Source: Arthrobacter sp. SDTb3-6
GTDB lineage: Bacteria; Actinomycetota; Actinomycetes; Actinomycetales; Micrococcaceae
Direction of reading: 5' to 3'
Assembly: GCF_013376095.1 (NCBI RefSeq)
Contig: NZ_JAAMFN010000002.1
Coordinates: 124,001 to 188,000, forward strand
Length of the DNA stretch: 64,000 bases
In this document: positions 1-64,000 of the stretch, in pieces
How the letters are laid out: each line of letters opens with the position of its first letter
Position numbering within the stretch: the stretch's first letter is position 1
Notes under the pieces: generated by a model
Told to the model about the DNA's origin: nothing
Database searches by the model: none
The model's input: the letters and a program-made list of their open reading frames with translations, nothing else
Position numbers and translations under genes: made by a program

Positions 1-406
1 ATGCGTGGAATGGAGTTGACGATCCGGATGTAGGGTCCCACCACGTCGGAGAGGTAGCGGTTTGACCCCAGGAGGATGCCGAGGATGACGCCGGCGAGCG
101 TGCCGACCACGAATCCGCCCAGCGCCTCCTGCACCGTGATCCAGAGGTTTTCCCAGATGGTGCCGAAGGCGGTGCCTTCCGTGAAGAGCCGGACCAGGCT
201 GTTCCAGACTTCCGTCGGCTGGCCGAAGAAGAACTTGTCCACGAGCCCGACGGCGGTGAACCACTGCCAGCCGCCGATGACGACGACGGCGAGCAGCGCC
301 CGGCCGACCCAGATCCAGGTCTTGCGCAGCGTCATGGCTCGGTGCGCGTCGGCCTTGAGTTGGGCCTCCTCCTCGTGGACCAGCGGTGCCTTGTGCGTTA
401 TCGATG

Positions 407-410
<4 letters not shown>
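1..410 (-). CDS. ABC transporter permease, SsuC/TauC type (partial)
   Basis: This is the N-terminal part of a membrane permease that runs off the left edge of the window. The translation begins MTSITHKAPLVHEEEAQLKA, followed by a hydrophobic segment (about residues 33-48) and by a region resembling the start of the permease domain of nitrate/sulfonate/taurine-type importers (EALGGFVVGTLAGVILG). Its ATG overlaps the TGA of the upstream ATPase gene (ATGA), so the two are translationally coupled and form one importer. The substrate cannot be read from the sequence; this family carries sulfonates, nitrate, hydroxymethylpyrimidine or riboflavin. A substrate-binding protein gene is expected beyond the window edge. 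Confidence 0.85.
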
Positions 411-1282
<872 letters not shown>

Positions 1283-1331
1283 TGTTTCCCTTCCTGGATT
1301 TGGTTCGCATGCGTGAGTCGGATCACATAAG

Positions 1332-1391
1332 CTAAGACGAGCTTAGAAAGTGACAGCCAGTGCCAAAAGACTTCAGTAAGTTGTGCAACTT
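1332..1391. promoter_or_regulatory. Divergent control region with two palindromes
   Basis: Between the ABC operon and the sensor kinase lie CTAAG-acgag-CTTAG (1332-1346) and AAGTTG-tg-CAACTT (1378-1391), followed by repeated TTGTGC/TTTGTGC/TTTCTGC words up to about 1430. These are candidate binding sites for the adjacent response regulator or for another repressor. Only the symmetry is seen directly; the function is inferred. Confidence 0.35.
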
Positions 1392-1493
1392 AACCGCAAA
1401 AATGCACGTTTTGTGCGTTTTCTGCAATGGGCATCCGCACCGGTCCGGGGGCCGGGTCCGGTGAGCCGAATTCCGCCGGCACGCGCCCGCCGG

Positions 1494-3116
1494 GTGCGGC
1501 ACCGGTCGATGACCCTGACCACGCAGATCCTGCTCAGCATGCTCTCCCTGCTGCTGCTCGCCGTGGTCCTGGGCGCGTTCCTGTTCACGGTTGTCAGCAA
1601 CCAGACGCTGGACCGGCAGTACCAGCTCCGTGCGCTGGGCATCGCCACCACCACGGCCGCGATGCCCGAGGTGCGCTCCGCATTGGAGGCCAAGGACCCC
1701 CACCACACCATCGCGGCCCTGGCCAGGGAGATTGTGGCCACGGCCAATCCCTCCTACGTGGTGGTCACCGACCGCAACGGGATCCGCTACTCCCACCCGA
1801 ACCCCGCCCTCATCGGCAAGAAGCTGGAGGAACCGGTGGCCGTCCTGGACGGGAAGACCCACCTTGGCTTTGACCCGGGCAGCCTGGGGCTGTCGGCCAA
1901 CGCCAAGGCCCCGATCTTCTCCGCGGACGGCGCCGTGATCGGCGAGGTCTCGGTGGGCATCCTGGACACCCGGGAACGGGACGAACAGGCGGCGAACATT
2001 TGGCTCATTGCCGGCTTTTCGGCGCTGGTGCTGCTCCTGAGCATCGCCGGGTCACTGCTGCTGTCCCGGCGCATCAAGCGCGTCACGTTCAACCTGGAAC
2101 CGTCGGAGATCGCCTTCCTGTTGCAGGAGCGGGAGGCGCTGCTTCACGGGATCCGGGAGGCCGTCATCGGACTTGACGACGACGGCCGGGTGACCGTCAT
2201 CAACGAGGAGGCGCGGCGGCTGCTGAAGGTGGAAGGGACCGCCCTGGGCATGCCGGTGGCGGAACTGGTTCCCGACGGCCGGCTGCGCCAGCTGCTCACC
2301 GGCAGGCTCGACGGCGTCGACCAGGTGGCGCTGACGGAGGACGCCCTGCTGGTGGTCAACCGCATGCCCGTTTCCATTGGCGGGCGGAGCATCGGCTCGG
2401 TGGTGACGCTGCGGGACCGCACCGAGATCGAGGGGCTGGTGCGGGACCTGCATTCCGTCCAGGGCCTGATGGAGGCGATGCGGGCCCTGGAGCATGAATA
2501 TGCCAACCGCCTGTACGTGGTGGACGGGCTGCTGGAGCTTGGCGATGTGGCCCAGGCCCGCACGTACGTCTCGCAAATCTCGGAGTCCTCGCGTTCCCTG
2601 GGCGAGGGGCTGCGTTCGCGGATTGCCCCGCCGGAACTGGCTGCGCTGCTGCTGGCCAAGATCACGGTCGCGGCCGAACAGGACGTGCAGATCAAGGTCA
2701 CGGCCGAGTCCCGGCTGGAACGGCCCCTGGTGGACGCAGCCGAACTGCTCACCGTGGTGGGCAACCTCCTGGACAATGCCGTGGACGCCCTGGCCGGGTC
2801 TCCCCGGCCCCGCACTGTGACGGTCCAGCTGGACGACGCGGACGGGGTGTTCATCGCCGTCCGGGACAACGGCCCCGGCGTGCCGGCGGACAGGATCGAC
2901 GCCGTGGTGGTTGACGGGTACTCCACGAAGGACACCCGGCCCGGGATGCGCCGCGGGATCGGCCTGGCCCTGGTGCGCCGGATCGTGCACCGGGCAGGGG
3001 GCACCCTCGACGTTTTCCCGGGTCCGGGAGGTAACTTTGAGGTGTGGCTGCCGGCGCAGGCAGACGTGGCGGGCACGTCGGGCACGGCAGGCACGGAAGC
3101 GAGGGACACGCAGTGA
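1494..3116 (+). CDS. Sensor histidine kinase, CitA/DcuS family
   Basis: This is a membrane sensor kinase of the family that detects di/tricarboxylates or similar small molecules. Order: TM1 (LLSMLSLLLLAVVLGAF), an extracytoplasmic sensor domain of about 130 residues, TM2 (WLIAGFSALVLLLSIAGSLL), a PAS-like domain, then a Spo0B-type dimerisation helix with the phospho-accepting His in ALEHEYANRLYVVDGLLELG (about residue 334). The HATPase domain shows N-box LLDNAVDAL, G1 DNGPGV and G2 GIGLALVRRI. The start is uncertain. Frame-open GTG (1383), GTG (1494) and ATG (1509) exist, none with a good ribosome site; 1383 lies inside a palindrome, so a start near 1494-1509 is preferred. The stop overlaps the regulator's GTG. 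Confidence 0.88.
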   Translation: MRHRSMTLTTQILLSMLSLLLLAVVLGAFLFTVVSNQTLDRQYQLRALGIATTTAAMPEVRSALEAKDPHHTIAALAREIVATANPSYVVVTDRNGIRYSHPNPALIGKKLEEPVAVLDGKTHLGFDPGSLGLSANAKAPIFSADGAVIGEVSVGILDTRERDEQAANIWLIAGFSALVLLLSIAGSLLLSRRIKRVTFNLEPSEIAFLLQEREALLHGIREAVIGLDDDGRVTVINEEARRLLKVEGTALGMPVAELVPDGRLRQLLTGRLDGVDQVALTEDALLVVNRMPVSIGGRSIGSVVTLRDRTEIEGLVRDLHSVQGLMEAMRALEHEYANRLYVVDGLLELGDVAQARTYVSQISESSRSLGEGLRSRIAPPELAALLLAKITVAAEQDVQIKVTAESRLERPLVDAAELLTVVGNLLDNAVDALAGSPRPRTVTVQLDDADGVFIAVRDNGPGVPADRIDAVVVDGYSTKDTRPGMRRGIGLALVRRIVHRAGGTLDVFPGPGGNFEVWLPAQADVAGTSGTAGTEARDTQ

Positions 3117-3781
3117 TCAGGACGTTGGTGGTTGACGACGACTTCAGGGTGGCCCGCATCCATGCCGCCCGGGTGGCCCGGGTCGACGGCTTTGAATGCG
3201 TCGGCGAGGTGTACAGCGCCGCGTCCGCGCGGGAGGCCATTGCCCGGCTGTCCCCGGACCTGCTGCTGCTGGACGTGCACCTGCCGGACGAGGACGGGCT
3301 CTCGCTGCTGCGGTCGCTGCAGGCCGCCGGAACCGAGGTTGACTGCATCATCATCACCGCCGCCCGGGACCTGGCCACGGTGCGCTCGGCCATGAGCAGC
3401 GGCGCCGTCTATTACCTGGTCAAGCCCTTCAGCTTTGAGCAGCTGCGCACCCAGCTGGAGGCCTACCACCGCTGGCGGCAGGAACTTGACTCGGCGCCGT
3501 CGGCCAGCCAGGCCGTGGTGGACAGCCTGTACAACACCCGCTCCGCTGCCGTGCGTGCCGCGGCCCCCGCGCCCCGCCTGCAACCGACCATGCAGAAGGT
3601 GCTCGACGCCGTCAGGACCGCCGGCGGGCCCGTCGGCGCCGCGGAAATCGCCGACACCCTCGGCGTCAGCCGGCCCACGGCCCAGCGCTACCTCGGGGCG
3701 TTGGAGCGCAAGGGCCTGGTGGTCCTTGACCTCAGCTACGGGACCACGGGCCGCCCGCTGAACTCCTACACGATCGCCTAG
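3113..3781 (+). CDS. Response regulator, CitB/DcuR family
   Basis: This 222-residue DNA-binding regulator pairs with the kinase immediately upstream. Its GTG start overlaps the kinase stop (GTGA), with GAGGGA upstream. The receiver domain has the acidic pocket DDD (8-10), phospho-acceptor Asp54 in LLLLDVHLPDEDG, and the conserved Lys in LVKPF (about 104). The C-terminal helix-turn-helix (GAAEIADTLGVSRPTAQRYL) is of the CitB/DcuR sort. Likely targets are the divergent ABC importer and its own operon. The gene ends 9 bp from a convergent kinase gene, so there is no room for a separate terminator. Confidence 0.9.
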   Translation: MIRTLVVDDDFRVARIHAARVARVDGFECVGEVYSAASAREAIARLSPDLLLLDVHLPDEDGLSLLRSLQAAGTEVDCIIITAARDLATVRSAMSSGAVYYLVKPFSFEQLRTQLEAYHRWRQELDSAPSASQAVVDSLYNTRSAAVRAAAPAPRLQPTMQKVLDAVRTAGGPVGAAEIADTLGVSRPTAQRYLGALERKGLVVLDLSYGTTGRPLNSYTIA

Positions 3782-3790
3782 CGCACAGGC

Positions 3791-4747
3791 CTAGCGGTCC
3801 GTCGCGCCGCTTTCCGTCGCGTCCAGGAGCCCCAGCTCGTGCCGTTGCGGCAGCCCCTCCCAGTCACCGGCGGTGCTCACGGCGAAGGCGCCCATCAAGG
3901 CCCCACGCCGCAGCCGCGCGGCAACATCACCGCCCTCAAGCAGCCCCGAGAGGTAGCCGGCCGAGAACGCGTCCCCGGCACCCACGGTGTCCACCGCATC
4001 CACGGCGACGGCCCCGGCACGGCTGGTCCCGGCCGCCGTGTACGCCTCGGCGCCCCGGGCACCCAGCTTGACGACGACGTCGCGCACGCCGAGCCCGAGC
4101 AGCTCCGCGGCCGTGCCGGCAACACCGTCCGTGGCGCGCCGCGGGACCAGCAGGTCCAGTTCGTCGTCCGAGGCGATGACGACGGCGGCATGCCGGGCCA
4201 CCGGGGCAAGGGCCGCCCGGGCTTCCTCCCGGGACCACAGCTTGCCGCGGTAGTTCACGTCCAGAGACACCACAATGCCGCGCGCGGCGGCTGTTTCGGC
4301 GGCGAAGGCAAAGGCGTCCAGGGCCTTGGCCGAGAGCGCCGGCGTAATCCCGGTCAGGTGCAGGATCCGCGCCCCGTCCTCGAGCGGGCCTTCAACGTCC
4401 GCCCGGCTGAGGCCGGAGCCGGCCGAGCCGGAGCGGTAGTACCAGGCCCTGTTGACGTCGGCGGTGCGCCGCTCCAGGAACATCACGCCTGTGGGCCGTA
4501 CGGGGTCGCGGCCCACTGCCAGGTCCACGCCCTCGGCGCGCAGCGCCCGTTCAACGAAGTCGCCGTGCGGGTCGCAGCCCAGGCGGCCGGCCCACCGCAC
4601 CGGGTGGCCCAGGCGGGCCAGGCCCACGGCCACGTTCGACTCCGCGCCGGCCGCGTGCATGGCCAGGGAGCCGCCCTGGGCCAGCGGGCCTGCCGAGCGC
4701 AGGGACACCATGGTCTCGCCGAAGGTCAACACGTCCACGGAAACCAT
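3791..4747 (-). CDS. kdgK: 2-dehydro-3-deoxygalactonate/gluconate kinase, PfkB family
   Basis: This 318-residue ribokinase-family enzyme phosphorylates 2-keto-3-deoxy sugar acid at C6. The N-terminus VLTFGETMVSLRS and the substrate-binding segment GAESNVAVGLARLG are typical of KDG kinases. The C-terminal PfkB signature DTVGAGDAFSAGYL contains the catalytic Asp. The start ATG at 4747 follows the aldolase stop by 7 bp; an upstream in-frame extension lacks family similarity. It is the last gene of the galactonate operon and supplies the middle step between dehydratase and aldolase. E. coli uses an unrelated kinase (DgoK) here, so this is a functional substitute inferred from context. Confidence 0.88.
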   Translation of the reverse strand: MVSVDVLTFGETMVSLRSAGPLAQGGSLAMHAAGAESNVAVGLARLGHPVRWAGRLGCDPHGDFVERALRAEGVDLAVGRDPVRPTGVMFLERRTADVNRAWYYRSGSAGSGLSRADVEGPLEDGARILHLTGITPALSAKALDAFAFAAETAAARGIVVSLDVNYRGKLWSREEARAALAPVARHAAVVIASDDELDLLVPRRATDGVAGTAAELLGLGVRDVVVKLGARGAEAYTAAGTSRAGAVAVDAVDTVGAGDAFSAGYLSGLLEGGDVAARLRRGALMGAFAVSTAGDWEGLPQRHELGLLDATESGATDR

Positions 4748-4754
4748 CCCGCGC

Positions 4755-5411
4755 TCAGCCCTGCCGGCGGGAATGGTCCGCCGCCGTGCGCAGGTAATCG
4801 CGGGCACGGGACCGCATCGCTGCCAGGTCCCCTCCGGCCGAGGCCGCGTCGCCCACCAGCGGGCTGCCGGGCCCGACGGCGGCGGCCCCGGCATCCCAGT
4901 AGTCGGCGGCGTCTGCCGCGCCCACCCCGCCGACCGCCACCAACGGGACGGCCGGGAACGGATCCAGCAGCGCCTTGAGGTAGCGCGGCCCGCCGATGAA
5001 TGCCGGGAAGAGCTTGACCAGGGTGGCGCCGCGGTTCATGCCCTCGAGCACCTCGGTCGGTGTCAGGGCGCCCGCCAGGACCGGCAGGCCGCGCCCTGCC
5101 GCCACACGGATGGACTCCGCGAGGGCAGGGGTGACAATGAACTGGGCCCCTGCCGCTTCGACCTCCCTGACGTCGGCGGCGGTCAGCACCGTGCCCGCCC
5201 CCACCAGCGCACCAGGGGGCGCCGCGGCACGGACGGCCGCAATGGCACCGGGCGCGTCCGGCGTCGTCAGGGCCACCTCAACGTAGCGGAACCCCTCCTC
5301 CATCAGTGCCAGGGCGGCGGCCGCCGCGGCCGTGCTGCTGGTGCCGCGCACAATGGCGATGAGCTTGGCGGCCCGCACCCCGGCCAGGAACTCCTCCGGT
5401 GCCTGGTTCAT
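4755..5411 (-). CDS. dgoA: 2-dehydro-3-deoxy-6-phosphogalactonate aldolase
   Basis: This 218-residue class I KDPG/KDPGal aldolase cleaves 2-keto-3-deoxy-6-phosphogalactonate to pyruvate and glyceraldehyde-3-phosphate. Seen motifs are IAIVRG near the N-terminus, YVEVALTTPDA (catalytic Glu), GAGTVLT, FIVTPA, and the Schiff-base lysine in ATLVKLFPA. The galactonate specificity is assigned from the neighbouring galactonate dehydratase; the fold alone would also fit Eda. The start is the ATG at 5411, next to the end of dgoD (7 bp gap). Longer in-frame extension overlaps dgoD and is not family-like. Confidence 0.88.
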   Translation of the reverse strand: MNQAPEEFLAGVRAAKLIAIVRGTSSTAAAAAALALMEEGFRYVEVALTTPDAPGAIAAVRAAAPPGALVGAGTVLTAADVREVEAAGAQFIVTPALAESIRVAAGRGLPVLAGALTPTEVLEGMNRGATLVKLFPAFIGGPRYLKALLDPFPAVPLVAVGGVGAADAADYWDAGAAAVGPGSPLVGDAASAGGDLAAMRSRARDYLRTAADHSRRQG

Positions 5412-5418
5412 GGCAGCC

Positions 5419-6567
5419 TCACCATTCCGCAAAGGAGCCGTCGGCGTGCCGCCACACGGGGCCGCGCCAGGCATGCCCGCGCTTGTCGGCCTCGCGCACG
5501 GCACGCTCGTCAATGTCGATGCCCAGGCCCGGGCCCGGCAGCCGCTCGAAGTGCCCGTCCACAAATTTCAGCGGGCCCTTGTCCAGCACATAGTCCAGCA
5601 CCTCGGCCCCCTGGTTGTAGTGGATGCCGATGCTTTGCTCCTGGATCAGGTAGTTCGGGGTTGCGAACCCCACCTGCAGGCAGGCGGCGAGCGCCAGCGG
5701 ACCGAGGGGGCAGTGCGGGGCCAGCTGGACATCGTAGACCTCGGCCAGGGCGGCGATCTTGCGCACCTCTGTGATGCCGCCGGCATGGGAAAGGTCCGGC
5801 TGCGCCACGGCAATGCCTGCCTGCAGCGCCGGCAGGAACTCCTGCCTGCAGTACAGCCGCTCCCCCGTGGAGACGGGCGTGGTGGTGGACCGGGTGAATT
5901 CACGCAGCAGGTGCGTGTTTTCCGGGACCACCGGTTCCTCGAGGAAAAACGGCCGGTACGGTTCCAGCAGCGGGGCCACACGGCGCGCATTGGCGAGCGT
6001 GAACCGGCCGTGGAAGTCGACGGCCACGTCGCGGTGCTCGCCGAGGACCTCGCGGGCGGCCGCCACGCGGCGCACCACGCCGTCGATCTCCGCGACGGAC
6101 GCCACGGGGGGCATTCGCCCGCTGGCGTTCATCTTCACCGCCGTCAGCCCCACGTCCAGCTGGGCCTGGATGGACTCGGCCACCTCCCCCGGCTCGTCGC
6201 CGCCCACCCAGCCGTAGGCCCGGATGCGGTCGCGGACGGGCCCTCCGAGGAGTTGGTGGACAGGGGCGTTGAAGTGCTTGCCGGCTATGTCCCAGAGCGC
6301 CTGGTCCAGGCCGGACACTGCGCTGGCGAGGATGGGGCCGCCCCGGTAGAACGAGCCCTTGGTCATGACCTGCCAGTGGTCCTCAATGCGCAGCGCGTCG
6401 GCGCCGATGAGGACTTCGGAGAGTTGTTCGACGGCGGTGCGCACCGTTTCGCTCCGGCCCTCACAGGTGGCCTCCCCCCACCCCACAATCCCGCCGGCCG
6501 TCTCGATGCGCACAAACAGCCAGCGTGGCGGGACCAGGAAGGTTTCAACCTTGACAATACGGGTCAT
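5419..6567 (-). CDS. dgoD: D-galactonate dehydratase (enolase superfamily)
   Basis: This 382-residue member of the mandelate-racemase subgroup of the enolase superfamily dehydrates D-galactonate to 2-keto-3-deoxygalactonate. Its length matches E. coli DgoD. The active-site set is present: Asp and His in VDFHGR, Glu in FFLEEPV, Glu in TGERLYCR, the His in APHCPLGP, and Glu in IQEQS. It begins the catabolic part of the operon, 10 bp after the permease gene, and is followed closely by aldolase and kinase. Together they give a complete route from galactonate to pyruvate plus glyceraldehyde-3-phosphate. Confidence 0.93.
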   Translation of the reverse strand: MTRIVKVETFLVPPRWLFVRIETAGGIVGWGEATCEGRSETVRTAVEQLSEVLIGADALRIEDHWQVMTKGSFYRGGPILASAVSGLDQALWDIAGKHFNAPVHQLLGGPVRDRIRAYGWVGGDEPGEVAESIQAQLDVGLTAVKMNASGRMPPVASVAEIDGVVRRVAAAREVLGEHRDVAVDFHGRFTLANARRVAPLLEPYRPFFLEEPVVPENTHLLREFTRSTTTPVSTGERLYCRQEFLPALQAGIAVAQPDLSHAGGITEVRKIAALAEVYDVQLAPHCPLGPLALAACLQVGFATPNYLIQEQSIGIHYNQGAEVLDYVLDKGPLKFVDGHFERLPGPGLGIDIDERAVREADKRGHAWRGPVWRHADGSFAEW

Positions 6568-6577
6568 GACGGTGCGC

Positions 6578-7468
6578 CTATCCCTTGGTTGCGCCGGCAG
6601 TCATGCCGGAGACGATGTATTTTTGCGTGAACAGGGCAATGACCATGATGGGAACGGTGACCACGGTTGCCGCTGCCATGAGCCCGCCCCAGTCGATGCT
6701 GGCGTAGGAGACGAAGTCAAAAATGGCCACGGGCAGCGTCTTGGTGTCGGCGCCGGAGAGCACCAGGGCGAACATGAAGTTGTTCCAGGAAAAGATGAAC
6801 GCCAGGATGCCTGCCGTGGCCATCCCGCCCGCGGAAAGCGGCAGCGTGATTTTCCGGAAGGCGCCGATGGGGGTCAGCCCGTCAACCTGCGCGGATTCCT
6901 CAAGCTCCAGCGGCATGGAATCGAAGTAGCTCATCATGATGTACACAATCAGCGGCAGCGCCACAAACATGTGGCTGAGGATCAGGACGGTGAAGCCGCC
7001 CACCATGTGCATGTTGGAGAACACGTAGTACCACGGCACCAGCAGGGAAATGCCGGGGATGACGCGGGCCATCAACACCACGAGGGCGGAACGGTGCATC
7101 GTGAACCGGCTCATGGCATAGGCGGCGGGGACACCCAGCACCAGGGACAGCACGGTGGAGACAAACGCCACCCAGAAGCTGTTGAAGATGTACACGAAGT
7201 AGTTGTTGCGGGTGATGACGTTGACGTAGTTCTCCAACGTGGGGGTGAAGATGATCGTCTTGGTGGCGTCGTAAATGTCCACATTGGTTTTCAGCGACGA
7301 CGCGAAAAGCCAGGCCAGGGGTGCCAGCAGGGCCAGCACCACCACGGTGAGCGCAGCAAAGCGGAACCAGGTGTAGGCGCGCACGGACAGCGGCTTGCGG
7401 CGGGCCGGCACCGGGGCGTCCGACCGGGCCGCCCGGGCGGCCCCGGCGGGCAGAAGTGACGGGGTCAT
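6578..7468 (-). CDS. Carbohydrate ABC transporter permease, MalG type
   Basis: This 296-residue inner-membrane permease has about six hydrophobic segments and the EAA loop ELEESAQVDGLTPIGAFRKI that contacts the ATPase. Its start ATG (7468) overlaps the stop of the MalF-type permease (ATGA). Paired with that permease and the lipoprotein, it should import the operon's substrate, inferred to be galactonate or a related sugar acid. No ATPase is encoded in the operon. As is common in actinobacteria, a shared MsiK-like ATPase from elsewhere probably serves it. Confidence 0.9.
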   Translation of the reverse strand: MTPSLLPAGAARAARSDAPVPARRKPLSVRAYTWFRFAALTVVVLALLAPLAWLFASSLKTNVDIYDATKTIIFTPTLENYVNVITRNNYFVYIFNSFWVAFVSTVLSLVLGVPAAYAMSRFTMHRSALVVLMARVIPGISLLVPWYYVFSNMHMVGGFTVLILSHMFVALPLIVYIMMSYFDSMPLELEESAQVDGLTPIGAFRKITLPLSAGGMATAGILAFIFSWNNFMFALVLSGADTKTLPVAIFDFVSYASIDWGGLMAAATVVTVPIMVIALFTQKYIVSGMTAGATKG

Positions 7469-8403
7469 TGGCTTGCACCTTTCCTGCGGCGGGTCAGAAT
7501 CCACATGAACGCGATGATGATGAGGAAGAAGATGATGAGCACGGCCGAGGCAAGGCCGTATTCGTTGTAATCGAAGCTGAGCCCGTACGCGTACACATTC
7601 AGCGTCTCCACTTCATGGAAGGACCCCCCGCCCTTGCCCTTCGTGGCGTAGAGGATGTCAAAGGTCTTCAACGCGTCAATGCTGCGCAGCAGGATGGCGA
7701 CGATGACGGTGGGCATCATCAGCGGCAGGGTGATGTAAAAGAAGCGCTGCCAGGCGTTGGCCCCGTCAACGCGTGCGGCCTCGTCGGGTTCGTCGGACAG
7801 CGAGGTCAGCCCGGCCAGCAGGATCAGCACCACCATGGGCGTCCACTGCCAAATGTCCATGAAGATGGTGGTGGGCAGGGCCGTGTATTGCCCCGACAGC
7901 CACGGCTGCGGGGGGATGCCCACCCAGCCGAGCATCTGGTTGGCGAAGCCGATGTTGGGGTCAAAGATCAGCCGCCACATCATGCCGACGGCAACGGGCG
8001 TGGCCACGAGCGGCAGGAGAATGGCGACGCGGACCCACTTTTCGCCGCGGAACGGGCGCCACAGTAGCAGGGCGATGGCCATGCCCAGGACCATTTCGAC
8101 GGCGAGCGCGGTGAACGTGAAGTACGCCGTCCGCCCCACGGCGGGCCAGAAGCGGTCGGTGTCCGAGAGCACCGTCAGGTAGTTTTTCAGCCCGATGAAG
8201 TCAGACGGCGCGCGCACCGACCCGTGGGAGTCGGTCAGGCTCAGGTAGACGGTCCAGGCGAGCGGGAAAATGATCAGCAGGCCCACAAAGATCATGGCCG
8301 GTGAGGCAAACAGCCATTTTCTGTGCTGGTTGGCCCAGTCGGAGAACGATCGTGGCGGGGGTGCCGTCCGGCGTACGGCCGGGGTCTTTACGGAAACAGA
8401 CAT
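7465..8403 (-). CDS. Carbohydrate ABC transporter permease, MalF type
   Basis: This 312-residue permease partner has an N-terminal TM (WLFASPAMIFVGLLIIFPLA), several further hydrophobic helices and the EAA motif EPDEAARVDGANAWQRFFYI. It lies between the solute-binding lipoprotein gene, separated by a 117-bp spacer that carries a strong hairpin, and the MalG-type gene, which it overlaps by 4 bp. The spacing suggests that less permease than binding protein is made from the same transcript. Confidence 0.9.
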   Translation of the reverse strand: MSVSVKTPAVRRTAPPPRSFSDWANQHRKWLFASPAMIFVGLLIIFPLAWTVYLSLTDSHGSVRAPSDFIGLKNYLTVLSDTDRFWPAVGRTAYFTFTALAVEMVLGMAIALLLWRPFRGEKWVRVAILLPLVATPVAVGMMWRLIFDPNIGFANQMLGWVGIPPQPWLSGQYTALPTTIFMDIWQWTPMVVLILLAGLTSLSDEPDEAARVDGANAWQRFFYITLPLMMPTVIVAILLRSIDALKTFDILYATKGKGGGSFHEVETLNVYAYGLSFDYNEYGLASAVLIIFFLIIIAFMWILTRRRKGASQ

Positions 8404-8474
8404 GGTTCACCTAGGGAATCGAAAGGGGGCATTCTTCGCGCCGGAGCTGCACGCGGCCGGCGCGGCCGGGGACC

Positions 8475-8510
8475 GGGCGGCCGGGACGGCCGCTGCCGTC
8501 CCTGCCGCCC
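8475..8510 (-). terminator. Intercistronic hairpin between binding protein and permeases
   Basis: Perfect 8-bp arms (8483-8490 with 8495-8502) close a CGCT loop and are extended by 7-bp arms (8475-8481 with 8504-8510) after one mismatch. There is no T-run, so full termination is unlikely. A partial attenuator or a 3'-end stabiliser of the binding-protein mRNA fits better. Confidence 0.55.
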
Positions 8511-8520
8511 GGAAGGGGCA

Positions 8521-9804
8521 TTACTTGTCGCTTGCCAGGAACTTTTGGAAGGCGTCGTTGGCTGCCGTGGCGGCCGCGGCGGAATCGCCGCCGGTGATGG
8601 CGGTGACAATCGGCCCGCCCACAATCTCCCGCGCCTTGCCCACGGCAATCACGAGGGGCCGGTCGTGGCCCACGCCGTGCTCGGCGCTGAAGGCAATGGC
8701 CTGGGCCAGGTCCTTCGGGTACGTCGAGGTGCCGTCGGCGTCCGCCCACACGGAACTGCGCGGGCCCGGGACACCGGCCTTCTGCGCCGCCAGGGTCCGT
8801 TCCTTGGACGTGGCCCACTGGATGAACTTCCAGGCGTTTTCCTGGTTGCCCGAGGCCGAGTTGATGGCAAGGCCCCATGACGGGATGTTGTAGGGCTTGG
8901 CGCCGGCGGGGCCTGCCGGCAGCGCTGCGAAGCCCACCTTGTCGGCAACCTTGGATTTCGCCGCGTCGGTGGCGTTCTTGTACAGGGAGTCGGCCTCGGT
9001 GTAGAAAGCCGCGTTGCCCTGCGTGAAGATGGCCATGGCCTCCGGCCAGCTCATGTCGGTGCTGACGTTGGCGGGGCCGTACTTGTTGATCAGGCCGCCG
9101 TAGAAGGCGTAGGCGGCCTTGGCTTCAGGCGTTGCGATGCTCGATTTGCCGGATTCGTCCATGAAATCCCCGCCGAAGCTGTACAGGAAGCTGGAGAACT
9201 GTGTGACGGCCGCGGACTTGTTGGTGCGGGCCACGAAGCCGGCAATGCCCTTGTTGGCCCCGGAAATCTTCTTGGCCGCCGCCTCGAGCTCCGCCATGGT
9301 CTTGGGAACCGCCACGCCGGCCGCTTCGAGCAGGTCCTTGCGGTAGTAGAGCACCTCGCGCTCGGTGATGATCGGCACGCCCACCACCTTGCCCTCAAAG
9401 GTGCTGGCCGTGACCGGTCCCGGCTGGAAGTCCTTCCAGTCCCAGGACGCGTCCGAGGTGACATGCGCGGTCAGGTCGGCCAGGTAGGTGTTTTTGGCAA
9501 ACTGCTTGCCTTCCTGGAGCGGGCGGTACATCATCACGTCAATTTCGTCGCTGCCCGCGTTGAGCTTGACGTTGTACTGGTCGGAAAGCTGGTCTTCGCC
9601 AAGCTGGGTCAGCTCGACCTTGAGCCCCGACGCTTTTTCAAATTCAGGGATGGCAGCCTTGATGCCGTCGGTCCACACGTGGTTGGCGAGCGTGACGCGC
9701 ACCGTGTTGGACGCCTTTCCCCCGCCGCCGCCACCGCAGGCCGCAACACCGAATGGAACCACTACTGCAACAGCCAGGAGCTGGAGTACTGAGCGTCGCT
9801 TCAT
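8521..9804 (-). CDS. Sugar-acid ABC transporter solute-binding lipoprotein
   Basis: This 427-residue family-1 extracellular binding protein has a signal peptide with lipobox: MKRRSVLQLLAVAVVVPFGV is followed by AAC and then a glycine-rich linker (GGGGGGKAS). The mature protein has the usual two-lobe features of this class (FEGKVVGVPI, FYTEADSLY, GPRSSVWAD). The start is the ATG at 9804 with GGAAG upstream; an in-frame extension to 9861 runs over the ribosome site. It is the first gene of the galactonate operon, expressed from a promoter facing the FadR-type regulator, and should be the most abundant component. Confidence 0.9.
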   Translation of the reverse strand: MKRRSVLQLLAVAVVVPFGVAACGGGGGGKASNTVRVTLANHVWTDGIKAAIPEFEKASGLKVELTQLGEDQLSDQYNVKLNAGSDEIDVMMYRPLQEGKQFAKNTYLADLTAHVTSDASWDWKDFQPGPVTASTFEGKVVGVPIITEREVLYYRKDLLEAAGVAVPKTMAELEAAAKKISGANKGIAGFVARTNKSAAVTQFSSFLYSFGGDFMDESGKSSIATPEAKAAYAFYGGLINKYGPANVSTDMSWPEAMAIFTQGNAAFYTEADSLYKNATDAAKSKVADKVGFAALPAGPAGAKPYNIPSWGLAINSASGNQENAWKFIQWATSKERTLAAQKAGVPGPRSSVWADADGTSTYPKDLAQAIAFSAEHGVGHDRPLVIAVGKAREIVGGPIVTAITGGDSAAAATAANDAFQKFLASDK

Positions 9805-9885
9805 TACGACTTCCTTTTCTTTTTGGCAGGAACCACAGGGTTCCGAATGACAATGCGGCACCGAAACACATATGCCGTATTGGAG

Positions 9886-9914
9886 ATGCTAATCACATAA
9901 AACATACTTATCAA
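9886..9914 (-). promoter_or_regulatory. Promoter of the galactonate operon
   Basis: Read on the minus strand: TTGATA (-35, 9914-9909), exactly 17 bp, TAGCAT (-10, 9891-9886), about 80 bp upstream of the lipoprotein ATG. The -35 abuts a TGGT-tgag-ACCA palindrome (9915-9926) that could be a repressor site. Confidence 0.5.
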
Positions 9915-9944
9915 TGGTTGAGACCAAATCGGTATGATGCATCC
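9915..9944 (+). promoter_or_regulatory. Candidate GntR/FadR operator and leaderless -10 of the regulator
   Basis: TGGT-TGAG-ACCA (9915-9926) is a symmetric GT...AC site of the sort bound by FadR-group regulators; its 4-nt centre differs from the classical 3-nt spacing. TATGAT (9933-9938) ends 6 nt before the regulator's ATG, which would make that mRNA leaderless. Both face the operon promoter, suggesting autoregulation and operon repression by the same protein. Confidence 0.4.
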
Positions 9945-10748
9945 ATGACCGCCTCCCGGACAGCTGGACCGCCGCCACCCGCCCCCGACCACGGCGCGGG
10001 CACCGCTGGCGGCGTGCCGTCCGCCGGCCTTCCGCGCGAGTACCTGCACTCCGCCCTCGTTGACAAACTCGGGCTGGCCGTTGTGACCAGGGAATTTCCG
10101 CCCCACGCCGTGCTGAGCATCGAGGAACTGGAAGTGCGCTATGGCGTTTCGCGCTCCGTCATCCGCGAGGTCATCCGGGTGCTGTCGTCGCTCGGGCTGC
10201 TCGCCTCAAGGCGTCGTTTGGGAACGGTCGTCCAGCCGGCCACCGCCTGGAACCTCTACGACCCCCATGTCATCCGATGGCGGCTCGCCTCGGACGACCG
10301 CATAGACCAGCTTCGCAGCCTCAGTGAGCTGCGCTCCGCCATCGAACCCCAGGCAGCAAAACTGGCGGCCCAACGCGCCAGCTTCGCCGACGCCAGTGAA
10401 CTGGTGTACCTGTCCGCGCAGATGTGGGCCAGGGGCCATGATTCGGACATCGCCGAATTCCTCAAGCTCGATGTGCTCTTCCACGCGAAAATGCTCGAAT
10501 GCTCCGGCAACGAAATGTTTGCCCAGCTCAACTCCCTCGTCACGGAGGTCCTCAAGGGCCGCATAGACCATGGGCTCATGCCGCGCAGCCCCAACCACGA
10601 GGCCATGCGGTTTCACGTGGACGTTGCCAACGCCATCCAGCGGCGCGACGGCGATGCGGCGCAGGCCGCCATGACACGGATCGTGGAACAGTCCATGGAT
10701 GAGATGGGTGTCATCTGGGAAACCGGCCTCCCCAAACCGGCGCCGTAG
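9945..10748 (+). CDS. FadR/GntR-family transcriptional regulator of galactonate use
   Basis: This 267-residue regulator has an N-terminal winged helix ([33 protein letters not shown]) and a C-terminal FCD ligand domain. The FCD metal/ligand residues are visible in [25 protein letters not shown] and [13 protein letters not shown]. It is divergent from the galactonate operon and therefore is the likely counterpart of DgoR, a repressor released by galactonate or a pathway intermediate. The first ~35 residues are low-complexity Pro/Ala/Gly. The start ATG at 9945 is chosen because a -10 box lies 6 nt upstream and no Shine-Dalgarno exists. Confidence 0.85.
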
Positions 10749-10785
10749 CACCGGTCCGCGTAACACCCTTGTTACACCGAGGCGC

Positions 10786-10798
10786 TAGCCTTGGATCC
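10786..10798 (+). promoter_or_regulatory. Leaderless -10 box of nadE
   Basis: TAGCCT (10786-10791) is followed by 7 nt and then the ATG at 10799. No ribosome-binding site is present, so translation from a leaderless mRNA is inferred. No convincing -35 was found. Confidence 0.4.
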
Positions 10799-11620
10799 AT
10801 GCGCGAACTCCAGGCACAGATCATTGCAGAACTGGGCGTCAGGCCCACCATTGACCCGGCGGCGGAAATCACCCGCCGCGTGGAATTCCTCAAGGGCTAC
10901 CTCAAGGCCACGGGCACGAGGGGCTATGTGCTGGGCATCAGCGGCGGCATCGACTCCACCCTCGCCGGCAGGCTGGCCCAGCTCGCCGTGGAAAGCCTGG
11001 CCCGGGAAGGCATTGAGGCCGACTTCATCGCCGTCCGCCTGCCCTATGGCATCCAGCACGACGAGGACGACGCACAGGCGGCCCTGGACTTCATCCGTGC
11101 CAAGACCGAACGCACCTTCAACATCGCCGCCGCCGTGGACGGCTTCGAGGCGGAGTTTGCCAGGACCGCCACGGAGGACGTCAGCGACTTCAACAAGGGC
11201 AACATCAAGGCCCGCTCCCGCATGATCGCCCAGTACGCGCTGGCCGGCCACGACAACCTGCTGGTGGTCGGCACCGACCACGCGGCCGAATCCGTGACGG
11301 GATTCTTCACCAAGTTCGGCGACGGCGGGGCGGACATCCTGCCGCTGTTCACGCTGAACAAGCGCCAAAACCGCCAACTGCTCCAGCACCTGGGCGCACC
11401 CGAAAAACTCTGGGCCAAGGTGCCCACCGCCGACCTGCTGGACGGCAGGCCGGGGCGCACCGACGAGGACGAGCTCGGCATCAGCTACGAGGAAATTGAC
11501 GACTACCTGGAGGGCCGGGAGATCGGCGACGTCCCGGCGTCGGGCATCGAGCGGCGGTACCTGGCGACCCGGCACAAGCGCACCACGCCGGTGTCGCTGC
11601 TGGACACGTGGTGGAAGTAG
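10799..11620 (+). CDS. nadE: NAD+ synthetase, ammonia-dependent
   Basis: This 273-residue enzyme makes NAD from nicotinate adenine dinucleotide, ATP and ammonia. The PP-loop ATP pyrophosphatase motif [14 protein letters not shown] is clear, as are [26 protein letters not shown] (substrate loop) and [18 protein letters not shown]. There is no N-terminal glutaminase domain, and the length is close to E. coli NadE (275), so it is the ammonia-dependent form. The gene begins 50 bp after the FadR-type regulator with its own leaderless-type -10 box. Confidence 0.95.
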
Positions 11621-11712
11621 GGCCCGGCCGCACCGCCGTCGCGTATATTTCACAGTGAGGCCTGTTGTTCCCCGGGCCGATCATCCTGGCAACGAAGCCG
11701 AAAGGTGGCCCC

Positions 11713-13470
11713 ATGACCGTCACTGAAGAATTCCGTGAGGCACGCAACCGCCTGCTGGAGATGCGCCTGGACAACGCCCGCGCCCAGCGCGAATTCACCT
11801 GGCCGGCGTTCACCGAATTCAACTTTGCCCTGGACTGGATCGACCAAATCGCGCAGGACCCGGCCACCGGCAACAACCCGGCACTGGTGATCGTGGAACA
11901 GGACGGTTCCGCCACCCGCCGCAGCTTCAAGGACCTGTCCCTGCGTTCGAACCAGGTGGCGAACTGGCTGCGGCACAAGGGCATCCGCCGCGGCGACCAC
12001 ATGGTCATCATGCTCGGCAACCAGGTGGAGCTGTGGGAACTCATGCTCGCCTGCATCAAGCTCGGCGTGGTCATGATCCCCACCACCACCATGATGGGGC
12101 CGGCGGACCTCCGCGACCGGGTGGCGCGCGGCGCAGCCCGCTGGATCGGCGTGCGGGCGGACAACCTGGCCAAGTTTGCCGATGTCCCGGGCGACTACAC
12201 ACTGGTGGGCATCGGCCCCGATCCCGCGGCGGCCGCAGCTGCGGGCCGGCCCGTCCTCGACTACGCCGACGCGGACGGCGCCCCGGAGGACTTCACGCCG
12301 GACGCGCCCACCCGGGCGGATGAAACCATGCTGCTGTACTTCACCTCAGGCACCACCTCCAAGGCGAAGCTGGTGGAGCACACGCACACCTCCTACCCCG
12401 TGGGCCACCTCTCCACCATGTTCTGGATCGGCCTGGAGCCCGGTGACGTCCACCTCAACGTCGCCTCGCCGGGCTGGGCCAAGCACGCCTGGTCCAACGT
12501 GTTCACACCGTGGATCGCCGAGGCCTGTGTGTTCATCTACAACTACACGCGCTTCGACGCCAAGGCCCTCATGGCGCAGATGGATGCCGAGCATGTCACG
12601 AGCTTCTGCGCCCCGCCCACCGTGTGGCGCATGCTCATCCAGGCGGACCTCACGCTGCTGAAAAACCCGCCCACCAAGGTGGTTTCGGCCGGCGAGCCGC
12701 TCAACGCCGAGGTGATCGACCAGGTGGAGCGTGCCTGGGGACAGCTGATCCGGGACGGCTTCGGCCAGACGGAAACCACCGTCCAGGTCGCTAACACGCC
12801 GGGCCAGCCGATCAAGATCGGCTCCATGGGCCGGCCGCTGCCCGGCTACGACGTGGTCCTGTTGGACCTTGTGACCGGGGAGGAAACGGACGACGGCGAA
12901 CTGTGCCTGCGCCTGGACCCCGCCCCCGTGGGGCTCACCAAGGGCTACTTCGGCGACCCCGCCAAGACGGCCGAGGCCTTCCGTGGCGGCTTCTACCACA
13001 CGGGCGACGTGGCCAGCCGGGACGAAAACGGGGTCCTGACCTACGTGGGCCGCAGCGACGACGTGTTCAAGTCCTCCGACTACCGGCTCTCCCCCTTTGA
13101 GCTGGAAAGCGTGCTGATTGAACACCCGGCCGTGGCGGAGGCGGCCGTGGTGCCCTCCCCAGACGCCCTGCGCCTGAACGTGCCCAAGGCGTACGTGGTG
13201 CTGGCGGCGGCCTATGAGCCCAGCGACGAACTGGCCGGGGAGCTCTTTGCCTTCTGCCGCGAGCACCTGCCGGCGTACAAGCGGATCCGCCGCCTGGAAT
13301 TTGCCGAGCTGCCCAAGACCATTTCCGGGAAAATCCGCCGCGTGGAGCTGCGGGCCAACGAGGAGGCACGCCACGGCGACGGTTCCGGCCAGGCGTCGGG
13401 CACCCCCGCCGCGGCCGGCCTGGGCCGCGAGTACGCCGATTCGGAGTTCCCCGCTGCCGACGCAGGCTGA
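11713..13470 (+). CDS. AMP-dependent acyl-CoA synthetase, medium-chain type
   Basis: This 585-residue adenylate-forming ligase activates a carboxylic acid through an acyl-AMP and then forms the CoA thioester. The A3 phosphate loop reads YFTSGTTSKAKLVEH where the family usually has TSGTTGxPK, so Gly is replaced by Ser and Pro by Ala. A5 GFGQTETT, A7 YHTGDVASRDENG, A8 YVGRSDDVFKSSDYR and the A10 lysine in PKTISGKIRRVEL are intact. A ~37-residue hydrophilic tail follows the catalytic domain. The start at 11713 has an AAAGGTGG site upstream. It is monocistronic by spacing; the natural acid is unknown. Confidence 0.88.
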   Translation: MTVTEEFREARNRLLEMRLDNARAQREFTWPAFTEFNFALDWIDQIAQDPATGNNPALVIVEQDGSATRRSFKDLSLRSNQVANWLRHKGIRRGDHMVIMLGNQVELWELMLACIKLGVVMIPTTTMMGPADLRDRVARGAARWIGVRADNLAKFADVPGDYTLVGIGPDPAAAAAAGRPVLDYADADGAPEDFTPDAPTRADETMLLYFTSGTTSKAKLVEHTHTSYPVGHLSTMFWIGLEPGDVHLNVASPGWAKHAWSNVFTPWIAEACVFIYNYTRFDAKALMAQMDAEHVTSFCAPPTVWRMLIQADLTLLKNPPTKVVSAGEPLNAEVIDQVERAWGQLIRDGFGQTETTVQVANTPGQPIKIGSMGRPLPGYDVVLLDLVTGEETDDGELCLRLDPAPVGLTKGYFGDPAKTAEAFRGGFYHTGDVASRDENGVLTYVGRSDDVFKSSDYRLSPFELESVLIEHPAVAEAAVVPSPDALRLNVPKAYVVLAAAYEPSDELAGELFAFCREHLPAYKRIRRLEFAELPKTISGKIRRVELRANEEARHGDGSGQASGTPAAAGLGREYADSEFPAADAG

Positions 13471-13512
13471 CCCGGGGCGCGGCGGCGCCGCCCTTTGCAC
13501 GGCTTAACTTGA

Positions 13513-13525
13513 TAGCTTGGGATAC
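13513..13525 (+). promoter_or_regulatory. Leaderless -10 box of the exonuclease III gene
   Basis: TAGCTT (13513-13518), then 7 nt, then GTG at 13526. The arrangement matches that of nadE, and no Shine-Dalgarno is seen. Confidence 0.4.
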
Positions 13526-14329
13526 GTGAAGATAGCTACCTGGAATGTGAACTCGCTGCGCGCCCGTGCCGACCGCGTGGAGGACTGGCTGCACCGCGCC
13601 GGTGCCGACGTCCTGGCGATCCAGGAGACCAAGTGCAAGGACGAAAACTTTCCATGGGAGCTCTTTGAGAGCAACGGCTACGAGGTGGCGCACTTTGGTT
13701 TCAGCCAGTGGAACGGCGTGGCGATCGCCTCCAAGGTGGGGCTGACCGACGTCGAACGCACGTTTTCCGGCCAGCCGGCCTTTGGCAAGGGCGGCAAGGA
13801 CCCCGTCCAGGAAGCCCGCGCCATTGCCGCCACCTGCAACGGGGTGCGGATCTGGAGCCTGTACGTGCCCAACGGCCGGGCCCTCGACGACGAGCACATG
13901 CCCTACAAGCTGCAGTGGCTGGCCGAGCTGAAGGACCAGGCGGCAGGCTGGCTGGCGGACGACCCCCAGGCGCAGATCGCGCTGATGGGCGACTGGAACA
14001 TCGCACCCCGGGACGAGGACGTCTGGGACATGGACTTCTTCATCGAGCAGGGCCTGACCCACGTCAGCCCGCCCGAGCGCGCCGCCTTTGCAGCGTTTGA
14101 AAACGCAGGCTTCTCCGACGTCGTGCGCCCCCTGCACCCGGGGCCCGGCACCTACACCTACTGGGACTACACGCAGCTGCGCTTCCCGAAGAAGGAAGGG
14201 ATGCGCATCGACTTTGTCATGGCCTCCCCGGCCCTGGCTGCGCGGGTGACGGGTGCGGAAATTGACCGTGAGGAGCGCAAGGGCAAGGGCGCCTCGGACC
14301 ATGCACCGGTGATCGTGGAGCTGGGCTAG
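13526..14329 (+). CDS. xth: Exonuclease III / AP endonuclease
   Basis: This 267-residue member of the exonuclease III family nicks DNA at abasic sites and trims 3' blocks. Motifs are KIATWNVNSLRAR at the start, AIQETKCKD (metal-binding Glu), YVPNGRALDDE, MGDWNIAPRDEDVWD (active-site Asp/Asn pair), and GMRIDFVMAS and SDHAPVIVEL with the catalytic His. GTG 13526 is taken as the start because KIATWNVNS is normally within the first few residues and a -10 box sits 7 nt upstream. A TTG nine bases earlier is the alternative. The next gene starts 3 bp after the stop. Confidence 0.93.
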   Translation: MKIATWNVNSLRARADRVEDWLHRAGADVLAIQETKCKDENFPWELFESNGYEVAHFGFSQWNGVAIASKVGLTDVERTFSGQPAFGKGGKDPVQEARAIAATCNGVRIWSLYVPNGRALDDEHMPYKLQWLAELKDQAAGWLADDPQAQIALMGDWNIAPRDEDVWDMDFFIEQGLTHVSPPERAAFAAFENAGFSDVVRPLHPGPGTYTYWDYTQLRFPKKEGMRIDFVMASPALAARVTGAEIDREERKGKGASDHAPVIVELG

Positions 14330-14332
14330 GCC

Positions 14333-15175
14333 ATGCGCAACGGGCTGTATCTGGGCGGGCTCCAGCTGCCCTTCGTCTCCAGCCTGCGCGTTTACCTGCC
14401 GCGCGAGTCCTACACGGACGAACAGTTCAGCTACCTGCGCGGCCGTCTCGAGGAGGAGCAGAACCCGGTCACGGTTGATGCCCAGGAGCTGGCCGATTCG
14501 CTGGGGCGCGTCAGCCGCTCCTCCCCCAACCCGCTGCCGACGCCGGCCGTGGACCGGGTGCGCGTGTTCCAGGCCGGCGAGGGCGCCCCGCTGCTCTACG
14601 CCCCGAACCAGGTGGTGGCACGCTCCCTGTCCGCCACCACCGAACTGCTCAGCGGCCCGCTGGCCCCCCTCGCCCGGCTGGTGGTGCCGGACACCGAATG
14701 GGACCTCCACCTGGAAAAAATGGCGACGGTTCCGGTGCCCGGCACGACCCTGCAGACCCGCACGTCCACGTGGGGCATCCCGTTCAGCTGGTTCACCCTG
14801 GTTTACGCCAATGACCGCATGGAGGTGGTGGAGGCCAACGGCCGCGTGCTGACCGTGCGCATCCAGGTGCCGCTGCCCCTGGCGGTGGAACGGTCCGGGC
14901 AGACGCTGAAGATGCTGGCCGAGATGGCCCCCGAGCTGGACCTCTTTGAGGAACTCGACGAGCTGCACGGCTGGCTGGACGCCTTCAGCAACGAGGGCAT
15001 GGTGGAACTTGACTACGGACCCGTGGCCAACCGCGTGCACCCCGACGACTCCCCGGCGGACGTCCACGCCGGCCTGCAATGCCTGGCCGAGGGCGACCTG
15101 ACCGGCGCCGCGGCAGCCTACCGCCGGCTGGCCCGACGCTGGATGCCCATCCGCCAACTGGCCCGCGCGAACTAG
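14333..15175 (+). CDS. Conserved hypothetical protein
   Basis: I do not recognise this 280-residue protein as a family of known function. It begins LYLGGLQLPFVSSLRVYLP and contains PFSWFTLVYANDRMEVVEANGRVLTVRIQVPLPLA, ending in an Ala/Arg-rich helix (GAAAAYRRLARRWMPIRQLAR). There is no signal peptide, membrane segment or catalytic motif. It is only 3 bp downstream of the exonuclease gene, so co-transcription is almost certain and a housekeeping or repair-linked role is possible but not shown. Confidence 0.75.
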   Translation: MRNGLYLGGLQLPFVSSLRVYLPRESYTDEQFSYLRGRLEEEQNPVTVDAQELADSLGRVSRSSPNPLPTPAVDRVRVFQAGEGAPLLYAPNQVVARSLSATTELLSGPLAPLARLVVPDTEWDLHLEKMATVPVPGTTLQTRTSTWGIPFSWFTLVYANDRMEVVEANGRVLTVRIQVPLPLAVERSGQTLKMLAEMAPELDLFEELDELHGWLDAFSNEGMVELDYGPVANRVHPDDSPADVHAGLQCLAEGDLTGAAAAYRRLARRWMPIRQLARAN

Positions 15176-15216
15176 CCGTGCAGCCCGGCCGCCGCCGCCG
15201 ATTGAGCCTGCCGAAA

Positions 15217-16236
15217 TCAAGCCTCGCGCGGCGGCGGGGCGGTGCTGCGCCGGACCTTCAGCTCGAACGGCATGGTCACATCCCGCACGGCGCCTGCGGT
15301 TCCGCCGAGTTCTGCCAGCAGCATGCCGGCCGCCGCACGGCCGTGCTCCCAGGGCTGCTGGGCGATGGTGGTCAGGCCGGCCGGGGCTGAAAAATCGTGG
15401 TCGTCGATCCCGATGAGCGAGAGCTCTTCCGGGATGCGGATCCCGCGGCGCTGCGCCTCAAACATGGCGCCCAGTGCCATTTCGTCGGAGCCGCAGAAAA
15501 GGGCCGTGGGCCGCTCGCCGGGCGCTTCAAATATCCGCGCCGCCGCCTGCATGCCGTCGGAAACGGTGAATTCCCCGGCCGCGTTCCACCCCGGGCGGGG
15601 CTCCAGCCCGGCGCGTGCCATGGCCGCCTCAAACGCCACCGTGCGAAGGGCGGGGACCCTGAAGGTCTGCTCATCCTGGACGCCGCCGCGCAGGTGCCCG
15701 ATCCGGCGGTGCCCCAGCCCGATCAGATGGTCCATGGCGGCCGTGGCGGCGGCGACGTCGTCAATGTAGACGCCGCGGCAGCCGTTCACGGGACCACCCA
15801 CCGAGAGCAGCGGGATGTCGGTGTGGTGGAGCTGGCGCAGTTCCTCCTCGGAGAGGCCCAGGGACAACACCAGCAGCGCGTCGATCTGCTTGCGCACCAT
15901 GCTTTCGGTGAAGCTGCGTTTCTGGCCGTGGAGGTAGCCGCCCAGGCTGAACAGCAGCAGGTTGTAGCCGTTCTCCCGCAGCACCTGGTCAATCCCCTCA
16001 ATGGCGTGCCCAAAGTACCAGCGGTCCACAAACGGCACCAACACCCCCACGGTCCGGGTGCGCCCGGTGGCGAGCCCGCTGGCCGAGCGCGACGGCACGT
16101 AGCCCAGCTCCGCAGCCACCGAGAACACCTTCGCCCGGGTCGCCTCGCTGACGCGCGGCAGCCCCCTGAGTGCACGTGACACGGTGGCCGTTGAAACGTG
16201 TGCCTGCGCGGCAACATCGTCAATGCTGACGCCCAT
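15217..16236 (-). CDS. LacI-family transcriptional regulator
   Basis: This 339-residue repressor has the LacI helix-turn-helix at the N-terminus (SIDDVAAQAHVSTATVSRALRG), the hinge helix with PSRSASGLATGRT, and a periplasmic-binding-protein-like sugar domain with ALFCGSDEMALGAMF and SLIGIDDHDF. It is the last gene of a sugar ABC cluster on the same strand. The LacI-type operator on the cluster promoter (20001-20014) is its likely target. The inducing sugar is unknown. Confidence 0.92.
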   Translation of the reverse strand: MGVSIDDVAAQAHVSTATVSRALRGLPRVSEATRAKVFSVAAELGYVPSRSASGLATGRTRTVGVLVPFVDRWYFGHAIEGIDQVLRENGYNLLLFSLGGYLHGQKRSFTESMVRKQIDALLVLSLGLSEEELRQLHHTDIPLLSVGGPVNGCRGVYIDDVAAATAAMDHLIGLGHRRIGHLRGGVQDEQTFRVPALRTVAFEAAMARAGLEPRPGWNAAGEFTVSDGMQAAARIFEAPGERPTALFCGSDEMALGAMFEAQRRGIRIPEELSLIGIDDHDFSAPAGLTTIAQQPWEHGRAAAGMLLAELGGTAGAVRDVTMPFELKVRRSTAPPPREA

Positions 16237-16286
16237 GTTCGCTCTCTCCCCCCTTGGCTGCGCCTACGATTCTGCCGTGGCGCCCC

Positions 16287-16544
16287 TCAGCGGGGCCGCC
16301 GTGCGATGCGGGCCGGCAGTTTCCGGCGGAGCCGGACCATGCCCCAGAGCCCCAGCACCAGCGCCAACAGGCCCAGGGCCCACAGGAGCGCGGGCTGCCC
16401 GGTCACCTCCAGCCAGACGGTGATGCCAAGGACCACCAGCGCCCAGAACCCGAGGAAGCCGATGATCAGGTCAAAGTCCTCCGCACTGCGCTGCCGGGAC
16501 GCGGGGGCGTGCAGCCCCGAACCCTTCGGTTGGCGGCCCCGCAC
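16287..16544 (-). CDS. Small two-TM membrane protein
   Basis: This 85-residue protein has two hydrophobic helices (LIIGFLGFWALVVLGITVWL and LLWALGLLALVLGLWGMV) and Arg-rich ends. Its GTG directly follows the TAG of the MalG-type permease gene (no gap), implying coupled translation. Such small proteins are often seen at the end of actinobacterial sugar ABC operons. A transporter-linked role is only inferred. Confidence 0.7.
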   Translation of the reverse strand: MRGRQPKGSGLHAPASRQRSAEDFDLIIGFLGFWALVVLGITVWLEVTGQPALLWALGLLALVLGLWGMVRLRRKLPARIARRPR

Positions 16545-17423
16545 CTACTTCACCGCCCCCGCCGTCAGGCCGGCCACGATCTTGCGCTGGAACACCAGCA
16601 CCAGGATCACGAGCGGAATGGTCACCACGGTTCCGGCGGCCATGACGGCCGTGTACGGTTCCTGGTGCGGCTGCGAACCGGCAAAGTAGGCGATGGCCAC
16701 CGTGACGGTCTTGGTGGCGTCGCTGGAGAGCTGGCTGGCGATCAGGAACTCGTTCCAGGCGCCGATGAAGGCCAGGATGGCCGTGGTGAAGACGGCCGGG
16801 GCGGCCAGCGGCATGATGACCTTGCGGAACGCCTCCCCCTGGGTGCAGCCGTCGATCCGGGCCGCCTCCTCCAGCTCCCACGGCATTTCGCGGAAGAAGG
16901 ACGTCAGCGTGTAGACGGTCAGCGGCAGCACGAAGGAGATGTTCGGGATGATCAGCGCCTGGTAGGTGCCCATCCAGCCGATGTTGGTGAACAGCTGGAA
17001 CAGCGGGGTGACGATGGCGACGCCGGGGAACATCGAGGCGCCGAGCACAAAGCCAAGCACCAGGAACTTGAAGCGGAACTCCAGCCGGGCCAGGGCATAG
17101 GCGGCAAACACGCCAAACAGCAGGGCCACGGCGGTGGTGACGCCGGAAACAATCAGCGAGTTCAGCAGGTTCTGCGCAAAGTGGTTGCCCAGGCTGGTGG
17201 AGAACACGGTGCTGAAGTTGTCCCAGGTGACGTGCGTGAACCAGGGCGTCGGGTCAAAGGTGTAGCCGACGTCCCGGAACGCCGTGACCAGCATCCAATA
17301 GAACGGCAGCAGGCACCAGATGAGGATGACGGCGGCACTGACGTAGGTGCGCGAGCTGACCCAGCGCTCGCGCCGCCGGGCCACGGACTTTGCAGCCGCC
17401 GGATCAAGGGTTGCAACGCTCAT
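16545..17423 (-). CDS. Sugar ABC transporter permease, MalG type
   Basis: This 292-residue permease has about six TM helices and the EAA loop ELEEAARIDGCTQGEAFRKV. The start is the ATG at 17423, one base after the stop of the MalF-type gene. A longer in-frame extension would read back into that gene. It forms the translocation pore with the preceding permease. No ATPase gene is in the cluster. Confidence 0.9.
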   Translation of the reverse strand: MSVATLDPAAAKSVARRRERWVSSRTYVSAAVILIWCLLPFYWMLVTAFRDVGYTFDPTPWFTHVTWDNFSTVFSTSLGNHFAQNLLNSLIVSGVTTAVALLFGVFAAYALARLEFRFKFLVLGFVLGASMFPGVAIVTPLFQLFTNIGWMGTYQALIIPNISFVLPLTVYTLTSFFREMPWELEEAARIDGCTQGEAFRKVIMPLAAPAVFTTAILAFIGAWNEFLIASQLSSDATKTVTVAIAYFAGSQPHQEPYTAVMAAGTVVTIPLVILVLVFQRKIVAGLTAGAVK

Positions 17424-17424
17424 T

Positions 17425-18450
17425 TCACTTCGCCTTCCCCGAGTTGGTGGCCGATTCGACGGCGTTCGCCCCCAGGAAGCGGACAAAGATGAACGCCACA
17501 ATGAAGATGATCAGGAACGTGATGGTGGACAGCGCGGCGGCCGAGTTGAAGCCGATCCGGATCTGGTTCACCACCAGGATCGAAAGCGTGGTGGTTCCGT
17601 TGGCGCCCGCCGTCATGATGGCCGGGAGGTCGTACATGCGCAAGGCGTCCAGGGTGCGGAACAGGATCGCCACCATCAGGGCCGGCTTGACCAGCGGCAG
17701 CGTGATCTGGGTGAACCGCTGCCAGGCCGTGGCACCGTCCACCTTGGCCGCCTCGTACACGTCGTCCGGGATCATCTGCAGCCCTGCCAGGATCAGCAGT
17801 GCCATGAACGGCGTCGTTTTCCAGACGTCGGCAATGATGATGGCCGTCCGCGCCGGGACTTCGGACCCCGTCCACAGGATCGAGGTGTGGAACAGCGTAT
17901 TGGCGATGCCGTCGAAGGCAAAGATGAAGAACCACAGCTTGGCCGTCACCGCCGTCGGAATGGCCCACGGCACCAGCACGGCCGCGCGCAGTGCGCTGCG
18001 CCCGCGGAACGTGCGGGACATGATGATCGCCATCCAAAAGCCAATCACCGTCTCCAGCGCCACCGTGATGACGGTGAGCAGGAAGGTGGTCCCGGTGGCG
18101 GACCAGAACTGCGAGCCGAGCGTGCCGGCCGGGCAGGACGCCTGTCCGTTGGGCGTGTTGCACTGCTCGAAGATCCAGTGGATGTAGTTGTACAGCCCGG
18201 CAAAGCCGCCCGCCACGAAGGATCCCGTCACGGGGTCCAGGCCGGCGTCCTTTTGCAGCGACATGACGATGGCGTCGATGACGGGGTAGACAATCACGAT
18301 GCCCAGCACAATCAGCGAGGGCACAATGAGCAGCAGCGCCACCTTGCCCTGCGTCTTCTGCTTCCGGTCCTGGCCCACTTCCTTGTTCTCAAGCCCCGCG
18401 CCTGTGCCCTTCTTGCCGCGGCGGGTCTGCGGCTCCACTTGCATTGACAT
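17425..18450 (-). CDS. Sugar ABC transporter permease, MalF type
   Basis: This 341-residue permease has a charged cytoplasmic N-terminus, a first TM (VALLLIVPSLIVLGIVIVYP), a periplasmic loop with two cysteines (EQCNTPNGQASCPAG) that could form a disulphide, and the EAA motif DVYEAAKVDGATAWQRFTQI. The ATG at 18450 has AAAGGA 7 nt upstream; the ATG at 18444, with AGGGA 6 nt upstream, is an equal alternative. It sits second in the LacI-controlled operon. Confidence 0.9.
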   Translation of the reverse strand: MSMQVEPQTRRGKKGTGAGLENKEVGQDRKQKTQGKVALLLIVPSLIVLGIVIVYPVIDAIVMSLQKDAGLDPVTGSFVAGGFAGLYNYIHWIFEQCNTPNGQASCPAGTLGSQFWSATGTTFLLTVITVALETVIGFWMAIIMSRTFRGRSALRAAVLVPWAIPTAVTAKLWFFIFAFDGIANTLFHTSILWTGSEVPARTAIIIADVWKTTPFMALLILAGLQMIPDDVYEAAKVDGATAWQRFTQITLPLVKPALMVAILFRTLDALRMYDLPAIMTAGANGTTTLSILVVNQIRIGFNSAAALSTITFLIIFIVAFIFVRFLGANAVESATNSGKAK

Positions 18451-18578
18451 TCCCTGGTCCTTTCCTCGGGTGTCGGCTGCATGGGTGTATGGCGGGGACG
18501 ACGGCGGCCCGGGCACCCAGGTGCGCGGGCCGCCGTCGTCCGTGGTTGCCGTGGCCGGTGGCCGCGGCGGGGCCGGGC

Positions 18579-19877
18579 CTACTGGGAGCCGGCCGCCCCC
18601 AGGGCCGCCTGCATGTCGGTCAGGGCCTGGTCAACTGTCTTGTCACCCTTCAGGGCGGCGTAGGCGTTGACCTGCACGGCCTGGGTCACGGCCGGGTAGA
18701 ACGGCGAGACCGGACGCGGCACGGCGTTCTTGATGGAGGTCAGCAGGACCGGCAGGTAGGGCAGCTGCTTGACGAGGTCGGCGTCGGCGTAGAGGTCGGC
18801 ACGGACCGGTGCCAGCGAACCCTGCGTGGCGTAGAACTTCTCGGTTTCCTGGCTTGTCATGAACTTCATGAAGTCCATGGCCGTCGCCTTGTGCTTGCTG
18901 TAGACGCTCATGGCGATGTTGTGCCCGCCCAGGGAGGAGGCGCCGGGGCCGTCCTTGCCGGGCAGCGGGGCGATGCCGAACTTGTCCTTCACCACGGAGG
19001 AGCCGTCGGTCTTCGCCAGGTTGTACACGTAGGGCCAGTTGCGCAGGAACAGCAGCTTGCCGGCTTCAAACGACTGGCGGCCCTGCTCTTCCTGGTACGT
19101 GATGGCCTGCTTGGGGATGTTGCCGTCCTTGAATGCCTGGACCAGGTTGTTCAGCCCGGCCTTGGCTTCGGGGGTGTTGACGGCCGGCTTGCCGTCCTTG
19201 CCGACGATGACGCCGCCGGCGGTGTTGATGGCCTCGGCCGCGTTGACCGTCAGGCCCTCATACTGGGCAAACTGGCCTGCGTAGCAGTCCATGTTGTTCT
19301 TCTTGGCGATGGGGCACATGCCCATCATCTCGTCCCAGGTCTTGGGCGGGGTGGGGACCAGGTCCTTGCGGTAGTACAGGATGCCGCCGTCGGAGGTTTG
19401 CGGGGCCGCGTACAGCGTGTCCTTGTAGGTCGCCGTGGCGACGGTGGCCGGCAGGAAGCCGGTGGTGTCAAAGGCCGTCTTGCCCTTCAGCGGCTGCAGC
19501 CAGCCCTTGGCCGCAAACTCCGCCGTCCAGACAACGTCCACGTCGACGACGTCGTAGCTGGCGTTTTTGGCCTGGAAGTTCTGGACGAGGTCGTCGTGCT
19601 GCTGGTCCGCCTTGTCCGACTGCTCCTTGAAGGTGACCTTCTCATTCGGGTGCGACGCGTTCCACTTGTCCACGAGGGGCCGGACCACGTTCGAGTTGTC
19701 CTTGCCCTGGACGTAGGTGATGGGTCCGCGCGCGTCCAGGTTGGCGGCCGCATCGCCGCTGAGGCCGCCGGAGTTTCCGCCGCCACCGCCGCCGCTTCCC
19801 CCGCCGCCGCAGGCGGCCAATGTCATCGCCAGGACCGAGGCTGCCGCCAGGGCTGCAAACTTCCTTGAATGTTTCAT
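18579..19877 (-). CDS. Sugar ABC transporter solute-binding lipoprotein
   Basis: This 432-residue family-1 binding protein has signal peptide MKHSRKFAALAAASVLAMTL and a lipobox Cys in LAACG, followed by a glycine-rich linker (GGGGSGGGGG). The mature domain reads TYVQGKDNSNVVRPLVDKWN, typical of trehalose/maltose-type binding proteins, but the ligand is not assignable. The start is the ATG at 19877. Its promoter lies about 90-130 bp upstream and carries a LacI-type operator on the -35 box. It is the first gene of the operon binding protein, MalF, MalG, small membrane protein, then lacI. Confidence 0.9.
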   Translation of the reverse strand: MKHSRKFAALAAASVLAMTLAACGGGGSGGGGGGNSGGLSGDAAANLDARGPITYVQGKDNSNVVRPLVDKWNASHPNEKVTFKEQSDKADQQHDDLVQNFQAKNASYDVVDVDVVWTAEFAAKGWLQPLKGKTAFDTTGFLPATVATATYKDTLYAAPQTSDGGILYYRKDLVPTPPKTWDEMMGMCPIAKKNNMDCYAGQFAQYEGLTVNAAEAINTAGGVIVGKDGKPAVNTPEAKAGLNNLVQAFKDGNIPKQAITYQEEQGRQSFEAGKLLFLRNWPYVYNLAKTDGSSVVKDKFGIAPLPGKDGPGASSLGGHNIAMSVYSKHKATAMDFMKFMTSQETEKFYATQGSLAPVRADLYADADLVKQLPYLPVLLTSIKNAVPRPVSPFYPAVTQAVQVNAYAALKGDKTVDQALTDMQAALGAAGSQ

Positions 19878-19904
19878 TCCACGCTCTTTCCCGTCAGTGA
19901 AAAC

Positions 19905-19930
19905 GTTCAATCATGAAGTTCAATCATGAA
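19905..19930. repeat. Tandem 13-bp repeat in the operon leader
   Basis: GTTCAATCATGAA occurs twice head to tail (19905-19917 and 19918-19930) in the untranslated leader of the sugar-binding gene. Each copy contains TTCA-atca-TGAA symmetry. An AACGTT core (19903-19908 region) overlaps the first copy. Role unknown. Confidence 0.6.
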
Positions 19931-19975
19931 ATTGGCGGGCCCAGGCATGCGCCGGGCCCTGTGGTGATGTGGATC

Positions 19976-20014
19976 ACTCTAAGCAGGGACCGGGCCGGAG
20001 TGCAAGCGCTTACG
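19976..20014 (-). promoter_or_regulatory. Promoter with LacI-type operator for the sugar ABC operon
   Basis: On the minus strand, TTGCAC (-35, 20005-20000), 18 bp, TAGAGT (-10, 19981-19976). The palindrome TGCAAGCGCTTACG (20001-20014), centred on GCGC with an 8-bp perfect core AAGCGCTT, covers the -35. This matches the general LacI-family operator form. Bound repressor would block RNA polymerase; the cluster's own LacI protein is the natural candidate. Confidence 0.65.
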
Positions 20015-20088
20015 CACGATTGTGACCATTTCCTTATCGAAAGCCCGGACAGCCGTTTCCGTGCCTCGGGGCGGGCAGGCAGCAAACA

Positions 20089-20134
20089 GGGAGGGTGGCC
20101 CGTCCAGAAACTGGACGGGCCACCCTCCCTTTTT
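20089..20134. terminator. Perfect 19-bp stem terminator
   Basis: Arms 20089-20107 and 20111-20129 pair perfectly around an AAA loop. The plus-strand side is followed by TTTTT, the minus-strand side by TGTTTG. It separates the 105-residue repeat-protein gene (minus) from the sugar operon promoter and probably ends the Asp23-region transcript. Confidence 0.85.
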
Positions 20135-20183
20135 ACTGTCACGGAACGGTTCCGCGGCACCTCCCGGGCCGCGGCGCAGCGAG

Positions 20184-20501
20184 CTATTTGTCGTGCTTGA
20201 ACAGGCCGGCGATCTTGGCGCCGAGCCCCTTGACGCTTTCCGAGGCGTCCTCGGCAAAGTGCTTGACGTTTTCCGAGGCGTCCTCGGCAAAGTGCTTGAC
20301 GTTTTCCGAGGCGTCCTCCGCAAAGTGCTTGACGTTTTCGGCGGCCCCGCCGGCAAATTCCTTGAGGTTTTCACCGCCCTCGCCGGCAAATTCCTTCGCC
20401 TTGGCAGCCGCGTCGCCGGCCAGGTCCTTGGCCTTTTCTGCTGCGTCTGCGGCCAGGTCCTTGGCCGAATCCAGCGGGTTCCCCGAGTCGTTCTCACTCA
20501 T
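20184..20501 (-). CDS. Amphipathic repeat protein, LEA/apolipoprotein-like
   Basis: This 105-residue, highly charged Ala/Lys/Glu protein consists of imperfect 11-residue repeats. Early copies read AEKAKDLAGDA and AAKAKEFAGEG; later copies, ENVKHFAEDAS, are repeated three times nearly exactly. The helical pattern resembles late-embryogenesis-abundant (LEA-type) or apolipoprotein-like amphipathic helices. It has no signal peptide or TM. GGGAG precedes the ATG at 20501. It lies 71 bp downstream of the Asp23 envelope-stress operon on the same strand, suggesting a membrane- or stress-protective role, which is inference. The C-terminal end LGAKIAGLFKHDK is more hydrophobic. Confidence 0.8.
   Translation of the reverse strand: MSENDSGNPLDSAKDLAADAAEKAKDLAGDAAAKAKEFAGEGGENLKEFAGGAAENVKHFAEDASENVKHFAEDASENVKHFAEDASESVKGLGAKIAGLFKHDK
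20229..20327 (-). repeat. Three near-identical 33-bp units inside the repeat protein
   Basis: Units 20229-20261, 20262-20294 and 20295-20327 differ from one another by only one or two bases, and a partial fourth begins at 20328. They encode the ENVKHFAEDAS repeats. The near-identity at synonymous positions points to recent duplication, so copy number probably varies between strains. Confidence 0.85.
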
Positions 20502-20572
20502 GTGCTTCTCCCTTTCGCAGTGGTTGCGCGCCCCCAGGCGTGAATTGCACCCGTGGGTGATGGGACCCAAGA

Positions 20573-21193
20573 CTAGCGGACGCGTTCGGCTTTCGTGAAG
20601 CGCGCCCTGGTCCCGGACCCGAGGCTGACAAGCACCGGGACCTGCACCCCGAGCAACGCATCCAGGGCATCCACGAGGGACGCGATGTCCGCGGCAACTT
20701 CGTGCGGTGCCACACCCTGCCGGGGCAGGACCCGGACCCTGACGGCCGGCTGGCCACGGAAGGCATAACTCGTCACAGAGACGCCCAGCAGGTCCCCGCG
20801 CTCCAGCAGCGCCGCCTTGAGTGACTGCTCCGCCACCGCGGTACTGAGCACCACCTTGCCCGCGGCACCGTCGTCGGCGGCAGTCCCCTGGCGCTGAAAG
20901 AGGACGTTGGTGCGCCCCTTGCCTTGGTTGGCCACCCACGACACCATGAAGATCACCAGCACCAGCAGGCAGGCGGCCACCACCAGCCAGATCCAGCTGC
21001 CGCCGCCGGGTGCCAGGCGCGTCCTGGCGGCAAGGCCGCTAAGGCGGCCCATCTGCGGGCCGGCCCAGTCCTGCCAGAGACGTCCGGCCGCGGGGACGAC
21101 GGCCAGGGCTGCCAAGGCCGCGCCCAGTGCCAGCAGCACCAGGCCGGCGATGGCCAGCACCACCCTGTTCACTGCGCGGGGGGTGCCGTTCAT
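20573..21193 (-). CDS. amaP: Alkaline-shock membrane anchor protein, AmaP-like
   Basis: This 206-residue protein has two N-terminal TM helices (VVLAIAGLVLLALGAALAAL and WIWLVVAACLLVLVIFMVSW) and a cytosolic domain resembling the Asp23/AmaP alpha-beta fold (VVLSTAVAEQSLKAALLE, AVRVRVLPRQGV). In Gram-positive bacteria AmaP tethers Asp23 to the membrane. Its ATG overlaps the stop of the DUF6286 gene. It ends the five-gene Asp23 operon. Confidence 0.75.
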   Translation of the reverse strand: MNGTPRAVNRVVLAIAGLVLLALGAALAALAVVPAAGRLWQDWAGPQMGRLSGLAARTRLAPGGGSWIWLVVAACLLVLVIFMVSWVANQGKGRTNVLFQRQGTAADDGAAGKVVLSTAVAEQSLKAALLERGDLLGVSVTSYAFRGQPAVRVRVLPRQGVAPHEVAADIASLVDALDALLGVQVPVLVSLGSGTRARFTKAERVR

Positions 21194-21765
21194 ACGCCAA
21201 TCACCCCGGATCCGGACAGGTTGACGGTGACGTCCGGCGCCGGTTCCAGCGCCATCTGCTCCAATTCGTCTTCAACGGCGGCCCGGATGTGGGACTCGTC
21301 CAGGGGGATGCCCGACGTCGGGCGGACATTGACCTGCACCGCCTTGGTGGACACCACCACAATGACCTGCTCACGGGTCACGCCAGCCGCGAGCCGTGCA
21401 CGGCGTGCCAAGGCCGAGGCGATGACTTCATCGTCCACCACAATGGCCAGGCGCGGATCGGCAATGGTGTGGCGGGCGCGGCGGCCGGGCAGGAATGCGT
21501 GCCCCAGGCAGACCAGCCCCAGCAAGGCCAGCAGGACGCCAATGGCGCCGAGCAGGACCGGCGAAATCCCCTCGGGCAGGCGCGCCAGGCGCCGGGCTGC
21601 CGTGAGCGGGTCAATCAGCCAGGGCCGCTGGCCCACCGCCCGCAGCACGGCCTCCAAGAGCCCGTAGACAGCCAGCAGCCCGATGACCATGGCGGCCGCA
21701 ACAGACAACGGCGCCCTGGAGGAATGGCGCTCCCGCTTGAGGATGCGCCCGATCAGCTCGCTCAT
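21190..21765 (-). CDS. DUF6286-type membrane protein of the Asp23 locus
   Basis: This 191-residue protein has two hydrophobic segments (PLSVAAAMVIGLLAVYGLLE and PVLLGAIGVLLALLGLVCLG) and a C-terminal soluble domain (ADPRLAIVVDDEVIASALAR, VSTKAVQVNVRPTSGIP). This arrangement is typical of actinobacterial Asp23/Gls24 clusters. It overlaps both neighbours by 4 bp, which shows tight co-translation. Function unknown. Confidence 0.7.
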   Translation of the reverse strand: MSELIGRILKRERHSSRAPLSVAAAMVIGLLAVYGLLEAVLRAVGQRPWLIDPLTAARRLARLPEGISPVLLGAIGVLLALLGLVCLGHAFLPGRRARHTIADPRLAIVVDDEVIASALARRARLAAGVTREQVIVVVSTKAVQVNVRPTSGIPLDESHIRAAVEDELEQMALEPAPDVTVNLSGSGVIGV

Positions 21766-22139
21766 TGCACCCGCCCTTCATTGGTGGACTGGATGCCGGA
21801 GATCCGGACATCGACCCGGCTCAGCTGCGATCCCGTCAGGTGCTCCACCTGCTCCAGGATGCCCCGCTTGGCCGCCGTGGCACGGTCCGCCACCGTGCCC
21901 CCGGTGTTGGCAACGCGCCCTGGCTGCCGGCGCACCGCCGCCAGGGAGGGCACGCTGATGGGTGAGGAGACATTCAAGGCCAGGGATCCGGCGTCGTCCG
22001 ACCAGGACACACGCACGGCGGCGGGTGCGACGCCAAAAACCGCGGCAGCGGCCGCCCGGGCCACGGACGTCAGTGCCTGGGTGCTGATGCGGGTATGTCC
22101 GGACAGCCCGCGCCCGGAGTCCACGGCGATATCCGTCAC
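21762..22139 (-). CDS. Asp23/Gls24 family protein (short)
   Basis: This 125-residue Asp23-like protein reads HTRISTQALTSVARAAAAAVFGV in the conserved N-terminal helix region and RVDVRISGIQS at the end. It is a second, shorter copy beside the full Asp23 protein two genes upstream. The GTG start overlaps the TGA of the 63-residue gene (GTGA), and its own stop overlaps the next ATG. Predicted envelope-stress role by family. Confidence 0.75.
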   Translation of the reverse strand: MTDIAVDSGRGLSGHTRISTQALTSVARAAAAAVFGVAPAAVRVSWSDDAGSLALNVSSPISVPSLAAVRRQPGRVANTGGTVADRATAAKRGILEQVEHLTGSQLSRVDVRISGIQSTNEGRVQ

Positions 22140-22327
22140 CGCGACGAACGCCGGCCGGTGAGGGCGTCGAGCACCCCGCGCCAGTCCAGCTTGCCTCCGG
22201 CGGCCCGGCCCACAAACGCGCCGATGGCGATGAACACGGCGCCAATGATGAAGCCCCAGAAGCCGAACCTAAAGGCCATGTAGGCCAGGAAGGCGCCAAA
22301 TGCTGCACACACTACGGTCAGGTTCAC
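22136..22327 (-). CDS. Small membrane protein of the Asp23 locus (DUF2273-like)
   Basis: This 63-residue protein is mostly two TM helices (VVCAAFGAFLAYMAFRFGFW and IIGAVFIAIGAFVGRAAGG) with a basic tail (LDALTGRRSSR). The GTG start overlaps the stop of the long Asp23 gene by 4 bp. Similar small proteins occur between Asp23 paralogues in Gram-positive bacteria; the exact family label is tentative. Confidence 0.7.
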   Translation of the reverse strand: MNLTVVCAAFGAFLAYMAFRFGFWGFIIGAVFIAIGAFVGRAAGGKLDWRGVLDALTGRRSSR

Positions 22328-22839
22328 GGCTGGCCCTTCTCATGGCCCACAGGGGCTGCGGACGGGTTCGGCGCTGCCGGGCGCACGGGCGCACCGAGGC
22401 GCTCGGACAGCTTGGTCCGGGGCTGCTGGCGCTCCGGTTCGGCGGACGGGATGAAGACGTCCGTAATTTCGATGTTCACCTCAATGACGTCGCGGCCCAC
22501 CAGGCCCTCCACGGCACCGTAGACGGCGGCCCGGACGGCGTCTGCCAGCTGCTGGAGCGGGTAGCCGTAGATGGCCACCAGCACCAGGTCGACCGCCACC
22601 TGCGATTCCCCCACCTCGACGCGGACGCCCTGGGTCAGGTCCGTGGCACCCACCACGTCCCGGATGGCGCCAATGGACCGCGAGGCGCCGGAGCCCAGGG
22701 CATGGACCCCTGCCACCCCGCGGGCGGCAACGCCCACCACCTTGGCCACCGCGTTGTCAGAGATGACGGTGCGGCCCTGTGCCTGGTCCAGGGGCAGCCC
22801 TGGTGAGTGGATTGCCTGCGGCTGGTCTCGCCCGTCCAT
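22324..22839 (-). CDS. Asp23/Gls24 family envelope stress protein
   Basis: This 171-residue protein carries the conserved Asp23 pattern GRTVISDNAVAKVVGVAARGVAGVHAL, VRVEVGESQVAVDLVLVAIYGYPL and VIEVNIEITDVFIPS, followed by a charged, Pro-rich tail. In other Gram-positives this family is abundant, membrane-associated and linked to cell-wall stress. It is the first gene of a five-gene overlapping operon, with AAGGAG before the ATG. A CTTAC-g-GTAAG palindrome (22863-22873) lies upstream and may be regulatory. Confidence 0.88.
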   Translation of the reverse strand: MDGRDQPQAIHSPGLPLDQAQGRTVISDNAVAKVVGVAARGVAGVHALGSGASRSIGAIRDVVGATDLTQGVRVEVGESQVAVDLVLVAIYGYPLQQLADAVRAAVYGAVEGLVGRDVIEVNIEITDVFIPSAEPERQQPRTKLSERLGAPVRPAAPNPSAAPVGHEKGQP

Positions 22840-22917
22840 GAAAGCTCCTTGTCCCGTTATTACTTACGGTAAGCCTATGCACCGACAAGATGAGGGGCAA
22901 CGCCATGACAGTTAAAG

Positions 22918-22946
22918 CAAAAACCCCTTATTGCTAAGGGGTTTTA
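22918..22946 (-). terminator. Terminator of the tRNA cluster
   Basis: Stem CCCCTTA/TAAGGGG (22924-22930 with 22935-22941), 4-nt loop, with a T-run on the minus strand just after tRNA-Phe. A flanking A-run/T-run pair makes it usable from both sides. Confidence 0.85.
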
Positions 22947-22948
22947 TG

Positions 22949-23024
22949 TGGTGGCTCCGACCGGCGTCGATCCGGTGACCTTTCGATTTTCAGTCGAACG
23001 CTCTACCAACTGAGCTACAGAGCC
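22949..23024 (-). tRNA. tRNA-Phe (GAA)
   Basis: This 76-nt cloverleaf includes encoded CCA. The acceptor GGCTCTG pairs with CGGAGCC, and the anticodon loop CTGAAAA gives GAA. D and T arms are canonical. It is the last gene of a minus-strand Glu-Asp-Phe tRNA cluster. Confidence 0.97.
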
Positions 23025-23085
23025 TTGGTGAACTGCACAAGCCTTTGTCACCAGATCCCCCGAAATGAATTTCAGGAAACCTAAG

Positions 23086-23159
23086 CGACCCTGACGGGAC
23101 TTGAACCCGCGACCTCCGCCGTGACAGGGCGGCGCGCTAACCAACTGCGCTACAGGGCC
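23086..23159 (-). tRNA. tRNA-Asp (GTC)
   Basis: This 74-nt tRNA has acceptor GGCCCTG paired with CAGGGTC and anticodon loop CTGTCAC (GTC). The CCA end is not encoded. It is the middle gene of the cluster. Confidence 0.97.
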
Positions 23160-23263
23160 ATACTATTTTTTTATTCTTTCATTCTTATCGCGCATTCACG
23201 CGAAATTCACGAGTAATAGCTTACCAGCCTTTTCCGGCCGGAATTACCACTTTTCCCGCAAAG

Positions 23264-23336
23264 TACCCCCAACGGGATTCGAACCCGTGCCGCCGCCGTG
23301 AAAGGGCGGTGTCCTAGGCCGCTAGACGATGGGGGC
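23264..23336 (-). tRNA. tRNA-Glu (TTC)
   Basis: This 73-nt tRNA has acceptor GCCCCCA paired with TGGGGGT (one G-U pair) and anticodon loop CTTTCAC (TTC). CCA is not encoded. It is the first gene of the cluster, with a promoter about 60 bp upstream. Confidence 0.97.
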
Positions 23337-23394
23337 ATCGTCACTCACGTCCAGCCCACGGTTTCCCGCGCGCCGTCCGCAGTGGACTTGAAAA

Positions 23395-23423
23395 ACTATA
23401 GGGCCTATTTGTCCAGAACACAA
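23395..23423 (-). promoter_or_regulatory. Promoter of the tRNA-Glu-Asp-Phe cluster
   Basis: Minus strand TTGTGT (23423-23418), 17 bp, TATAGT (23400-23395), about 60 bp upstream of tRNA-Glu. A T-run follows the -10. Confidence 0.55.
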
Positions 23424-23484
23424 AACGGGGGCGGCGGCTGTGCGGCAGGACACACCGCGGCGGTTGGACACTAGGCTGGAGGGC

Positions 23485-23892
23485 ATGAACCGCGACCCGC
23501 TGGCGTCCATTCCCTCCTTTGGCCCGTTCAGGATGGATGCGGCGGAATTTGATGCCGCCGTGGAGGCGGCCCTGGCCCGAATCCCCGCTGACATCAGGGC
23601 GCAAATGGACAATGTGGCGGTCTTTGTCGAGGACGACCATGTGCCGCGTGCGGGCGGGCATCCGGACACCGTGCTGCTGGGCCTGTACGAGGGGACGCCG
23701 TTGACCGAGCGTGGCTCCTGGTGGGGCTCCGGTTCCCTGCCCGACCGCATCACCATCTTCCGCCGGCCCATCCTGGGCATCTGCTCCACGCGCGAAGAGG
23801 TCATCCATGAAGTCGCCGTGACCGTGGTCCACGAGATTGCGCACCACTTCGGCATCAGCGACGAGAGGCTGCACGAATTGGGCTGGGGATGA
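23485..23892 (+). CDS. Minimal zincin-like metallopeptidase
   Basis: This 135-residue protein has the zinc motif HEIAHHFGISD (HExxHxxG) in its C-terminal third and the conserved segment RITIFRRPIL. It belongs to the short metallopeptidase family common in actinobacteria (Zincin_1 type). The preceding sequence is ambiguous: GGAGGG could be a ribosome site, but TAGGCT ending 7 nt before the ATG also fits a leaderless mRNA. It is isolated between the tRNA cluster and a cell-wall hydrolase gene. Substrate unknown. Confidence 0.85.
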   Translation: MNRDPLASIPSFGPFRMDAAEFDAAVEAALARIPADIRAQMDNVAVFVEDDHVPRAGGHPDTVLLGLYEGTPLTERGSWWGSGSLPDRITIFRRPILGICSTREEVIHEVAVTVVHEIAHHFGISDERLHELGWG

Positions 23893-24086
23893 CCGCCGCG
23901 GCGTCCCTGCCCGGCATGTGGACCTGAACCGTGCCCGGGCGGCGCAAGCCGGATAAACACGGCCCGATAAACGCAGCCTGATCAGCAAAAGCCACTATTG
24001 CCTTGAAATAACACCGCTGTGGTTACAACTTTGTAGTTTATGTTGCTGGTGTTACTGGTGTTGCCAAAGAGATCAATGGGGCCGTA

Positions 24087-24176
24087 ATGTCAGCTGTGCT
24101 GTGTAAATATGTGCGTCTTTATCGGCGCACCGGGCACGGACTCGCGCCCGAGATTTACCTAACCAAACTGCAATGA
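24087..24176 (+). CDS. Possible 29-residue leader peptide upstream of the NlpC/P60 gene
   Basis: An ATG at 24087 opens a 29-codon frame (MSAVLCKYVRLYRR...YLTKLQ) whose TGA lies 10 bp before the ATG of the hydrolase gene and at its ribosome-binding region. GGGG lies a few nt upstream. Translation could be coupled to the main gene or attenuate it. This may be chance; the rest of 23893-24186 shows no gene, only an AT-richer stretch with repeated GTTAC/GTGTT words (24018-24062) that probably holds the promoter. Confidence 0.3.
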   Translation: MSAVLCKYVRLYRRTGHGLAPEIYLTKLQ

Positions 24177-24186
24177 GGTCTTGAGG

Positions 24187-25692
24187 ATGCGCATTCCCTT
24201 CCTGGTACGCGGGACGACCGCCTTCGCATGCGCGGCGTTGGCGACCACCGCCGTGCTCTCCCCTGCCGCCGCGGCACCCGCCCCCGGTGCGTTGACTGCC
24301 GGGCCTGTTCCGGCGTCGTTCCTTGGCCACCTGGCCACTGCCCCGGCCGTGCCCAGCACCGGCGACATCGCCAACGCCAAAAAATCCGAGGCCGCAACAA
24401 AGGCGGAGTCGGCCAAGATCGACGGCATGCTCAGCGCGGCCAACGAGCGCCTGCAAGGCTCCCTCACGGGCACGGTGAGCGCCAACAACGCCTATACCAA
24501 CGCACTCGTCACCCTTGACAAGCGCAAGGCGGACGCGCAGACCGCCAAGGCCAAGGCGGACGCAGCCGCTGCCGAGTACAAGTCCGCCAAGTCGCAATTG
24601 GGCCAGCTTGCCGGCAATCTCTACAAAAACGGCGGGCTCAACCTGAGCGTGCAGGCCTTCCTCACCAGTTCCAACGCCAGCGACACCATGTACCAGGCCT
24701 CCACGCTGCAGGCGCTGTCCGACGAGCGGGCCAACACCTTTGACTCCGCTGCAGCAGCCTCCGCAACGTCCACGGCCCTTCAGGCGCAGGCCGCCGCGGC
24801 CCAGCAGGCGGCGGACCAGGCAGCAACGGCGGCCGAGGCCTCCCGGCAGGCAGCACAGTCCGCCACGGATGCCCTGACGGCCGTGGTCAAGGAAAACCAG
24901 GCCCAGCGCAGCACCCTCCTCCGACAGCTGGCCACCTTGCACAACACCACCGTGGCCCTGGAAGGAGCCCGCGTGGACGGCCTGGCGCGCCAGGCACGTG
25001 AAGCGGCCCTCGCCCAGGAAATCAGGAATTCGGCGGCCGCCCCTGCACCGGTGGTTCCGGCAGCCTCCTCGGTGACACCCTTGAACCCGGCCAGCCAGCC
25101 GCAGCAGCCTGCCGCCCCGGCACCGGCACCGATTGCAGCGCCTGCTCCCGCACCGGCGCCTGCCCCCGCACCGGTCCGACCGGCACCAGCTCCGGTCCCC
25201 GCACCTGCTCCCGCACCGGCACCAGCGCCAGCGCCAGCGCCAGCGCCTGCTCCGGCCCCGGCTCCGGCCCCCGCGCCTGCACCGGCACCGGCTCCTGCCC
25301 CGTCCGGGTCCTACATCCAGGTCATGGTCAACTACGCCATGGCCCAAAGCGGCAAGTCCTACCAGTGGGGCGGCACCGGAAATCCGGGCTTTGACTGCTC
25401 CGGGCTGGTCATGACCTCGTTTGCCGCTGCCGGCGTCTCCGTGCCGCGCACCGGAACGGCCCAATTCTGGGGGGCGCCGACCCGCGTGCCGCTGTCCCAG
25501 ATGCGCTACGGTGACCTGCTCGTCTTCAACGAATCCCCCGCCGGCTCGGGCCAGTTCGAGCACATTGCCATTTACATCGGCAACGACCAGGTGGTGCAGG
25601 CCCTGGCCCCTGGCTATCCCGTCGGCGTCTATTCGCTCTCCGACATGGCGCTGGGCGGCATGCAGCTTTACCCGTACGCCGCCCGGTACTGA
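24187..25692 (+). CDS. Secreted NlpC/P60 peptidoglycan hydrolase
   Basis: This 501-residue exported endopeptidase cleaves cell-wall peptide stems. It has a signal peptide (MRIPFLVRGTTAFACAALAT ... AAA) and a long Ala/Lys/Gln-rich coiled coil (about 60-280). A Pro-Ala linker made almost only of AP repeats (about 290-375) precedes the NlpC/P60 domain. The catalytic Cys is in FDCSGLVMTSF and the His in FEHIAIYIGN. The coiled-coil/linker/P60 architecture resembles RipA/CwlO-type division hydrolases. ATG 24187 follows GAGG; a TTG two codons earlier is an alternative. Confidence 0.92.
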   Translation: MRIPFLVRGTTAFACAALATTAVLSPAAAAPAPGALTAGPVPASFLGHLATAPAVPSTGDIANAKKSEAATKAESAKIDGMLSAANERLQGSLTGTVSANNAYTNALVTLDKRKADAQTAKAKADAAAAEYKSAKSQLGQLAGNLYKNGGLNLSVQAFLTSSNASDTMYQASTLQALSDERANTFDSAAAASATSTALQAQAAAAQQAADQAATAAEASRQAAQSATDALTAVVKENQAQRSTLLRQLATLHNTTVALEGARVDGLARQAREAALAQEIRNSAAAPAPVVPAASSVTPLNPASQPQQPAAPAPAPIAAPAPAPAPAPAPVRPAPAPVPAPAPAPAPAPAPAPAPAPAPAPAPAPAPAPAPAPSGSYIQVMVNYAMAQSGKSYQWGGTGNPGFDCSGLVMTSFAAAGVSVPRTGTAQFWGAPTRVPLSQMRYGDLLVFNESPAGSGQFEHIAIYIGNDQVVQALAPGYPVGVYSLSDMALGGMQLYPYAARY

Positions 25693-25711
25693 CCACCGGA
25701 ACTCCACGAAC

Positions 25712-25759
25712 GTACGGCTCTGGCGGCTTCCCCGTGGGGGGAAGCCGCCAGAGCCGTAC
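25712..25759. terminator. Long bidirectional hairpin between convergent genes
   Basis: A perfect stem of about 22 bp (25712-25733 with 25738-25759) and a 4-nt loop lie between the NlpC/P60 stop and the convergent universal stress protein gene. There is no T-run on either side, which is common in high-GC actinobacteria. Confidence 0.8.
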
Positions 25760-25802
25760 TCTCGAGCGGGCGGGGCGGGCCCGCGGTCCGGTGCCGGACC
25801 GG

Positions 25803-26807
25803 TCAGGCCTGCAGGAGCGGGCCGAACGCCGAACGGTCGTCCTGGCGGGGGTCTTCACGGTCCCGGACCACCATGATGGGCCCCTTGGCGTGGTGCCGCA
25901 CGCCGTCTGTGGTGGAACCGAGCATCATGCCGGCGAAACCGCCGCGGCCGCGGGTGCCCATGACCAGCAGCTCCGACGTTTCCGAGGCCTTGACCAGGAC
26001 ATCCACGGCAGATCCCTCCACGAGCTTGACCTCAATGGGGAGCTGCGGAAAATGGTGCCTCAGCCACTTTTCACCGGCGTCGAGCTGTGTCTGGATCTCC
26101 GCGAACAGTTCCTCGCGGTCCACGGGGGCCGGCATCCATGACAGGGAGCCGGTGTACGGCTGGATGGCGCAGATGATGCGCAGGGCGGATCCGGACCGTT
26201 GGGCCTGCTCCGCGGCGACCAGAACCGCATAGCGGGCCTGGTCGGAGCCGTCGACGCCCACGGTGACAACCTTCTCGATCACGGGGGCCTGCGCTTCCCG
26301 GCCCGGGTCCTCGCCCAGGCGCGTGGCGCAGCTCAGCGGAACCGTGACCGTGGGGCACTTGGAGTGTGCCGGCAGGGCCGAACTCACGCTGCCGAGCAGC
26401 CGGCCGAGGAAACCGCCGCGGCCGCGCGTGCCAAAGACCAGCAGCTCGGCCGTCTCGCTCAACTCCAGCAGGACCCCGGCAGCGTCGCCGTTTTCCACCC
26501 GGGCATCGACTTCCACGTCCAGGTGCGCCACCTTGGCTGCCGCCTCGCGAAGGACGGCCTCCGCGCCCTGGCGGATGACGTCGTCGTCCACGGTGGCGTA
26601 CCCGCCGTCGAGCCCGGAGGCGGCAAAGATGGGCACGGTGTAGGCGGTGACAAGGTGCAGGGGCGACCTGCGGAGCTTGGCCTCTCGGGCGGCCCACACC
26701 ACGGCATAGTTGCTCTGGTCGGAACCGTCCACGCCCACAACAATTCCGGTCGGTGCGGGAATGGGGTCGGGCTGGGCAACCGGGGATGCTTGGTCAGGAC
26801 TGCTCAT
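25803..26807 (-). CDS. Tandem universal stress protein (two UspA domains)
   Basis: This 334-residue protein has two UspA folds. Each opens with VGVDGSDQ (GIVVGVDGSDQSNYAV and VVTVGVDGSDQARYAV) and closes with the ATP-binding loop GTRGRGGF (GTRGRGGFLGRLLGSVSS and GTRGRGGFAGMMLGSTTD). ATP-binding tandem Usps are linked to hypoxia and stationary-phase survival in actinobacteria. The start ATG at 26807 has AAGGAGG upstream. Its promoter is about 80-110 bp upstream. It is convergent with the hydrolase gene. Confidence 0.93.
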   Translation of the reverse strand: MSSPDQASPVAQPDPIPAPTGIVVGVDGSDQSNYAVVWAAREAKLRRSPLHLVTAYTVPIFAASGLDGGYATVDDDVIRQGAEAVLREAAAKVAHLDVEVDARVENGDAAGVLLELSETAELLVFGTRGRGGFLGRLLGSVSSALPAHSKCPTVTVPLSCATRLGEDPGREAQAPVIEKVVTVGVDGSDQARYAVLVAAEQAQRSGSALRIICAIQPYTGSLSWMPAPVDREELFAEIQTQLDAGEKWLRHHFPQLPIEVKLVEGSAVDVLVKASETSELLVMGTRGRGGFAGMMLGSTTDGVRHHAKGPIMVVRDREDPRQDDRSAFGPLLQA

Positions 26808-26886
26808 GCTGCGCCTCCTTATATAGGTGGCCGCCAGGGGGCGTCGAGCACTGCTGCCCGCCTCCCCCTCGAGGCCTATACCTGTG

Positions 26887-26915
26887 ACTATTGTCGTTCC
26901 CAGGTAGTGCGTCAA
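26887..26915 (-). promoter_or_regulatory. Promoter of the universal stress protein gene
   Basis: Minus strand TTGACG (26915-26910), 17 bp, AATAGT (26892-26887). A second AT-rich TATATA near 26820 is adjacent to the ribosome site. Confidence 0.5.
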
Positions 26916-27316
26916 GTGACACGCGCGGGGGCGTGCCCAGGTTGCGGCGCAACCGCCCATGGGCGGCAAAATCCACTCCCAGGGGGCATTGGTGCAGGCA
27001 CGGCAGGGCCCGAATGGCGGCTGCAGAAGCGCCGGCGGCGGCGACTGCACCGGGGAAGCCGCACCGGCCGGCCAGCCGGCGGCACCGGCACCGGACGGCC
27101 CCGGCGCGACGCAGGGCATTTTCTCCATTCGCAGGACTTTAGATGACCCTATCCATACCCTGCATTGTTCGGTAGGGTTCCAAAGGAAGCCGGATCACAC
27201 CGCGTGTTTCACCGTGCCAACGAGGATCGTGTGCCCGGCCCCACCCTGACGACACCGCCCGCTCCCGGACTGTTGCCGCCTGAAAAATTTCTCCCACCGT
27301 TCGAGGAGGCATTGCC
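26916..27316. other. Non-coding stretch upstream of the flavoprotein gene
   Basis: I see no supported gene here. Open frames lack ribosome sites and coding character. The segment probably carries the plus-strand promoter for the flavoprotein gene, but no convincing -35/-10 pair was found. Confidence 0.4.
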
Positions 27317-27949
27317 GTGACGGCTGCGCCACAAACCGCGCCCGCAAGCAGACCGGGCGCCGGGGCCGCCAGCCCCGGCGCACCGGGCATCGAAGCCACC
27401 AACACCGTTGTGATCGGTTCCGGCTTCTCTGGACTGGCCATGGCGGCGGAGCTCAACCGCCAGGGCATCAAGGCAATCGTGGTTGACTGCCCCGCCCCTC
27501 CCGCCAGCCAGGGCTCCCCCGCCACCGGCGGCGTCAGCCTGGACGCCATGGACCGCCGGACCGAAATCATGCGGCTTCTGGAGCACTATGCCCGCCGGCA
27601 TGAACTGGACATCCGGCCGGCCACCGCCGCCCTCCACATTGAAAGCAAGGCCACCCCGGCGGGCCGGCTGTGGGAGATCCGGACGGCCACGGGCATCCTG
27701 ACCGCACACAGCATTGTCTTCACCCGTGGCGCCCTGAACCAGCTGCGGCGCATGCTGCACGGTGTCGGCATCGGCACGGGCCAGGGCCTGGGCAGCGCCA
27801 TGCAGGCGCTGGGCCTGTACCTGGTGGGCGTGGGAGAGCTGCTCACCCCTTCCACGCAGGAGATACTGCACCAGGCCAAGCATGCCGGCCAGTGCATCTC
27901 GGCCCGGGCGGCGTCGAGGCAGGCCGGCACCCTCCCCGGCCTCGCCTGA
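27317..27949 (+). CDS. Shortened FAD-dependent oxidoreductase
   Basis: This 210-residue protein begins with an FAD-binding Rossmann motif (TVVIGSGFSGLAMAAELNRQG) like flavin monooxygenases. The C-terminal part (LGLYLVGVGELL ... AKHAGQCISARAA) resembles the end of such enzymes, but the central NADPH-binding domain is missing. The family usually exceeds 350 residues. The frame is open, with GAGGAGG before the GTG start, so it may be a compact functional protein or an in-frame deletion remnant. No catalytic claim is made. Confidence 0.65.
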   Translation: MTAAPQTAPASRPGAGAASPGAPGIEATNTVVIGSGFSGLAMAAELNRQGIKAIVVDCPAPPASQGSPATGGVSLDAMDRRTEIMRLLEHYARRHELDIRPATAALHIESKATPAGRLWEIRTATGILTAHSIVFTRGALNQLRRMLHGVGIGTGQGLGSAMQALGLYLVGVGELLTPSTQEILHQAKHAGQCISARAASRQAGTLPGLA

Positions 27950-27968
27950 GGGACCCTTCGGCCAGGCG

Positions 27969-28616
27969 TCAGTCGGCCTGGTTGAGCCTGCGGCGCGCCA
28001 ACACGACCATCGCGATGACCACGACCGCCAGGACGCCGATCAGGCCAAAGACGCTCCACGGAATGCCGCCGCTGTCCGCCGCGGGCTGCGCGGCGGCCTC
28101 GGTGACCTGCTGCGCCGAATGGGCCGGCCCGGCCACGGCGCCCGCGCTGGACCCGGCCCTTGCCGTGAACGTGAACGCCCCCTCCACAGGGTGCGAATCG
28201 GAGGAGACCAGCCGCCACTCCACGGTGTATTTCCCCGCCGGGGCCCCGGACTTCAGCGGCTGCGTTGCCACGTTGTCCAGCACGGAAACCGGACCCGAGG
28301 CCCAGTTGGTGCCGCCGGCATCCAGCACCTTGACCTCCGCCCCGATGGCTGCCGGCGTGTGGGACATGGCCAGCGTCACGGCCTGCGGCACCGCGGCCAC
28401 CGTGGACCCCTGCACCGGCGAGGTGGCATCGAGCTGATCGTGTGCCTGCGCCGCGGCCGGTCCTCCCAGCAGGGCCAGAAGCACGACGGCGGCGCCCGCC
28501 AGGGCCCGCCAGGCGGCTCCGCGATGGCGGACCACGCGGACCGGTTTTTGCCCTGCGGCAAGTCCCCGCGGTGTCATGTTCGTCTCATCGGCACGCGGCG
28601 GGACAGGGGGAATCAC
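27969..28616 (-). CDS. copC: CopC-domain copper-resistance protein with C-terminal TM
   Basis: This 215-residue exported protein has signal peptide AGAAVVLLALLGGPAAAQA, then HDQLDATSPVQGS with the copper-binding N-terminal His of CopC, the CopC signature VEWRLVSSDSHPVEGAFTF, a low-complexity linker, and a C-terminal TM helix with an Arg-rich tail (VFGLIGVLAVVVIAMVVLAR). It probably binds copper at the outer face of the membrane. GTG 28616 is preferred because AAGGAAG lies 9 nt upstream; ATG 28577 is the alternative. It converges with the flavoprotein gene. Confidence 0.88.
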   Translation of the reverse strand: MIPPVPPRADETNMTPRGLAAGQKPVRVVRHRGAAWRALAGAAVVLLALLGGPAAAQAHDQLDATSPVQGSTVAAVPQAVTLAMSHTPAAIGAEVKVLDAGGTNWASGPVSVLDNVATQPLKSGAPAGKYTVEWRLVSSDSHPVEGAFTFTARAGSSAGAVAGPAHSAQQVTEAAAQPAADSGGIPWSVFGLIGVLAVVVIAMVVLARRRLNQAD

Positions 28617-28863
28617 GGTTCTGCTTCCTTAGGTCAGGGAAAGGGTGGTCCAGCCCACCTTAGTGCAGGATGGTGGGAGAATCCCTCGAGACTGCGGGAA
28701 ATTTCCCCCAGCGGCCGGTGCGCCGAACACCTGCGGCGGGGAACGGCGTCGCACCTAATAAACGGGCCATAAACGGCCACATGCCCAGGACCCCGCCTCC
28801 CGAAAACCGGCTAGTATCGTCTCGACTGGATATCCCCCTTTTTCATCGCCCGGAGGGCCCCCT

Positions 28864-30318
28864 ATGGCAACCACGACGGCTACCCGCCTGTCTGCGGTAG
28901 ACAAATACTTCAAGATCACCGAACGCGGCTCGACCTACTCCCGCGAGATCCGCGGCGGCTTCGCCACGTTCTTCGCCATGAGCTACATCGTGGTCCTCAA
29001 CCCGCTGATCCTCGGCGGCGCGGATTCGACCGGCGGCATCCTGGGCCCGGCCCGCGTGGCCGCCATGACCGCGCTCGTGGCAGGCCTGCTGACCATCATC
29101 ATGGGCGCCTGGGCCAAGCACCCGTTCGCCCTGGCCACCGGACTGGGTGTCAACGCGTTCGTGGCCGTCACGGTGGCCTCCCACCCGGGCCTGACCTGGC
29201 CGGACATGATGGGCCTGGTGGTGCTCTCCGGCATCACGATGTTCATCCTGGTGCTGACGGGCTTCCGCACGGCCGTGTTCAACGCGGTGCCGGCGGGGCT
29301 GAAAACCGCCATCGTGGTGGGCATCGGGCTGTTCATTGCCCTGATCGGCCTGGTCAACGCCGGCTTTGTGCGCCGCATCCCCGACGTCGCCGGCACCACC
29401 GTCCCGGTGGGCCTTGGCTTTGACGGCAAGCTGCTCGGCTGGCCCACCCTGGTATTCGTCGCGGGCCTCGTGCTGACGATTGCCCTGGTGGTCCGCAAGG
29501 TCAAGGGCGCCATCCTCATCGGCATCATCGCCGCCACCGTTCTGGCCAACATCCTGCAGGCAGTGTTCAACATCGGCCCCAGCTTTGACGGCAAGACCGC
29601 CAACCCCGAAGGCTGGTCCCTCGTGGTCCCGCACTTCTCCGGGCTGACGCCGCCGGACCTTGGCCTGTTCGGCCGGTTCAACCTGTTCGGCGCCTTTGCG
29701 AACCTGGGCGGGCTGGCCGCAACGCTGCTGGCCTTCAGCATCCTGCTGAGCATCTTCTTCGACGCCATGGGCACCATGGTGGGCCTGGCCAACGAGGCCG
29801 GCACCGTTGACAAGGACGGCAACATCCCGAACGTGGACCGGGTGCTGCTCGTTGACGCATTCGGCGCCATCGCCGGCGGCGGCACCTCGGTGTCCTCCAA
29901 CCAGATCTTTGTCGAGTCCGGCGCCGGCATCGGCGAGGGCGCCCGCACCGGCCTGGCGTCCATCGTCACCGGACTGCTGCTGATCGTGGCCATGTTCTTC
30001 ACGCCCCTGATCTCCCTGGTCCCGTTTGAGGCCGTTGCGCCCGCACTCGTGGTGGTCGGCTTCATGATGGTCTCCCAGGTCGGCAAGATCGACTGGTCCG
30101 ACTGGGGCATCGGCATCCCGGCGTTCCTGACGTTCACGCTCATGCCGTTCACGTACTCGATCGCCAACGGCCTGGGTGCCGGCTTCATCGCCTTCGTGCT
30201 GATCCGCCTGTTCCAGGGCCGCGCGAAGGACATCCACCCGCTCATGTGGGCCGTGGCCGCCGCGTTCGTCATCTTCTTCGGCATCGGCCCGATCGAGCAG
30301 CTCTTCGGCATCAAATAA
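28864..30318 (+). CDS. Purine permease, NCS2 AzgA-like
   Basis: This 484-residue permease of the guanine/hypoxanthine/adenine group opens with ITERGSTYSREIRGGFATFFAMSYIVVLNP. It also has ATGLGVNAFVAVTV, FFDAMGTMVGLANEAG and the TSVSSNQIFVESGAGIGEGARTG segment diagnostic of the AzgA group. About 12-14 TM helices are expected. GGAGGG precedes the ATG. TAGTAT at 28812-28817 is a possible -10. A 20-bp stem terminator follows. Confidence 0.92.
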   Translation: MATTTATRLSAVDKYFKITERGSTYSREIRGGFATFFAMSYIVVLNPLILGGADSTGGILGPARVAAMTALVAGLLTIIMGAWAKHPFALATGLGVNAFVAVTVASHPGLTWPDMMGLVVLSGITMFILVLTGFRTAVFNAVPAGLKTAIVVGIGLFIALIGLVNAGFVRRIPDVAGTTVPVGLGFDGKLLGWPTLVFVAGLVLTIALVVRKVKGAILIGIIAATVLANILQAVFNIGPSFDGKTANPEGWSLVVPHFSGLTPPDLGLFGRFNLFGAFANLGGLAATLLAFSILLSIFFDAMGTMVGLANEAGTVDKDGNIPNVDRVLLVDAFGAIAGGGTSVSSNQIFVESGAGIGEGARTGLASIVTGLLLIVAMFFTPLISLVPFEAVAPALVVVGFMMVSQVGKIDWSDWGIGIPAFLTFTLMPFTYSIANGLGAGFIAFVLIRLFQGRAKDIHPLMWAVAAAFVIFFGIGPIEQLFGIK

Positions 30319-30329
30319 CACCCTCCCGG

Positions 30330-30377
30330 ACGGGCACCTGGCGGCAATGTCGCACGGCATTGCCGCCAGGTGCCCGT
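30330..30377 (+). terminator. 20-bp stem terminator after the purine permease
   Basis: Perfect arms 30330-30349 and 30358-30377 with an 8-nt loop lie just after the permease stop. There is no T-run. Confidence 0.75.
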
Positions 30378-30467
30378 TCGCGCGTTAAGGGGGCGGCGTC
30401 TGCCATGCCAGACGCCGCCTGTGCCCTGCGGCTGGCATTTGCGGCCCCGCTGCTGTTGTCTGGAAGC

Positions 30468-31427
30468 ATGGACTTCACTTCCCTCACCGTTGACACTGCC
30501 CCTGCACCGTGGTCCGGAAGGGACGACGGCGACGGACCGGCCCACCGGCGCTGGTGGCAGGCGGTGGCCACTCCGCCGACGGCCGTGCCGGACTCCTCCG
30601 CGGCAGCCGCCGGCCCCGCCGCACTGCTGGGCTTCTGCTCCGACGAAGGCGTGCGGCGCAACAAGGGGCGCACCGGTGCCACGGCAGCCCCGGCCGCGAT
30701 CCGCGCCGCACTCGGCTCGCTGGCCTTCCATGGCTCCCGCGCGGTCACGGACGTGGGCGACGTGGTGGTGGCCGGCGGGGCGCTGGAGGACGGCCAGGCG
30801 CGCGCCGGCCGCGCCCTCACGGCCATGCTCGACGCCGGACAGCTCACCTTTGTCCTGGGCGGCGGGCACGAGACCGCATTTGCCAGCTACCTGGGCGTTG
30901 CGGGCACCGCGGCCGTGTCGAACGGCGCCCGGCTGGGCGTGCTGAACCTGGACGCCCACTTTGACCTGCGCGAGGCCCCCGTGCCCAGCTCCGGAACACC
31001 GTTCCTGCAGATGGCCCGCGCGGAAGCCGCCGCGGGGCGCGAACTCAACTACGCCGTCGTCGGCATCAGTGAGCCGAACAACACCCGCACCCTCTTTGAC
31101 ACGGCGCACCAGCTGGACGTGAAGTACCTGCTGGATGAGGACTGCTCGGCGGAGCGCACGGCGGCGTTTGTCTCCGCCTTCCTGGAGACGGTGGACGTCG
31201 TCTACCTGACGATCGACCTGGATGTGCTGCCCGCCGCCGTGGCGCCCGGCGTCAGCGCCCCGGCCGCGTACGGCGTGCCGCTGCCGGTCATCGCGGGCGT
31301 GTGCCGGCAGGTGGCGGCGAGCGGCACGCTGTTCCACTTCGACGTCGCCGAGCTGAACCCGGAGTTCGACATCGACAACCGCACGGCCAAGGTCGCCGCC
31401 CGGCTCATCGACACGCTGCTGCGGTAG
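30468..31427 (+). CDS. hutG: Formimidoylglutamase (arginase family)
   Basis: This 319-residue ureohydrolase is predicted to split formiminoglutamate to glutamate and formamide, the last step of one histidine degradation route. The manganese-site motifs are present: GGGHETAF, NLDAHFDLRE and TIDLDVLPA. The HutG assignment rests on the adjacent hutH, since agmatinase or arginase are related. The start at 30468 matches family length; an in-frame ATG at 30405 would add a 21-residue Ala/Leu stretch. hutU and hutI are not in the window. Confidence 0.88.
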   Translation: MDFTSLTVDTAPAPWSGRDDGDGPAHRRWWQAVATPPTAVPDSSAAAAGPAALLGFCSDEGVRRNKGRTGATAAPAAIRAALGSLAFHGSRAVTDVGDVVVAGGALEDGQARAGRALTAMLDAGQLTFVLGGGHETAFASYLGVAGTAAVSNGARLGVLNLDAHFDLREAPVPSSGTPFLQMARAEAAAGRELNYAVVGISEPNNTRTLFDTAHQLDVKYLLDEDCSAERTAAFVSAFLETVDVVYLTIDLDVLPAAVAPGVSAPAAYGVPLPVIAGVCRQVAASGTLFHFDVAELNPEFDIDNRTAKVAARLIDTLLR

Positions 31428-31467
31428 GTTCCGGCAGCCGGGCCGCGGGTCTCGCCACACTCGGCCA

Positions 31468-31501
31468 CCGCCGGGCGCCGCCGGGCTGCCACGCCCGGCG
31501 G
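31468..31501. terminator. Hairpin between convergent hutG and hutH
   Basis: Arms CCGCCGGGCG (31468-31477) and CGCCCGGCGG (31492-31501) pair perfectly around 14 nt. It probably ends transcription from both sides. Confidence 0.55.
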
Positions 31502-31509
31502 CGGGACCG

Positions 31510-33081
31510 TCAGTTCAGCGGGCCGGTGGCCTTCTCCGCCGCCGCGCGGATGGCGCCGGAGCCCACGAGGCGGTCGGCCTCCTCAAGTTCCGGCGAGAGG
31601 AAGCGGTCGCTGCCGGGACCCGGGACCGTGGCGCGGAGCAGCTCAAGCACGGCGGCGCCGGCCGGGCCGGGGACCAGTGCGCCGTCGGACAGGGACGTGC
31701 GCATGTCAATGGCGCGGGTGGCCGTGACCAGCTCGATGGCGAGGACGCGGCGCAGGTTTTCCACGGAGCGGCGCAGCTTGCGGGCGGCGTGCCAGCCCAT
31801 GGACACGTGGTCCTCCTGCATGGCGGAGCTGGGGATGGAGTCCACGGAGGCGGGCACGGCCAGCCGCTTGGAGTCGGAGACGAGCCCGGCCTGCGTGTAC
31901 TGGGCGATCATGAGGCCGGAGTCCACGCCCGGGTCGCCGGCCAGAAAGGCGGGCAGGCCGTGGCTGCGGGCGGGGTCGAGCATCCTGTCGGTGCGGCGTT
32001 CGGCGATGGAGGCGACGTCGGCGGACACGATGGCCAAAAAGTCCAGCACGTACGCCACGGGGGCGCCGTGGAAGTTGCCGTTGGAGGAGACGCGGCCGTC
32101 GGGCAGCACCACGGGGTTGTCAATGGCGGCGGCCAGCTCGCGGGTGGCCACCATCAGCGCGTGGTCCACGGTGTCGCGCGCGGCGCCGGCCACCTGCGGG
32201 GCGCAACGCAGCGAGTAGGCGTCCTGGACGCGGGAATCCCCCACCCGGTGCGAGGCCACAATGGGCGAGTTGGCGAGCACGCGCAGCATGTTGTCGGCGC
32301 TGAGGGCCTGGCCCGGGTGCGGGCGCAGCTCCATGTGCAGTTCGGGCAGGAACACCTGGTCGGTGCCCAGCAGGCCCTCCACGCTCAGCGCCGCGGTAAT
32401 GTCCGCCGTCGTCAGCAAAAGACGAAGGTCTGCGATGGCCATGAGCAGCATCCCGAGCATGCCGTCGGTGCCGTTGACCAACGCCAGGCCCTCCTTCTCG
32501 GCGAGCTCAATGGGCGTGATGCCGGCCTCGGCGAGCAGTTCGGGCACGGGGCGGACGGTGCCGTCCGGGCCCGCCGCCTCGCCCTCGCCCATGAGCACGA
32601 GTGCGCAGTGCGAGAGGGGCGCAAGGTCGCCGGAGCAGCCGAGCGAGCCGAATTCGCGCACCACGGGGGTGATGCCGGCGTTGAGCACGTCCACCATGGT
32701 CTGCACGACGACGGGGCGCACGCCGGTCCGCCCGCTCGCCAGGGTCTTGGCGCGCAGGAACATCAGGGCGCGCACCACCTCGCGCTCCACGGCCGGGCCC
32801 ATGCCGGCGGAGTGCGAGCGGATGAGCGACTTCTGCAGCTGCGTGCGCATGTCCTCGTGGATGTGCCGGTTCGCCAGGGCGCCGAAGCCCGTGGAGATGC
32901 CGTAGGCCGGGATGTCGGAGTGCGCCAGCTTTTCAATGTGTTCGCGCACGCGTTCGACGCCGGCCAGCGCCTCCGCGCTGAGCACCACCTTGGCATTGTG
33001 GCGGGCCACGGCGATGACGTCTTCGGGTTTTACCCCCGAGGAGGAGAGGAGTACTTCTTGGTTCAATACGGCGGTGCTCAT
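31510..33081 (-). CDS. hutH: Histidine ammonia-lyase
   Basis: This 523-residue enzyme deaminates histidine to urocanate. The family MIO prosthetic group forms from Ala-Ser-Gly; here the triad is Cys149-Ser150-Gly151 in GSLGCSGDLAPLSH. Because the ring forms from backbone atoms plus the Ser, a Cys in the first place should be tolerated. Other conserved parts are YGISTGFGALANRHI, LVNGTDGMLGML, RVQDAYSLRCAPQV and SSNGNFHGAPVAY. AAAGGAA lies before the ATG. An IclR regulator and a permease follow upstream on the map. Confidence 0.95.
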   Translation of the reverse strand: MSTAVLNQEVLLSSSGVKPEDVIAVARHNAKVVLSAEALAGVERVREHIEKLAHSDIPAYGISTGFGALANRHIHEDMRTQLQKSLIRSHSAGMGPAVEREVVRALMFLRAKTLASGRTGVRPVVVQTMVDVLNAGITPVVREFGSLGCSGDLAPLSHCALVLMGEGEAAGPDGTVRPVPELLAEAGITPIELAEKEGLALVNGTDGMLGMLLMAIADLRLLLTTADITAALSVEGLLGTDQVFLPELHMELRPHPGQALSADNMLRVLANSPIVASHRVGDSRVQDAYSLRCAPQVAGAARDTVDHALMVATRELAAAIDNPVVLPDGRVSSNGNFHGAPVAYVLDFLAIVSADVASIAERRTDRMLDPARSHGLPAFLAGDPGVDSGLMIAQYTQAGLVSDSKRLAVPASVDSIPSSAMQEDHVSMGWHAARKLRRSVENLRRVLAIELVTATRAIDMRTSLSDGALVPGPAGAAVLELLRATVPGPGSDRFLSPELEEADRLVGSGAIRAAAEKATGPLN

Positions 33082-33222
33082 GGCGGGTTCCTTTGCTGTG
33101 CAGTGGTCTCGCTTTCCACTATTCCGCTTAACGGCAGGGAAATCCGGCCCCCGGCCGCCGCAGTGTCCGGGATTCCAGACAGTCGGCCGGGGCCCCGGCG
33201 CGGGCCGGCTGCGGCGCCCGGT

Positions 33223-34035
33223 TCAGCCTTCGCGGCGGCCGTAGATCCGCACGGACAGTTCGCCGGCAACCTTGGTGACACGCCGGGCCAGGGCCGGCCA
33301 CTCCCCCGGCGGCACCTTCTCGGCCAGGAACGTCACGGCCACGGCCGCCACGGGCCAGCCCACGTGGTCCGTCACGGCCGCGGCGACGGAGCCGAAGCCC
33401 TCGGTGATCTCGCCGTTTTCCGTCGAGTAGCCGCGCTGGCGGACCTGCTCCAGGTGGGCGGAGAGGGTGGAGTACTTGCCGATGGGGTCCGGGACCTCGG
33501 TGCGCGAGGTGAACGCGGCGGCGTTGGGGTACAGGGCCCGGACCTGCGACTTGGGCAGCGCCGCCAAAATGGCGCGGCCGCTGGCGGTGAGGTGGCTGGG
33601 GAGGCGGACGCCGACGTCGGTCACGAGGGACGGGCGGTGCTTGGCCCGCTCCTCCACGATGTACAGCACGTCGCGCCCGTGCAGCACGGCCAGGTGGGCG
33701 CTCTCGCCTATCCGGTCAACGAGCGCGGCCAGCAGCGGCCGGCCCAGCCGGGACAGCGGCTCCTGCCGCGAGTAGGCGCTGCTGAGCTCGAAGGCGGCAA
33801 TGCCCAGGCCGTAGCGCTGTTCCTCCGGCAGGTGCATGACAAAGCCGGAGGCCTCCATGACCCCCAACAGGTGGTACACGCTGGAGCGCGGCAGGTCCAG
33901 GGTGGTGGCGATGGTGGATGCGGCCAGCGGCCCGCGTTTGGCGGAGAGCAGCTTGAGGATGCGCAGCGTGTTGTCCGCCGCGGGAACCTTGGAGGGGGAC
34001 CGCCTGGTGGGCGGGGCCTGCATTGCATCTGTCAT
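33223..34035 (-). CDS. IclR-family regulator (likely of histidine use)
   Basis: This 270-residue regulator has an N-terminal winged helix ([40 protein letters not shown]) and the IclR effector domain ([27 protein letters not shown] ... [20 protein letters not shown]). It lies upstream of hutH on the same strand and is divergent from an amino-acid permease, so it probably controls both. ATG 34035 has GAGGAA upstream; ATG 34062, also with GAGGAA, is a credible longer start. The inducer may be histidine or urocanate (inference). Confidence 0.88.
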
Positions 34036-34120
34036 GGTTCCTCGCCGGCGATCTGCGTCCATTGCTTCCTCTACACTGGCCGATCCGGCCGGCGCAGCGG
34101 GGCCGCTGTGGAACATTCGA

Positions 34121-34171
34121 GTCTCTAATCCCAGATTACCGGCTTTTTGCGGGCGGTCTCCAATCCGAGAC
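34121..34171. promoter_or_regulatory. Candidate IclR operator repeats
   Basis: GTCTCTAATCC (34121-34131) recurs 35 bp later as GTCTCCAATCC (34156-34166), the latter followed by GAGAC to make a GTCTC-caatcc-GAGAC palindrome. They lie between the divergent IclR gene and the permease gene, where an operator is expected. Confidence 0.4.
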
Positions 34172-34265
34172 AGCAACACCTGGTGAGGCGCGTCACGGCG
34201 GCTCGCGGCGTGATGTGCTGGAGGCCACTCCTGGACCGCCAGGCCCCCACACCAAAGGTTTTTGC

Positions 34266-35708
34266 ATGCAAAGCGCAGGCTTCTCGCTGACCCGCGGGCT
34301 CAACGCCCGCCACATCCGCTTCATGGCACTCGGCTCGGCCATCGGAACGGGCCTCTTTTACGGCTCCGCCTCCGCGATCCAAAAGGCCGGACCGGCCGTG
34401 CTGCTGGCCTACATCGTCGCCGGGGCGGCCGTTTTCATGGTGATGCGGGCCCTGGGCGAGATGGCCGTGCGCCATCCGGTCTCCGGCTCCTTTGGCCAGT
34501 ACGCCGGCCGGTACCTGGGGCCCCTGGCCGGGTTCATCACCGGCTGGACGTACGTGTTTGAAATGGCCATTGTCGCCATTGCCGATGTCACCGCGTTCAG
34601 CATCTACATGGGATTCTGGTTCCACGGGGTGCCCCGCTGGATCTGGGTGCTGGCCATCATCTTCTTCCTGGCCGCCTTGAACCTGCTCAGCGTGAAGGTG
34701 TTCGGCGAACTGGAATTTTGGTTCTCGCTGATCAAGGTGGCGGCGATCATCGCCATGATCGCCGGCGGCGCCGCCATCATCGTCTTTGGCTTCCACGTCG
34801 AGGCCGCGCAGTCCGCCCCGGGCCTGGGGAACCTGGTGGCGCACGGCGGTTTTCTGCCGCACGGCTGGGGCGGGCTCATGGCCGCGTTCGCCGTCGTCAT
34901 GTTTGCCTTCGGCGGGATCGAGACGATCGGGGTGACAGCCGGCGAGGCGGCGGACCCGGTTAGGTCCATCCCGTCGGCCGTGAACACCGTCCCGGTGCGC
35001 GTGCTGCTGTTCTACGTGCTGACCATCGGCGTGCTCATGAGCCTGTTCCCATGGGACCGCATCACGGGCGAGACCAGCCCGTTCGTGCAGATCTTCTCCT
35101 CCCTGGGCATCCCGGCGGCCGGCAACATCCTGAACGGCGTGGTCATCACCGCCGCCCTCTCCGCCGTCAACAGCGACATCTTTGGCGCCGGCCGCATCCT
35201 CTTCGGCCTGTCCCGCCAGGGCCACGCACCGGCCGTCTTCGGGCGGATTTCACGCACGGGCGTGCCGTGGATGACCGTGGTGATGATGACCGGCGTGCTG
35301 CTGGTGGGCGTGGTGCTCAACGCCGTCATCCCGCAGGAGGTGTTCGTGGTCATCGCCTCGATCGCCACCTTTGCCACCGTCTGGGTGTGGGTCATGATCC
35401 TGGCGTCGCACGTGGCGATGAAGCGCGAAATCGCCCGCGACTCCCTGGCCCCCTCCGCCTTCCCGGTTCCGCTCTGGCCCCTCGCCTCCGCCCTGACCAT
35501 CGTGTTCATGGCAGCGATCGTGGTGGTGCTGGGCGCTTTCCCGGACACCCGCGTGGCCCTGTGGGTGGGCGGGGCCTGGCTGGCCGTGCTGGTCCTGGCG
35601 TTCCGCCTGTGGGTCCGCGGCGACGGACGACGCCGGACCCTCCTTCCCGACGAAACCGCGCCCGCCGCCGTGGCCGGCCTGGACGCGGGCACTGCCGCGT
35701 ACCGCTAA
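34266..35708 (+). CDS. Amino-acid permease, APC family (possible histidine uptake)
   Basis: This 480-residue, 12-TM transporter starts [34 protein letters not shown], the conserved first helix of the amino-acid transporter (AAT) group. It also has [18 protein letters not shown] and [18 protein letters not shown]. HutT, ProY and LysP belong to this group. Adjacent hutH, hutG and the IclR regulator suggest histidine, but this is contextual. It is transcribed from the region shared with the IclR gene, and the start is the ATG at 34266. Confidence 0.88.
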
Positions 35709-35727
35709 CGGCAGGGCCTGGTCCGCG

Positions 35728-36585
35728 TCACCCGGCGGCGTCGGTGAGGACCACGGAGCTGTGGCCGAATTGGCGCACCTGGGCGTCGTCCCAGAGCCGG
35801 GCGGGCATGGCGCCGCGCAGCAGGGCCCGGGGCAGGCCGGCACCGCCGCCCAGGGGTGCGTCGCTGCCGGCGATGATGATGTTGCCGGAGCGGCGGCCCT
35901 TGAGCATGGGCGGGTCCGCGATGATCGCCGTGTGGGCAAAGGCGGCCGCAATCGTGGCAGCCTCGCGCCGGGCCGTGGCGAGCGCCGGCGAGTCCCCGCA
36001 GTTGACCACGTAGACGCCACCGGGGCTAAGCACGTTTTTCGCTGCGGCGGTGAACTCGGCGGTGGTCAGGGCGTGCGGTGTTGTGGCTCCGGCAAACACG
36101 TCCCGGATGATGAGGTCCCGGCTGCCGGCCGTCAAGGATTCGGTGACCTGCCGGGCCTCGCCCACCCGGATCTTCAACAGCGGTGCCCGGGGCAGCCCAA
36201 ACCAGTCGCGGACCAGGGCGGCCAGCTTCCCGTCAATCTCCACCACCACATTGCGGGAGCCCGGGTAGGCGGCCACCAGGAAGCGGGGCATGGAGCAGGC
36301 CGCGCCGCCAAGGCTCAGCGTCCGCAGCTTCGCCTCCGGGGGCCAGCGGTCCTGGACCAACGCCATGATCCAGCGCATGTACTCAAATTCCAGGCGCAGC
36401 GGGTCCGCCAGGTCCACGTGCGAGCTTTGCACGCCGTTGAGCATCAGCAGCCAGCCGTGGGGGTTGTCGCCGTCAGGGACCAGCTCCGCCGTACCGGTGT
36501 CGGTGGCATGCAGGCCCGCAACGGGCCCGGCCAGGGAGGCATCCACGGGGGCCGTTGCAGTGCGCGGGGCGCGCTTGCGGCCCAT
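35728..36585 (-). CDS. Spermidine-synthase-like methyltransferase-fold protein
   Basis: This 285-residue protein has the Rossmann core of spermidine synthase relatives (TLSLGGAACSMPRFLVAAYP, VVVEIDGKLAALVRDWFGLP, RDLIIRDVFAGATTPHALTT). The aminopropyl-transfer signature of true SpeE is not obvious: the usual GGGDGG loop reads LGGAACS. Such fused or orphan homologues are common in actinobacteria and of unknown reaction. The ATG overlaps the TGA of the upstream GNAT fragment by 1 bp, so the two are co-translated. Confidence 0.8.
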   Translation of the reverse strand: MGRKRAPRTATAPVDASLAGPVAGLHATDTGTAELVPDGDNPHGWLLMLNGVQSSHVDLADPLRLEFEYMRWIMALVQDRWPPEAKLRTLSLGGAACSMPRFLVAAYPGSRNVVVEIDGKLAALVRDWFGLPRAPLLKIRVGEARQVTESLTAGSRDLIIRDVFAGATTPHALTTAEFTAAAKNVLSPGGVYVVNCGDSPALATARREAATIAAAFAHTAIIADPPMLKGRRSGNIIIAGSDAPLGGGAGLPRALLRGAMPARLWDDAQVRQFGHSSVVLTDAAG

Positions 36586-36857
36586 CAGCCCTCCACCGCG
36601 GGCCGGACCATGCGGATCTCGGAGAGGTGGTGCCAGTCGGCACCCAACACGTCGCGGGCGTCGTACGCCAGCACGGGGGCGCGTCCCTCCGCGATCGCCT
36701 TGCGGAGGTTGTCCACGCGCCCGGGCAGCGTCTGGCGGCGCCGGGCAAAGAACTCCGGCGGCAGGCGCCGGCCGTACGCCTCCTCGTGGCAGCGCAGGTG
36801 CAGGCGCATGGCAGCTTCGGCATCGTCGGTGGTGGCGGGGCGCAGCTCGATGCTCAT
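36585..36857 (-). CDS. Short GNAT-like N-terminal domain protein
   Basis: This 90-residue frame opens like a GNAT acetyltransferase (IELRPATTDDAEAAMRLHLRCHEEAYG) but ends before the acetyl-CoA loop. It is not the usual 150 residues. A -10 box TACGCT ends 6 nt before the ATG, so it is probably leaderless. It is coupled by 1 bp to the spermidine-synthase-like gene. It could be a truncated remnant kept for coupling. Confidence 0.65.
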   Translation of the reverse strand: MSIELRPATTDDAEAAMRLHLRCHEEAYGRRLPPEFFARRRQTLPGRVDNLRKAIAEGRAPVLAYDARDVLGADWHHLSEIRMVRPAVEG

Positions 36858-36878
36858 TCTGCCAGCGTAGTGCAGCGG

Positions 36879-37547
36879 CTACTTCACCACGGCAATCGCG
36901 AAGCCGTCCCAGCCCTTCGAGCCCGCGGTCTGGATGGCGGTGGCCTCCAGGGACGCGTTGGCGCCCATGAAGTCGAGCGCGGCGCGGATGGCGGCGGCGT
37001 CCGGGTCATCGCCGGGGTCCAGGATGGTGCCCTCCCAGACGACGTTGTCCATGACGATGACGCTGCCGGGGCGGGTCAGCTTCAGCGCCCATTGCAAATA
37101 CGCCGTGTCGTTGCCCTTGTCCGCGTCGATGAACACAAAATCGTACGGCTCCCCGCCCGCCAGCGTGGGCAGGGTCTCCAGCGCCGGGCCCACCCGGATG
37201 TCCACCATGGCGCCCACCCCGGCGGCGTCGAGGTTTTTGCGGGCCACGGCGGCGTGCCCGGGCAGGAACTCGCAGGTGGTGACGTGGCCGTCGGCGGGCA
37301 GCCCGCGGGCCAGCCAGATGGTGCTGAACCCGGCCAGCGTGCCGATCTCCAGCACGCGCCGGGCGCCCTGGATCCGGGCCAGCAGCATGAGCAGCTTCCC
37401 GGCCGTGGGCGCCACCTCGATCCGGGGCATGCCGGCGGCGTCGATGCTGGAAATCACCGCCTCCATGCCTTCGCCGCCCCGCACGAGCGTGGTGGACAGG
37501 TATTCCTCGACCTCGGCCCAGCCGGGGCCGCGCTGATGCTCAACCAT
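36879..37547 (-). CDS. SAM-dependent O-methyltransferase, catechol-type
   Basis: This 222-residue enzyme has the class I methyltransferase motif VLEIGTLAGFSTIWLARGLP, the metal-binding FIDADKGNDTAYLQWA, and NVVWEGTILD typical of caffeoyl-CoA/catechol O-methyltransferases (PF01596 type). The TACGCT box 6 nt before the ATG again indicates a leaderless transcript. The substrate is unknown; neighbours give no pathway. Confidence 0.9.
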   Translation of the reverse strand: MVEHQRGPGWAEVEEYLSTTLVRGGEGMEAVISSIDAAGMPRIEVAPTAGKLLMLLARIQGARRVLEIGTLAGFSTIWLARGLPADGHVTTCEFLPGHAAVARKNLDAAGVGAMVDIRVGPALETLPTLAGGEPYDFVFIDADKGNDTAYLQWALKLTRPGSVIVMDNVVWEGTILDPGDDPDAAAIRAALDFMGANASLEATAIQTAGSKGWDGFAIAVVK

Positions 37548-37614
37548 GGTCCCAGCGTAGGCCCCCGGGCGCCGTTCGGACAGGTCCCGGCCGCTGCGGG
37601 ACGGTCTGCGCCGG

Positions 37615-37947
37615 CTAGCCCCGCAGCGATCCCAGCGCGTTTTCCAGCCGCGCCACCTTGCCGGTGAGCTCGCCCGTGTGGCCGGGGCGGATGTCCGCCT
37701 TCAGCACCAGGGACACGCGGCTGCCGAAGCGGCCCGCCGCCTCGGTGGCGCGCTTGACCACGTCCATGACCTCGTCCCACTCCCCTTCGATCTCGGTGAA
37801 CATCGAACTGGTGCGGTTGGGCAGGCCGGACTCACGCACCACCTTGACGGCGGCGGCCACGGCCGTGTGGACCGAGGCGTCATCGCCCGTGCCGGCCGGC
37901 GTGTCCCCTGGCGTGCCGCTGGGTGCCACTGAAAATGCCACGATCAT
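37615..37947 (-). CDS. Thiamine-binding (MTH1187/YkoF-like) protein
   Basis: This 110-residue small protein has the family pattern VAFSVAPSG, AVKVVRESGLPNRTSSMFTEIEGEWDEVMDVVKRA and SRVSLVLKADIRPG, seen in MTH1187/YkoF proteins that bind thiamine. GAGGAG lies before the ATG at 37947. Longer upstream extensions run through the next gene region and are not family-like. Neighbours (AzlCD) do not suggest a thiamine pathway, so its role is uncertain. Confidence 0.82.
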   Translation of the reverse strand: MIVAFSVAPSGTPGDTPAGTGDDASVHTAVAAAVKVVRESGLPNRTSSMFTEIEGEWDEVMDVVKRATEAAGRFGSRVSLVLKADIRPGHTGELTGKVARLENALGSLRG

Positions 37948-38030
37948 GGGTTTCTCCTCAACATTGGGTGTTCCCTCCATTATTGCCCCGGCCGGCATCC
38001 GGCGCCCGTGTCCCAGGGCCGGGCCCTGCC

Positions 38031-38342
38031 TCAGGGCCAGCCGAGCAGCCGCAGCCCGGCGGCGGCCAGGCCGCCGACGATCACCACCACGAGGAACGGC
38101 GCCTTGAGCCACAGCGCCACGGCCGCCGCCACCAGCGCCCCCGCGCGCGCATCCAGGACGACGGCGGTCCCGCTCGCCGCCGCGTTGACCACGGTCAGCG
38201 ACGCCAGCAGCCCGATGGTCAGGGTCCCCGCCACGCGCGACATCCGGGGGTTGGCCAGCACCTTGGCCGGCACCAGGTAGCCCAGGAGCTTGGTGGCATA
38301 GGCCAGGACAACGGCCACCAGCAGCCACAGCCACAGGTTCAC
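38031..38342 (-). CDS. azlD: AzlD-family transport protein
   Basis: This 103-residue membrane protein has about four short hydrophobic helices (LWLWLLVAVVLAYATKLLGY, RVAGTLTIGLLASLTVVNAA). AzlC/AzlD pairs export branched-chain amino acids. Its GTG overlaps the AzlC stop (GTGA). Confidence 0.88.
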   Translation of the reverse strand: MNLWLWLLVAVVLAYATKLLGYLVPAKVLANPRMSRVAGTLTIGLLASLTVVNAAASGTAVVLDARAGALVAAAVALWLKAPFLVVVIVGGLAAAGLRLLGWP

Positions 38343-39142
38343 TGCGCACCCCCTGCCCCGCCGGCCGGTTTGCCGGCCGCGAGCCCATCGCTTTCGCCAC
38401 CACGGTTCGCGGCGTGCCGGTACGGCTCAATGTCCGGTTCCATGCCGTCGCCAACATGCCCTGGGGCATGGCCGGGGGTGCCCCCGCGCCGGAACCAGCC
38501 GATCAGCCCGGCCACCAGCGCCGCGACCAGGATCGGCACGCCCGGGGCAACAAACGGCACGGCCAGCAGCGTCACCACGGCGCAGACCGCCGCGATCGCC
38601 GCCGGCTGGAACGCGCGGATCCGCGGCCACAGCAGGCCCAGGAACGCCGCCACGGCGGCCCCGTCCAGGCCCCACTGCTTAGGGTCGCCGAGGGCGTCGC
38701 CCAGGAAGGCGCCCGCGGCCGTAAAGACATTCCATAGCAGGTATATGCCCAGACCGGCCACCCAGAAGCCGCGCCTTTGCTCCGCCGGATCACTTTGGCC
38801 GGTGGCGGTGGCCGTGGATTCGTCGATCGTGACCTGGGCGGCGGCAAAGCGGCGCCACCCGGTGGGGCGCATCAGCGCGTTCAGCTGCATGCCGTACACG
38901 CCGTTGCGGATGCCCAGCAGCGCGGAGGCGCTCATGGCCGCAAGGCCCGTGCCGCCGCCGGCCACGACCCCGATGAAGGCAAACTGCGAGCCGCCGCTGA
39001 ACAGCAGCAGGCTCAGCGCCATGGTCTGCCAAAAGTCCAGCCCCGACGCCACCGACAATGCCCCGAAGGAGATGCCGTACAGCCCCGTGGCGATGGCAAT
39101 GGACGCGCCGATCTTCGCGGCGGGTGAGTCCCTGAGCCTCAT
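38339..39142 (-). CDS. azlC: AzlC-family amino-acid exporter subunit
   Basis: This 267-residue membrane protein matches AzlC/YgaZ (ATGLYGISFGALSVASGLDF, SGGSQFAFIGVVAGGGTGLA, SALLGIRNGVYGMQLNALM, TIDESTA). It pumps branched-chain amino acids with AzlD, whose gene overlaps its stop. Its last ~45 residues are an unusual polar Gly/Pro/His tail. The start ATG has no clear ribosome site. Confidence 0.9.
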   Translation of the reverse strand: MRLRDSPAAKIGASIAIATGLYGISFGALSVASGLDFWQTMALSLLLFSGGSQFAFIGVVAGGGTGLAAMSASALLGIRNGVYGMQLNALMRPTGWRRFAAAQVTIDESTATATGQSDPAEQRRGFWVAGLGIYLLWNVFTAAGAFLGDALGDPKQWGLDGAAVAAFLGLLWPRIRAFQPAAIAAVCAVVTLLAVPFVAPGVPILVAALVAGLIGWFRRGGTPGHAPGHVGDGMEPDIEPYRHAANRGGESDGLAAGKPAGGAGGAQ

Positions 39143-39221
39143 GGCCGGCGGACGCCCGGGGCCCTGTGCCCGGCGGCAGGGCGCCCAACAATTCTTTTTT
39201 TCACCGTTCCATGGTTACACG

Positions 39222-41081
39222 TCAGGACGCCGTCTCCTGCCGCGCCGGCGCCGGGCGGCCCGATTCCCGCGCGCCGTCGCCGCCATCGGACGCCATGCTC
39301 AGCTGCTCGGTGCCGTGCAGCGCATCGGCCGCCCGCACCAGCGCCAGGTGGGAGAAGGCCTGGGGGAAGTTCCCGGCCATCCGTCCGTCCTCCACCGAGT
39401 ACTCCTCGCTCAACAGGCCCACCTCGTTGGCCAGGCCCACGAGCTTGTCCATGAGGGCCACGGCGTCGTCGTTCCGGCCGGAGTGTGCATACTGTTCCAC
39501 GAGCCAGAACGAGCAGGCCAGGAAGGGGTGCTCCCCCGGGGCCAGTCCGTCCAGCCCAAACTTCGTCTCGTAGCGCAGGATCATCCCGTGGCTGTCCACG
39601 AGCTCCTTCTCCAACGCCGCCACGGTGCCGAGCATCTCCGGCGAATCGTAGGCCACAAACCCCACCTGCGGAATGACCAGCAGCGAGGCGTCGGTGGCCG
39701 TGCCGCCGTAGGTCTGGGTAAAGCTGTTGAGTTCGGCGTTGAAGCCGTTTTCCATGATTTCGGCCCGCAGCTGCCCGCAGAGTTCCTCCCACCGCTCCAC
39801 GGGCCCCGTCAGCCCGTGGTCCCGGACGGCGCGGACGCCGCAGTCAAACGCCGCCCACATCATGACCCGTGAATGGGTGAAGTGCTGGAGGTCTCCGCGC
39901 ATCTCCCAGATGCCATGGTCCTTGTCGGCCAGGTGCCGCTCCACAAACTTCAGCATGGCCAGTTGCAGGGGCCAGGAGAAGTGGTCCTCCTCGCCGCCGG
40001 CCCGCCGCAGCTTCTCCAGCGCCACCAGGACTTCACCGACGACGTCGGCCTGGTACTGCCCCACGGCCCCGTTGCCAATGCGGACGGGGCCGGCGCCCTC
40101 GTAGCCGGGCAGGTGGTCCAGGACCGCCTCGGGCAAGTCACGTTCCCCTCCCACCCCGTACATGATCTGCAGGTCCTCGGGGTCCCCGGCCACGGCGCGC
40201 AGCAGCCAGTCGCGCCACTTCAGGGCCACTTTTTCGTAGCCGTGCGTGAGCATGGCCTCCAGCGTCAGGGCGGCGTCGCGCAACCAGCAAAAACGGTAGT
40301 CCCAGTTGCGGGGCCCGCCAAAGTCCTCAGGAAGCGAGGTGGTGGGGGCCGCCACAATCCCGCCTGTGTCCTCGTGTGTCAGTGCCCGCAGCACCAGCAT
40401 GGAACGTTTCACGAGGTGGGCATACTTGCCGTCCTGGTTGTACTTGGCCGCCCAGTCGTTCCAGTAGTCAAGCGTCGAGGCCAGGGCGGAGTCCAGGTTG
40501 ATGTCACGCGGGACGGTCCGGTGGGAGGGGTACCAGACCAGTTCCTGCTCCACCCGTTCGCCGGCAACCACCGTGAAATTGCCGCCGTGCTTGTGGTCGA
40601 CGGCGCGCGGCAGCTCCTGGCCGCGCAGCAGCAGTGCGTCCGGTCCGGCCACGGCAACGATGACGGAGCGGCCCGCGGCATGGTGGACGCGCCGCACCCA
40701 GGGCAACACCTTGCCGTAGCCCGGGCGGATGGTGATCTCCTGGGTGAATTCCACGGTCCCGGTGATGCCGTCGATCCGGCGCACCACGGAGGCGCGGCGG
40801 TCCCCGATCGGCATGAATTCGGTGACCACGGCGGTGCCGGTGGCGCTTTCCCACAGCGTTTCCAGCACAAAGGTGTTCTCCACATAGTGGCGCGAGACCA
40901 CCCTGCCCTTCGTGGGGGCCAGCCGCCAGCGGCCGTTTTTTTCATCCCCCAGCAGGGCCGTGAACACCGCCGGGGAGTCAAAGCGCGGAAAGCACAGCCA
41001 GTCCAGGCTGCCGTCCCTTCCCACCAGGGCGCCGGTGTGGAGATCGGAAAGCAATGCGTAGTCTTCAATCCGTGAGGCCAT
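39222..41081 (-). CDS. Glycoside hydrolase family 15 (glucoamylase/trehalase-like)
   Basis: This 619-residue cytosolic enzyme has the GH15 (alpha/alpha)6 pattern. The N-terminal beta-domain is IEDYALLSDLHTGALVGRDG and SLDWLCFPRFDSPAVFTALLG. Catalytic-domain segments are GGPRNWDYRFCWLRDAALTLEAML, the first acid region YEGAGPVRIGNGAVGQYQ, and GEHPFLACSFWLVEQYA with the second glutamate. Actinobacterial members act on trehalose or on alpha-1,4-glucans; sequence alone does not decide. There is no signal peptide. The start at 41081 is chosen because MASRIEDY is the usual N-terminus. Confidence 0.92.
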   Translation of the reverse strand: MASRIEDYALLSDLHTGALVGRDGSLDWLCFPRFDSPAVFTALLGDEKNGRWRLAPTKGRVVSRHYVENTFVLETLWESATGTAVVTEFMPIGDRRASVVRRIDGITGTVEFTQEITIRPGYGKVLPWVRRVHHAAGRSVIVAVAGPDALLLRGQELPRAVDHKHGGNFTVVAGERVEQELVWYPSHRTVPRDINLDSALASTLDYWNDWAAKYNQDGKYAHLVKRSMLVLRALTHEDTGGIVAAPTTSLPEDFGGPRNWDYRFCWLRDAALTLEAMLTHGYEKVALKWRDWLLRAVAGDPEDLQIMYGVGGERDLPEAVLDHLPGYEGAGPVRIGNGAVGQYQADVVGEVLVALEKLRRAGGEEDHFSWPLQLAMLKFVERHLADKDHGIWEMRGDLQHFTHSRVMMWAAFDCGVRAVRDHGLTGPVERWEELCGQLRAEIMENGFNAELNSFTQTYGGTATDASLLVIPQVGFVAYDSPEMLGTVAALEKELVDSHGMILRYETKFGLDGLAPGEHPFLACSFWLVEQYAHSGRNDDAVALMDKLVGLANEVGLLSEEYSVEDGRMAGNFPQAFSHLALVRAADALHGTEQLSMASDGGDGARESGRPAPARQETAS

Positions 41082-41132
41082 GTGTCCATGCAACCACACG
41101 CGGCCCGGTTCAAACAGGGCGCCTGCCCCGGC

Positions 41133-42005
41133 TCAGGCGGTCTCGACCGCCCGCCCCAGCATGGCCCTCATTTCGGCCGGACGGTTGGTGGTCACCTCGG
41201 CCACGCCGGCTGCCAGGCACAGCCGGAGGTCCTCGGCGGAGTCCACGGTCCACACGCGCAGGGTCCGTCCCGCGGCCAGCCAGCGGGCCGCGTTTTCCGG
41301 GTTGGCGCGCAGGTAGTCCACGCCGGGCCCGGCCAGCCCGGCCGTGCCGTCGTCCAGCAGGCCCTCGCCCGCCGCCTGGGCACGGCCCAGGATGAAGGCC
41401 AGGGTGTGCCCGGCGATGGGGCCGACGTCGAGCTCCTCGCGCAGCTCAGCCACCTCCACTTCCTCCAGCAGCTGGCACAGCTGCGCCGCCGGGACCCGTT
41501 CGGCCAGGTACTTCACGGCCTCGGGATGAAAGCTCATGAAGGACACCTCCACGTTGCCGGCCACGGAATCCGTGGCGTTCCAGCCGCGGGCCGCCAGCCG
41601 GTCCAGGGCGGCGTCCACCAGGCCGGCGTCAAAGAACGCCCCGTACTTGAACTCTATGGCCAGCCGCACCGCCCGGCCGGCGCCCGCCAGGATGTCCAGC
41701 AGCTCGTCCAGCGTCAGCAGCTGCCCGGCGGTGCCACCGTATTCGGGCGGGATGGTGGCGCCCTTCCAGGAGGCAAAGTCCAGTTCGCGCAACTCCGCCA
41801 GCGTGCGGTCCGCCACGGGGCCGGTGCCGTTGGAGGTGCGGTCCAGATCGTCGTCGTGGATCAGCACCAAGGCGCCGTCGGCGGTGAGGTGGAGATCGCA
41901 CTCCACCCCGTCGGCGCCGTCGGCCAGGGCCTGGAGGTAGGCGGCGCGGGTGTGTTCGGCATAGGTGCTGCTGGCTCCGCGGTGGGCAAATATCTTCACG
42001 TCCAT
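41133..42005 (-). CDS. ugpQ: Glycerophosphodiester phosphodiesterase
   Basis: This 290-residue TIM-barrel enzyme releases glycerol-3-phosphate from glycerophosphodiesters. Catalytic motifs are FAHRGASSTYAEHT, DGVECDLHLTADG, LIHDDDLDRTSNG and IEFKYG. The first ATG is preceded 6 nt earlier by TAGCGT, so it is probably leaderless. It is divergent from a DUF445 gene only 22 bp away. Confidence 0.93.
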   Translation of the reverse strand: MDVKIFAHRGASSTYAEHTRAAYLQALADGADGVECDLHLTADGALVLIHDDDLDRTSNGTGPVADRTLAELRELDFASWKGATIPPEYGGTAGQLLTLDELLDILAGAGRAVRLAIEFKYGAFFDAGLVDAALDRLAARGWNATDSVAGNVEVSFMSFHPEAVKYLAERVPAAQLCQLLEEVEVAELREELDVGPIAGHTLAFILGRAQAAGEGLLDDGTAGLAGPGVDYLRANPENAARWLAAGRTLRVWTVDSAEDLRLCLAAGVAEVTTNRPAEMRAMLGRAVETA

Positions 42006-42027
42006 GGCATCACGCTACGCTTGCAGC
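42006..42027. promoter_or_regulatory. Overlapping divergent leaderless promoters
   Basis: Only 22 bp separate two divergent ATGs. Minus-strand -10 TAGCGT (42017-42012) is 6 nt before ugpQ; plus-strand -10 TACGCT (42016-42021) is 6 nt before the DUF445 gene. The two hexamers share positions 42016-42017. Two polymerases could not bind both at once. Confidence 0.55.
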
Positions 42028-43314
42028 ATGGCGCAAACACAACAGCCCGGCACGCTCCCGTCGCCGGTTCCGGACCCCGACGCAGTCAAGGCCGCCGCGC
42101 TGCGCCGGATGAAGAACATTGCCCTGGGGCTGCTGGTCGCCATGGCCGTGGTCTTTTGCCTGGCCTTCGCCTTCCGGCGCGACTACCCGTGGCTGGCGTA
42201 TGTGCAGGCGGCCACCGAGGGCGGCATGGTGGGCGCCCTGGCCGACTGGTTTGCCGTCACCGCGCTGTTCAAGTACCCCATGGGCCTGAAGATCCCGCAC
42301 ACGGCCATCATCCCCAACCGCAAGGATGAGATCGGCGCGTCGCTGGGCGAATTCGTGGAGACAAACTTCCTCTCCGAATCCGTCGTGGCGGAGAAGCTGG
42401 CCAAGACGCAGATTGCCCAGAAGGCGGGCGCCTGGCTGTCCCGTCCCGCCAGCGCCCAGCGCGTGGCCACCGAGGGGGCGGCCGCGATGCGCGGCGCCAT
42501 GGCCGTCCTGAAGGACGACGACGTCCGCGACATCATCGAATCCATGGTCCGCAAGCACCTGGTCGACCCGCCGTGGGGCCCGCCCATCGGGAAGGTCGCC
42601 GAGCGGGTCTTCGCCGACGGCCACCACCACGCCCTCGTGGACCTGCTCGTGGACCGCTCCACCCTGTGGATCCAGGCCAACCACGACACCATCGCCGGAC
42701 TGGTCTCCGACCGGTCCCCCAGCTGGGTGCCGCAGTTCGTGGACGGGCTGGTGGGCGACAAGATCTACACCGAGCTGTACAAGTTTGCCCGGGCCGTCCA
42801 GCATGACCCCCACCACGACCTGCGCGTCCAGCTGGACAAGTACCTGGCCGAGCTCGCGCAGGAACTCCAGCACGATCCGGCCATGATCGCCCGGGCCGAA
42901 AACATCAAGGCGCAGGTGCTGGGCGATCCCGAGGTCCGCGACCTCGCCGGGCGCACGTGGGAGACCATCAAGACGGCCCTGTTTGACGCCGTCGAGGATC
43001 CGGCGTCGGAGCTGCGGTTGAAGTTCACCGCGGCCGTGCAGGAGTTCGGCACCCGCCTGGCCACCGACGAGGAACTGGCCGGCAAGGCCAACGCGTGGAT
43101 TTCCGACGCCGCCTCCTACCTGGTGCGCACCTACAAGCACGAGATCGCCTCCATCATCACGGACACCGTGGAGCGCTGGGACGCGGTGGAAACCAGCGAG
43201 AAAATCGAGCTGCAGGTGGGCAAGGACCTGCAGTTCATCCGCATCAACGGCACCGTGGTGGGCTCCCTCGCGGGCCTGGCCATCTTCACCGTCGCGACCC
43301 TGGTTTTCCGCTGA
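42028..43314 (+). CDS. DUF445 membrane protein (YjiN-like)
   Basis: This 428-residue protein has TM helices near the N-terminus (IALGLLVAMAVVFCLAFAFR) and C-terminus (VVGSLAGLAIFTVATLVFR). The DUF445 signature is YVQAATEGGMVGALADWFAVTALFKYPMGLKIPHTAIIPNRKDEIGASLG. The middle is a long helical domain. Function unknown; homologues are widespread. The start at 42028 is set by the TACGCT box 6 nt upstream; an extension would run through ugpQ's promoter. Confidence 0.88.
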   Translation: MAQTQQPGTLPSPVPDPDAVKAAALRRMKNIALGLLVAMAVVFCLAFAFRRDYPWLAYVQAATEGGMVGALADWFAVTALFKYPMGLKIPHTAIIPNRKDEIGASLGEFVETNFLSESVVAEKLAKTQIAQKAGAWLSRPASAQRVATEGAAAMRGAMAVLKDDDVRDIIESMVRKHLVDPPWGPPIGKVAERVFADGHHHALVDLLVDRSTLWIQANHDTIAGLVSDRSPSWVPQFVDGLVGDKIYTELYKFARAVQHDPHHDLRVQLDKYLAELAQELQHDPAMIARAENIKAQVLGDPEVRDLAGRTWETIKTALFDAVEDPASELRLKFTAAVQEFGTRLATDEELAGKANAWISDAASYLVRTYKHEIASIITDTVERWDAVETSEKIELQVGKDLQFIRINGTVVGSLAGLAIFTVATLVFR

Positions 43315-43322
43315 TCCAACTG

Positions 43323-43383
43323 GGTCGCAGTAGTTACAGAATTCGGGCCAGTGCAACCGTTTTCCGCCGCATTTACTGCGACC
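43323..43383. repeat. Inverted repeat between convergent genes
   Basis: GGTCGCAGTA (43323-43332) and TACTGCGACC (43374-43383) form perfect 10-bp arms around 41 nt of lower-GC sequence, between the DUF445 gene and the EcsC-like gene. It may be a terminator or a small repeated element. Confidence 0.4.
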
Positions 43384-43417
43384 TGGTTGCCGGGACAGGC
43401 CGGCTGCGGCACGCGGG

Positions 43418-44242
43418 TCAGCGCCGGCGCAGGGCCTTCCGCGGCCTGCCGGTGTCGAGCTCGGCCAGCAGCCCTGCCGGGATTTCCAGCGGGGCGGGGC
43501 CGAACGCGCGCTCCGTGGACCGGATGACGGCCCGGCCCATCATGTAGTTGCCCGCCCCGCCCACGGCGGCGCCGATGCCAAACGGCAGGGCCTTGCCCAC
43601 CACGGACGCGCCGCCCCTGACCGCGACCTTCTTCAGGAACTTCTTCTGCATCGAGGCGATGACCCCCTTGACGGCGGAGAGCGGCATGGACTTGCTGACC
43701 GCCCTGCCCCACGCCTGCATGGGCGTCTTGCCGTTGCCGAGGGCGTGGCCGGTCAGCCCGGAGAGCAGGGCCGTGCCCTCGTCGCCGAGGATGATCGCCA
43801 TGACGGTCAGTTGCGCCCGTTCTGGGTCGGCGAGCCGGACCCCGTGGAGTTCGGCCACGGACTGGGCATACAGGGCGGTTGCCTCCAGGAACACCACGGT
43901 GGCCGCGGCGGAGATGGACAGCGCCGCCACGGTGCCCACGCCGGGGATGATGGCCGTGGCGCCGATGGCCGCGCCGCCCGCGCCGACCCCGTTGAGAAAC
44001 TCCCGCCCGAGCCGCTGGCTGAGCTCATGGGCCGTGGCGTCCGGGTGCCTGGCGTGCAGCCGCCGCAGGTTGGCCAGCACGAGCGGCCGCTGGACCTCGA
44101 CGGCCTTTAACAGCATCCCGTGCACGGCCGGGCGCGGCCTGCCCTTTGCATCAAAGGCGGCCGCCGCGGCCAGCCCGACGGCGGGATTCGGCTTCCCGTC
44201 GGAGCTGCCCCTTCCGGCGCTTTCCAGATCCTTGCGTGCCAT
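43418..44242 (-). CDS. EcsC-like membrane-associated protein
   Basis: This 274-residue protein has two hydrophobic glycine/alanine-rich segments (GAGGAAIGATAIIPGVGTVA and VAALSISAAATVVFLEATAL) and a C-terminal region VRGGASVVGKALPFGIGAAVGGAGNYMMGRAVI like EcsC-family proteins. That family's role is unknown. ATG 44242 has AGGGG upstream, with a TACGCT box 25-30 nt further upstream as a probable -10. Longer in-frame extension is arginine-rich noise. Confidence 0.75.
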   Translation of the reverse strand: MARKDLESAGRGSSDGKPNPAVGLAAAAAFDAKGRPRPAVHGMLLKAVEVQRPLVLANLRRLHARHPDATAHELSQRLGREFLNGVGAGGAAIGATAIIPGVGTVAALSISAAATVVFLEATALYAQSVAELHGVRLADPERAQLTVMAIILGDEGTALLSGLTGHALGNGKTPMQAWGRAVSKSMPLSAVKGVIASMQKKFLKKVAVRGGASVVGKALPFGIGAAVGGAGNYMMGRAVIRSTERAFGPAPLEIPAGLLAELDTGRPRKALRRR

Positions 44243-44340
44243 GGGTTCCCCTGACTGTTGACGTGTTCCCAGCGTAGCCGCCCTTGCTTGGCGGACGTCG
44301 GGAACGGGCCGGACCGCCGCCCCGGCCGCCCCCTCGGGAC

Positions 44341-44787
44341 TCAGCCTGCGAGCGCGGCGGGGGTTCCGGCGTCGTGCTTCACGGTGGCACCGGACAGGCG
44401 GCTGCGCAGGGCCGGGAACAGCAGCACCATGGCGGTGGGCAGGATGTGACCCAGGCACGCGGTGCCCGCGATGGCGGCGGAGACGGTTGCGGCGCCGTCG
44501 ACCTGGAGCATGCCGTGGACCAGCGGCATGGCACAGGTCAGCACGGGCCCGGCGTTGTAGGTGGCGAAGAACCAGCTGAACAGGTGCGATCCGGACGGCG
44601 TGAACAGCTTCTCCAGGATGAGCACTGCCAGCAGCACGATGAAGCCAAGCGTGGGCAGGTGGGTGTGGACCACGGAAAGCTGCGTGAAGCCGGTGACGTC
44701 CTTCCCCATGGAGAATTCGCGGTAAAACAGGCCGGAGAGCATGCCGGGGACCAGGTCGGCGAACGATGCGTAAAAGAGCTTCTTCAT
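44341..44787 (-). CDS. DUF2871-type membrane protein
   Basis: This 148-residue protein has four TM helices and begins MKKLFYASFADLVPGMLSG, with conserved histidines in VVHTHLPTLGFIV and MPLVHGMLQ that could bind metal or heme. DUF2871 proteins have no known role. The start is the ATG at 44787; upstream codons are not family-like. Confidence 0.82.
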   Translation of the reverse strand: MKKLFYASFADLVPGMLSGLFYREFSMGKDVTGFTQLSVVHTHLPTLGFIVLLAVLILEKLFTPSGSHLFSWFFATYNAGPVLTCAMPLVHGMLQVDGAATVSAAIAGTACLGHILPTAMVLLFPALRSRLSGATVKHDAGTPAALAG

Positions 44788-44895
44788 GGGGGTGTCCTTT
44801 GCTGGAGGGCCCCTGGTCGGGCCTTTGCTTCCAGCCTTAGGAACGCGCCCGACGCCGGCCATCCACCTTTTGGTTGAGCCGCCGTGCCGCACACC

Positions 44896-45403
44896 CTACC
44901 CGCGGGGCACGAACGGGCCGGGGACGAGGCCGGCCAGGAACGCGGCGGCATCGCGGAGTTCCACGGGGCCGGTGTTGTGGCCCAGGCCGGGATAGTGCGC
45001 CTGGGAAAGCTCCGTGTTGGCGGCCAGCCATTCTGCCGTGAACGCCGTGGCGTCGGGGTTGATGACCAGCTCCGCCGTGTCCCTGGCCCAGTAAAACGGG
45101 ACCTTCGGCTCGAGCGGTTCCAGCGCGCCGAGCAGTTCGTTGTGCAGCACAAAGCCGGAAAGCCCCACGCCGGCCGCGAACGCGGCAGGCCGCATCAGCG
45201 TGGTGGCCATGGCCATGCCCTGCGAAAAGCCCAGGAGGGAGACGGAACTGAAGCCGTGGGGGCATGGCATTGAAGAGCGCAGCCATGCGGGCCTCGCTGG
45301 AACCGCAGCCCTGGAGCATGAGCAGCAACGGCGTGCCGCCGCGCTCCGCTTCCGGCCGCGACCAGGCGGTTTCCGGCCGGGACGGGCAGGCGCCGTCTTT
45401 CAT
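44896..45403 (-). pseudogene. Decayed phospholipase/carboxylesterase
   Basis: This is an alpha/beta hydrolase gene broken into two frames. The N-terminal part (from ATG 45403) gives PLLLMLQGCGSSEARMAALFNAMP, where the family has LHGxGS; the oxyanion His is Gln. At about 45250-45262 the coding shifts one frame and resumes with FSSVSLLGFSQGMAMATTLMR (nucleophile Ser) and continues to YPGLGHNTGPVELRDAAAFLAG (catalytic His). About 40-60 residues between are missing, so a deletion with net frameshift is inferred. Confidence 0.75.
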
Positions 45404-45573
45404 GGGGCCAGCCTACGCACTGCGCCTCCCGGCTGCCCGCTCCAGCAGCCGGATCCGCGAAGCAGGGGACAACCCGCGAGAAAGGGGTTGCTTCACACCT
45501 TCCTCACCGGTTGGCCCCTTCCTCGGCGGAAACGGCCCCGAGAAACCCGAATCTGTGTTTATGTGGTTTCATG

Positions 45574-45603
45574 TTGACAAACAAAGATGAACGCAGATAA
45601 AGT
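45574..45603 (+). promoter_or_regulatory. Promoter of the fructose operon
   Basis: TTGACA (45574-45579), 18 bp, TAAAGT (45598-45603). GTTT/CAAAC words on both sides of the -35 (45556-45586) resemble sites of DeoR-type sugar regulators. Confidence 0.7.
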
Positions 45604-45615
45604 GATCTGAAACAA

Positions 45616-45640
45616 CATCACGTGATGCCCGTCACGTGAC
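45616..45640. promoter_or_regulatory. Paired TCACGTGA palindromes in the fru leader
   Basis: CATCACGTGATG (45616-45627) and GTCACGTGAC (45631-45640) both contain the 8-bp palindrome TCACGTGA, centred 14 bp apart. They start about 13 bp after the -10, in the initiation/leader region, where a bound repressor would block transcription. Confidence 0.5.
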
Positions 45641-45662
45641 AGGGAAGGGAAGAAGGAGCGCC

Positions 45663-46451
45663 ATGTTTGCAGAAGAACGGCACCAGCGCATCGCCGAACT
45701 TGTCGACGAGCAGGGCCGCGTCGGCGTCAACGAGCTGGCCGGACTTTTTTCCATCACCCAGGAAACCGTCCGCCGCGACCTGGCCACCCTCGAGGACGGC
45801 CGCATCCTGCGGCGCGTGCACGGCGGCGCCGTGGCCCTGGACCGGCTCAGCCGCTCCGAATCCAGCCTCACCGAGCGCCAAAGCCGGCGGCTGGATGAAA
45901 AGCAGCGGATCGCGGACGCCGCCCTGGCCCTGATCCCCCACGCGGAGACCGTGTCCATCCTGCTGGATTCCGGCAGCACCACGGCAGCCCTGGCCGACAA
46001 GCTCGCCGGCTGGACCCCCGCCAACAGCGGCGACGAACTCCTGGCCATCACCAACTCGTTGCCCATCGCCACCACGCTGGGCAACAACAGCCACCTGCTG
46101 CTGGACATCCTCGGCGGCCGCGTCCGCGGGCTGACCAGCGCCGTGGTCGGGGCGCGTGCCACCGAACAGCTCGGCGCCCTCCGCCCCGACATCGCGTTCC
46201 TCGGCGCCAACGGCGTCCACGCCGACTTTGGCCTGAGCACGCCGGACCCCGTCGAGGCCGCCACGAAGACAGCCATGGTCCGGGCCGCGCGCCAAATTGT
46301 CATTCTCGCCGACGCGTCCAAGCTCGGCGCCGAAACCCTTGTCCGCTTTGCCACCCTTGAAGAGGTCGACACCCTGATCACCACAGCAGCCCCCGCCCCC
46401 GATCTCGCCGCGGCACTGGAAGCCGCCGGCGTCGAGGTGGTCGTGGCATGA
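45663..46451 (+). CDS. fruR: DeoR-family regulator of the fructose operon
   Basis: This 262-residue DeoR-type regulator has the N-terminal helix-turn-helix (RHQRIAELVDEQGRVGVNELAGLFSITQETVRRDLATLE), the DeoR signature RRVHGGA, and a sugar-phosphate sensor domain (SILLDSGSTTAALADKL, DIAFLGANGV, ADASKLG). It is the first gene of fruR-fruK-fruA-ptsI and likely responds to fructose-1-phosphate. AAGGAG lies 7 nt before the ATG at 45663. Its stop overlaps the fruK ATG. Confidence 0.92.
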   Translation: MFAEERHQRIAELVDEQGRVGVNELAGLFSITQETVRRDLATLEDGRILRRVHGGAVALDRLSRSESSLTERQSRRLDEKQRIADAALALIPHAETVSILLDSGSTTAALADKLAGWTPANSGDELLAITNSLPIATTLGNNSHLLLDILGGRVRGLTSAVVGARATEQLGALRPDIAFLGANGVHADFGLSTPDPVEAATKTAMVRAARQIVILADASKLGAETLVRFATLEEVDTLITTAAPAPDLAAALEAAGVEVVVA

Positions 46452-47416
46452 TTCTCACCCTGACCCCCAACCCCAGCCTGGACCGCACCATCGAACTTTC
46501 CGGCCGGCTCGAGCGCGGCGAGGTGCAGCGTGCCGTTGCCGCCTCATCGCACCCGGGCGGCAAGGGCGTGAACATTGTCCGCGCCCTGACCGTCTCCGGT
46601 GCCGACTCCCTGGCCCTGCTGCCGGGGGACGCGAGCGATGACGTGGTGCTGGCCCTGCTGCGGGAGGACATCCCGCACTTGTCGCTGCCCATCGGTGCGC
46701 CGCTGCGCAGCAACGTGGCCGTCACCGAGCCCGACGGCACCACCACGAAGGTCAATGAGCCGGGCCCGGCGCTCTCCGCCATCCAGCTCGCCTCGCTGCT
46801 GGACCTGGCCGTGGAGAAGTCCGACGGCGCCGCCTGGCTGGTGCTGGCCGGTTCCCTCCCGCCGGGGGCGCCCAGCGGTTTTTACGCCCAGGTGATTTCC
46901 GCCGTCCGTGCCCGGTACGGCGCAGCGGCGCCCCGCATCGCGGTGGACTCCTCCGGCGCACCGCTGGCGGACAGCGTGGCCGCGGCCCCCGACCTCCTCA
47001 AGCCCAACGCCGAGGAGCTGGCCGAACTGACAGGAATTGGCGACGGTCCGTCACTGGAGGAGGATCCCTCCCTGGCGGCCGCCGCCGCGCAAGCCCTCGT
47101 GGACCGCGGCACGGGCGCCGTGCTGGCCACACTGGGATCAAAGGGGGCCGTGCTGGTCACGGCCGCCGGCAGCTGGCTGGCCGCAGGGCCGGCAATCGTT
47201 GCCCGAAGCACCGTCGGCGCAGGCGATTCCGCCCTCGCCGGATATCTGTTGGGCACGCTGCGCGGGGACTCCCCCGAAGCATGCCTGCAGCAGGCAGTGG
47301 CCCATGGGGCGGCCGCTGCTTCCCTCCCCGGAACCCTGGTTCCCGCATTGCACCAAACCCACCCCGACGCCGTCACCGTGACGGCCCTGGACGCACGTCT
47401 TGGAGAACTCTCATGA
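46448..47416 (+). CDS. fruK: 1-phosphofructokinase
   Basis: This 322-residue PfkB-family kinase makes fructose-1,6-bisphosphate from fructose-1-phosphate. It has ILTLTPNPSLDRTIEL at the N-terminus, the substrate segment SSHPGGKGVNIVRAL, and the catalytic signature STVGAGDSALAGYL. Overlaps of 4 bp with fruR and with fruA show tight coupling. Confidence 0.95.
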   Translation: MILTLTPNPSLDRTIELSGRLERGEVQRAVAASSHPGGKGVNIVRALTVSGADSLALLPGDASDDVVLALLREDIPHLSLPIGAPLRSNVAVTEPDGTTTKVNEPGPALSAIQLASLLDLAVEKSDGAAWLVLAGSLPPGAPSGFYAQVISAVRARYGAAAPRIAVDSSGAPLADSVAAAPDLLKPNAEELAELTGIGDGPSLEEDPSLAAAAAQALVDRGTGAVLATLGSKGAVLVTAAGSWLAAGPAIVARSTVGAGDSALAGYLLGTLRGDSPEACLQQAVAHGAAAASLPGTLVPALHQTHPDAVTVTALDARLGELS

Positions 47417-49446
47417 CCACATTGATCAACACCGACCTGGTGGTGCTGGACGCCAACCTCGGCGCCGACACCTCTGCCGTGATCCGCAACCTTGCCGGCA
47501 TGGTGGCCGGCGCCGGCCGGGCCACCGGAGTCGACGGGCTGTACGCCGACGCCCTGGCCCGCGAACAAAAAACCGCCACGGGCGTGCCCGGCGGCATCGC
47601 CATCCCGCACTGCCGCTCCGAGTCCGTCCTGGAAGCCACCCTGGCCATGGCCCGGCTGGCCCCGGCCGTGGACTTCGGCGCCAAGGACGGCCCGGCGGAC
47701 ATCGTCTTCTTCATCGCCGCCCCCGCCGGCGCGGACAACGAACACCTCAAGCTGCTGTCCAAGCTGGCCCGCTCCCTCATTAAGAAGGACTTCACCGCGG
47801 CCCTGCGGGCGGCCGCCACCCCGGCCGAGATTGTGGCCCTCGTGGACGGCGCCCTGGCCGAGAAGCCGGCCGACGTCCCGGCGGCGGCCCCCGCAGCTGC
47901 CGCCGCCACCCCGGCACCGGCCGCCGCGGCACCCAAGCGCCTCGTCGCCGTGACGGCGTGCCCCACGGGCATCGCCCACACCTACATGGCCGCGGACTCG
48001 CTGGTCGAGGCGGCCAGGGAGGCCGGCATCGAACTGCAGGTGGAAACGCAGGGCTCCGGGGCCGTGACCCCGCTGGACCCGGCCGTGATCGCCGCGGCGG
48101 ACGCCGTGATCTTCGCGGTGGACGTGGACGTGCGCGGCAAGGAGCGCTTTGCCGGCAAGCCCGTCATCAACGCCCCGGTCAAGCGCGGCATTGACGAACC
48201 CGCCAAGATGATCCAGGAAGCCCTCGCCGCCGCCACGGACCCGCACGCGCACCGTGTGCCGCACTTTGGCGCCGAAGAGGCAGCCGAGCACAATGCGGAA
48301 GTGGCCGGCGAACACCTGGGCACCAAGGTCAAGAAGGTCCTGCTGACCGGCGTCAGCTACATGATCCCGTTCGTGGCCGGCGGCGGGCTGCTGATCGCCC
48401 TCGGCTTCCTGCTGGGCGGCTACGGGCTGGGCCTGAACGGCCAGGCGGACCACATCCTGGCCAACAACACGCTGCTGAACCTGCCCGACGGCGGCAACCT
48501 CCTGTTGTATTTGGGTGCCGTGGCGTTCAAGATCGGCGGGCTCTCCATGGGCTTCCTGGTCCCGGCGCTGGCAGGCTACATCGCGTTCGGCATCGCAGAC
48601 CGCCCCGGCATCGCACCAGGCTTCACCGCCGGTGCCGTGGCCGTGTTCATGGGCGCCGGCTTCCTCGGCGGCCTGGTGGGCGGCCTGCTGGCCGGCCTCG
48701 CCGCCTACTGGATCGGCACCTGGCAGGTGCCACGCTGGCTGCGCGGCCTCATGCCCGTGGTCATCATCCCGCTGCTGGGCTCCATCATCGCCTCCGGAGC
48801 CATGCTGTTGTTCCTCGGCGGCCCCATCGCCGCGCTCTCCAACGGCCTGAACCACTGGCTGACAGGCATGTCCGGCGCGTCCGCCGTCGTGCTGGGAATC
48901 ATCCTGGGCCTCATGATGTGCTTCGACCTTGGCGGCCCGGTCAACAAGGTGGCCTACGCGTTCGCCGTCGCCGGACTGGGTGCCGGCTCGGCCCTGAACC
49001 ACGCCCCGTGGGAGATCATGGCAGCCGTCATGGCCGCCGGCATGGTCCCGCCGCTGGCCATGGCCCTGGCCACGGTGCTGGACAAGAAGCGCTTCTCCCT
49101 GGCCGAGCGTGAAAACGGCAAGGCCGCCTGGCTGCTGGGCGCATCGTTCATCTCCGAAGGAGCCATCCCGTTTGCCGCCGCGGACCCGTTCCGCGTCATC
49201 CCGGCCACCATGCTCGGCGGTGCCGTCACCGGTGCCCTCTCCATGGCCTTCCACGTCACCTCGCAGGCGCCGCACGGCGGAATCTTCGTCTTCTTCGCCA
49301 TCGGCAACGTGGGCATGTTCTTCGGCTCAATCCTGGTCGGCACGGTGGTTGCCGCCCTCGCCGTGGTGGCCCTCAAGCGCTGGGCAGTGCGCAAGCCCGT
49401 TGATAGTGTGGCCGCACCGGAGCTTGTGCGCCAGGGCAGCTACTAA
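47413..49446 (+). CDS. fruA: Fructose PTS enzyme IIABC
   Basis: This 677-residue fused PTS permease imports fructose as fructose-1-phosphate. EIIA has the phospho-His66 in GIAIPHCRSES. An Ala/Pro linker (about 155-175) leads to EIIB, with the phospho-Cys183 in VTACPTGIAHTYMAADSL. EIIC follows, with many TM helices (GVSYMIPFVAGGGLLIALGF, GPVNKVAYAFAVAGLG, ISEGAIPFAAADPFRVIP). The order A-B-C is the usual actinobacterial fructose type. The start ATG overlaps the fruK stop. Confidence 0.95.
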   Translation: MTTLINTDLVVLDANLGADTSAVIRNLAGMVAGAGRATGVDGLYADALAREQKTATGVPGGIAIPHCRSESVLEATLAMARLAPAVDFGAKDGPADIVFFIAAPAGADNEHLKLLSKLARSLIKKDFTAALRAAATPAEIVALVDGALAEKPADVPAAAPAAAAATPAPAAAAPKRLVAVTACPTGIAHTYMAADSLVEAAREAGIELQVETQGSGAVTPLDPAVIAAADAVIFAVDVDVRGKERFAGKPVINAPVKRGIDEPAKMIQEALAAATDPHAHRVPHFGAEEAAEHNAEVAGEHLGTKVKKVLLTGVSYMIPFVAGGGLLIALGFLLGGYGLGLNGQADHILANNTLLNLPDGGNLLLYLGAVAFKIGGLSMGFLVPALAGYIAFGIADRPGIAPGFTAGAVAVFMGAGFLGGLVGGLLAGLAAYWIGTWQVPRWLRGLMPVVIIPLLGSIIASGAMLLFLGGPIAALSNGLNHWLTGMSGASAVVLGIILGLMMCFDLGGPVNKVAYAFAVAGLGAGSALNHAPWEIMAAVMAAGMVPPLAMALATVLDKKRFSLAERENGKAAWLLGASFISEGAIPFAAADPFRVIPATMLGGAVTGALSMAFHVTSQAPHGGIFVFFAIGNVGMFFGSILVGTVVAALAVVALKRWAVRKPVDSVAAPELVRQGSY

Positions 49447-49465
49447 CCACTCGAAGGAGCAACTC

Positions 49466-51181
49466 ATGCAGAGCTATGTTGGAGTCGGCGTCACCCCCGG
49501 CCGCGTGGTGGGGCCCGTGCGCCTCATGCCGCCGGCCCTGGCCGAGCCGCCCGCCGGGGAACGGCTGCCCGCCGCCGACGGGTCGGGCACCACTCCGGAG
49601 GAGGCTGCCGCCGCCGCGCTGAAGGGCGCGGCGGCCCAGGTCAAGGCCGAGCTGGCGGACCGCGCCTCGCGGGCCTCCGGCGACGGGAAGGCCGTGCTGG
49701 AGGCCACCGCGCAGATGGCCGCCGACCCCATGCTGCTCAAGGCCGCCGTGAAGCTGGTCAACGCCGGCTCCTCGGCGCAGCGGGCCATCTGGGACGCCGG
49801 CAACGACGTCGCGGCCATGCTCACCGGCCTGGGCGGCTACATGGCCGAACGCTCCCACGACGTCCTGGACGTGCGCTCCCGCATCGTCGCCGCCCTGCGC
49901 GGCGTCCCCGCCCCCGTCATCCCGGACTCCGCGGAACCGTTCATCCTGGTGGCGGAGGACCTGGCCCCCGCGGACACCGCCACCCTGGACCCGGCCAAGG
50001 TCATCGCCCTGGTCACGGCCGGCGGCGGGCCCCAGTCCCACACGGCCATCATTGCCCGCAACCTGGGGCTGCCAGCCGTGGTGGCCGCCGCCGGGGTGCA
50101 GGAACTGGCCGAGAACACGGTCGTCTACGTTGACGGGGCCAAGGGCCTGGTCAGCTCCGAGCCCGGCGACGCCGAGCACGCCGCGGCCGCCAAATGGCGG
50201 GAGCAGGCCTCCCTGCTGGACACGTTCGACGGCGTGGGGCAGCTGGGCGACGGCACGCGCCTTGACCTGTTGGCCAACGTGGGCGGCACCAAGGATGCCC
50301 AGGCCGCGGCTGCCGCCGGGGCCCAGGGCGTGGGACTGCTCCGCACCGAGTTTTGCTTCCTGGGCCACGACACCGAGCCCAGCCACGACGAACAGGTGGC
50401 CGCGTACAAGGGCGTGTTTGACGCCTTCCCCGGCAGGAAGGTGGTGGTCAGGACGCTGGACGCCGGCGCGGACAAGCCGCTGCCCTTCCTGACCGACTCC
50501 TCCGAGCCCAACCCCGCACTGGGCGTGCGCGGCTACCGCACGGACACCACCTCCCCCGGGGTGCTGGCCCGGCAGCTGGCCGCCATCGCCGACGCCGCGG
50601 CCGCCTCCGGGGCCAAGGTGTGGGTCATGGCCCCCATGATCGCCACGGCCGCCGAGGCTGCCGCCTTTGCCGCGCTGTGCGCCGATGCCGGGCTTCAGGT
50701 GCCGGGCGTCATGGTGGAGGTCCCCTCCGCCGCGCTCACCTCCCGGCACCTGCTGGACCGGGTCGAATTTGCCAGCCTGGGCACCAACGACCTCACCCAG
50801 TACACCATGGCCGCCGACCGGCAGCTGGGCCCGCTGGCCGCACTCAACGACCCCTGGCAGCCAGCCGTGCTGGCACTGGTCCAGGCCACCGTTGACGGCG
50901 CCGCGGCCCAGGCCTCGGCCGCGGGGACGGCGCCCAAGCCGGTGGGGGTGTGCGGCGAGTCGGCCGCGGACCCGGCCCTCGCCGTCGTCCTGGCCGGCCT
51001 GGGCGTCAGCAGCCTGTCCATGACGGCCCGCGCCCTCCCCGCCGTCAGCGCCGTGCTCCGCTCCGTAACCGCGGCGCAGGCCCGGGAACTGGCGGGCCGG
51101 GCCGTGGCCGCCTCCTCCGCCGCCGAGGCACGCGAACTGGTCCGCGCCGGGCTGCCCGTCCTGGCGGAACTGGGCCTGTAA
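49466..51181 (+). CDS. ptsI: PTS enzyme I (phosphoenolpyruvate-protein phosphotransferase)
   Basis: This 571-residue general PTS enzyme passes phosphate from PEP to HPr. The phospho-His is near residue 192 in GGGPQSHTAIIARNLGLPAV. The PEP-binding region contains GVGLLRTEFCFLG, NPALGVRGYR and SLGTNDLTQYTMAADR, and the active-site Cys is in GVCGESAAD. AAGGAG precedes the ATG, 19 bp after fruA. No ptsH (HPr) follows, although HPr is required, so it must be encoded elsewhere. Confidence 0.95.
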   Translation: MQSYVGVGVTPGRVVGPVRLMPPALAEPPAGERLPAADGSGTTPEEAAAAALKGAAAQVKAELADRASRASGDGKAVLEATAQMAADPMLLKAAVKLVNAGSSAQRAIWDAGNDVAAMLTGLGGYMAERSHDVLDVRSRIVAALRGVPAPVIPDSAEPFILVAEDLAPADTATLDPAKVIALVTAGGGPQSHTAIIARNLGLPAVVAAAGVQELAENTVVYVDGAKGLVSSEPGDAEHAAAAKWREQASLLDTFDGVGQLGDGTRLDLLANVGGTKDAQAAAAAGAQGVGLLRTEFCFLGHDTEPSHDEQVAAYKGVFDAFPGRKVVVRTLDAGADKPLPFLTDSSEPNPALGVRGYRTDTTSPGVLARQLAAIADAAAASGAKVWVMAPMIATAAEAAAFAALCADAGLQVPGVMVEVPSAALTSRHLLDRVEFASLGTNDLTQYTMAADRQLGPLAALNDPWQPAVLALVQATVDGAAAQASAAGTAPKPVGVCGESAADPALAVVLAGLGVSSLSMTARALPAVSAVLRSVTAAQARELAGRAVAASSAAEARELVRAGLPVLAELGL

Positions 51182-51265
51182 ACCCGGCTGAACGGGCGCG
51201 AGCACCCCTGATCGGGTCTGTCGGGACCACGGTTTCGGCAGGCCCGGCCAGCGCGCACAAAACCC

Positions 51266-51295
51266 TTGAAAGAACCCGCTTCCGGGGGCTAGAAT
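51266..51295 (+). promoter_or_regulatory. Promoter of the MHS transporter gene
   Basis: TTGAAA (51266-51271), 18 bp, TAGAAT (51290-51295), giving a leader of about 75 nt. A second TAGAAT (51307-51312) lacks a -35. Confidence 0.65.
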
Positions 51296-51379
51296 GCCCC
51301 GTCTGCTAGAATTGACGGTCTGCCCGTAGCAACGACGCTAAAAGCCGCAAGCAAATGACCTCCGTAGGGAGCTGGACAA

Positions 51380-52975
51380 ATGCCCATGGACCGAAGCATG
51401 ATTCAACCGGAAAAAGGTGTTGAGGACACCGCAGAAGGACCGCAGGCCGCACCCAAAAGGCCCCGCCTGCCAAAACTCAAGCGACGCCGGCTCGACGTCG
51501 GCCACGTCAATGTCGTGGACACGCCAATGCTCAAAAAAGCACTTGGCGGCACCGTGGTCGGCAACACGATGGAATGGTACGACGTCGGCGTGTTCGGCTA
51601 CCTGATCGCCACCATGGGACCGGTGTTCCTGCCCGAGGCCGATCCGGCCGTGCAGACACTGTTCCTGCTGGGCACCTTCGCCGCCACGTTCCTGGCCCGC
51701 CCGCTGGGCGGCGTCGTGTTTGGCTGGCTGGGTGACAGGATCGGCCGGCAGAAGGTGCTGGCCACAACACTGCTGATCATGGCCGCCTCCACGTTTGCCG
51801 TGGGCCTGCTGCCCGGCTACGCCCAGATCGGCATCTGGGCGGCCGTGCTGCTCGTGGTGCTCAAGCTCGTCCAGGGCTTCTCCACCGGCGGCGAGTATGC
51901 CGGCGCCACGACCTTCGTCAGCGAGTACGCCCCTGACAGCCGCCGCGGCTTCTTTGCCAGCATCCTTGACCTGGGCAGCTACCTCGGCTTTGCCATTGGA
52001 GCCGCACTGGTTTCCGTGCTGCAGCTGACCATCGGCCAGGACGCCATGGAACAGTGGGGCTGGCGCCTGCCGTTCCTGGCCGCCGGGCCGCTGGGCGCCA
52101 TTGCCATCTACTTCCGGATGAAGATCGAGGAGTCGCCCCAGTTCCAGGCCACCCTCGACGCCAACGAGGAAAATGCCAAGTCCGCCGCAGCCGGCGACGA
52201 GGACACCGCCAACGGCCCGGTCCGCCTGGTCAAGGTGTACTGGCGCCAGATTGTGCTGGCCATGGTCCTGGTGGCCGCCGCCAACACCGTGGGCTACGCG
52301 CTGACGTCGTACATGCCGACCTACCTGACAGATTCCAAGGGCTACGATCCCGTCCACGGGACGCTGCTGACCATCCCGGTGCTGGTCATCATGGCCCTGT
52401 GCATCCCGCTGACCGGCAGGCTCTCCGACAAGGTGGGCCGCCGCCCCGTCCTCTGGGTGGGTGCGCTGAGCACCGTGGTGCTGTCCCTGCCTGCCTTCAT
52501 GCTGATCGGCGTCGGCGCGATCTGGTCAACGCTCCTGGGCCTGGCCCTGATCGCCTTCCCGGTGACGTTCTACGTGGCCAACCTGGCCTCCTCGCTGCCC
52601 GCCCTGTTCCCCACCTCCAGCCGCTATGGCGGAATGGGCATTGCCTACAACTTCGCCGTGGCCATCTTTGGCGGCACCGCACCGTTCATCATCCAGGGCC
52701 TGATCACGCTGAGCGGCAATGACATGATGCCGGCCTATTACCTGATGTTCACCTCCGCCATCGGCGCGGTGGCCATCTACTTCCTGCGCGAATCGGCCCA
52801 GAAGCCGCTGCCCGGTTCGATGCCAAGCGTGGCAACCATCGAGGAGGCGCAGGAACTGGTGGCCACGCAGGATGAGAACCCGCTGCTGGACATGGACTAC
52901 CTGCCGTTCGACGACTCCTACGAGCCGGCCACGCCGGGCACGGGCATTCCGATCACGGTGGGCCGCCCGGAATAG
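51380..52975 (+). CDS. MFS transporter, metabolite:H+ symporter (ProP-like)
   Basis: This 531-residue, 12-TM MHS-family transporter has GTVVGNTMEWYDVGVFGYLI at TM1 and GWLGDRIGRQKVL in the loop 2-3 motif. It also has QGFSTGGEYAGATTFVSEYAPDSRRGF and GRLSDKVGRRPVLW. ProP members import proline, glycine betaine or ectoine; others take organic acids. It has a basic N-terminal extension of about 50 residues and an acidic C-terminal tail, as osmosensing ProP types do, but the substrate is not proven. AGGGAG precedes the ATG. Confidence 0.88.
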   Translation: MPMDRSMIQPEKGVEDTAEGPQAAPKRPRLPKLKRRRLDVGHVNVVDTPMLKKALGGTVVGNTMEWYDVGVFGYLIATMGPVFLPEADPAVQTLFLLGTFAATFLARPLGGVVFGWLGDRIGRQKVLATTLLIMAASTFAVGLLPGYAQIGIWAAVLLVVLKLVQGFSTGGEYAGATTFVSEYAPDSRRGFFASILDLGSYLGFAIGAALVSVLQLTIGQDAMEQWGWRLPFLAAGPLGAIAIYFRMKIEESPQFQATLDANEENAKSAAAGDEDTANGPVRLVKVYWRQIVLAMVLVAAANTVGYALTSYMPTYLTDSKGYDPVHGTLLTIPVLVIMALCIPLTGRLSDKVGRRPVLWVGALSTVVLSLPAFMLIGVGAIWSTLLGLALIAFPVTFYVANLASSLPALFPTSSRYGGMGIAYNFAVAIFGGTAPFIIQGLITLSGNDMMPAYYLMFTSAIGAVAIYFLRESAQKPLPGSMPSVATIEEAQELVATQDENPLLDMDYLPFDDSYEPATPGTGIPITVGRPE

Positions 52976-53057
52976 GGCGCCTGCCGCCCCCGCAAAAACC
53001 CCGCGGGATGCCGCCCCCGGGATGCCGTGGAGGCCGGTTCGGCCTCCACGGACACGG

Positions 53058-53816
53058 CTACCGGCCGCGGTTCCCGGCGGCCGCCGCCACCCGGTCCGGG
53101 ACCAGGCGGCTGAGCGCGATGAGCGTGGAGTATCGCCGTGAGGGGATGGACACCGACTTGCCGCGGGCGGAGTCGGCCAGGCCTTCGCGCACCACCGGTT
53201 CCGGGTCCAGCCACATCCACTTCGGGATGCGCCCCATGTTGGCACCCATCCGCTGGTGGAATTCCGTGTGTACAAAGCCCGGGCAGACCGCCGTCACGTG
53301 GACGCCGCGCGGCCCGTACCGCAGGTTCGCGAAGCGGCTGAAACTGATGACCCACGCCTTGGCCGCACCGTAGGAGCCTCGCGGGATGAACCCTGCCACG
53401 CTCGCCACGTTGATGATCCGACCGCTGCCGCGTTCCAGCATCCCCTCAAGGGCCGCGTGCATCAGCTGCATGGGCGTGCGCACCAGGATCCGCAGCTGGT
53501 CCGTCTCCTCCTTCACGCTGCTGTGCTCAAACGCCGTCACCAGGCCAAAGCCGGCGTTGTTCACCAGCACGCCGACGGGCCGGGCGCGGTCCGCCAGCCG
53601 GGCACCCACGCGGGCAACGCCGTCGTCCGTCAACAGGTCCGCGGGCAGGACCTCCACGTCCACGCCAAAGTCCTGGCGCAGGCGGGCCGCCTTCGCCTCG
53701 AGCCGGGCAACGTCGCGTGCCACCAGGACCAGGCTGTGCCGGGAGCGGGCCAGCTGCTGGGCAAATTCCGCCCCCAGCCCGGATGTGGCTCCCGTGATGA
53801 GCGCGGTGGGCGGCAC
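53058..53816 (-). CDS. Short-chain dehydrogenase/reductase
   Basis: This 252-residue SDR has the NAD(P) motif ALITGATSGLGAEFAQQLA, NNAGFGLV, the catalytic Ser in INVASVAGF, and YxxxK as SYGAAKAWVISFSR. Its GTG immediately follows the TAG of the upstream acetyltransferase gene. Substrate unknown. Confidence 0.9.
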   Translation of the reverse strand: MPPTALITGATSGLGAEFAQQLARSRHSLVLVARDVARLEAKAARLRQDFGVDVEVLPADLLTDDGVARVGARLADRARPVGVLVNNAGFGLVTAFEHSSVKEETDQLRILVRTPMQLMHAALEGMLERGSGRIINVASVAGFIPRGSYGAAKAWVISFSRFANLRYGPRGVHVTAVCPGFVHTEFHQRMGANMGRIPKWMWLDPEPVVREGLADSARGKSVSIPSRRYSTLIALSRLVPDRVAAAAGNRGR

Positions 53817-54152
53817 CTACAGCTCGGCGGGGAGGTCGGTGTACTGCGCGTAAAGATCCGGGTTCTTCTCCACGAACCGGGCCACGTACGGGCAGTGCGG
53901 AATGATGCGCTTGCCCGAGGCCACCACGTCGTCAAGCGCGTAGCGCACCAGCACCTTCGCCAGGCCGCGGCCGTCGAAGCCGGGCTGGGTTTCGGTGTGG
54001 ATGAGGTCGATGTGCCCGGGCAGCTCGCGGAACATGATGATGACGGCCAGTTCCGCGCCAACGTGCAGCTCGTAACGGTGCCGCGCATCGTTGCGGACCA
54101 TGGTCACATCTGCTTCAAATGCGTCGCCGCGCCCGGCAGTTTCATCGCTCAT
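53817..54152 (-). CDS. Small GNAT-like acetyltransferase (YjdJ type)
   Basis: This 111-residue protein resembles the short N-acetyltransferase group (PF14542 type): YELHVGAELAVIIMFRELPG, HTETQPGFDGRGLAKVLVRYALDD, IPHCPYVARFVEKNPD. The conserved acetyl-CoA loop is GFDGRGLAKVL. It is coupled to the SDR gene with no gap. The start ATG is at 54152. Confidence 0.85.
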   Translation of the reverse strand: MSDETAGRGDAFEADVTMVRNDARHRYELHVGAELAVIIMFRELPGHIDLIHTETQPGFDGRGLAKVLVRYALDDVVASGKRIIPHCPYVARFVEKNPDLYAQYTDLPAEL

Positions 54153-54194
54153 GAACTGAGCTTGGCACAATGCCGGGACGCTGGCAACAGATCC

Positions 54195-55028
54195 TTAGCC
54201 GGCAGCGCCGCCCTGCCACAGGGCGGTGAACGGGGCACCGGAAACCACCCGGTTCCGGATGCCTTCTGTGACAAACGCCTTGGCCGAGCGGGCCGCTTCC
54301 AACGGCGTGGCACCCTTGGCCAGCTCCGCCGTGACGGCCGCGGCGAGGGAGCACCCGGCCCCGGAGACAGCCACGTCGCCCACCTTCGGGGCGGAGAGGA
54401 CCTCCAGCGTTTCACCGTCAAAGAAAACGTCGACGGCGTCCGCGCCTGACAGCCTCACCCCGCCCTTGGCGAGCACGGCGGCGCCGCTGATCCCGTGGAT
54501 CCTGCGCGCCGCTGCCTTCAGGTCCCCAACGTTGTGGATTTCCATCCCGGAGAGTGATTCCGCCTCGAAGTGGTTGGGCGTGACAAAGGTGGCCAGGGGC
54601 AGGATCTGCGCCTTCAGTGCCTGGTCGGTGTCGAGGGCGTGGCCGGGCTCCTGGCCCTTGCAGATCAGCACCGGGTCCAGCACCACGTTCTTGAAGCCCG
54701 CCCCCTTCAAGGCGGTTTCCACCGTGGTGATGGTGGCGGGGCTGCCCAGCATGCCGATCTTCACCGTCTCCAGCACCGTGGTTGCCCCGGAACCGGCACC
54801 GTACGCTGCGGTGGTGGCTTCCAGCTGGTCCGCGATGACCTGCTGGTCCACCGGCACGAAACGGTGGTTCCAGTTGTCCCGGGGATCAAAGGAGACGATG
54901 CAGGTAAGGTTCACAATGCCGAAGACGCCCAGCTCCTGGAACGTCTTCAGGTCGGCCTGGGCGCCGGCGCCGCCGGTCGCCTCGGAGCCGGCAATGGCCA
55001 GGGCAAGGGCGGGTGCTGTTGAAGTCAT
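54195..55028 (-). CDS. pdxK: Pyridoxine kinase, ThiD-family
   Basis: This 277-residue ribokinase-fold enzyme most resembles the ThiD-like pyridoxine kinases of Gram-positive bacteria. Visible are IAGSEATGGAGAQADLKTFQELG, the NWNH motif, VVLDPVLICKG, TPNHFEAESLSGM, and the active-site GAGC (VSGAGCSLAAAVTAELAKGA), with Cys where ThiD-like kinases of this type have it. It phosphorylates B6 vitamers, though an HMP-phosphate kinase (ThiD) role cannot be excluded. There is no thi cluster around it. ATG 55028 is the start. Confidence 0.78.
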   Translation of the reverse strand: MTSTAPALALAIAGSEATGGAGAQADLKTFQELGVFGIVNLTCIVSFDPRDNWNHRFVPVDQQVIADQLEATTAAYGAGSGATTVLETVKIGMLGSPATITTVETALKGAGFKNVVLDPVLICKGQEPGHALDTDQALKAQILPLATFVTPNHFEAESLSGMEIHNVGDLKAAARRIHGISGAAVLAKGGVRLSGADAVDVFFDGETLEVLSAPKVGDVAVSGAGCSLAAAVTAELAKGATPLEAARSAKAFVTEGIRNRVVSGAPFTALWQGGAAG

Positions 55029-55177
55029 GTCTCCATCCTGCCATCCGGGGCGGAAGAAGGCCCGGCAGCGGCCACTACCTCCATGACTTGCCATGACGGG
55101 CCATGTGGGTGCCTCCCCGTAGCATCGGCAGTTAACAGCACAGCGGAACCACTTCACCGCAAGCAAGGAGCACCGGA

Positions 55178-56218
55178 ATGAAACGCAAGGCACCGTACTC
55201 GCAGCATGCACAGACCATGCTACGCACCACCCATGTCCTGTGGGGAGCAATACTGGACGCACTGGCGTTGTTCTTCCTTGTCCTCGGCCTGGGCGGCAGC
55301 TCCGCCGGGTGGCTTGTCCCTGCCGTGATTCTGGCCGCCATCGGCGTCCCCGTGCTGCTGACGGGCCTCAACGCCCGGCGCAGGGCAATGGCCTTCAATG
55401 AAACTGATTTTACGTACTCGCGCAGAATCGACGAGGAACTCTCAGCGCTGTCCATCCGCCCGCACGAATCGGCCTTCGGCACGGACTCCTCCTGCGTGAG
55501 CGTCCACGCCGCCAGCGTCGTTGAACTGGAACGCCATTTCGACCAGGAAACCTCCGGGGCCATCGTCGGCGGCCTGGAGCATGCCATGAAGATGTTCGCC
55601 CGCTCCACCAGCGTCGGCGCCGGGCACCTTGCCGGGTCCGGGAACATGATTGCCGGCAACGCCGCCACCATGCGGGGGTTCATCAACGGCGTTTCCAACG
55701 CCCACCTCACCATGAGCAGCACCACGCGCTCCAACCTCCTCGGGGACGCCTTGTTTTCGGTGCTGGAATTCACCGGCAGGGACGGCCACTCCGACACCAT
55801 GCGCCTGGTCTCAATGTCGGGGCCCGCCGCAACGCAGTGGATGGGAGACCTCATCCAATGCGTCAGCCAATCCCTGGGCGGCCCTGCCACCCATGCGGGC
55901 CAGGCGGTGGCGCAGTGGATCCAGCCGCTGGTGGGCAACTACACGCCCCGGGACATCGCCTACACCACCGACCGGCTCAAGGCGATGGAGCGCCACCAGG
56001 ACATGACCCTGCAGGTGGCGTCGGGGCAGCTGGTGGGCCGCAACGCCATGCTGGCCACCGAGATCCAATTCTCCGGCGGCACCGTCACCCGGTTGTTCCC
56101 GCACAAGTTCCCGACGATGTTCGGCGACTGCATCGGCCGGGCCACCAGGACCGCGCTCGAGCTGCCCGGGGCCGCCGTTGCGGCCGCCGTCAACGCCGGC
56201 GGCACGCCGCACCCCTGA
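55178..56218 (+). CDS. Unrecognised membrane protein
   Basis: This 346-residue protein has two adjacent TM helices near the N-terminus (LWGAILDALALFFLVLGLGG and AGWLVPAVILAAIGVPVLLT), a basic motif NARRRAMAFN, then a large soluble domain without recognised motifs, rich in Gly/Ser/Met/His. AAGGAG lies 8 nt upstream. The reading frame is long and codon use is normal, so it is real. I cannot name a family. Confidence 0.75.
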   Translation: MKRKAPYSQHAQTMLRTTHVLWGAILDALALFFLVLGLGGSSAGWLVPAVILAAIGVPVLLTGLNARRRAMAFNETDFTYSRRIDEELSALSIRPHESAFGTDSSCVSVHAASVVELERHFDQETSGAIVGGLEHAMKMFARSTSVGAGHLAGSGNMIAGNAATMRGFINGVSNAHLTMSSTTRSNLLGDALFSVLEFTGRDGHSDTMRLVSMSGPAATQWMGDLIQCVSQSLGGPATHAGQAVAQWIQPLVGNYTPRDIAYTTDRLKAMERHQDMTLQVASGQLVGRNAMLATEIQFSGGTVTRLFPHKFPTMFGDCIGRATRTALELPGAAVAAAVNAGGTPHP

Positions 56219-56292
56219 CGCGCGGCCGGGCGCGCCTGTGCTTCCTGCCGGGCCGGGAGGGTGCCACGGCGCGTGTTGGGGCGCGCCGGGCA

Positions 56293-56334
56293 TAAAAAAT
56301 CCCCGCCCCTGCCGTGCAGGAACGGGGATTTTTG
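56293..56334 (-). terminator. Terminator of tRNA-Lys
   Basis: Minus-strand stem starting with CCCCG, pairing TTCCTGC-acg-GCAGGGG internally (with G-U pairs), then a T-run. It lies just after tRNA-Lys. Confidence 0.85.
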
Positions 56335-56338
56335 TACT

Positions 56339-56414
56339 TGGTGGGCCCTGCGGGGCTCGAACCCGCGACCCACGGATTAAAAGTCCGATGCTCTACCAAC
56401 TGAGCTAAAGGCCC
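56339..56414 (-). tRNA. tRNA-Lys (TTT)
   Basis: This 76-nt tRNA includes encoded CCA. Acceptor GGGCCTT pairs with AGGGCCC (one G-U), and the anticodon loop CTTTTAA gives TTT. It is a single gene on the minus strand. The 56415-56661 region upstream holds no gene and presumably carries its promoter. Confidence 0.97.
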
Positions 56415-56649
56415 GACCTGTTGACAACCTTCCCGCAGAAGGAAAAGTTCTCGGAATTCAGACTACCGCACGGCATGCGCCGGAATGCAATTTCGGCCGG
56501 GAATCCGGCGTGGAACGCATCCCGGACGCCCGTTCGGGCCCCCTCCGCGCCCGGGCCGGCGGCACGCTCCGCCGCCTCGGCGGCCCGGCACCGGACATTG
56601 GTTGGACGGCCGCCCGGGCCGCTTCCTCGACCGCGCCGCGCAGCTGGCG

Positions 56650-56661
56650 TAGTGTCAGATC
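56650..56661 (+). promoter_or_regulatory. Leaderless -10 box
   Basis: TAGTGT (56650-56655), 6 nt, then ATG at 56662. CTCGAC (56626-56631) at 18-bp spacing could be a weak -35. Confidence 0.4.
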
Positions 56662-57309
56662 ATGAACGATGGACCAGGCAACCGAGCACCCCGACCGCAC
56701 AAGCCACTGCCGTTTGCACCGGCAGACTTTGAGCCGTTCGCCGGCGGGACGGACCCGGCCCGCGTGTCCGAGGCGGCGCACCTTGCCGCCCGCGCGCTGG
56801 TCCGCGGCGGCCGGGAGAGCAACGACCCCGCCATCACCAAACGGCTGGTCAAGCTCGCTGACCGCCAGGGCCTGGAGGCCATTGCGGAGATGTGGGCCGC
56901 CAGCCCTGCCGGTTCCCTGCCCGGCGCCCTGTGGCGCCTCTATGCCCTGCGCGCCGCCACGCTGCGGGACCCGGAAGGCATCAGCGTCTTCTTCCGGGCC
57001 GGCCAGCACCGGGCGCAGGTTGCCAACGCCGTGGCCGGCGTCGCGGAGCCGCCCGGCGCGGAGGAAATCACCACCATGGCCGACGCCATCCTCTCCGGCG
57101 CGTTCGACGGCGACTTCGACGTGGCGCTGGAACGCTCCGCCGCGTTTTGCCGGGTGGTGGCGCTGGGACAGGCCGCCGTCGCCGTCGACCGGAAGGCCGC
57201 ACATCCGGAGCACGCCCTGTCCCTGAACAAGAAGGCGCACCAGCTGGTGCGCACGGCCGAGGACCTCGAAGGCGCGGCCGTGGCGTGGCGGAAGGGCGAA
57301 CTGGACTAA
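56662..57309 (+). CDS. Conserved hypothetical actinobacterial protein
   Basis: This 215-residue, mostly helical protein starts NDGPGNRAPRPHKPLPFAPA and contains AAHLAARALVRGGRESNDPA, ISVFFRAGQHRAQVANAVAG and AHPEHALSLNKKAHQLVRTA. It is cytosolic, with no known motif. Its probable leaderless start and position before the phosphate transporter pair suggest nothing specific. I do not recognise a family. Confidence 0.75.
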   Translation: MNDGPGNRAPRPHKPLPFAPADFEPFAGGTDPARVSEAAHLAARALVRGGRESNDPAITKRLVKLADRQGLEAIAEMWAASPAGSLPGALWRLYALRAATLRDPEGISVFFRAGQHRAQVANAVAGVAEPPGAEEITTMADAILSGAFDGDFDVALERSAAFCRVVALGQAAVAVDRKAAHPEHALSLNKKAHQLVRTAEDLEGAAVAWRKGELD

Positions 57310-57356
57310 GGGCGCCCACGGCGTCCGGTTGACAGCAGGGACGCAACGTAGAACAC

Positions 57357-57454
57357 TAAAAGTGGTGTCGAACCGCGGAACCCCCGGGCTCCATTTTATA
57401 GCCGCTTCGAGCGGCCCAGTGCCGAGAGGCGCTCCCGGTTCGACACCACTTTTA
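57357..57454. repeat. 98-bp inverted-repeat element
   Basis: Perfect 19-bp arms (57357-57375 and 57436-57454) enclose a 60-bp core that holds a GCCGC-ttcga-GCGGC hairpin (57401-57415). The right arm ends CCACTTTTA and is followed by TTTATG-cccc-CATAAA. It could be a large terminator, a structured RNA or a non-autonomous mobile element (MITE-like). No flanking duplication is obvious. Confidence 0.7.
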
Positions 57455-57480
57455 TGCCCCCATAAACAAAGGCCCCAAAC

Positions 57481-58098
57481 GTGAAGTTGCGCCTCTTCCC
57501 CCGTGAAAGTGCCGGTCTGGACAGCCTTGCACTCATGGCGGAGCAACTCGTCGCGGGCACCCAGACCCTGGCCGAACTGCTCGGCGCGCGCCGCGGCGAC
57601 TTCCCCGCCCTCGCCGAAACCATGCGCCAGCACGAAGGCACCGCCACCGCCGCGTTTTCGACCCTGCTGACCACCATGCGCACCAGCTTCATCAACCCGC
57701 TCCCCCGCGAAGACCTGTACGCCCTGGGCCGGCTGCTGCACGAGGCGTGCGAGATGCTCACGGGCGCGGCCGAACTCGTTGAGCTGTACACGCTCGAGCG
57801 CATCCCGCCCCGCGGCGCGGACGTGCTGGAGATCCTGTCCCGCCAGGCCGAGCTGACGGCGTCGGCCATGAAGGCGTTGAACGATCTCGACTCGCTCGAG
57901 GACTACTGGCTGGAAATCCTGCGCCTGGCCAAGCGCGCGGACCACACGCACCGCATCCTGGTGGCCGAGCTGCTGGAGAACCACAGCCCCGCCAGTTTCG
58001 CCAGGTACCGTTCGGTGGCCGACCAGTTTGCCGCGGCCAGCACCAAGATGAAGGCGGTGGCCACGCAGGTGGGCAGCATCATCGTCAAGGAATCCTGA
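57481..58098 (+). CDS. DUF47/PhoU-like regulator of Pit phosphate transporter
   Basis: This 205-residue helical protein of the DUF47 family (LRLFPRESAGLDSLALMAEQLVAG, HEGTATAAFSTLLTTMRTSFINPLPREDLYALGR) resembles PhoU repeats. Such proteins always accompany Pit transporters and are thought to regulate them. It starts with GTG at 57481, and the Pit gene begins 2 bp after its stop. The 171 bp upstream contain the inverted-repeat element. Confidence 0.9.
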   Translation: MKLRLFPRESAGLDSLALMAEQLVAGTQTLAELLGARRGDFPALAETMRQHEGTATAAFSTLLTTMRTSFINPLPREDLYALGRLLHEACEMLTGAAELVELYTLERIPPRGADVLEILSRQAELTASAMKALNDLDSLEDYWLEILRLAKRADHTHRILVAELLENHSPASFARYRSVADQFAAASTKMKAVATQVGSIIVKES

Positions 58099-58100
58099 CC

Positions 58101-59111
58101 TTGGTGCCGTTCCTGCTTGGCGCCGTGCTCGTTGCGGCGGCGGTTTTCGCCTTCCTGAACGGTTTCCGCGATGCCTCCACCGCCGTCGCACTTTCCGTGC
58201 GCACCCGGGCGCTGACACCCACCGTGGCCGTGCTCCTCGCCGGGCTGTTCAACTGCGTGGGCGCCGTGCTGAGCGTGTACGCGGTGGCTGTGTTTGCCGG
58301 CCACCTGTTCACGGTGCCGGCGGGCCGCACGGGGCTGATCATGCTGCTGGCGGGCTTGTCGGGCGCCTGCCTGTGGGGGCTGTACCAGTGGTGGCGGGGG
58401 TATCCGTCGTCGTCCACGCATGCGCTCATCAGCGGGCTGGTGGGGGCCTCGCTGGGCTCCGCGGCGCTGGGGCACCCTCCCCTGCAGGGCATCAACGGCA
58501 CGTTGCTGACGCTGGTGGTGCTGCCGCTGCTGCTGTCCCCCGTGATCGCCTTTGTGCTGGGCTTCGCGGCCGTCCACCCCACGTCCTGGGCCTTCCGGAA
58601 CACGACGCCGGGGCGGGCCTTCCGCCGCACCCGCCAGATCCAGTCCGTGGCCGGCGCTACCGTGGCCTTCGGGCACGGCCTGCAGGACGGCCAGCGCACG
58701 ACGGCGGTTGTCCTGTTTGCGCTGTTGGCCGCCGGGGTGGGCGCGGAAGGCAATATTCCGCTGTGGGTGCCGGCCTTTACGGCAGTGGCGCTGACGGCCG
58801 GAACGCTGGCCGGCGGGTGGCGGATCTCCTACACGCTGGGCCACCGCCTGGTCCGGCTGGACCCGATGCGCGGCTTCGTGGCCGAGATCGTGGCCGCGGT
58901 GCTGTTGTTTGTCGGTGCGATCGGCCTGGCGCTGCCGCTGTCCACCACGCATACCGTCACCGCCGCGATTGCCGGCGCCGGGCGGAACCAGCGCTTTTCC
59001 GTGGCCAACGGCCGCATCCTGGGCCGGATCGTGTGGATGTGGGTGGCCACGCCCTTTGCCTGCGCCTTCCTGGGCGCGCTGTTCTTCCTGGCCCTCTCGC
59101 CGCTCGCCTGA
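58101..59111 (+). CDS. pit: Low-affinity inorganic phosphate transporter, Pit family
   Basis: This 336-residue, about 10-TM H+/phosphate symporter has FAFLNGFRDASTAVALSVRTRAL and a later repeat ALPLSTTHTVTAAIAGAGRN. SSSTHALISGLVGASLG is also diagnostic of PiT. Start TTG 58101 (or GTG 58104) is 2 bp after the DUF47 gene, so the pair is one unit. It converges with pstB. Confidence 0.92.
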   Translation: MVPFLLGAVLVAAAVFAFLNGFRDASTAVALSVRTRALTPTVAVLLAGLFNCVGAVLSVYAVAVFAGHLFTVPAGRTGLIMLLAGLSGACLWGLYQWWRGYPSSSTHALISGLVGASLGSAALGHPPLQGINGTLLTLVVLPLLLSPVIAFVLGFAAVHPTSWAFRNTTPGRAFRRTRQIQSVAGATVAFGHGLQDGQRTTAVVLFALLAAGVGAEGNIPLWVPAFTAVALTAGTLAGGWRISYTLGHRLVRLDPMRGFVAEIVAAVLLFVGAIGLALPLSTTHTVTAAIAGAGRNQRFSVANGRILGRIVWMWVATPFACAFLGALFFLALSPLA

Positions 59112-59120
59112 GCGCGCCGC

Positions 59121-59165
59121 CGCTCGCCTGGGCGCCGCTCGCCTGGGCGCCGCTTGCCTGGGCGC
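59121..59165. repeat. 15-bp minisatellite, three copies
   Basis: CGCTCGCCTGGGCGC occurs at 59121-59135, 59136-59150 and, with one change, 59151-59165; a diverged copy precedes it over the end of the pit gene. It is a short GC-rich array in the intergenic space between convergent genes. Confidence 0.8.
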
Positions 59166-59167
59166 CG

Positions 59168-59201
59168 CGGGCGCCTGTCCGAAGCGGGCGCCTATCCGAA
59201 G
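59168..59201. repeat. 17-bp duplication of the pstB end
   Basis: The units at 59168-59184 and 59185-59201 differ by one base. The second contains the pstB stop codon and last codons (GRFG); the first is an extra copy outside the gene, in which the stop would be changed to CAG. Confidence 0.75.
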
Positions 59202-59971
59202 CGGCCGGAGACGTAGTCCTCGGTGGACTTCTGCGACGGGTTGTTGAAGATGGTGGCGGTCTCGGCAAACTCGATCAGCTTGCCCGGCTTGCCGGTGCCG
59301 GCAATGTTGAAGAACGCCGTCTTGTCGGAAACACGCGCGGCCTGCTGCATGTTGTGCGTGACGATCACCACCGTGTATTCGTCCTTGAGCTCGTTGATGA
59401 GGTCCTCAATGGCCAGCGTGGAGATGGGGTCCAGGGCCGAGCAGGGCTCGTCCATCAGGATCACCTCGGGTGAGACGGCAATGGCCCGGGCAATGCACAG
59501 GCGCTGCTGCTGGCCGCCGGACAGGCCGGAACCGGGCTTGCCCAGGCGGTCCTTGACCTCGTTCCACAGGTTGGCGCCGCGCAGGGACTTCTCCACGAGT
59601 TCGTCGGCATCGGACTTGGGCATGCGCCGGCTGTTCAGCTTCACGCCGGCCAGCACGTTGTCGCGGATGCTCATGGTGGGGAACGGGTTGGGGCGCTGGA
59701 ACACCATGCCGATCTGGCTGCGGACGGTCACCGGGTCCACGCCGTCGGCATAGAGGTTGTCCCCGTCCAGCAGCACCTTGCCCTCTACCCGGGCGCCGGG
59801 GATGACCTCGTGCATGCGGTTCAGGGTGCGCAGGAACGTGGACTTCCCGCAGCCCGAGGGGCCGATGAAGGCGGTGACCGACTTGGCATCGAGGGTGATG
59901 TTGACATCCTCGACGGCCAGGAAGTCGCTGTAGTAGACGTTCAGGTCACTGACATCAATACGTTTGGACAT
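59192..59971 (-). CDS. pstB: Phosphate ABC transporter ATP-binding protein
   Basis: This 259-residue ATPase powers phosphate import. Walker A is GPSGCGKST (about 36-44), [22 protein letters not shown] is typical of PstB, the signature is LSGGQQQRL, Walker B is [12 protein letters not shown], and the H-loop is VIVTHN. The start is the ATG at 59971. Its last codons lie in a duplicated 17-bp repeat. Confidence 0.96.
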
Positions 59972-60013
59972 GGTGAAGAATTTCCGTTTCTGGGTTGCTA
60001 AGGTACTAAGGTT

Positions 60014-61120
60014 CTACCGGCCGGTTTTCGGCGCAAAGATGCGGGCCACCAGGCGGGCGCCCAGGTTCAGGAGCATGACCAGCAGGATCAGCAGCAGGGC
60101 CGCGGCCCAGGCGCGCTGCGCCGACGGGTCCGGGTTGGACGGCGAGGTGGGCGTCATGATCTGCGTGTAGATGAACGTGGGCAGGGACGCCATCCAGCCG
60201 GCAAACACGTTCGAGTTGATCTGGGAGGCAAAGCCCGCCGTGACCAGCAGCGGCGCCGTCTCGCCGATGACCCGGGCAATGGCCAGGGTGACGCCGGAGG
60301 CAATGCCGGAGATCGCCGTCGGAATGACCACCTTGAGGATGGTGCGCCACTTGCGGACCCCGAGCGCGTAGGCGGCCTCGCGCAGTTCGTTGGGGACGAT
60401 TTTCAGCATTTCCTCGCTGGAGCGCACCACGACGGGGATCATCAGCACCGAAAGGGCCACGGCGGCCACAAACCCCGTCTTGGTCCCCGGCCCCATGACC
60501 AGGCCGAAGAACGCTGCGGCAAACAGGCCCGCCACGATGGAAGGGATGCCGGTCATGACGTCCACCAGGAAGGTGATGACCTTGGAGAACTTGTTGTCCG
60601 CACTGTATTCCACCAGGTAGATGGAGGTCAGCAGGCCCACGGGCACGGATATGACGGTGGCCCACAGCGTGATCAGCACCGAACCCAGCATGGCATGGTA
60701 GACGCCGCCGAGCACCGGGGTGTGGTTGGCGACCGAGGCGTTGTCGACAGCACCCGTGACGCCGTTCATGGACGTGCCCAGGAAGCCCGGGGCCAGCAGG
60801 CCCGGGACGCCGTTGACCAATACGGTCCAGATCACCGAGACCAGCGGCAGCAGGGCCACCAGGAACGCACCCACCACTACGGAGGTGACCAGCTTGTCCA
60901 CGGCCTTGCGGCGGCCTTCGACGATGGCGGAACTGGCGACGTTGCCCGCGGCAAACAGCACGGCGGAGAGCACGCCCCAGCCAAAGGCGTTGAAGCCGAT
61001 GAGCGCCATCAGCGCCGCCGCCACCACAATGGCCGAGCCGGCCACCACATGGGGCGTGTAAGTGGGCAGGCGTCCGCGGGTGAGGGCGGAACGCTTCCGT
61101 TCGGTCATGGGCACGGCCAT
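60014..61120 (-). CDS. pstA: Phosphate ABC transporter permease A
   Basis: This 368-residue permease has several TM helices and the PstA-type segments VISVPVGLLTSIYLVEYS, TGIPSIVAGLFAAAFFGLVM, ELREAAYALGVRKWRTILKVV and RVIGETAPLLVTAG. Its ATG overlaps the pstC stop by 1 bp. An Arg/Lys-rich 20-residue N-terminus precedes the first TM. Confidence 0.95.
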   Translation of the reverse strand: MAVPMTERKRSALTRGRLPTYTPHVVAGSAIVVAAALMALIGFNAFGWGVLSAVLFAAGNVASSAIVEGRRKAVDKLVTSVVVGAFLVALLPLVSVIWTVLVNGVPGLLAPGFLGTSMNGVTGAVDNASVANHTPVLGGVYHAMLGSVLITLWATVISVPVGLLTSIYLVEYSADNKFSKVITFLVDVMTGIPSIVAGLFAAAFFGLVMGPGTKTGFVAAVALSVLMIPVVVRSSEEMLKIVPNELREAAYALGVRKWRTILKVVIPTAISGIASGVTLAIARVIGETAPLLVTAGFASQINSNVFAGWMASLPTFIYTQIMTPTSPSNPDPSAQRAWAAALLLILLVMLLNLGARLVARIFAPKTGR

Positions 61121-62070
61121 CAGTTGGCTCCCGAGAATTCTTTGTGGCGGCTGATGATCCAGCGGGCCACCATGTTCACCAGCAGGGTGATGAGGAACAG
61201 CACCAGGCCCGCGGCTATCAGTTCGCTGAGGCGCAGCCCAAACGCCTCGGGGAAGTCAAGGGCGATCTCGGCGGCGATGGTCTGGTTGCCGGAGCGGATC
61301 AGCGAGGCGATCAACGGTCCGGAGGAAAGGACCAGGGCCACTGCCATGGTCTCGCCCAAAGCCCGTCCCAATCCCAGCATGACGGCGCTGATGATGCCGC
61401 CGCGGGCAAAGGGAAGCACGGCCATCCGGATCATTTCCCAGCGGGTGGCACCCAGCGCCAGGGCAGCTTCCTGGTGCAGCATGGGCGCCTGGAGAAAGAT
61501 CTCGCGGGCAAGGGAGGCAATGATGGGCAGGACCATGACCGCCAGCACGATGCCGGCCGTCAGGATCGTCTTGCCCGTCCCGGACGCCGGGCCGCCAAAA
61601 ATGGGGATCCAGCCAAGGTTGTCCGCCAGCCACTGGTACGGCACCTTCAGCTGGGCCGCCAGAAACGTGGCACCCCAGGCGCCGTAGATGACTGACGGAA
61701 TGGCTGCCAGGAGGTCCACCACATAACCCAGGCCCCGTGCCATGCCGCGCGGCGCATAATGCGAGATGAACAGTGCCACTGCAATGCCGATGGGCGTGGC
61801 GATGACCAGCGCAATGGCTGCTGCGATCAGCGTGCCGACGACAATCGGGAAAATGTAGGAGGCGAACCCCTTCCCTCCCGTGATATCGCCGGGTGCAGCG
61901 CTGAACGTCGGCAGGGCCTGGATGACCAGGAACATGGCGACGGCGAACAGCACCACCACAATCAGCACGCCGGCACCCAGCGCCGCGCCGGAGAACACCT
62001 TGTCCCCGGCACGGCCCGGGCCGGCCTGCCTTGTTCCCGCCTTGGGTGCGGGCTTGGTAATAATGGACAA
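61120..62070 (-). CDS. pstC: Phosphate ABC transporter permease C
   Basis: This 316-residue permease of the high-affinity phosphate importer has TM segments and PstC motifs PIGIAVALFISHYAPRGMAR, DLLAAIPSVIYGAWG, HQEAALALGATRWEMIRMAV and GRALGETMAVALVLS. The start is taken as TTG at 62070 because AAAGG lies 7 nt upstream and the following codons give IITKPAPKAG before the first TM. A longer in-frame extension would be in pstS. Confidence 0.93.
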   Translation of the reverse strand: MSIITKPAPKAGTRQAGPGRAGDKVFSGAALGAGVLIVVVLFAVAMFLVIQALPTFSAAPGDITGGKGFASYIFPIVVGTLIAAAIALVIATPIGIAVALFISHYAPRGMARGLGYVVDLLAAIPSVIYGAWGATFLAAQLKVPYQWLADNLGWIPIFGGPASGTGKTILTAGIVLAVMVLPIIASLAREIFLQAPMLHQEAALALGATRWEMIRMAVLPFARGGIISAVMLGLGRALGETMAVALVLSSGPLIASLIRSGNQTIAAEIALDFPEAFGLRLSELIAAGLVLFLITLLVNMVARWIISRHKEFSGAN

Positions 62071-62101
62071 CCTGGTACCTTTTATGTTGCTTTGCCGCAG
62101 C

Positions 62102-63220
62102 CTACTTGGCGACGGTGATGGAATCGATCGCGGCCTTTGCCTTCGCGGCGAGGGCGGCGGACAACGGGGCGCTCTTGGCAGCGTCGGCGGCGGCCTTCTG
62201 GCCGGCGTCGCTGACCGCGTAGTTGCCGAAGGCCTTGACCACGTCGACGGTATTGGCATCCGCGTAGCTGCCGCAGAACACGGCGTAGGAGACCAGCACG
62301 GCGGGGTAGGCGCCGGCGGTCGTGGTGGTGCGGTCCAGCTTCAGCGAGAGGTCGTTGGCGTTGCGGCCCGGTACGGCCTTCGCCTCATCAACGGCCTTGG
62401 CGGCGGCCTCGGCGGTGACGGGCACGTATGCATCGCCCACCTTCAACTCAACCTTGCCCAGGGTGCCGGTGACGGCGGAGTCGTCGGCGTAGGTGACGGC
62501 GCCGGGCGTCTCAGTCACGGTCTTTACGACGCCGGAGGTTCCCTTGGCGTTTTCACCCGGCAGTGCGGAGGGCCAGTCGCCGGACTTCGCATCGGTCCAG
62601 ACGCCCTTGGCGGCCTGCGCCAGGTAGTCGGTGAAGTTTTCGGTGGTGCCCGAGTTGTCCGAGCGGTGCACGGGCGTGATGGCCAGGTCCGGCAGCGTGG
62701 CGGAGGGGTTCGAGGCCTTGATGGCCGGGTCGTTCCAGTTCTTGATCCCGCCGCGGAAGATCTTGGCGACCGTGTCGGCGTCGAGCTTGAGGTCCTTCAC
62801 ACCAGGGACGTTGAAAGCCACGGCGATCGGGGAGATGTACCAGGGGACGTCGATGGCGCCGGCGGGACCGCACTTGGCCTTCGCGCTGGCGAGCTCGGCA
62901 TCCTTCATGTACGCGTCTGAGCCGGCAAACTGCACGGCACCGGCGATGAGCGCCTTGCGGCCTGCGCCGGAACCTTCCGGCGAATACTGGACATGTGCGC
63001 CGGAGTTGGCTGACTCAAAGCCGGCCTTCCAGGCATCCATGGCGGCGGAAATGGAGGTGGCGCCCGTGCCGGTCAGCGTGCCGGTGACGGAGGTGCCGGC
63101 CGCGCTGGTGGAGGAGCCGCCGTTGCCGGGGGTCACGGCGTTGTCCGTGCCACAGGCAGTCAGTGCGAGTGCGCCGACGGTGAGAACTGCTGCCACGCGG
63201 CCAATGTGAAGTGCCTTCAC
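62102..63220 (-). CDS. pstS: Phosphate-binding lipoprotein
   Basis: This 372-residue lipoprotein captures phosphate for PstCAB. The signal peptide KALHIGRVAAVLTVGALAL is followed by lipobox TAC, then a Gly/Ser/Thr linker. Phosphate-site residues lie in SGTGATSI-like and VHRSDNSGTTENFTDYL segments, and YVSYAVFCGSY-like sequence is near the end. GTG 63220 has GAGGT 8 nt upstream. It is the first gene of pstSCAB, behind a PHO box, and so is predicted to be induced by PhoP under phosphate limitation. Confidence 0.95.
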   Translation of the reverse strand: MKALHIGRVAAVLTVGALALTACGTDNAVTPGNGGSSTSAAGTSVTGTLTGTGATSISAAMDAWKAGFESANSGAHVQYSPEGSGAGRKALIAGAVQFAGSDAYMKDAELASAKAKCGPAGAIDVPWYISPIAVAFNVPGVKDLKLDADTVAKIFRGGIKNWNDPAIKASNPSATLPDLAITPVHRSDNSGTTENFTDYLAQAAKGVWTDAKSGDWPSALPGENAKGTSGVVKTVTETPGAVTYADDSAVTGTLGKVELKVGDAYVPVTAEAAAKAVDEAKAVPGRNANDLSLKLDRTTTTAGAYPAVLVSYAVFCGSYADANTVDVVKAFGNYAVSDAGQKAAADAAKSAPLSAALAAKAKAAIDSITVAK

Positions 63221-63290
63221 GCGAATTACCTCTTCGATGGGTTTCAGGGGTTCCTTACCCCTTGAAGCTACGGCGGTGACATGACACAAC

Positions 63291-63319
63291 GGTCCAACAC
63301 AAGTGAACGGAAGGTTAAC
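63291..63319 (-). promoter_or_regulatory. PHO box upstream of pstS
   Basis: Minus-strand units GTTAACC (63319-63313), GTTCACT (63308-63302) and TTGGACC (63297-63291) repeat exactly every 11 bp, as in the GTTCACC-type PhoP operators of actinobacteria. They lie 70-100 bp before the GTG. Confidence 0.8.
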
Positions 63320-63427
63320 GCTGATGGGATTCTTGGTTTTTCGGATGCGACGCCGGACACATCCCCGGCTGCCCGGGGTACCTTGCGCGGCCCGCCCGGA
63401 TGTGCCGGGGTGAGATGCAGCCCACGA

Positions 63428-63465
63428 AAGAATTGGTTGCTAACGGCAACCAATTCTTATATAGT
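63428..63465 (+). promoter_or_regulatory. Promoter and palindromic operator of the MFS efflux gene
   Basis: AAGAATTGGTTGC (63428-63440) and its exact inverse GCAACCAATTCTT (63446-63458) form a 31-bp palindrome. It overlaps the promoter TTGCTA (63437-63442), 17 bp, TATAGT (63460-63465). Such sites are typical of MarR/TetR repressors. A weaker GTTG/CAAC pair follows (63464-63479). Confidence 0.75.
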
Positions 63466-63507
63466 TGTCATAAATCAACCGTTATTGATCCCACTCCTGG
63501 AGCACCC

Positions 63508-64000
63508 TTGTCGCAAACAGCCAAAACCAACAGACCGGATCCGGCATTGTCCGACTCCGGCATGACGCACCGTCAGGTGATCCAGTCCCTCACCGGACTC
63601 CTGATGGGCATGTTCGTCTCCATCCTCGCCGGCACCGTGGTGTCCACCTCGCTGCCCGTCATCCTCTCGGACCTGCACGGCGACCAGACCGCCTACACCT
63701 GGGTGGTGACGGCAACCTTGCTGGCCACCACCATTTCAACCCCGATCTGGGGCAAGCTCGCGGACCTTTCCAACCGCAAGGTCCTGCTGCAGCTGGCCCT
63801 GGTGGTCTTCGTGGTCGCCTCCGCAATTGCCGGCTTCTCGCAGGACACCTCGATGCTCATCACCATGCGCGTCTTTCAGGGACTGGGCGCCGGCGGCCTG
63901 ACCGCCCTGAGCCAGATCGTCATGGCGGACATCATCTCCCCCCGTGAGCGCGGCAAGTACATGGGCCTGTTTGGTGCCGTCATGGCCCTGGGCACCGTGG
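63508..64000 (+). CDS. MFS multidrug efflux transporter, DHA2/EmrB-QacA type (partial)
   Basis: This is the N-terminal 164 residues of a 14-TM efflux pump, cut by the window end. TM1 region VIQSLTGLLMGMFVSILAGT is followed by VVSTSLPVILSDLHGDQTAY; then come TWVVTATLLATTISTPIWGKLADLSNRK and RVFQGLGAGGLTALSQIVMADIISPRERGKYMG, all typical of this group. The start is TTG with GGAG upstream. A perfect palindrome in its promoter suggests repression by a nearby MarR/TetR protein and induction by a toxic ligand. Confidence 0.92.
   Translation, partial: MSQTAKTNRPDPALSDSGMTHRQVIQSLTGLLMGMFVSILAGTVVSTSLPVILSDLHGDQTAYTWVVTATLLATTISTPIWGKLADLSNRKVLLQLALVVFVVASAIAGFSQDTSMLITMRVFQGLGAGGLTALSQIVMADIISPRERGKYMGLFGAVMALGTV

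Follow-up and report, generated by a model that had tools for sequence, protein, structure and literature searches.

Bidirectional promoters, defined by divergent mapped start sites lying 7-25 bp apart, are described by Warman, Grainger and co-workers as present in all prokaryotes (PMC12825309, PMC10268837; these papers, like the others cited here, are represented by excerpts). A start spacing of 18 bp is the commonest, and spacings of 10 and 23 bp are also common (PMC12825309). Two polymerases cannot occupy such a promoter simultaneously; all five of the E. coli bidirectional promoters tested had basal activity too low for competition, and in E. coli one direction is repressed once the other is substantially activated (PMC12825309). 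In many bidirectional promoters the second RNA does not code for protein (PMC10268837).

Leaderless genes of Actinobacteria, whose mRNAs lack a leader, carry a TANNNT element that begins roughly 12 bp ahead of the start codon (PMC3160421, PMC3898074, PMC5741613); transcription from the start codon itself and the absence of a Shine-Dalgarno sequence are further marks of the type (PMC3160421). In M. tuberculosis, this element is often preceded by a CGN triplet, and no conserved -35 motif was found in the promoters of that organism (PMC3898074). A figure legend in the same paper names closely juxtaposed divergent promoters as a common feature, and the divergent pair prpD/Rv1129c is leaderless on both sides, with both genes up on starvation (PMC3898074). 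No mention of shared -10 elements was found in the excerpts of PMC3160421, PMC3898074 and PMC5741613, and no description of fused leaderless divergent pairs was found in the excerpted text of the literature matches listed.

The divergent pair analysed here, a GDPD-family glycerophosphodiester phosphodiesterase gene and a DUF445 gene, resembles the known bidirectional promoters in its overlapping -10 elements on opposite strands and its predicted 23-bp spacing (PMC12825309, PMC10268837). The known cases rest on starts mapped in E. coli and Salmonella, however, whereas the starts of the GDPD/DUF445 pair are predicted and coincide with start codons. The TANNNT placement is that of actinobacterial leaderless genes, which the excerpted papers treat as single genes (PMC3160421, PMC3898074, PMC5741613). 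Judged by its predicted starts, the site belongs to the 23-bp class already described among bidirectional promoters, and in this instance both genes are predicted to lack a leader.

Two overlapping predicted -10 elements in a 22-bp intergenic region

The locus lies in a stretch of 64,000 nucleotides (the window) from a 4.3-Mb genome assembled in 144 contigs, whose closest named relatives among the matches listed are Arthrobacter species. The GDPD gene occupies positions 41133-42005 of the minus strand (PF03009, 4.4e-39; ATG 42005-42003) and the DUF445 gene positions 42028-43314 of the plus strand (PF04286, 1.3e-117; ATG 42028-42030), and both are predicted to be leaderless. The entire intergenic region, 42006-42027, is 22 bp long. 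A preliminary description had placed the two ATGs 22 bp apart, with hexamers that each end exactly 6 nt before their own ATG and overlap by 2 bp, and the coordinates and sequence agree with it on each point: the predicted -10 element of the DUF445 promoter, TACGCT, lies at 42016-42021 on the plus strand, that of the GDPD promoter, TAGCGT, at 42012-42017 on the minus strand, and the TA dinucleotide common to both at 42016-42017. Its label 'ugpQ' for the minus-strand gene has been set aside; Pfam gives GDPD (PF03009), and three NCBIfam matches fall far below their cut-offs. For DUF445, YheB and YjiN, the literature matches listed gave nothing on function. A 10-bp inverted repeat, GGTCGCAGTA at 43323-43332 with TACTGCGACC at 43374-43383, was noted by eye between the end of the DUF445 gene and the end of a convergent downstream ORF.

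The first T of TANNNT stands 12 nt upstream of the start codon of each gene, and inspection by eye revealed no Shine-Dalgarno-like run in the 22 bp on either strand. The TAG of the minus-strand hexamer (42017-42015) is an in-frame stop upstream of the GDPD ATG and closes that frame, so the GDPD gene cannot start further out; its Pfam match begins at residue 8. If transcription starts at the ATGs, the predicted start sites are 23 bp apart and the shared TA takes positions -12/-11 of both promoters. Because both predicted starts fall on start codons, promoter and intergenic region would be the same 22 bp, and with two leaderless genes, 6-nt spacers and a shared TA the gap must have this length.

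A sigma-70 scan that requires a -35 element returned no promoter in 41500-42500. Across 21 fused loci, searched with spacers of 15-20, the best -35 matches were 3/6 in 20 loci and 2/6 in one on the GDPD side; on the DUF445 side they were 3/6 in 14, 4/6 in five, 5/6 in one and 2/6 in one. Since no hexamer was common to all 21, no conserved -35 was found in these loci and a -35-based reading was dropped, in agreement with the M. tuberculosis promoters (PMC3898074). The DUF445 -10 element is preceded by CGC or CGT, which fits the CGN triplet, and the GDPD element by GCG, which does not.

The window contains a single copy of the fused pattern, CAT-N6-ANNNTANNNT-N6-ATG, and 100 dinucleotide shuffles produced none. 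In the whole genome the pattern also occurs once, the reversed control giving no site. The pattern at the GDPD/DUF445 site is not due to chance, and with a single site, frequent use of the fused form by the source genome is ruled out. TANNNT-N6-ATG by itself occurs eight times in the window (2.27 expected). In a 344-kb sample of the source genome (14 stretches plus the window, counting only ATGs that open at least 150 codons), TANNNT lies 6 nt before 11 of 2065 ATGs and 7 nt before 13, and the remaining 24 offsets between 0 and 25 have counts of 0-6 each. This peak at 6-7 nt is the leaderless signature seen in Actinobacteria, as excerpted from PMC3160421. The source genome also holds a site of the 18-bp class, TANNNTA (G000:C74:16974-16996, L158), flanked by two ATGs, one of which opens a long ORF and the other a frame of only 24 codons.

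Conservation in the genus and origin of the fused form

The preliminary description had proposed comparing the spacing across relatives. The 22-bp fused pattern is present at the GDPD/DUF445 site in 20 of 23 congeneric genomes, and a scan of the genus finds it somewhere in the genome in 22 of the 23. One further genome (G020, L098) has a 23-bp gap at this site, and two, G010 and G017, are unfused, with gaps of 78 and 125 bp. Among 19 fused loci, which comprise 15 distinct 22-mers and exclude the 23-bp locus and loci with a repeated start region, 13 of the 22 gap columns are invariant, compared with only two of 110 fourfold sites of DUF445. Invariance is concentrated in a 12-bp core at 42011-42022 (11 of 12 columns), the limits of which were set after viewing the columns. 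All six columns of the DUF445 hexamer, including the shared TA, are invariant in the 19 loci, and five of six in the GDPD hexamer; column 42015 reads C on the plus strand in 18 loci and T in one. This conservation, together with the genome's own leaderless signature, supports well the claim of the preliminary description that both genes are leaderless and have -10 elements overlapping by 2 bp, the starts themselves remaining predicted.

One record labelled Sporosarcina beigongshangi (L010, NZ_JADHDY010000021.1) carries an Arthrobacter-type locus with 81% DUF445 identity and is therefore probably mislabelled or contaminated; its 22-mer is that of L093 (G012).

With repeats included, 85 loci carry the two genes divergently no more than 400 bp apart, and in 77 of them a TANNNT precedes an in-frame start of each gene by 6 or 7 nt. 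Once repeats are taken out, the gap is 22 bp in 19 loci, 23 in one, 49 in six and 50 in 32, and gaps of 52, 54, 78, 99, 115, 125, 129 and 169 bp occur once each. This list omits the eight loci that lack a leaderless candidate on at least one side (L050, L052, L053, L057, L108, L110, L111 and L112), repeated start regions, L060, where the genes are 2 kb apart, and the DUF445-only loci L061-L083, L109 and L113. The DUF445 start is kept 6-7 nt behind TANNNT across gaps from 22 to 169 bp. Single long-gap cases may be wrong because the scan for starts, which accepted a choice of start codons and any offset of 5-8 nt over a range of 300 nt, had some freedom; the constant gap of 49 or 50 bp is hard to obtain by chance. 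Gaps of 57-190 bp from tblastn had first suggested that leaderless placement is not conserved in relatives, a reading overturned by the start-codon scan. In sister genera (L016-L049, L051, L058, L059 and L107), two separate leaderless promoters stand 49 or 50 bp apart with variable middle bases, and these gaps often have GGGCTA-like ends that face each other as an inverted repeat (by eye).

A tree was built from 76 distinct concatenated rows, with the most distant of them as its only root; in it, the 21 fused rows form one clade (SH-aLRT 100). The fused form is nested: its clade adjoins L015 (gap 78, support 95) and then L012 (gap 125, support only 13), and all of these fall within a group that also contains L011, L013 and L014 (support 95). 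The fused state needs one change on this tree. The 22 bp of the fused locus L006 equal the GDPD-side 12 nt of L012 and the DUF445-side 12 nt of L015, joined so that they share the TA. Because the fused form makes up one clade and its longer-gap relatives mostly have two separate leaderless promoters, a deletion probably joined the two at the shared TA (42016-42017), the proposed deletion joint.

Recurrence across the class

Across 394 genomes of the actinomycete class, sites anchored on start codons are more numerous in the 23-bp form than in the 18-bp form. The fused 22-bp pattern gave 242 sites in 160 of these genomes, with 57 in 53 for the reversed control, and the 18-bp class, TANNNTA, gave 127 sites in 99 genomes, with a control of 51 in 42. 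An unfused arrangement, represented by the single spacing of a 36-bp gap, gave 41 sites in 39 genomes and a control of three, a by-eye sum for a pattern with two more fixed bases. After subtraction of the reversed controls, 185 sites remain for the 23-bp form, 76 for the 18-bp form and 38 for the unfused one. The recurrence is position-specific: when both hexamers were shifted away from the ATGs by another 3 nt, the count was 41 sites in 38 genomes, the control giving 49 in 37. One family of 40 small genomes (f44) contributes 78 of the 242 sites and 15 of the 57 control sites, and 164 sites remain without it, compared with 42 in the control. These totals were summed from per-genome rows, with genome numbers (160, 38, 99 and, for the unfused form, 39) that match the tallies of the scans; the sites are not independent events, since one site is counted anew in each related genome that has it. 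Of 29 fetched sites, 14 lie between two ORFs of 80 codons or more, compared with one of 12 CAT-N22-ATG sites without the hexamers; with only 14 of 29 so flanked, part of the 242 is chance. The class-wide excess is statistical, and single sites may be chance.

Five sites were picked for their long ORFs, and nine of their ten proteins matched a family in a Pfam scan. One site has a cation efflux gene opposite a pyrroline-5-carboxylate reductase gene, another (L159, in G207) a UPF0014 gene opposite one for cobalamin adenosyltransferase, and a third a GT4 glycosyltransferase gene opposite that of a nucleotidyltransferase with a GlmU-like repeat. The fused 28-mer of L159 is found in three genomes of one other genus (G207, G166, G226) and, with changes, in a fourth (G129), and appears to be another conserved fused promoter.

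The nucleotidyltransferase with a GlmU-like repeat is taken here to be GlgC-like, and it presumably acts in one pathway with the GT4 glycosyltransferase. A search of 60 genomes with this protein recovered 30 loci, 22 of which have a divergent GT4 gene; 15 of the 22 have leaderless candidates on both sides. The fused 22-bp form is seen in two of the 15, L167 and L163 (which is one site with L129); in the remaining 13 the gap ranges from 40 to 181 bp. In L167 (G076), where the GT4 gene begins with GTG, the 22 bp are, by eye, a perfect palindrome, so the two promoters are identical in sequence within them. At these two loci the GlgC-like/GT4 pair has the geometry of GDPD/DUF445, a 22-bp gap in which the -10 elements share the TA and each ends 6 nt before its start codon; the genes are different ones, in other actinomycetes. 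Recurrence at this pair would fit balanced co-expression.

A probable single promoter read in two directions

We consider it likely that the 22 bp constitute a single bidirectional, -10-only housekeeping promoter that yields two leaderless mRNAs at steady, unswitched output and that arose by one deletion. The two start sites, separated by 23 bp, would be the A residues of the start codons, with RNA polymerase, presumably carrying the housekeeping sigma factor, landing either way round on the shared TA. One landing would block the other for that event only. Both genes would then be expressed at a fairly steady, low ratio, their outputs loosely tied. The fused form would have arisen once in the genus, when a deletion merged two ancestral leaderless promoters at the TA (-12/-11), and selection on both -10 elements would maintain it.

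The preliminary description went further and proposed mutually exclusive promoters that act as a built-in switch coupling the two genes. Mutual exclusion follows from the geometry for each polymerase binding event; the switch itself finds no support. An activator that favoured one orientation and so shut off the other gene could exploit the inability of opposing polymerases to bind together, and in E. coli, activation one way tends to repress the other; at the basal level, however, all five promoters tested there showed little competition (excerpts of PMC12825309). Since their basal activity was too low for it, steady and loosely tied outputs would be expected. Against the switch stand also the lack of a conserved -35 in the fused loci and the concentration of conservation within the 22 bp in the -10 core, and we regard it as very unlikely.

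It is very unlikely, in our estimation, that the 22 bp act as a promoter in one direction alone, the second hexamer being a by-product of symmetry and its gene being driven by a promoter inside the neighbouring gene. TANNNT is admittedly a loose motif, and the often non-coding nature of the second RNA (PMC10268837, in excerpt) would agree with such a reading, but both hexamers are nearly invariant in the fused clade. Moreover, in the listed relatives with gaps of 49-169 bp each hexamer stands 6 nt from its own ATG (once 7, on the GDPD side of L015); there the hexamers lie apart, and therefore neither is a by-product of the other. The same separation bears on the possibility that the 22-bp conservation marks a protein-binding site rather than promoters. 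A 12-bp near-invariant block might be expected of such a site, but this block falls on the pair of TANNNT hexamers, which stand at the leaderless offset, and its halves occur apart in relatives, each beside its own ATG. This last alternative seems to us highly improbable.

A single bidirectional promoter formed by deletion raises a broader proposal, on which we consider the case evenly balanced: that leaderless divergent pairs of actinomycetes repeatedly collapse, by deletion between their -10 elements, to a preferred 22-bp TA-sharing promoter in which one landing site would set the ratio of two proteins, GDPD/DUF445 and GlgC/GT4 being separate cases. The GDPD/DUF445 site brings leaderless genes and bidirectional promoters, which have been studied separately, together in a single geometry recognisable from sequence alone, and this geometry offers an easy means of proposing bidirectional promoters before any RNA has been mapped. 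The probable deletion that fused its two promoters can be located on a tree, and sites of such strict geometry would be suited to asking whether polymerase competition matters in vivo.
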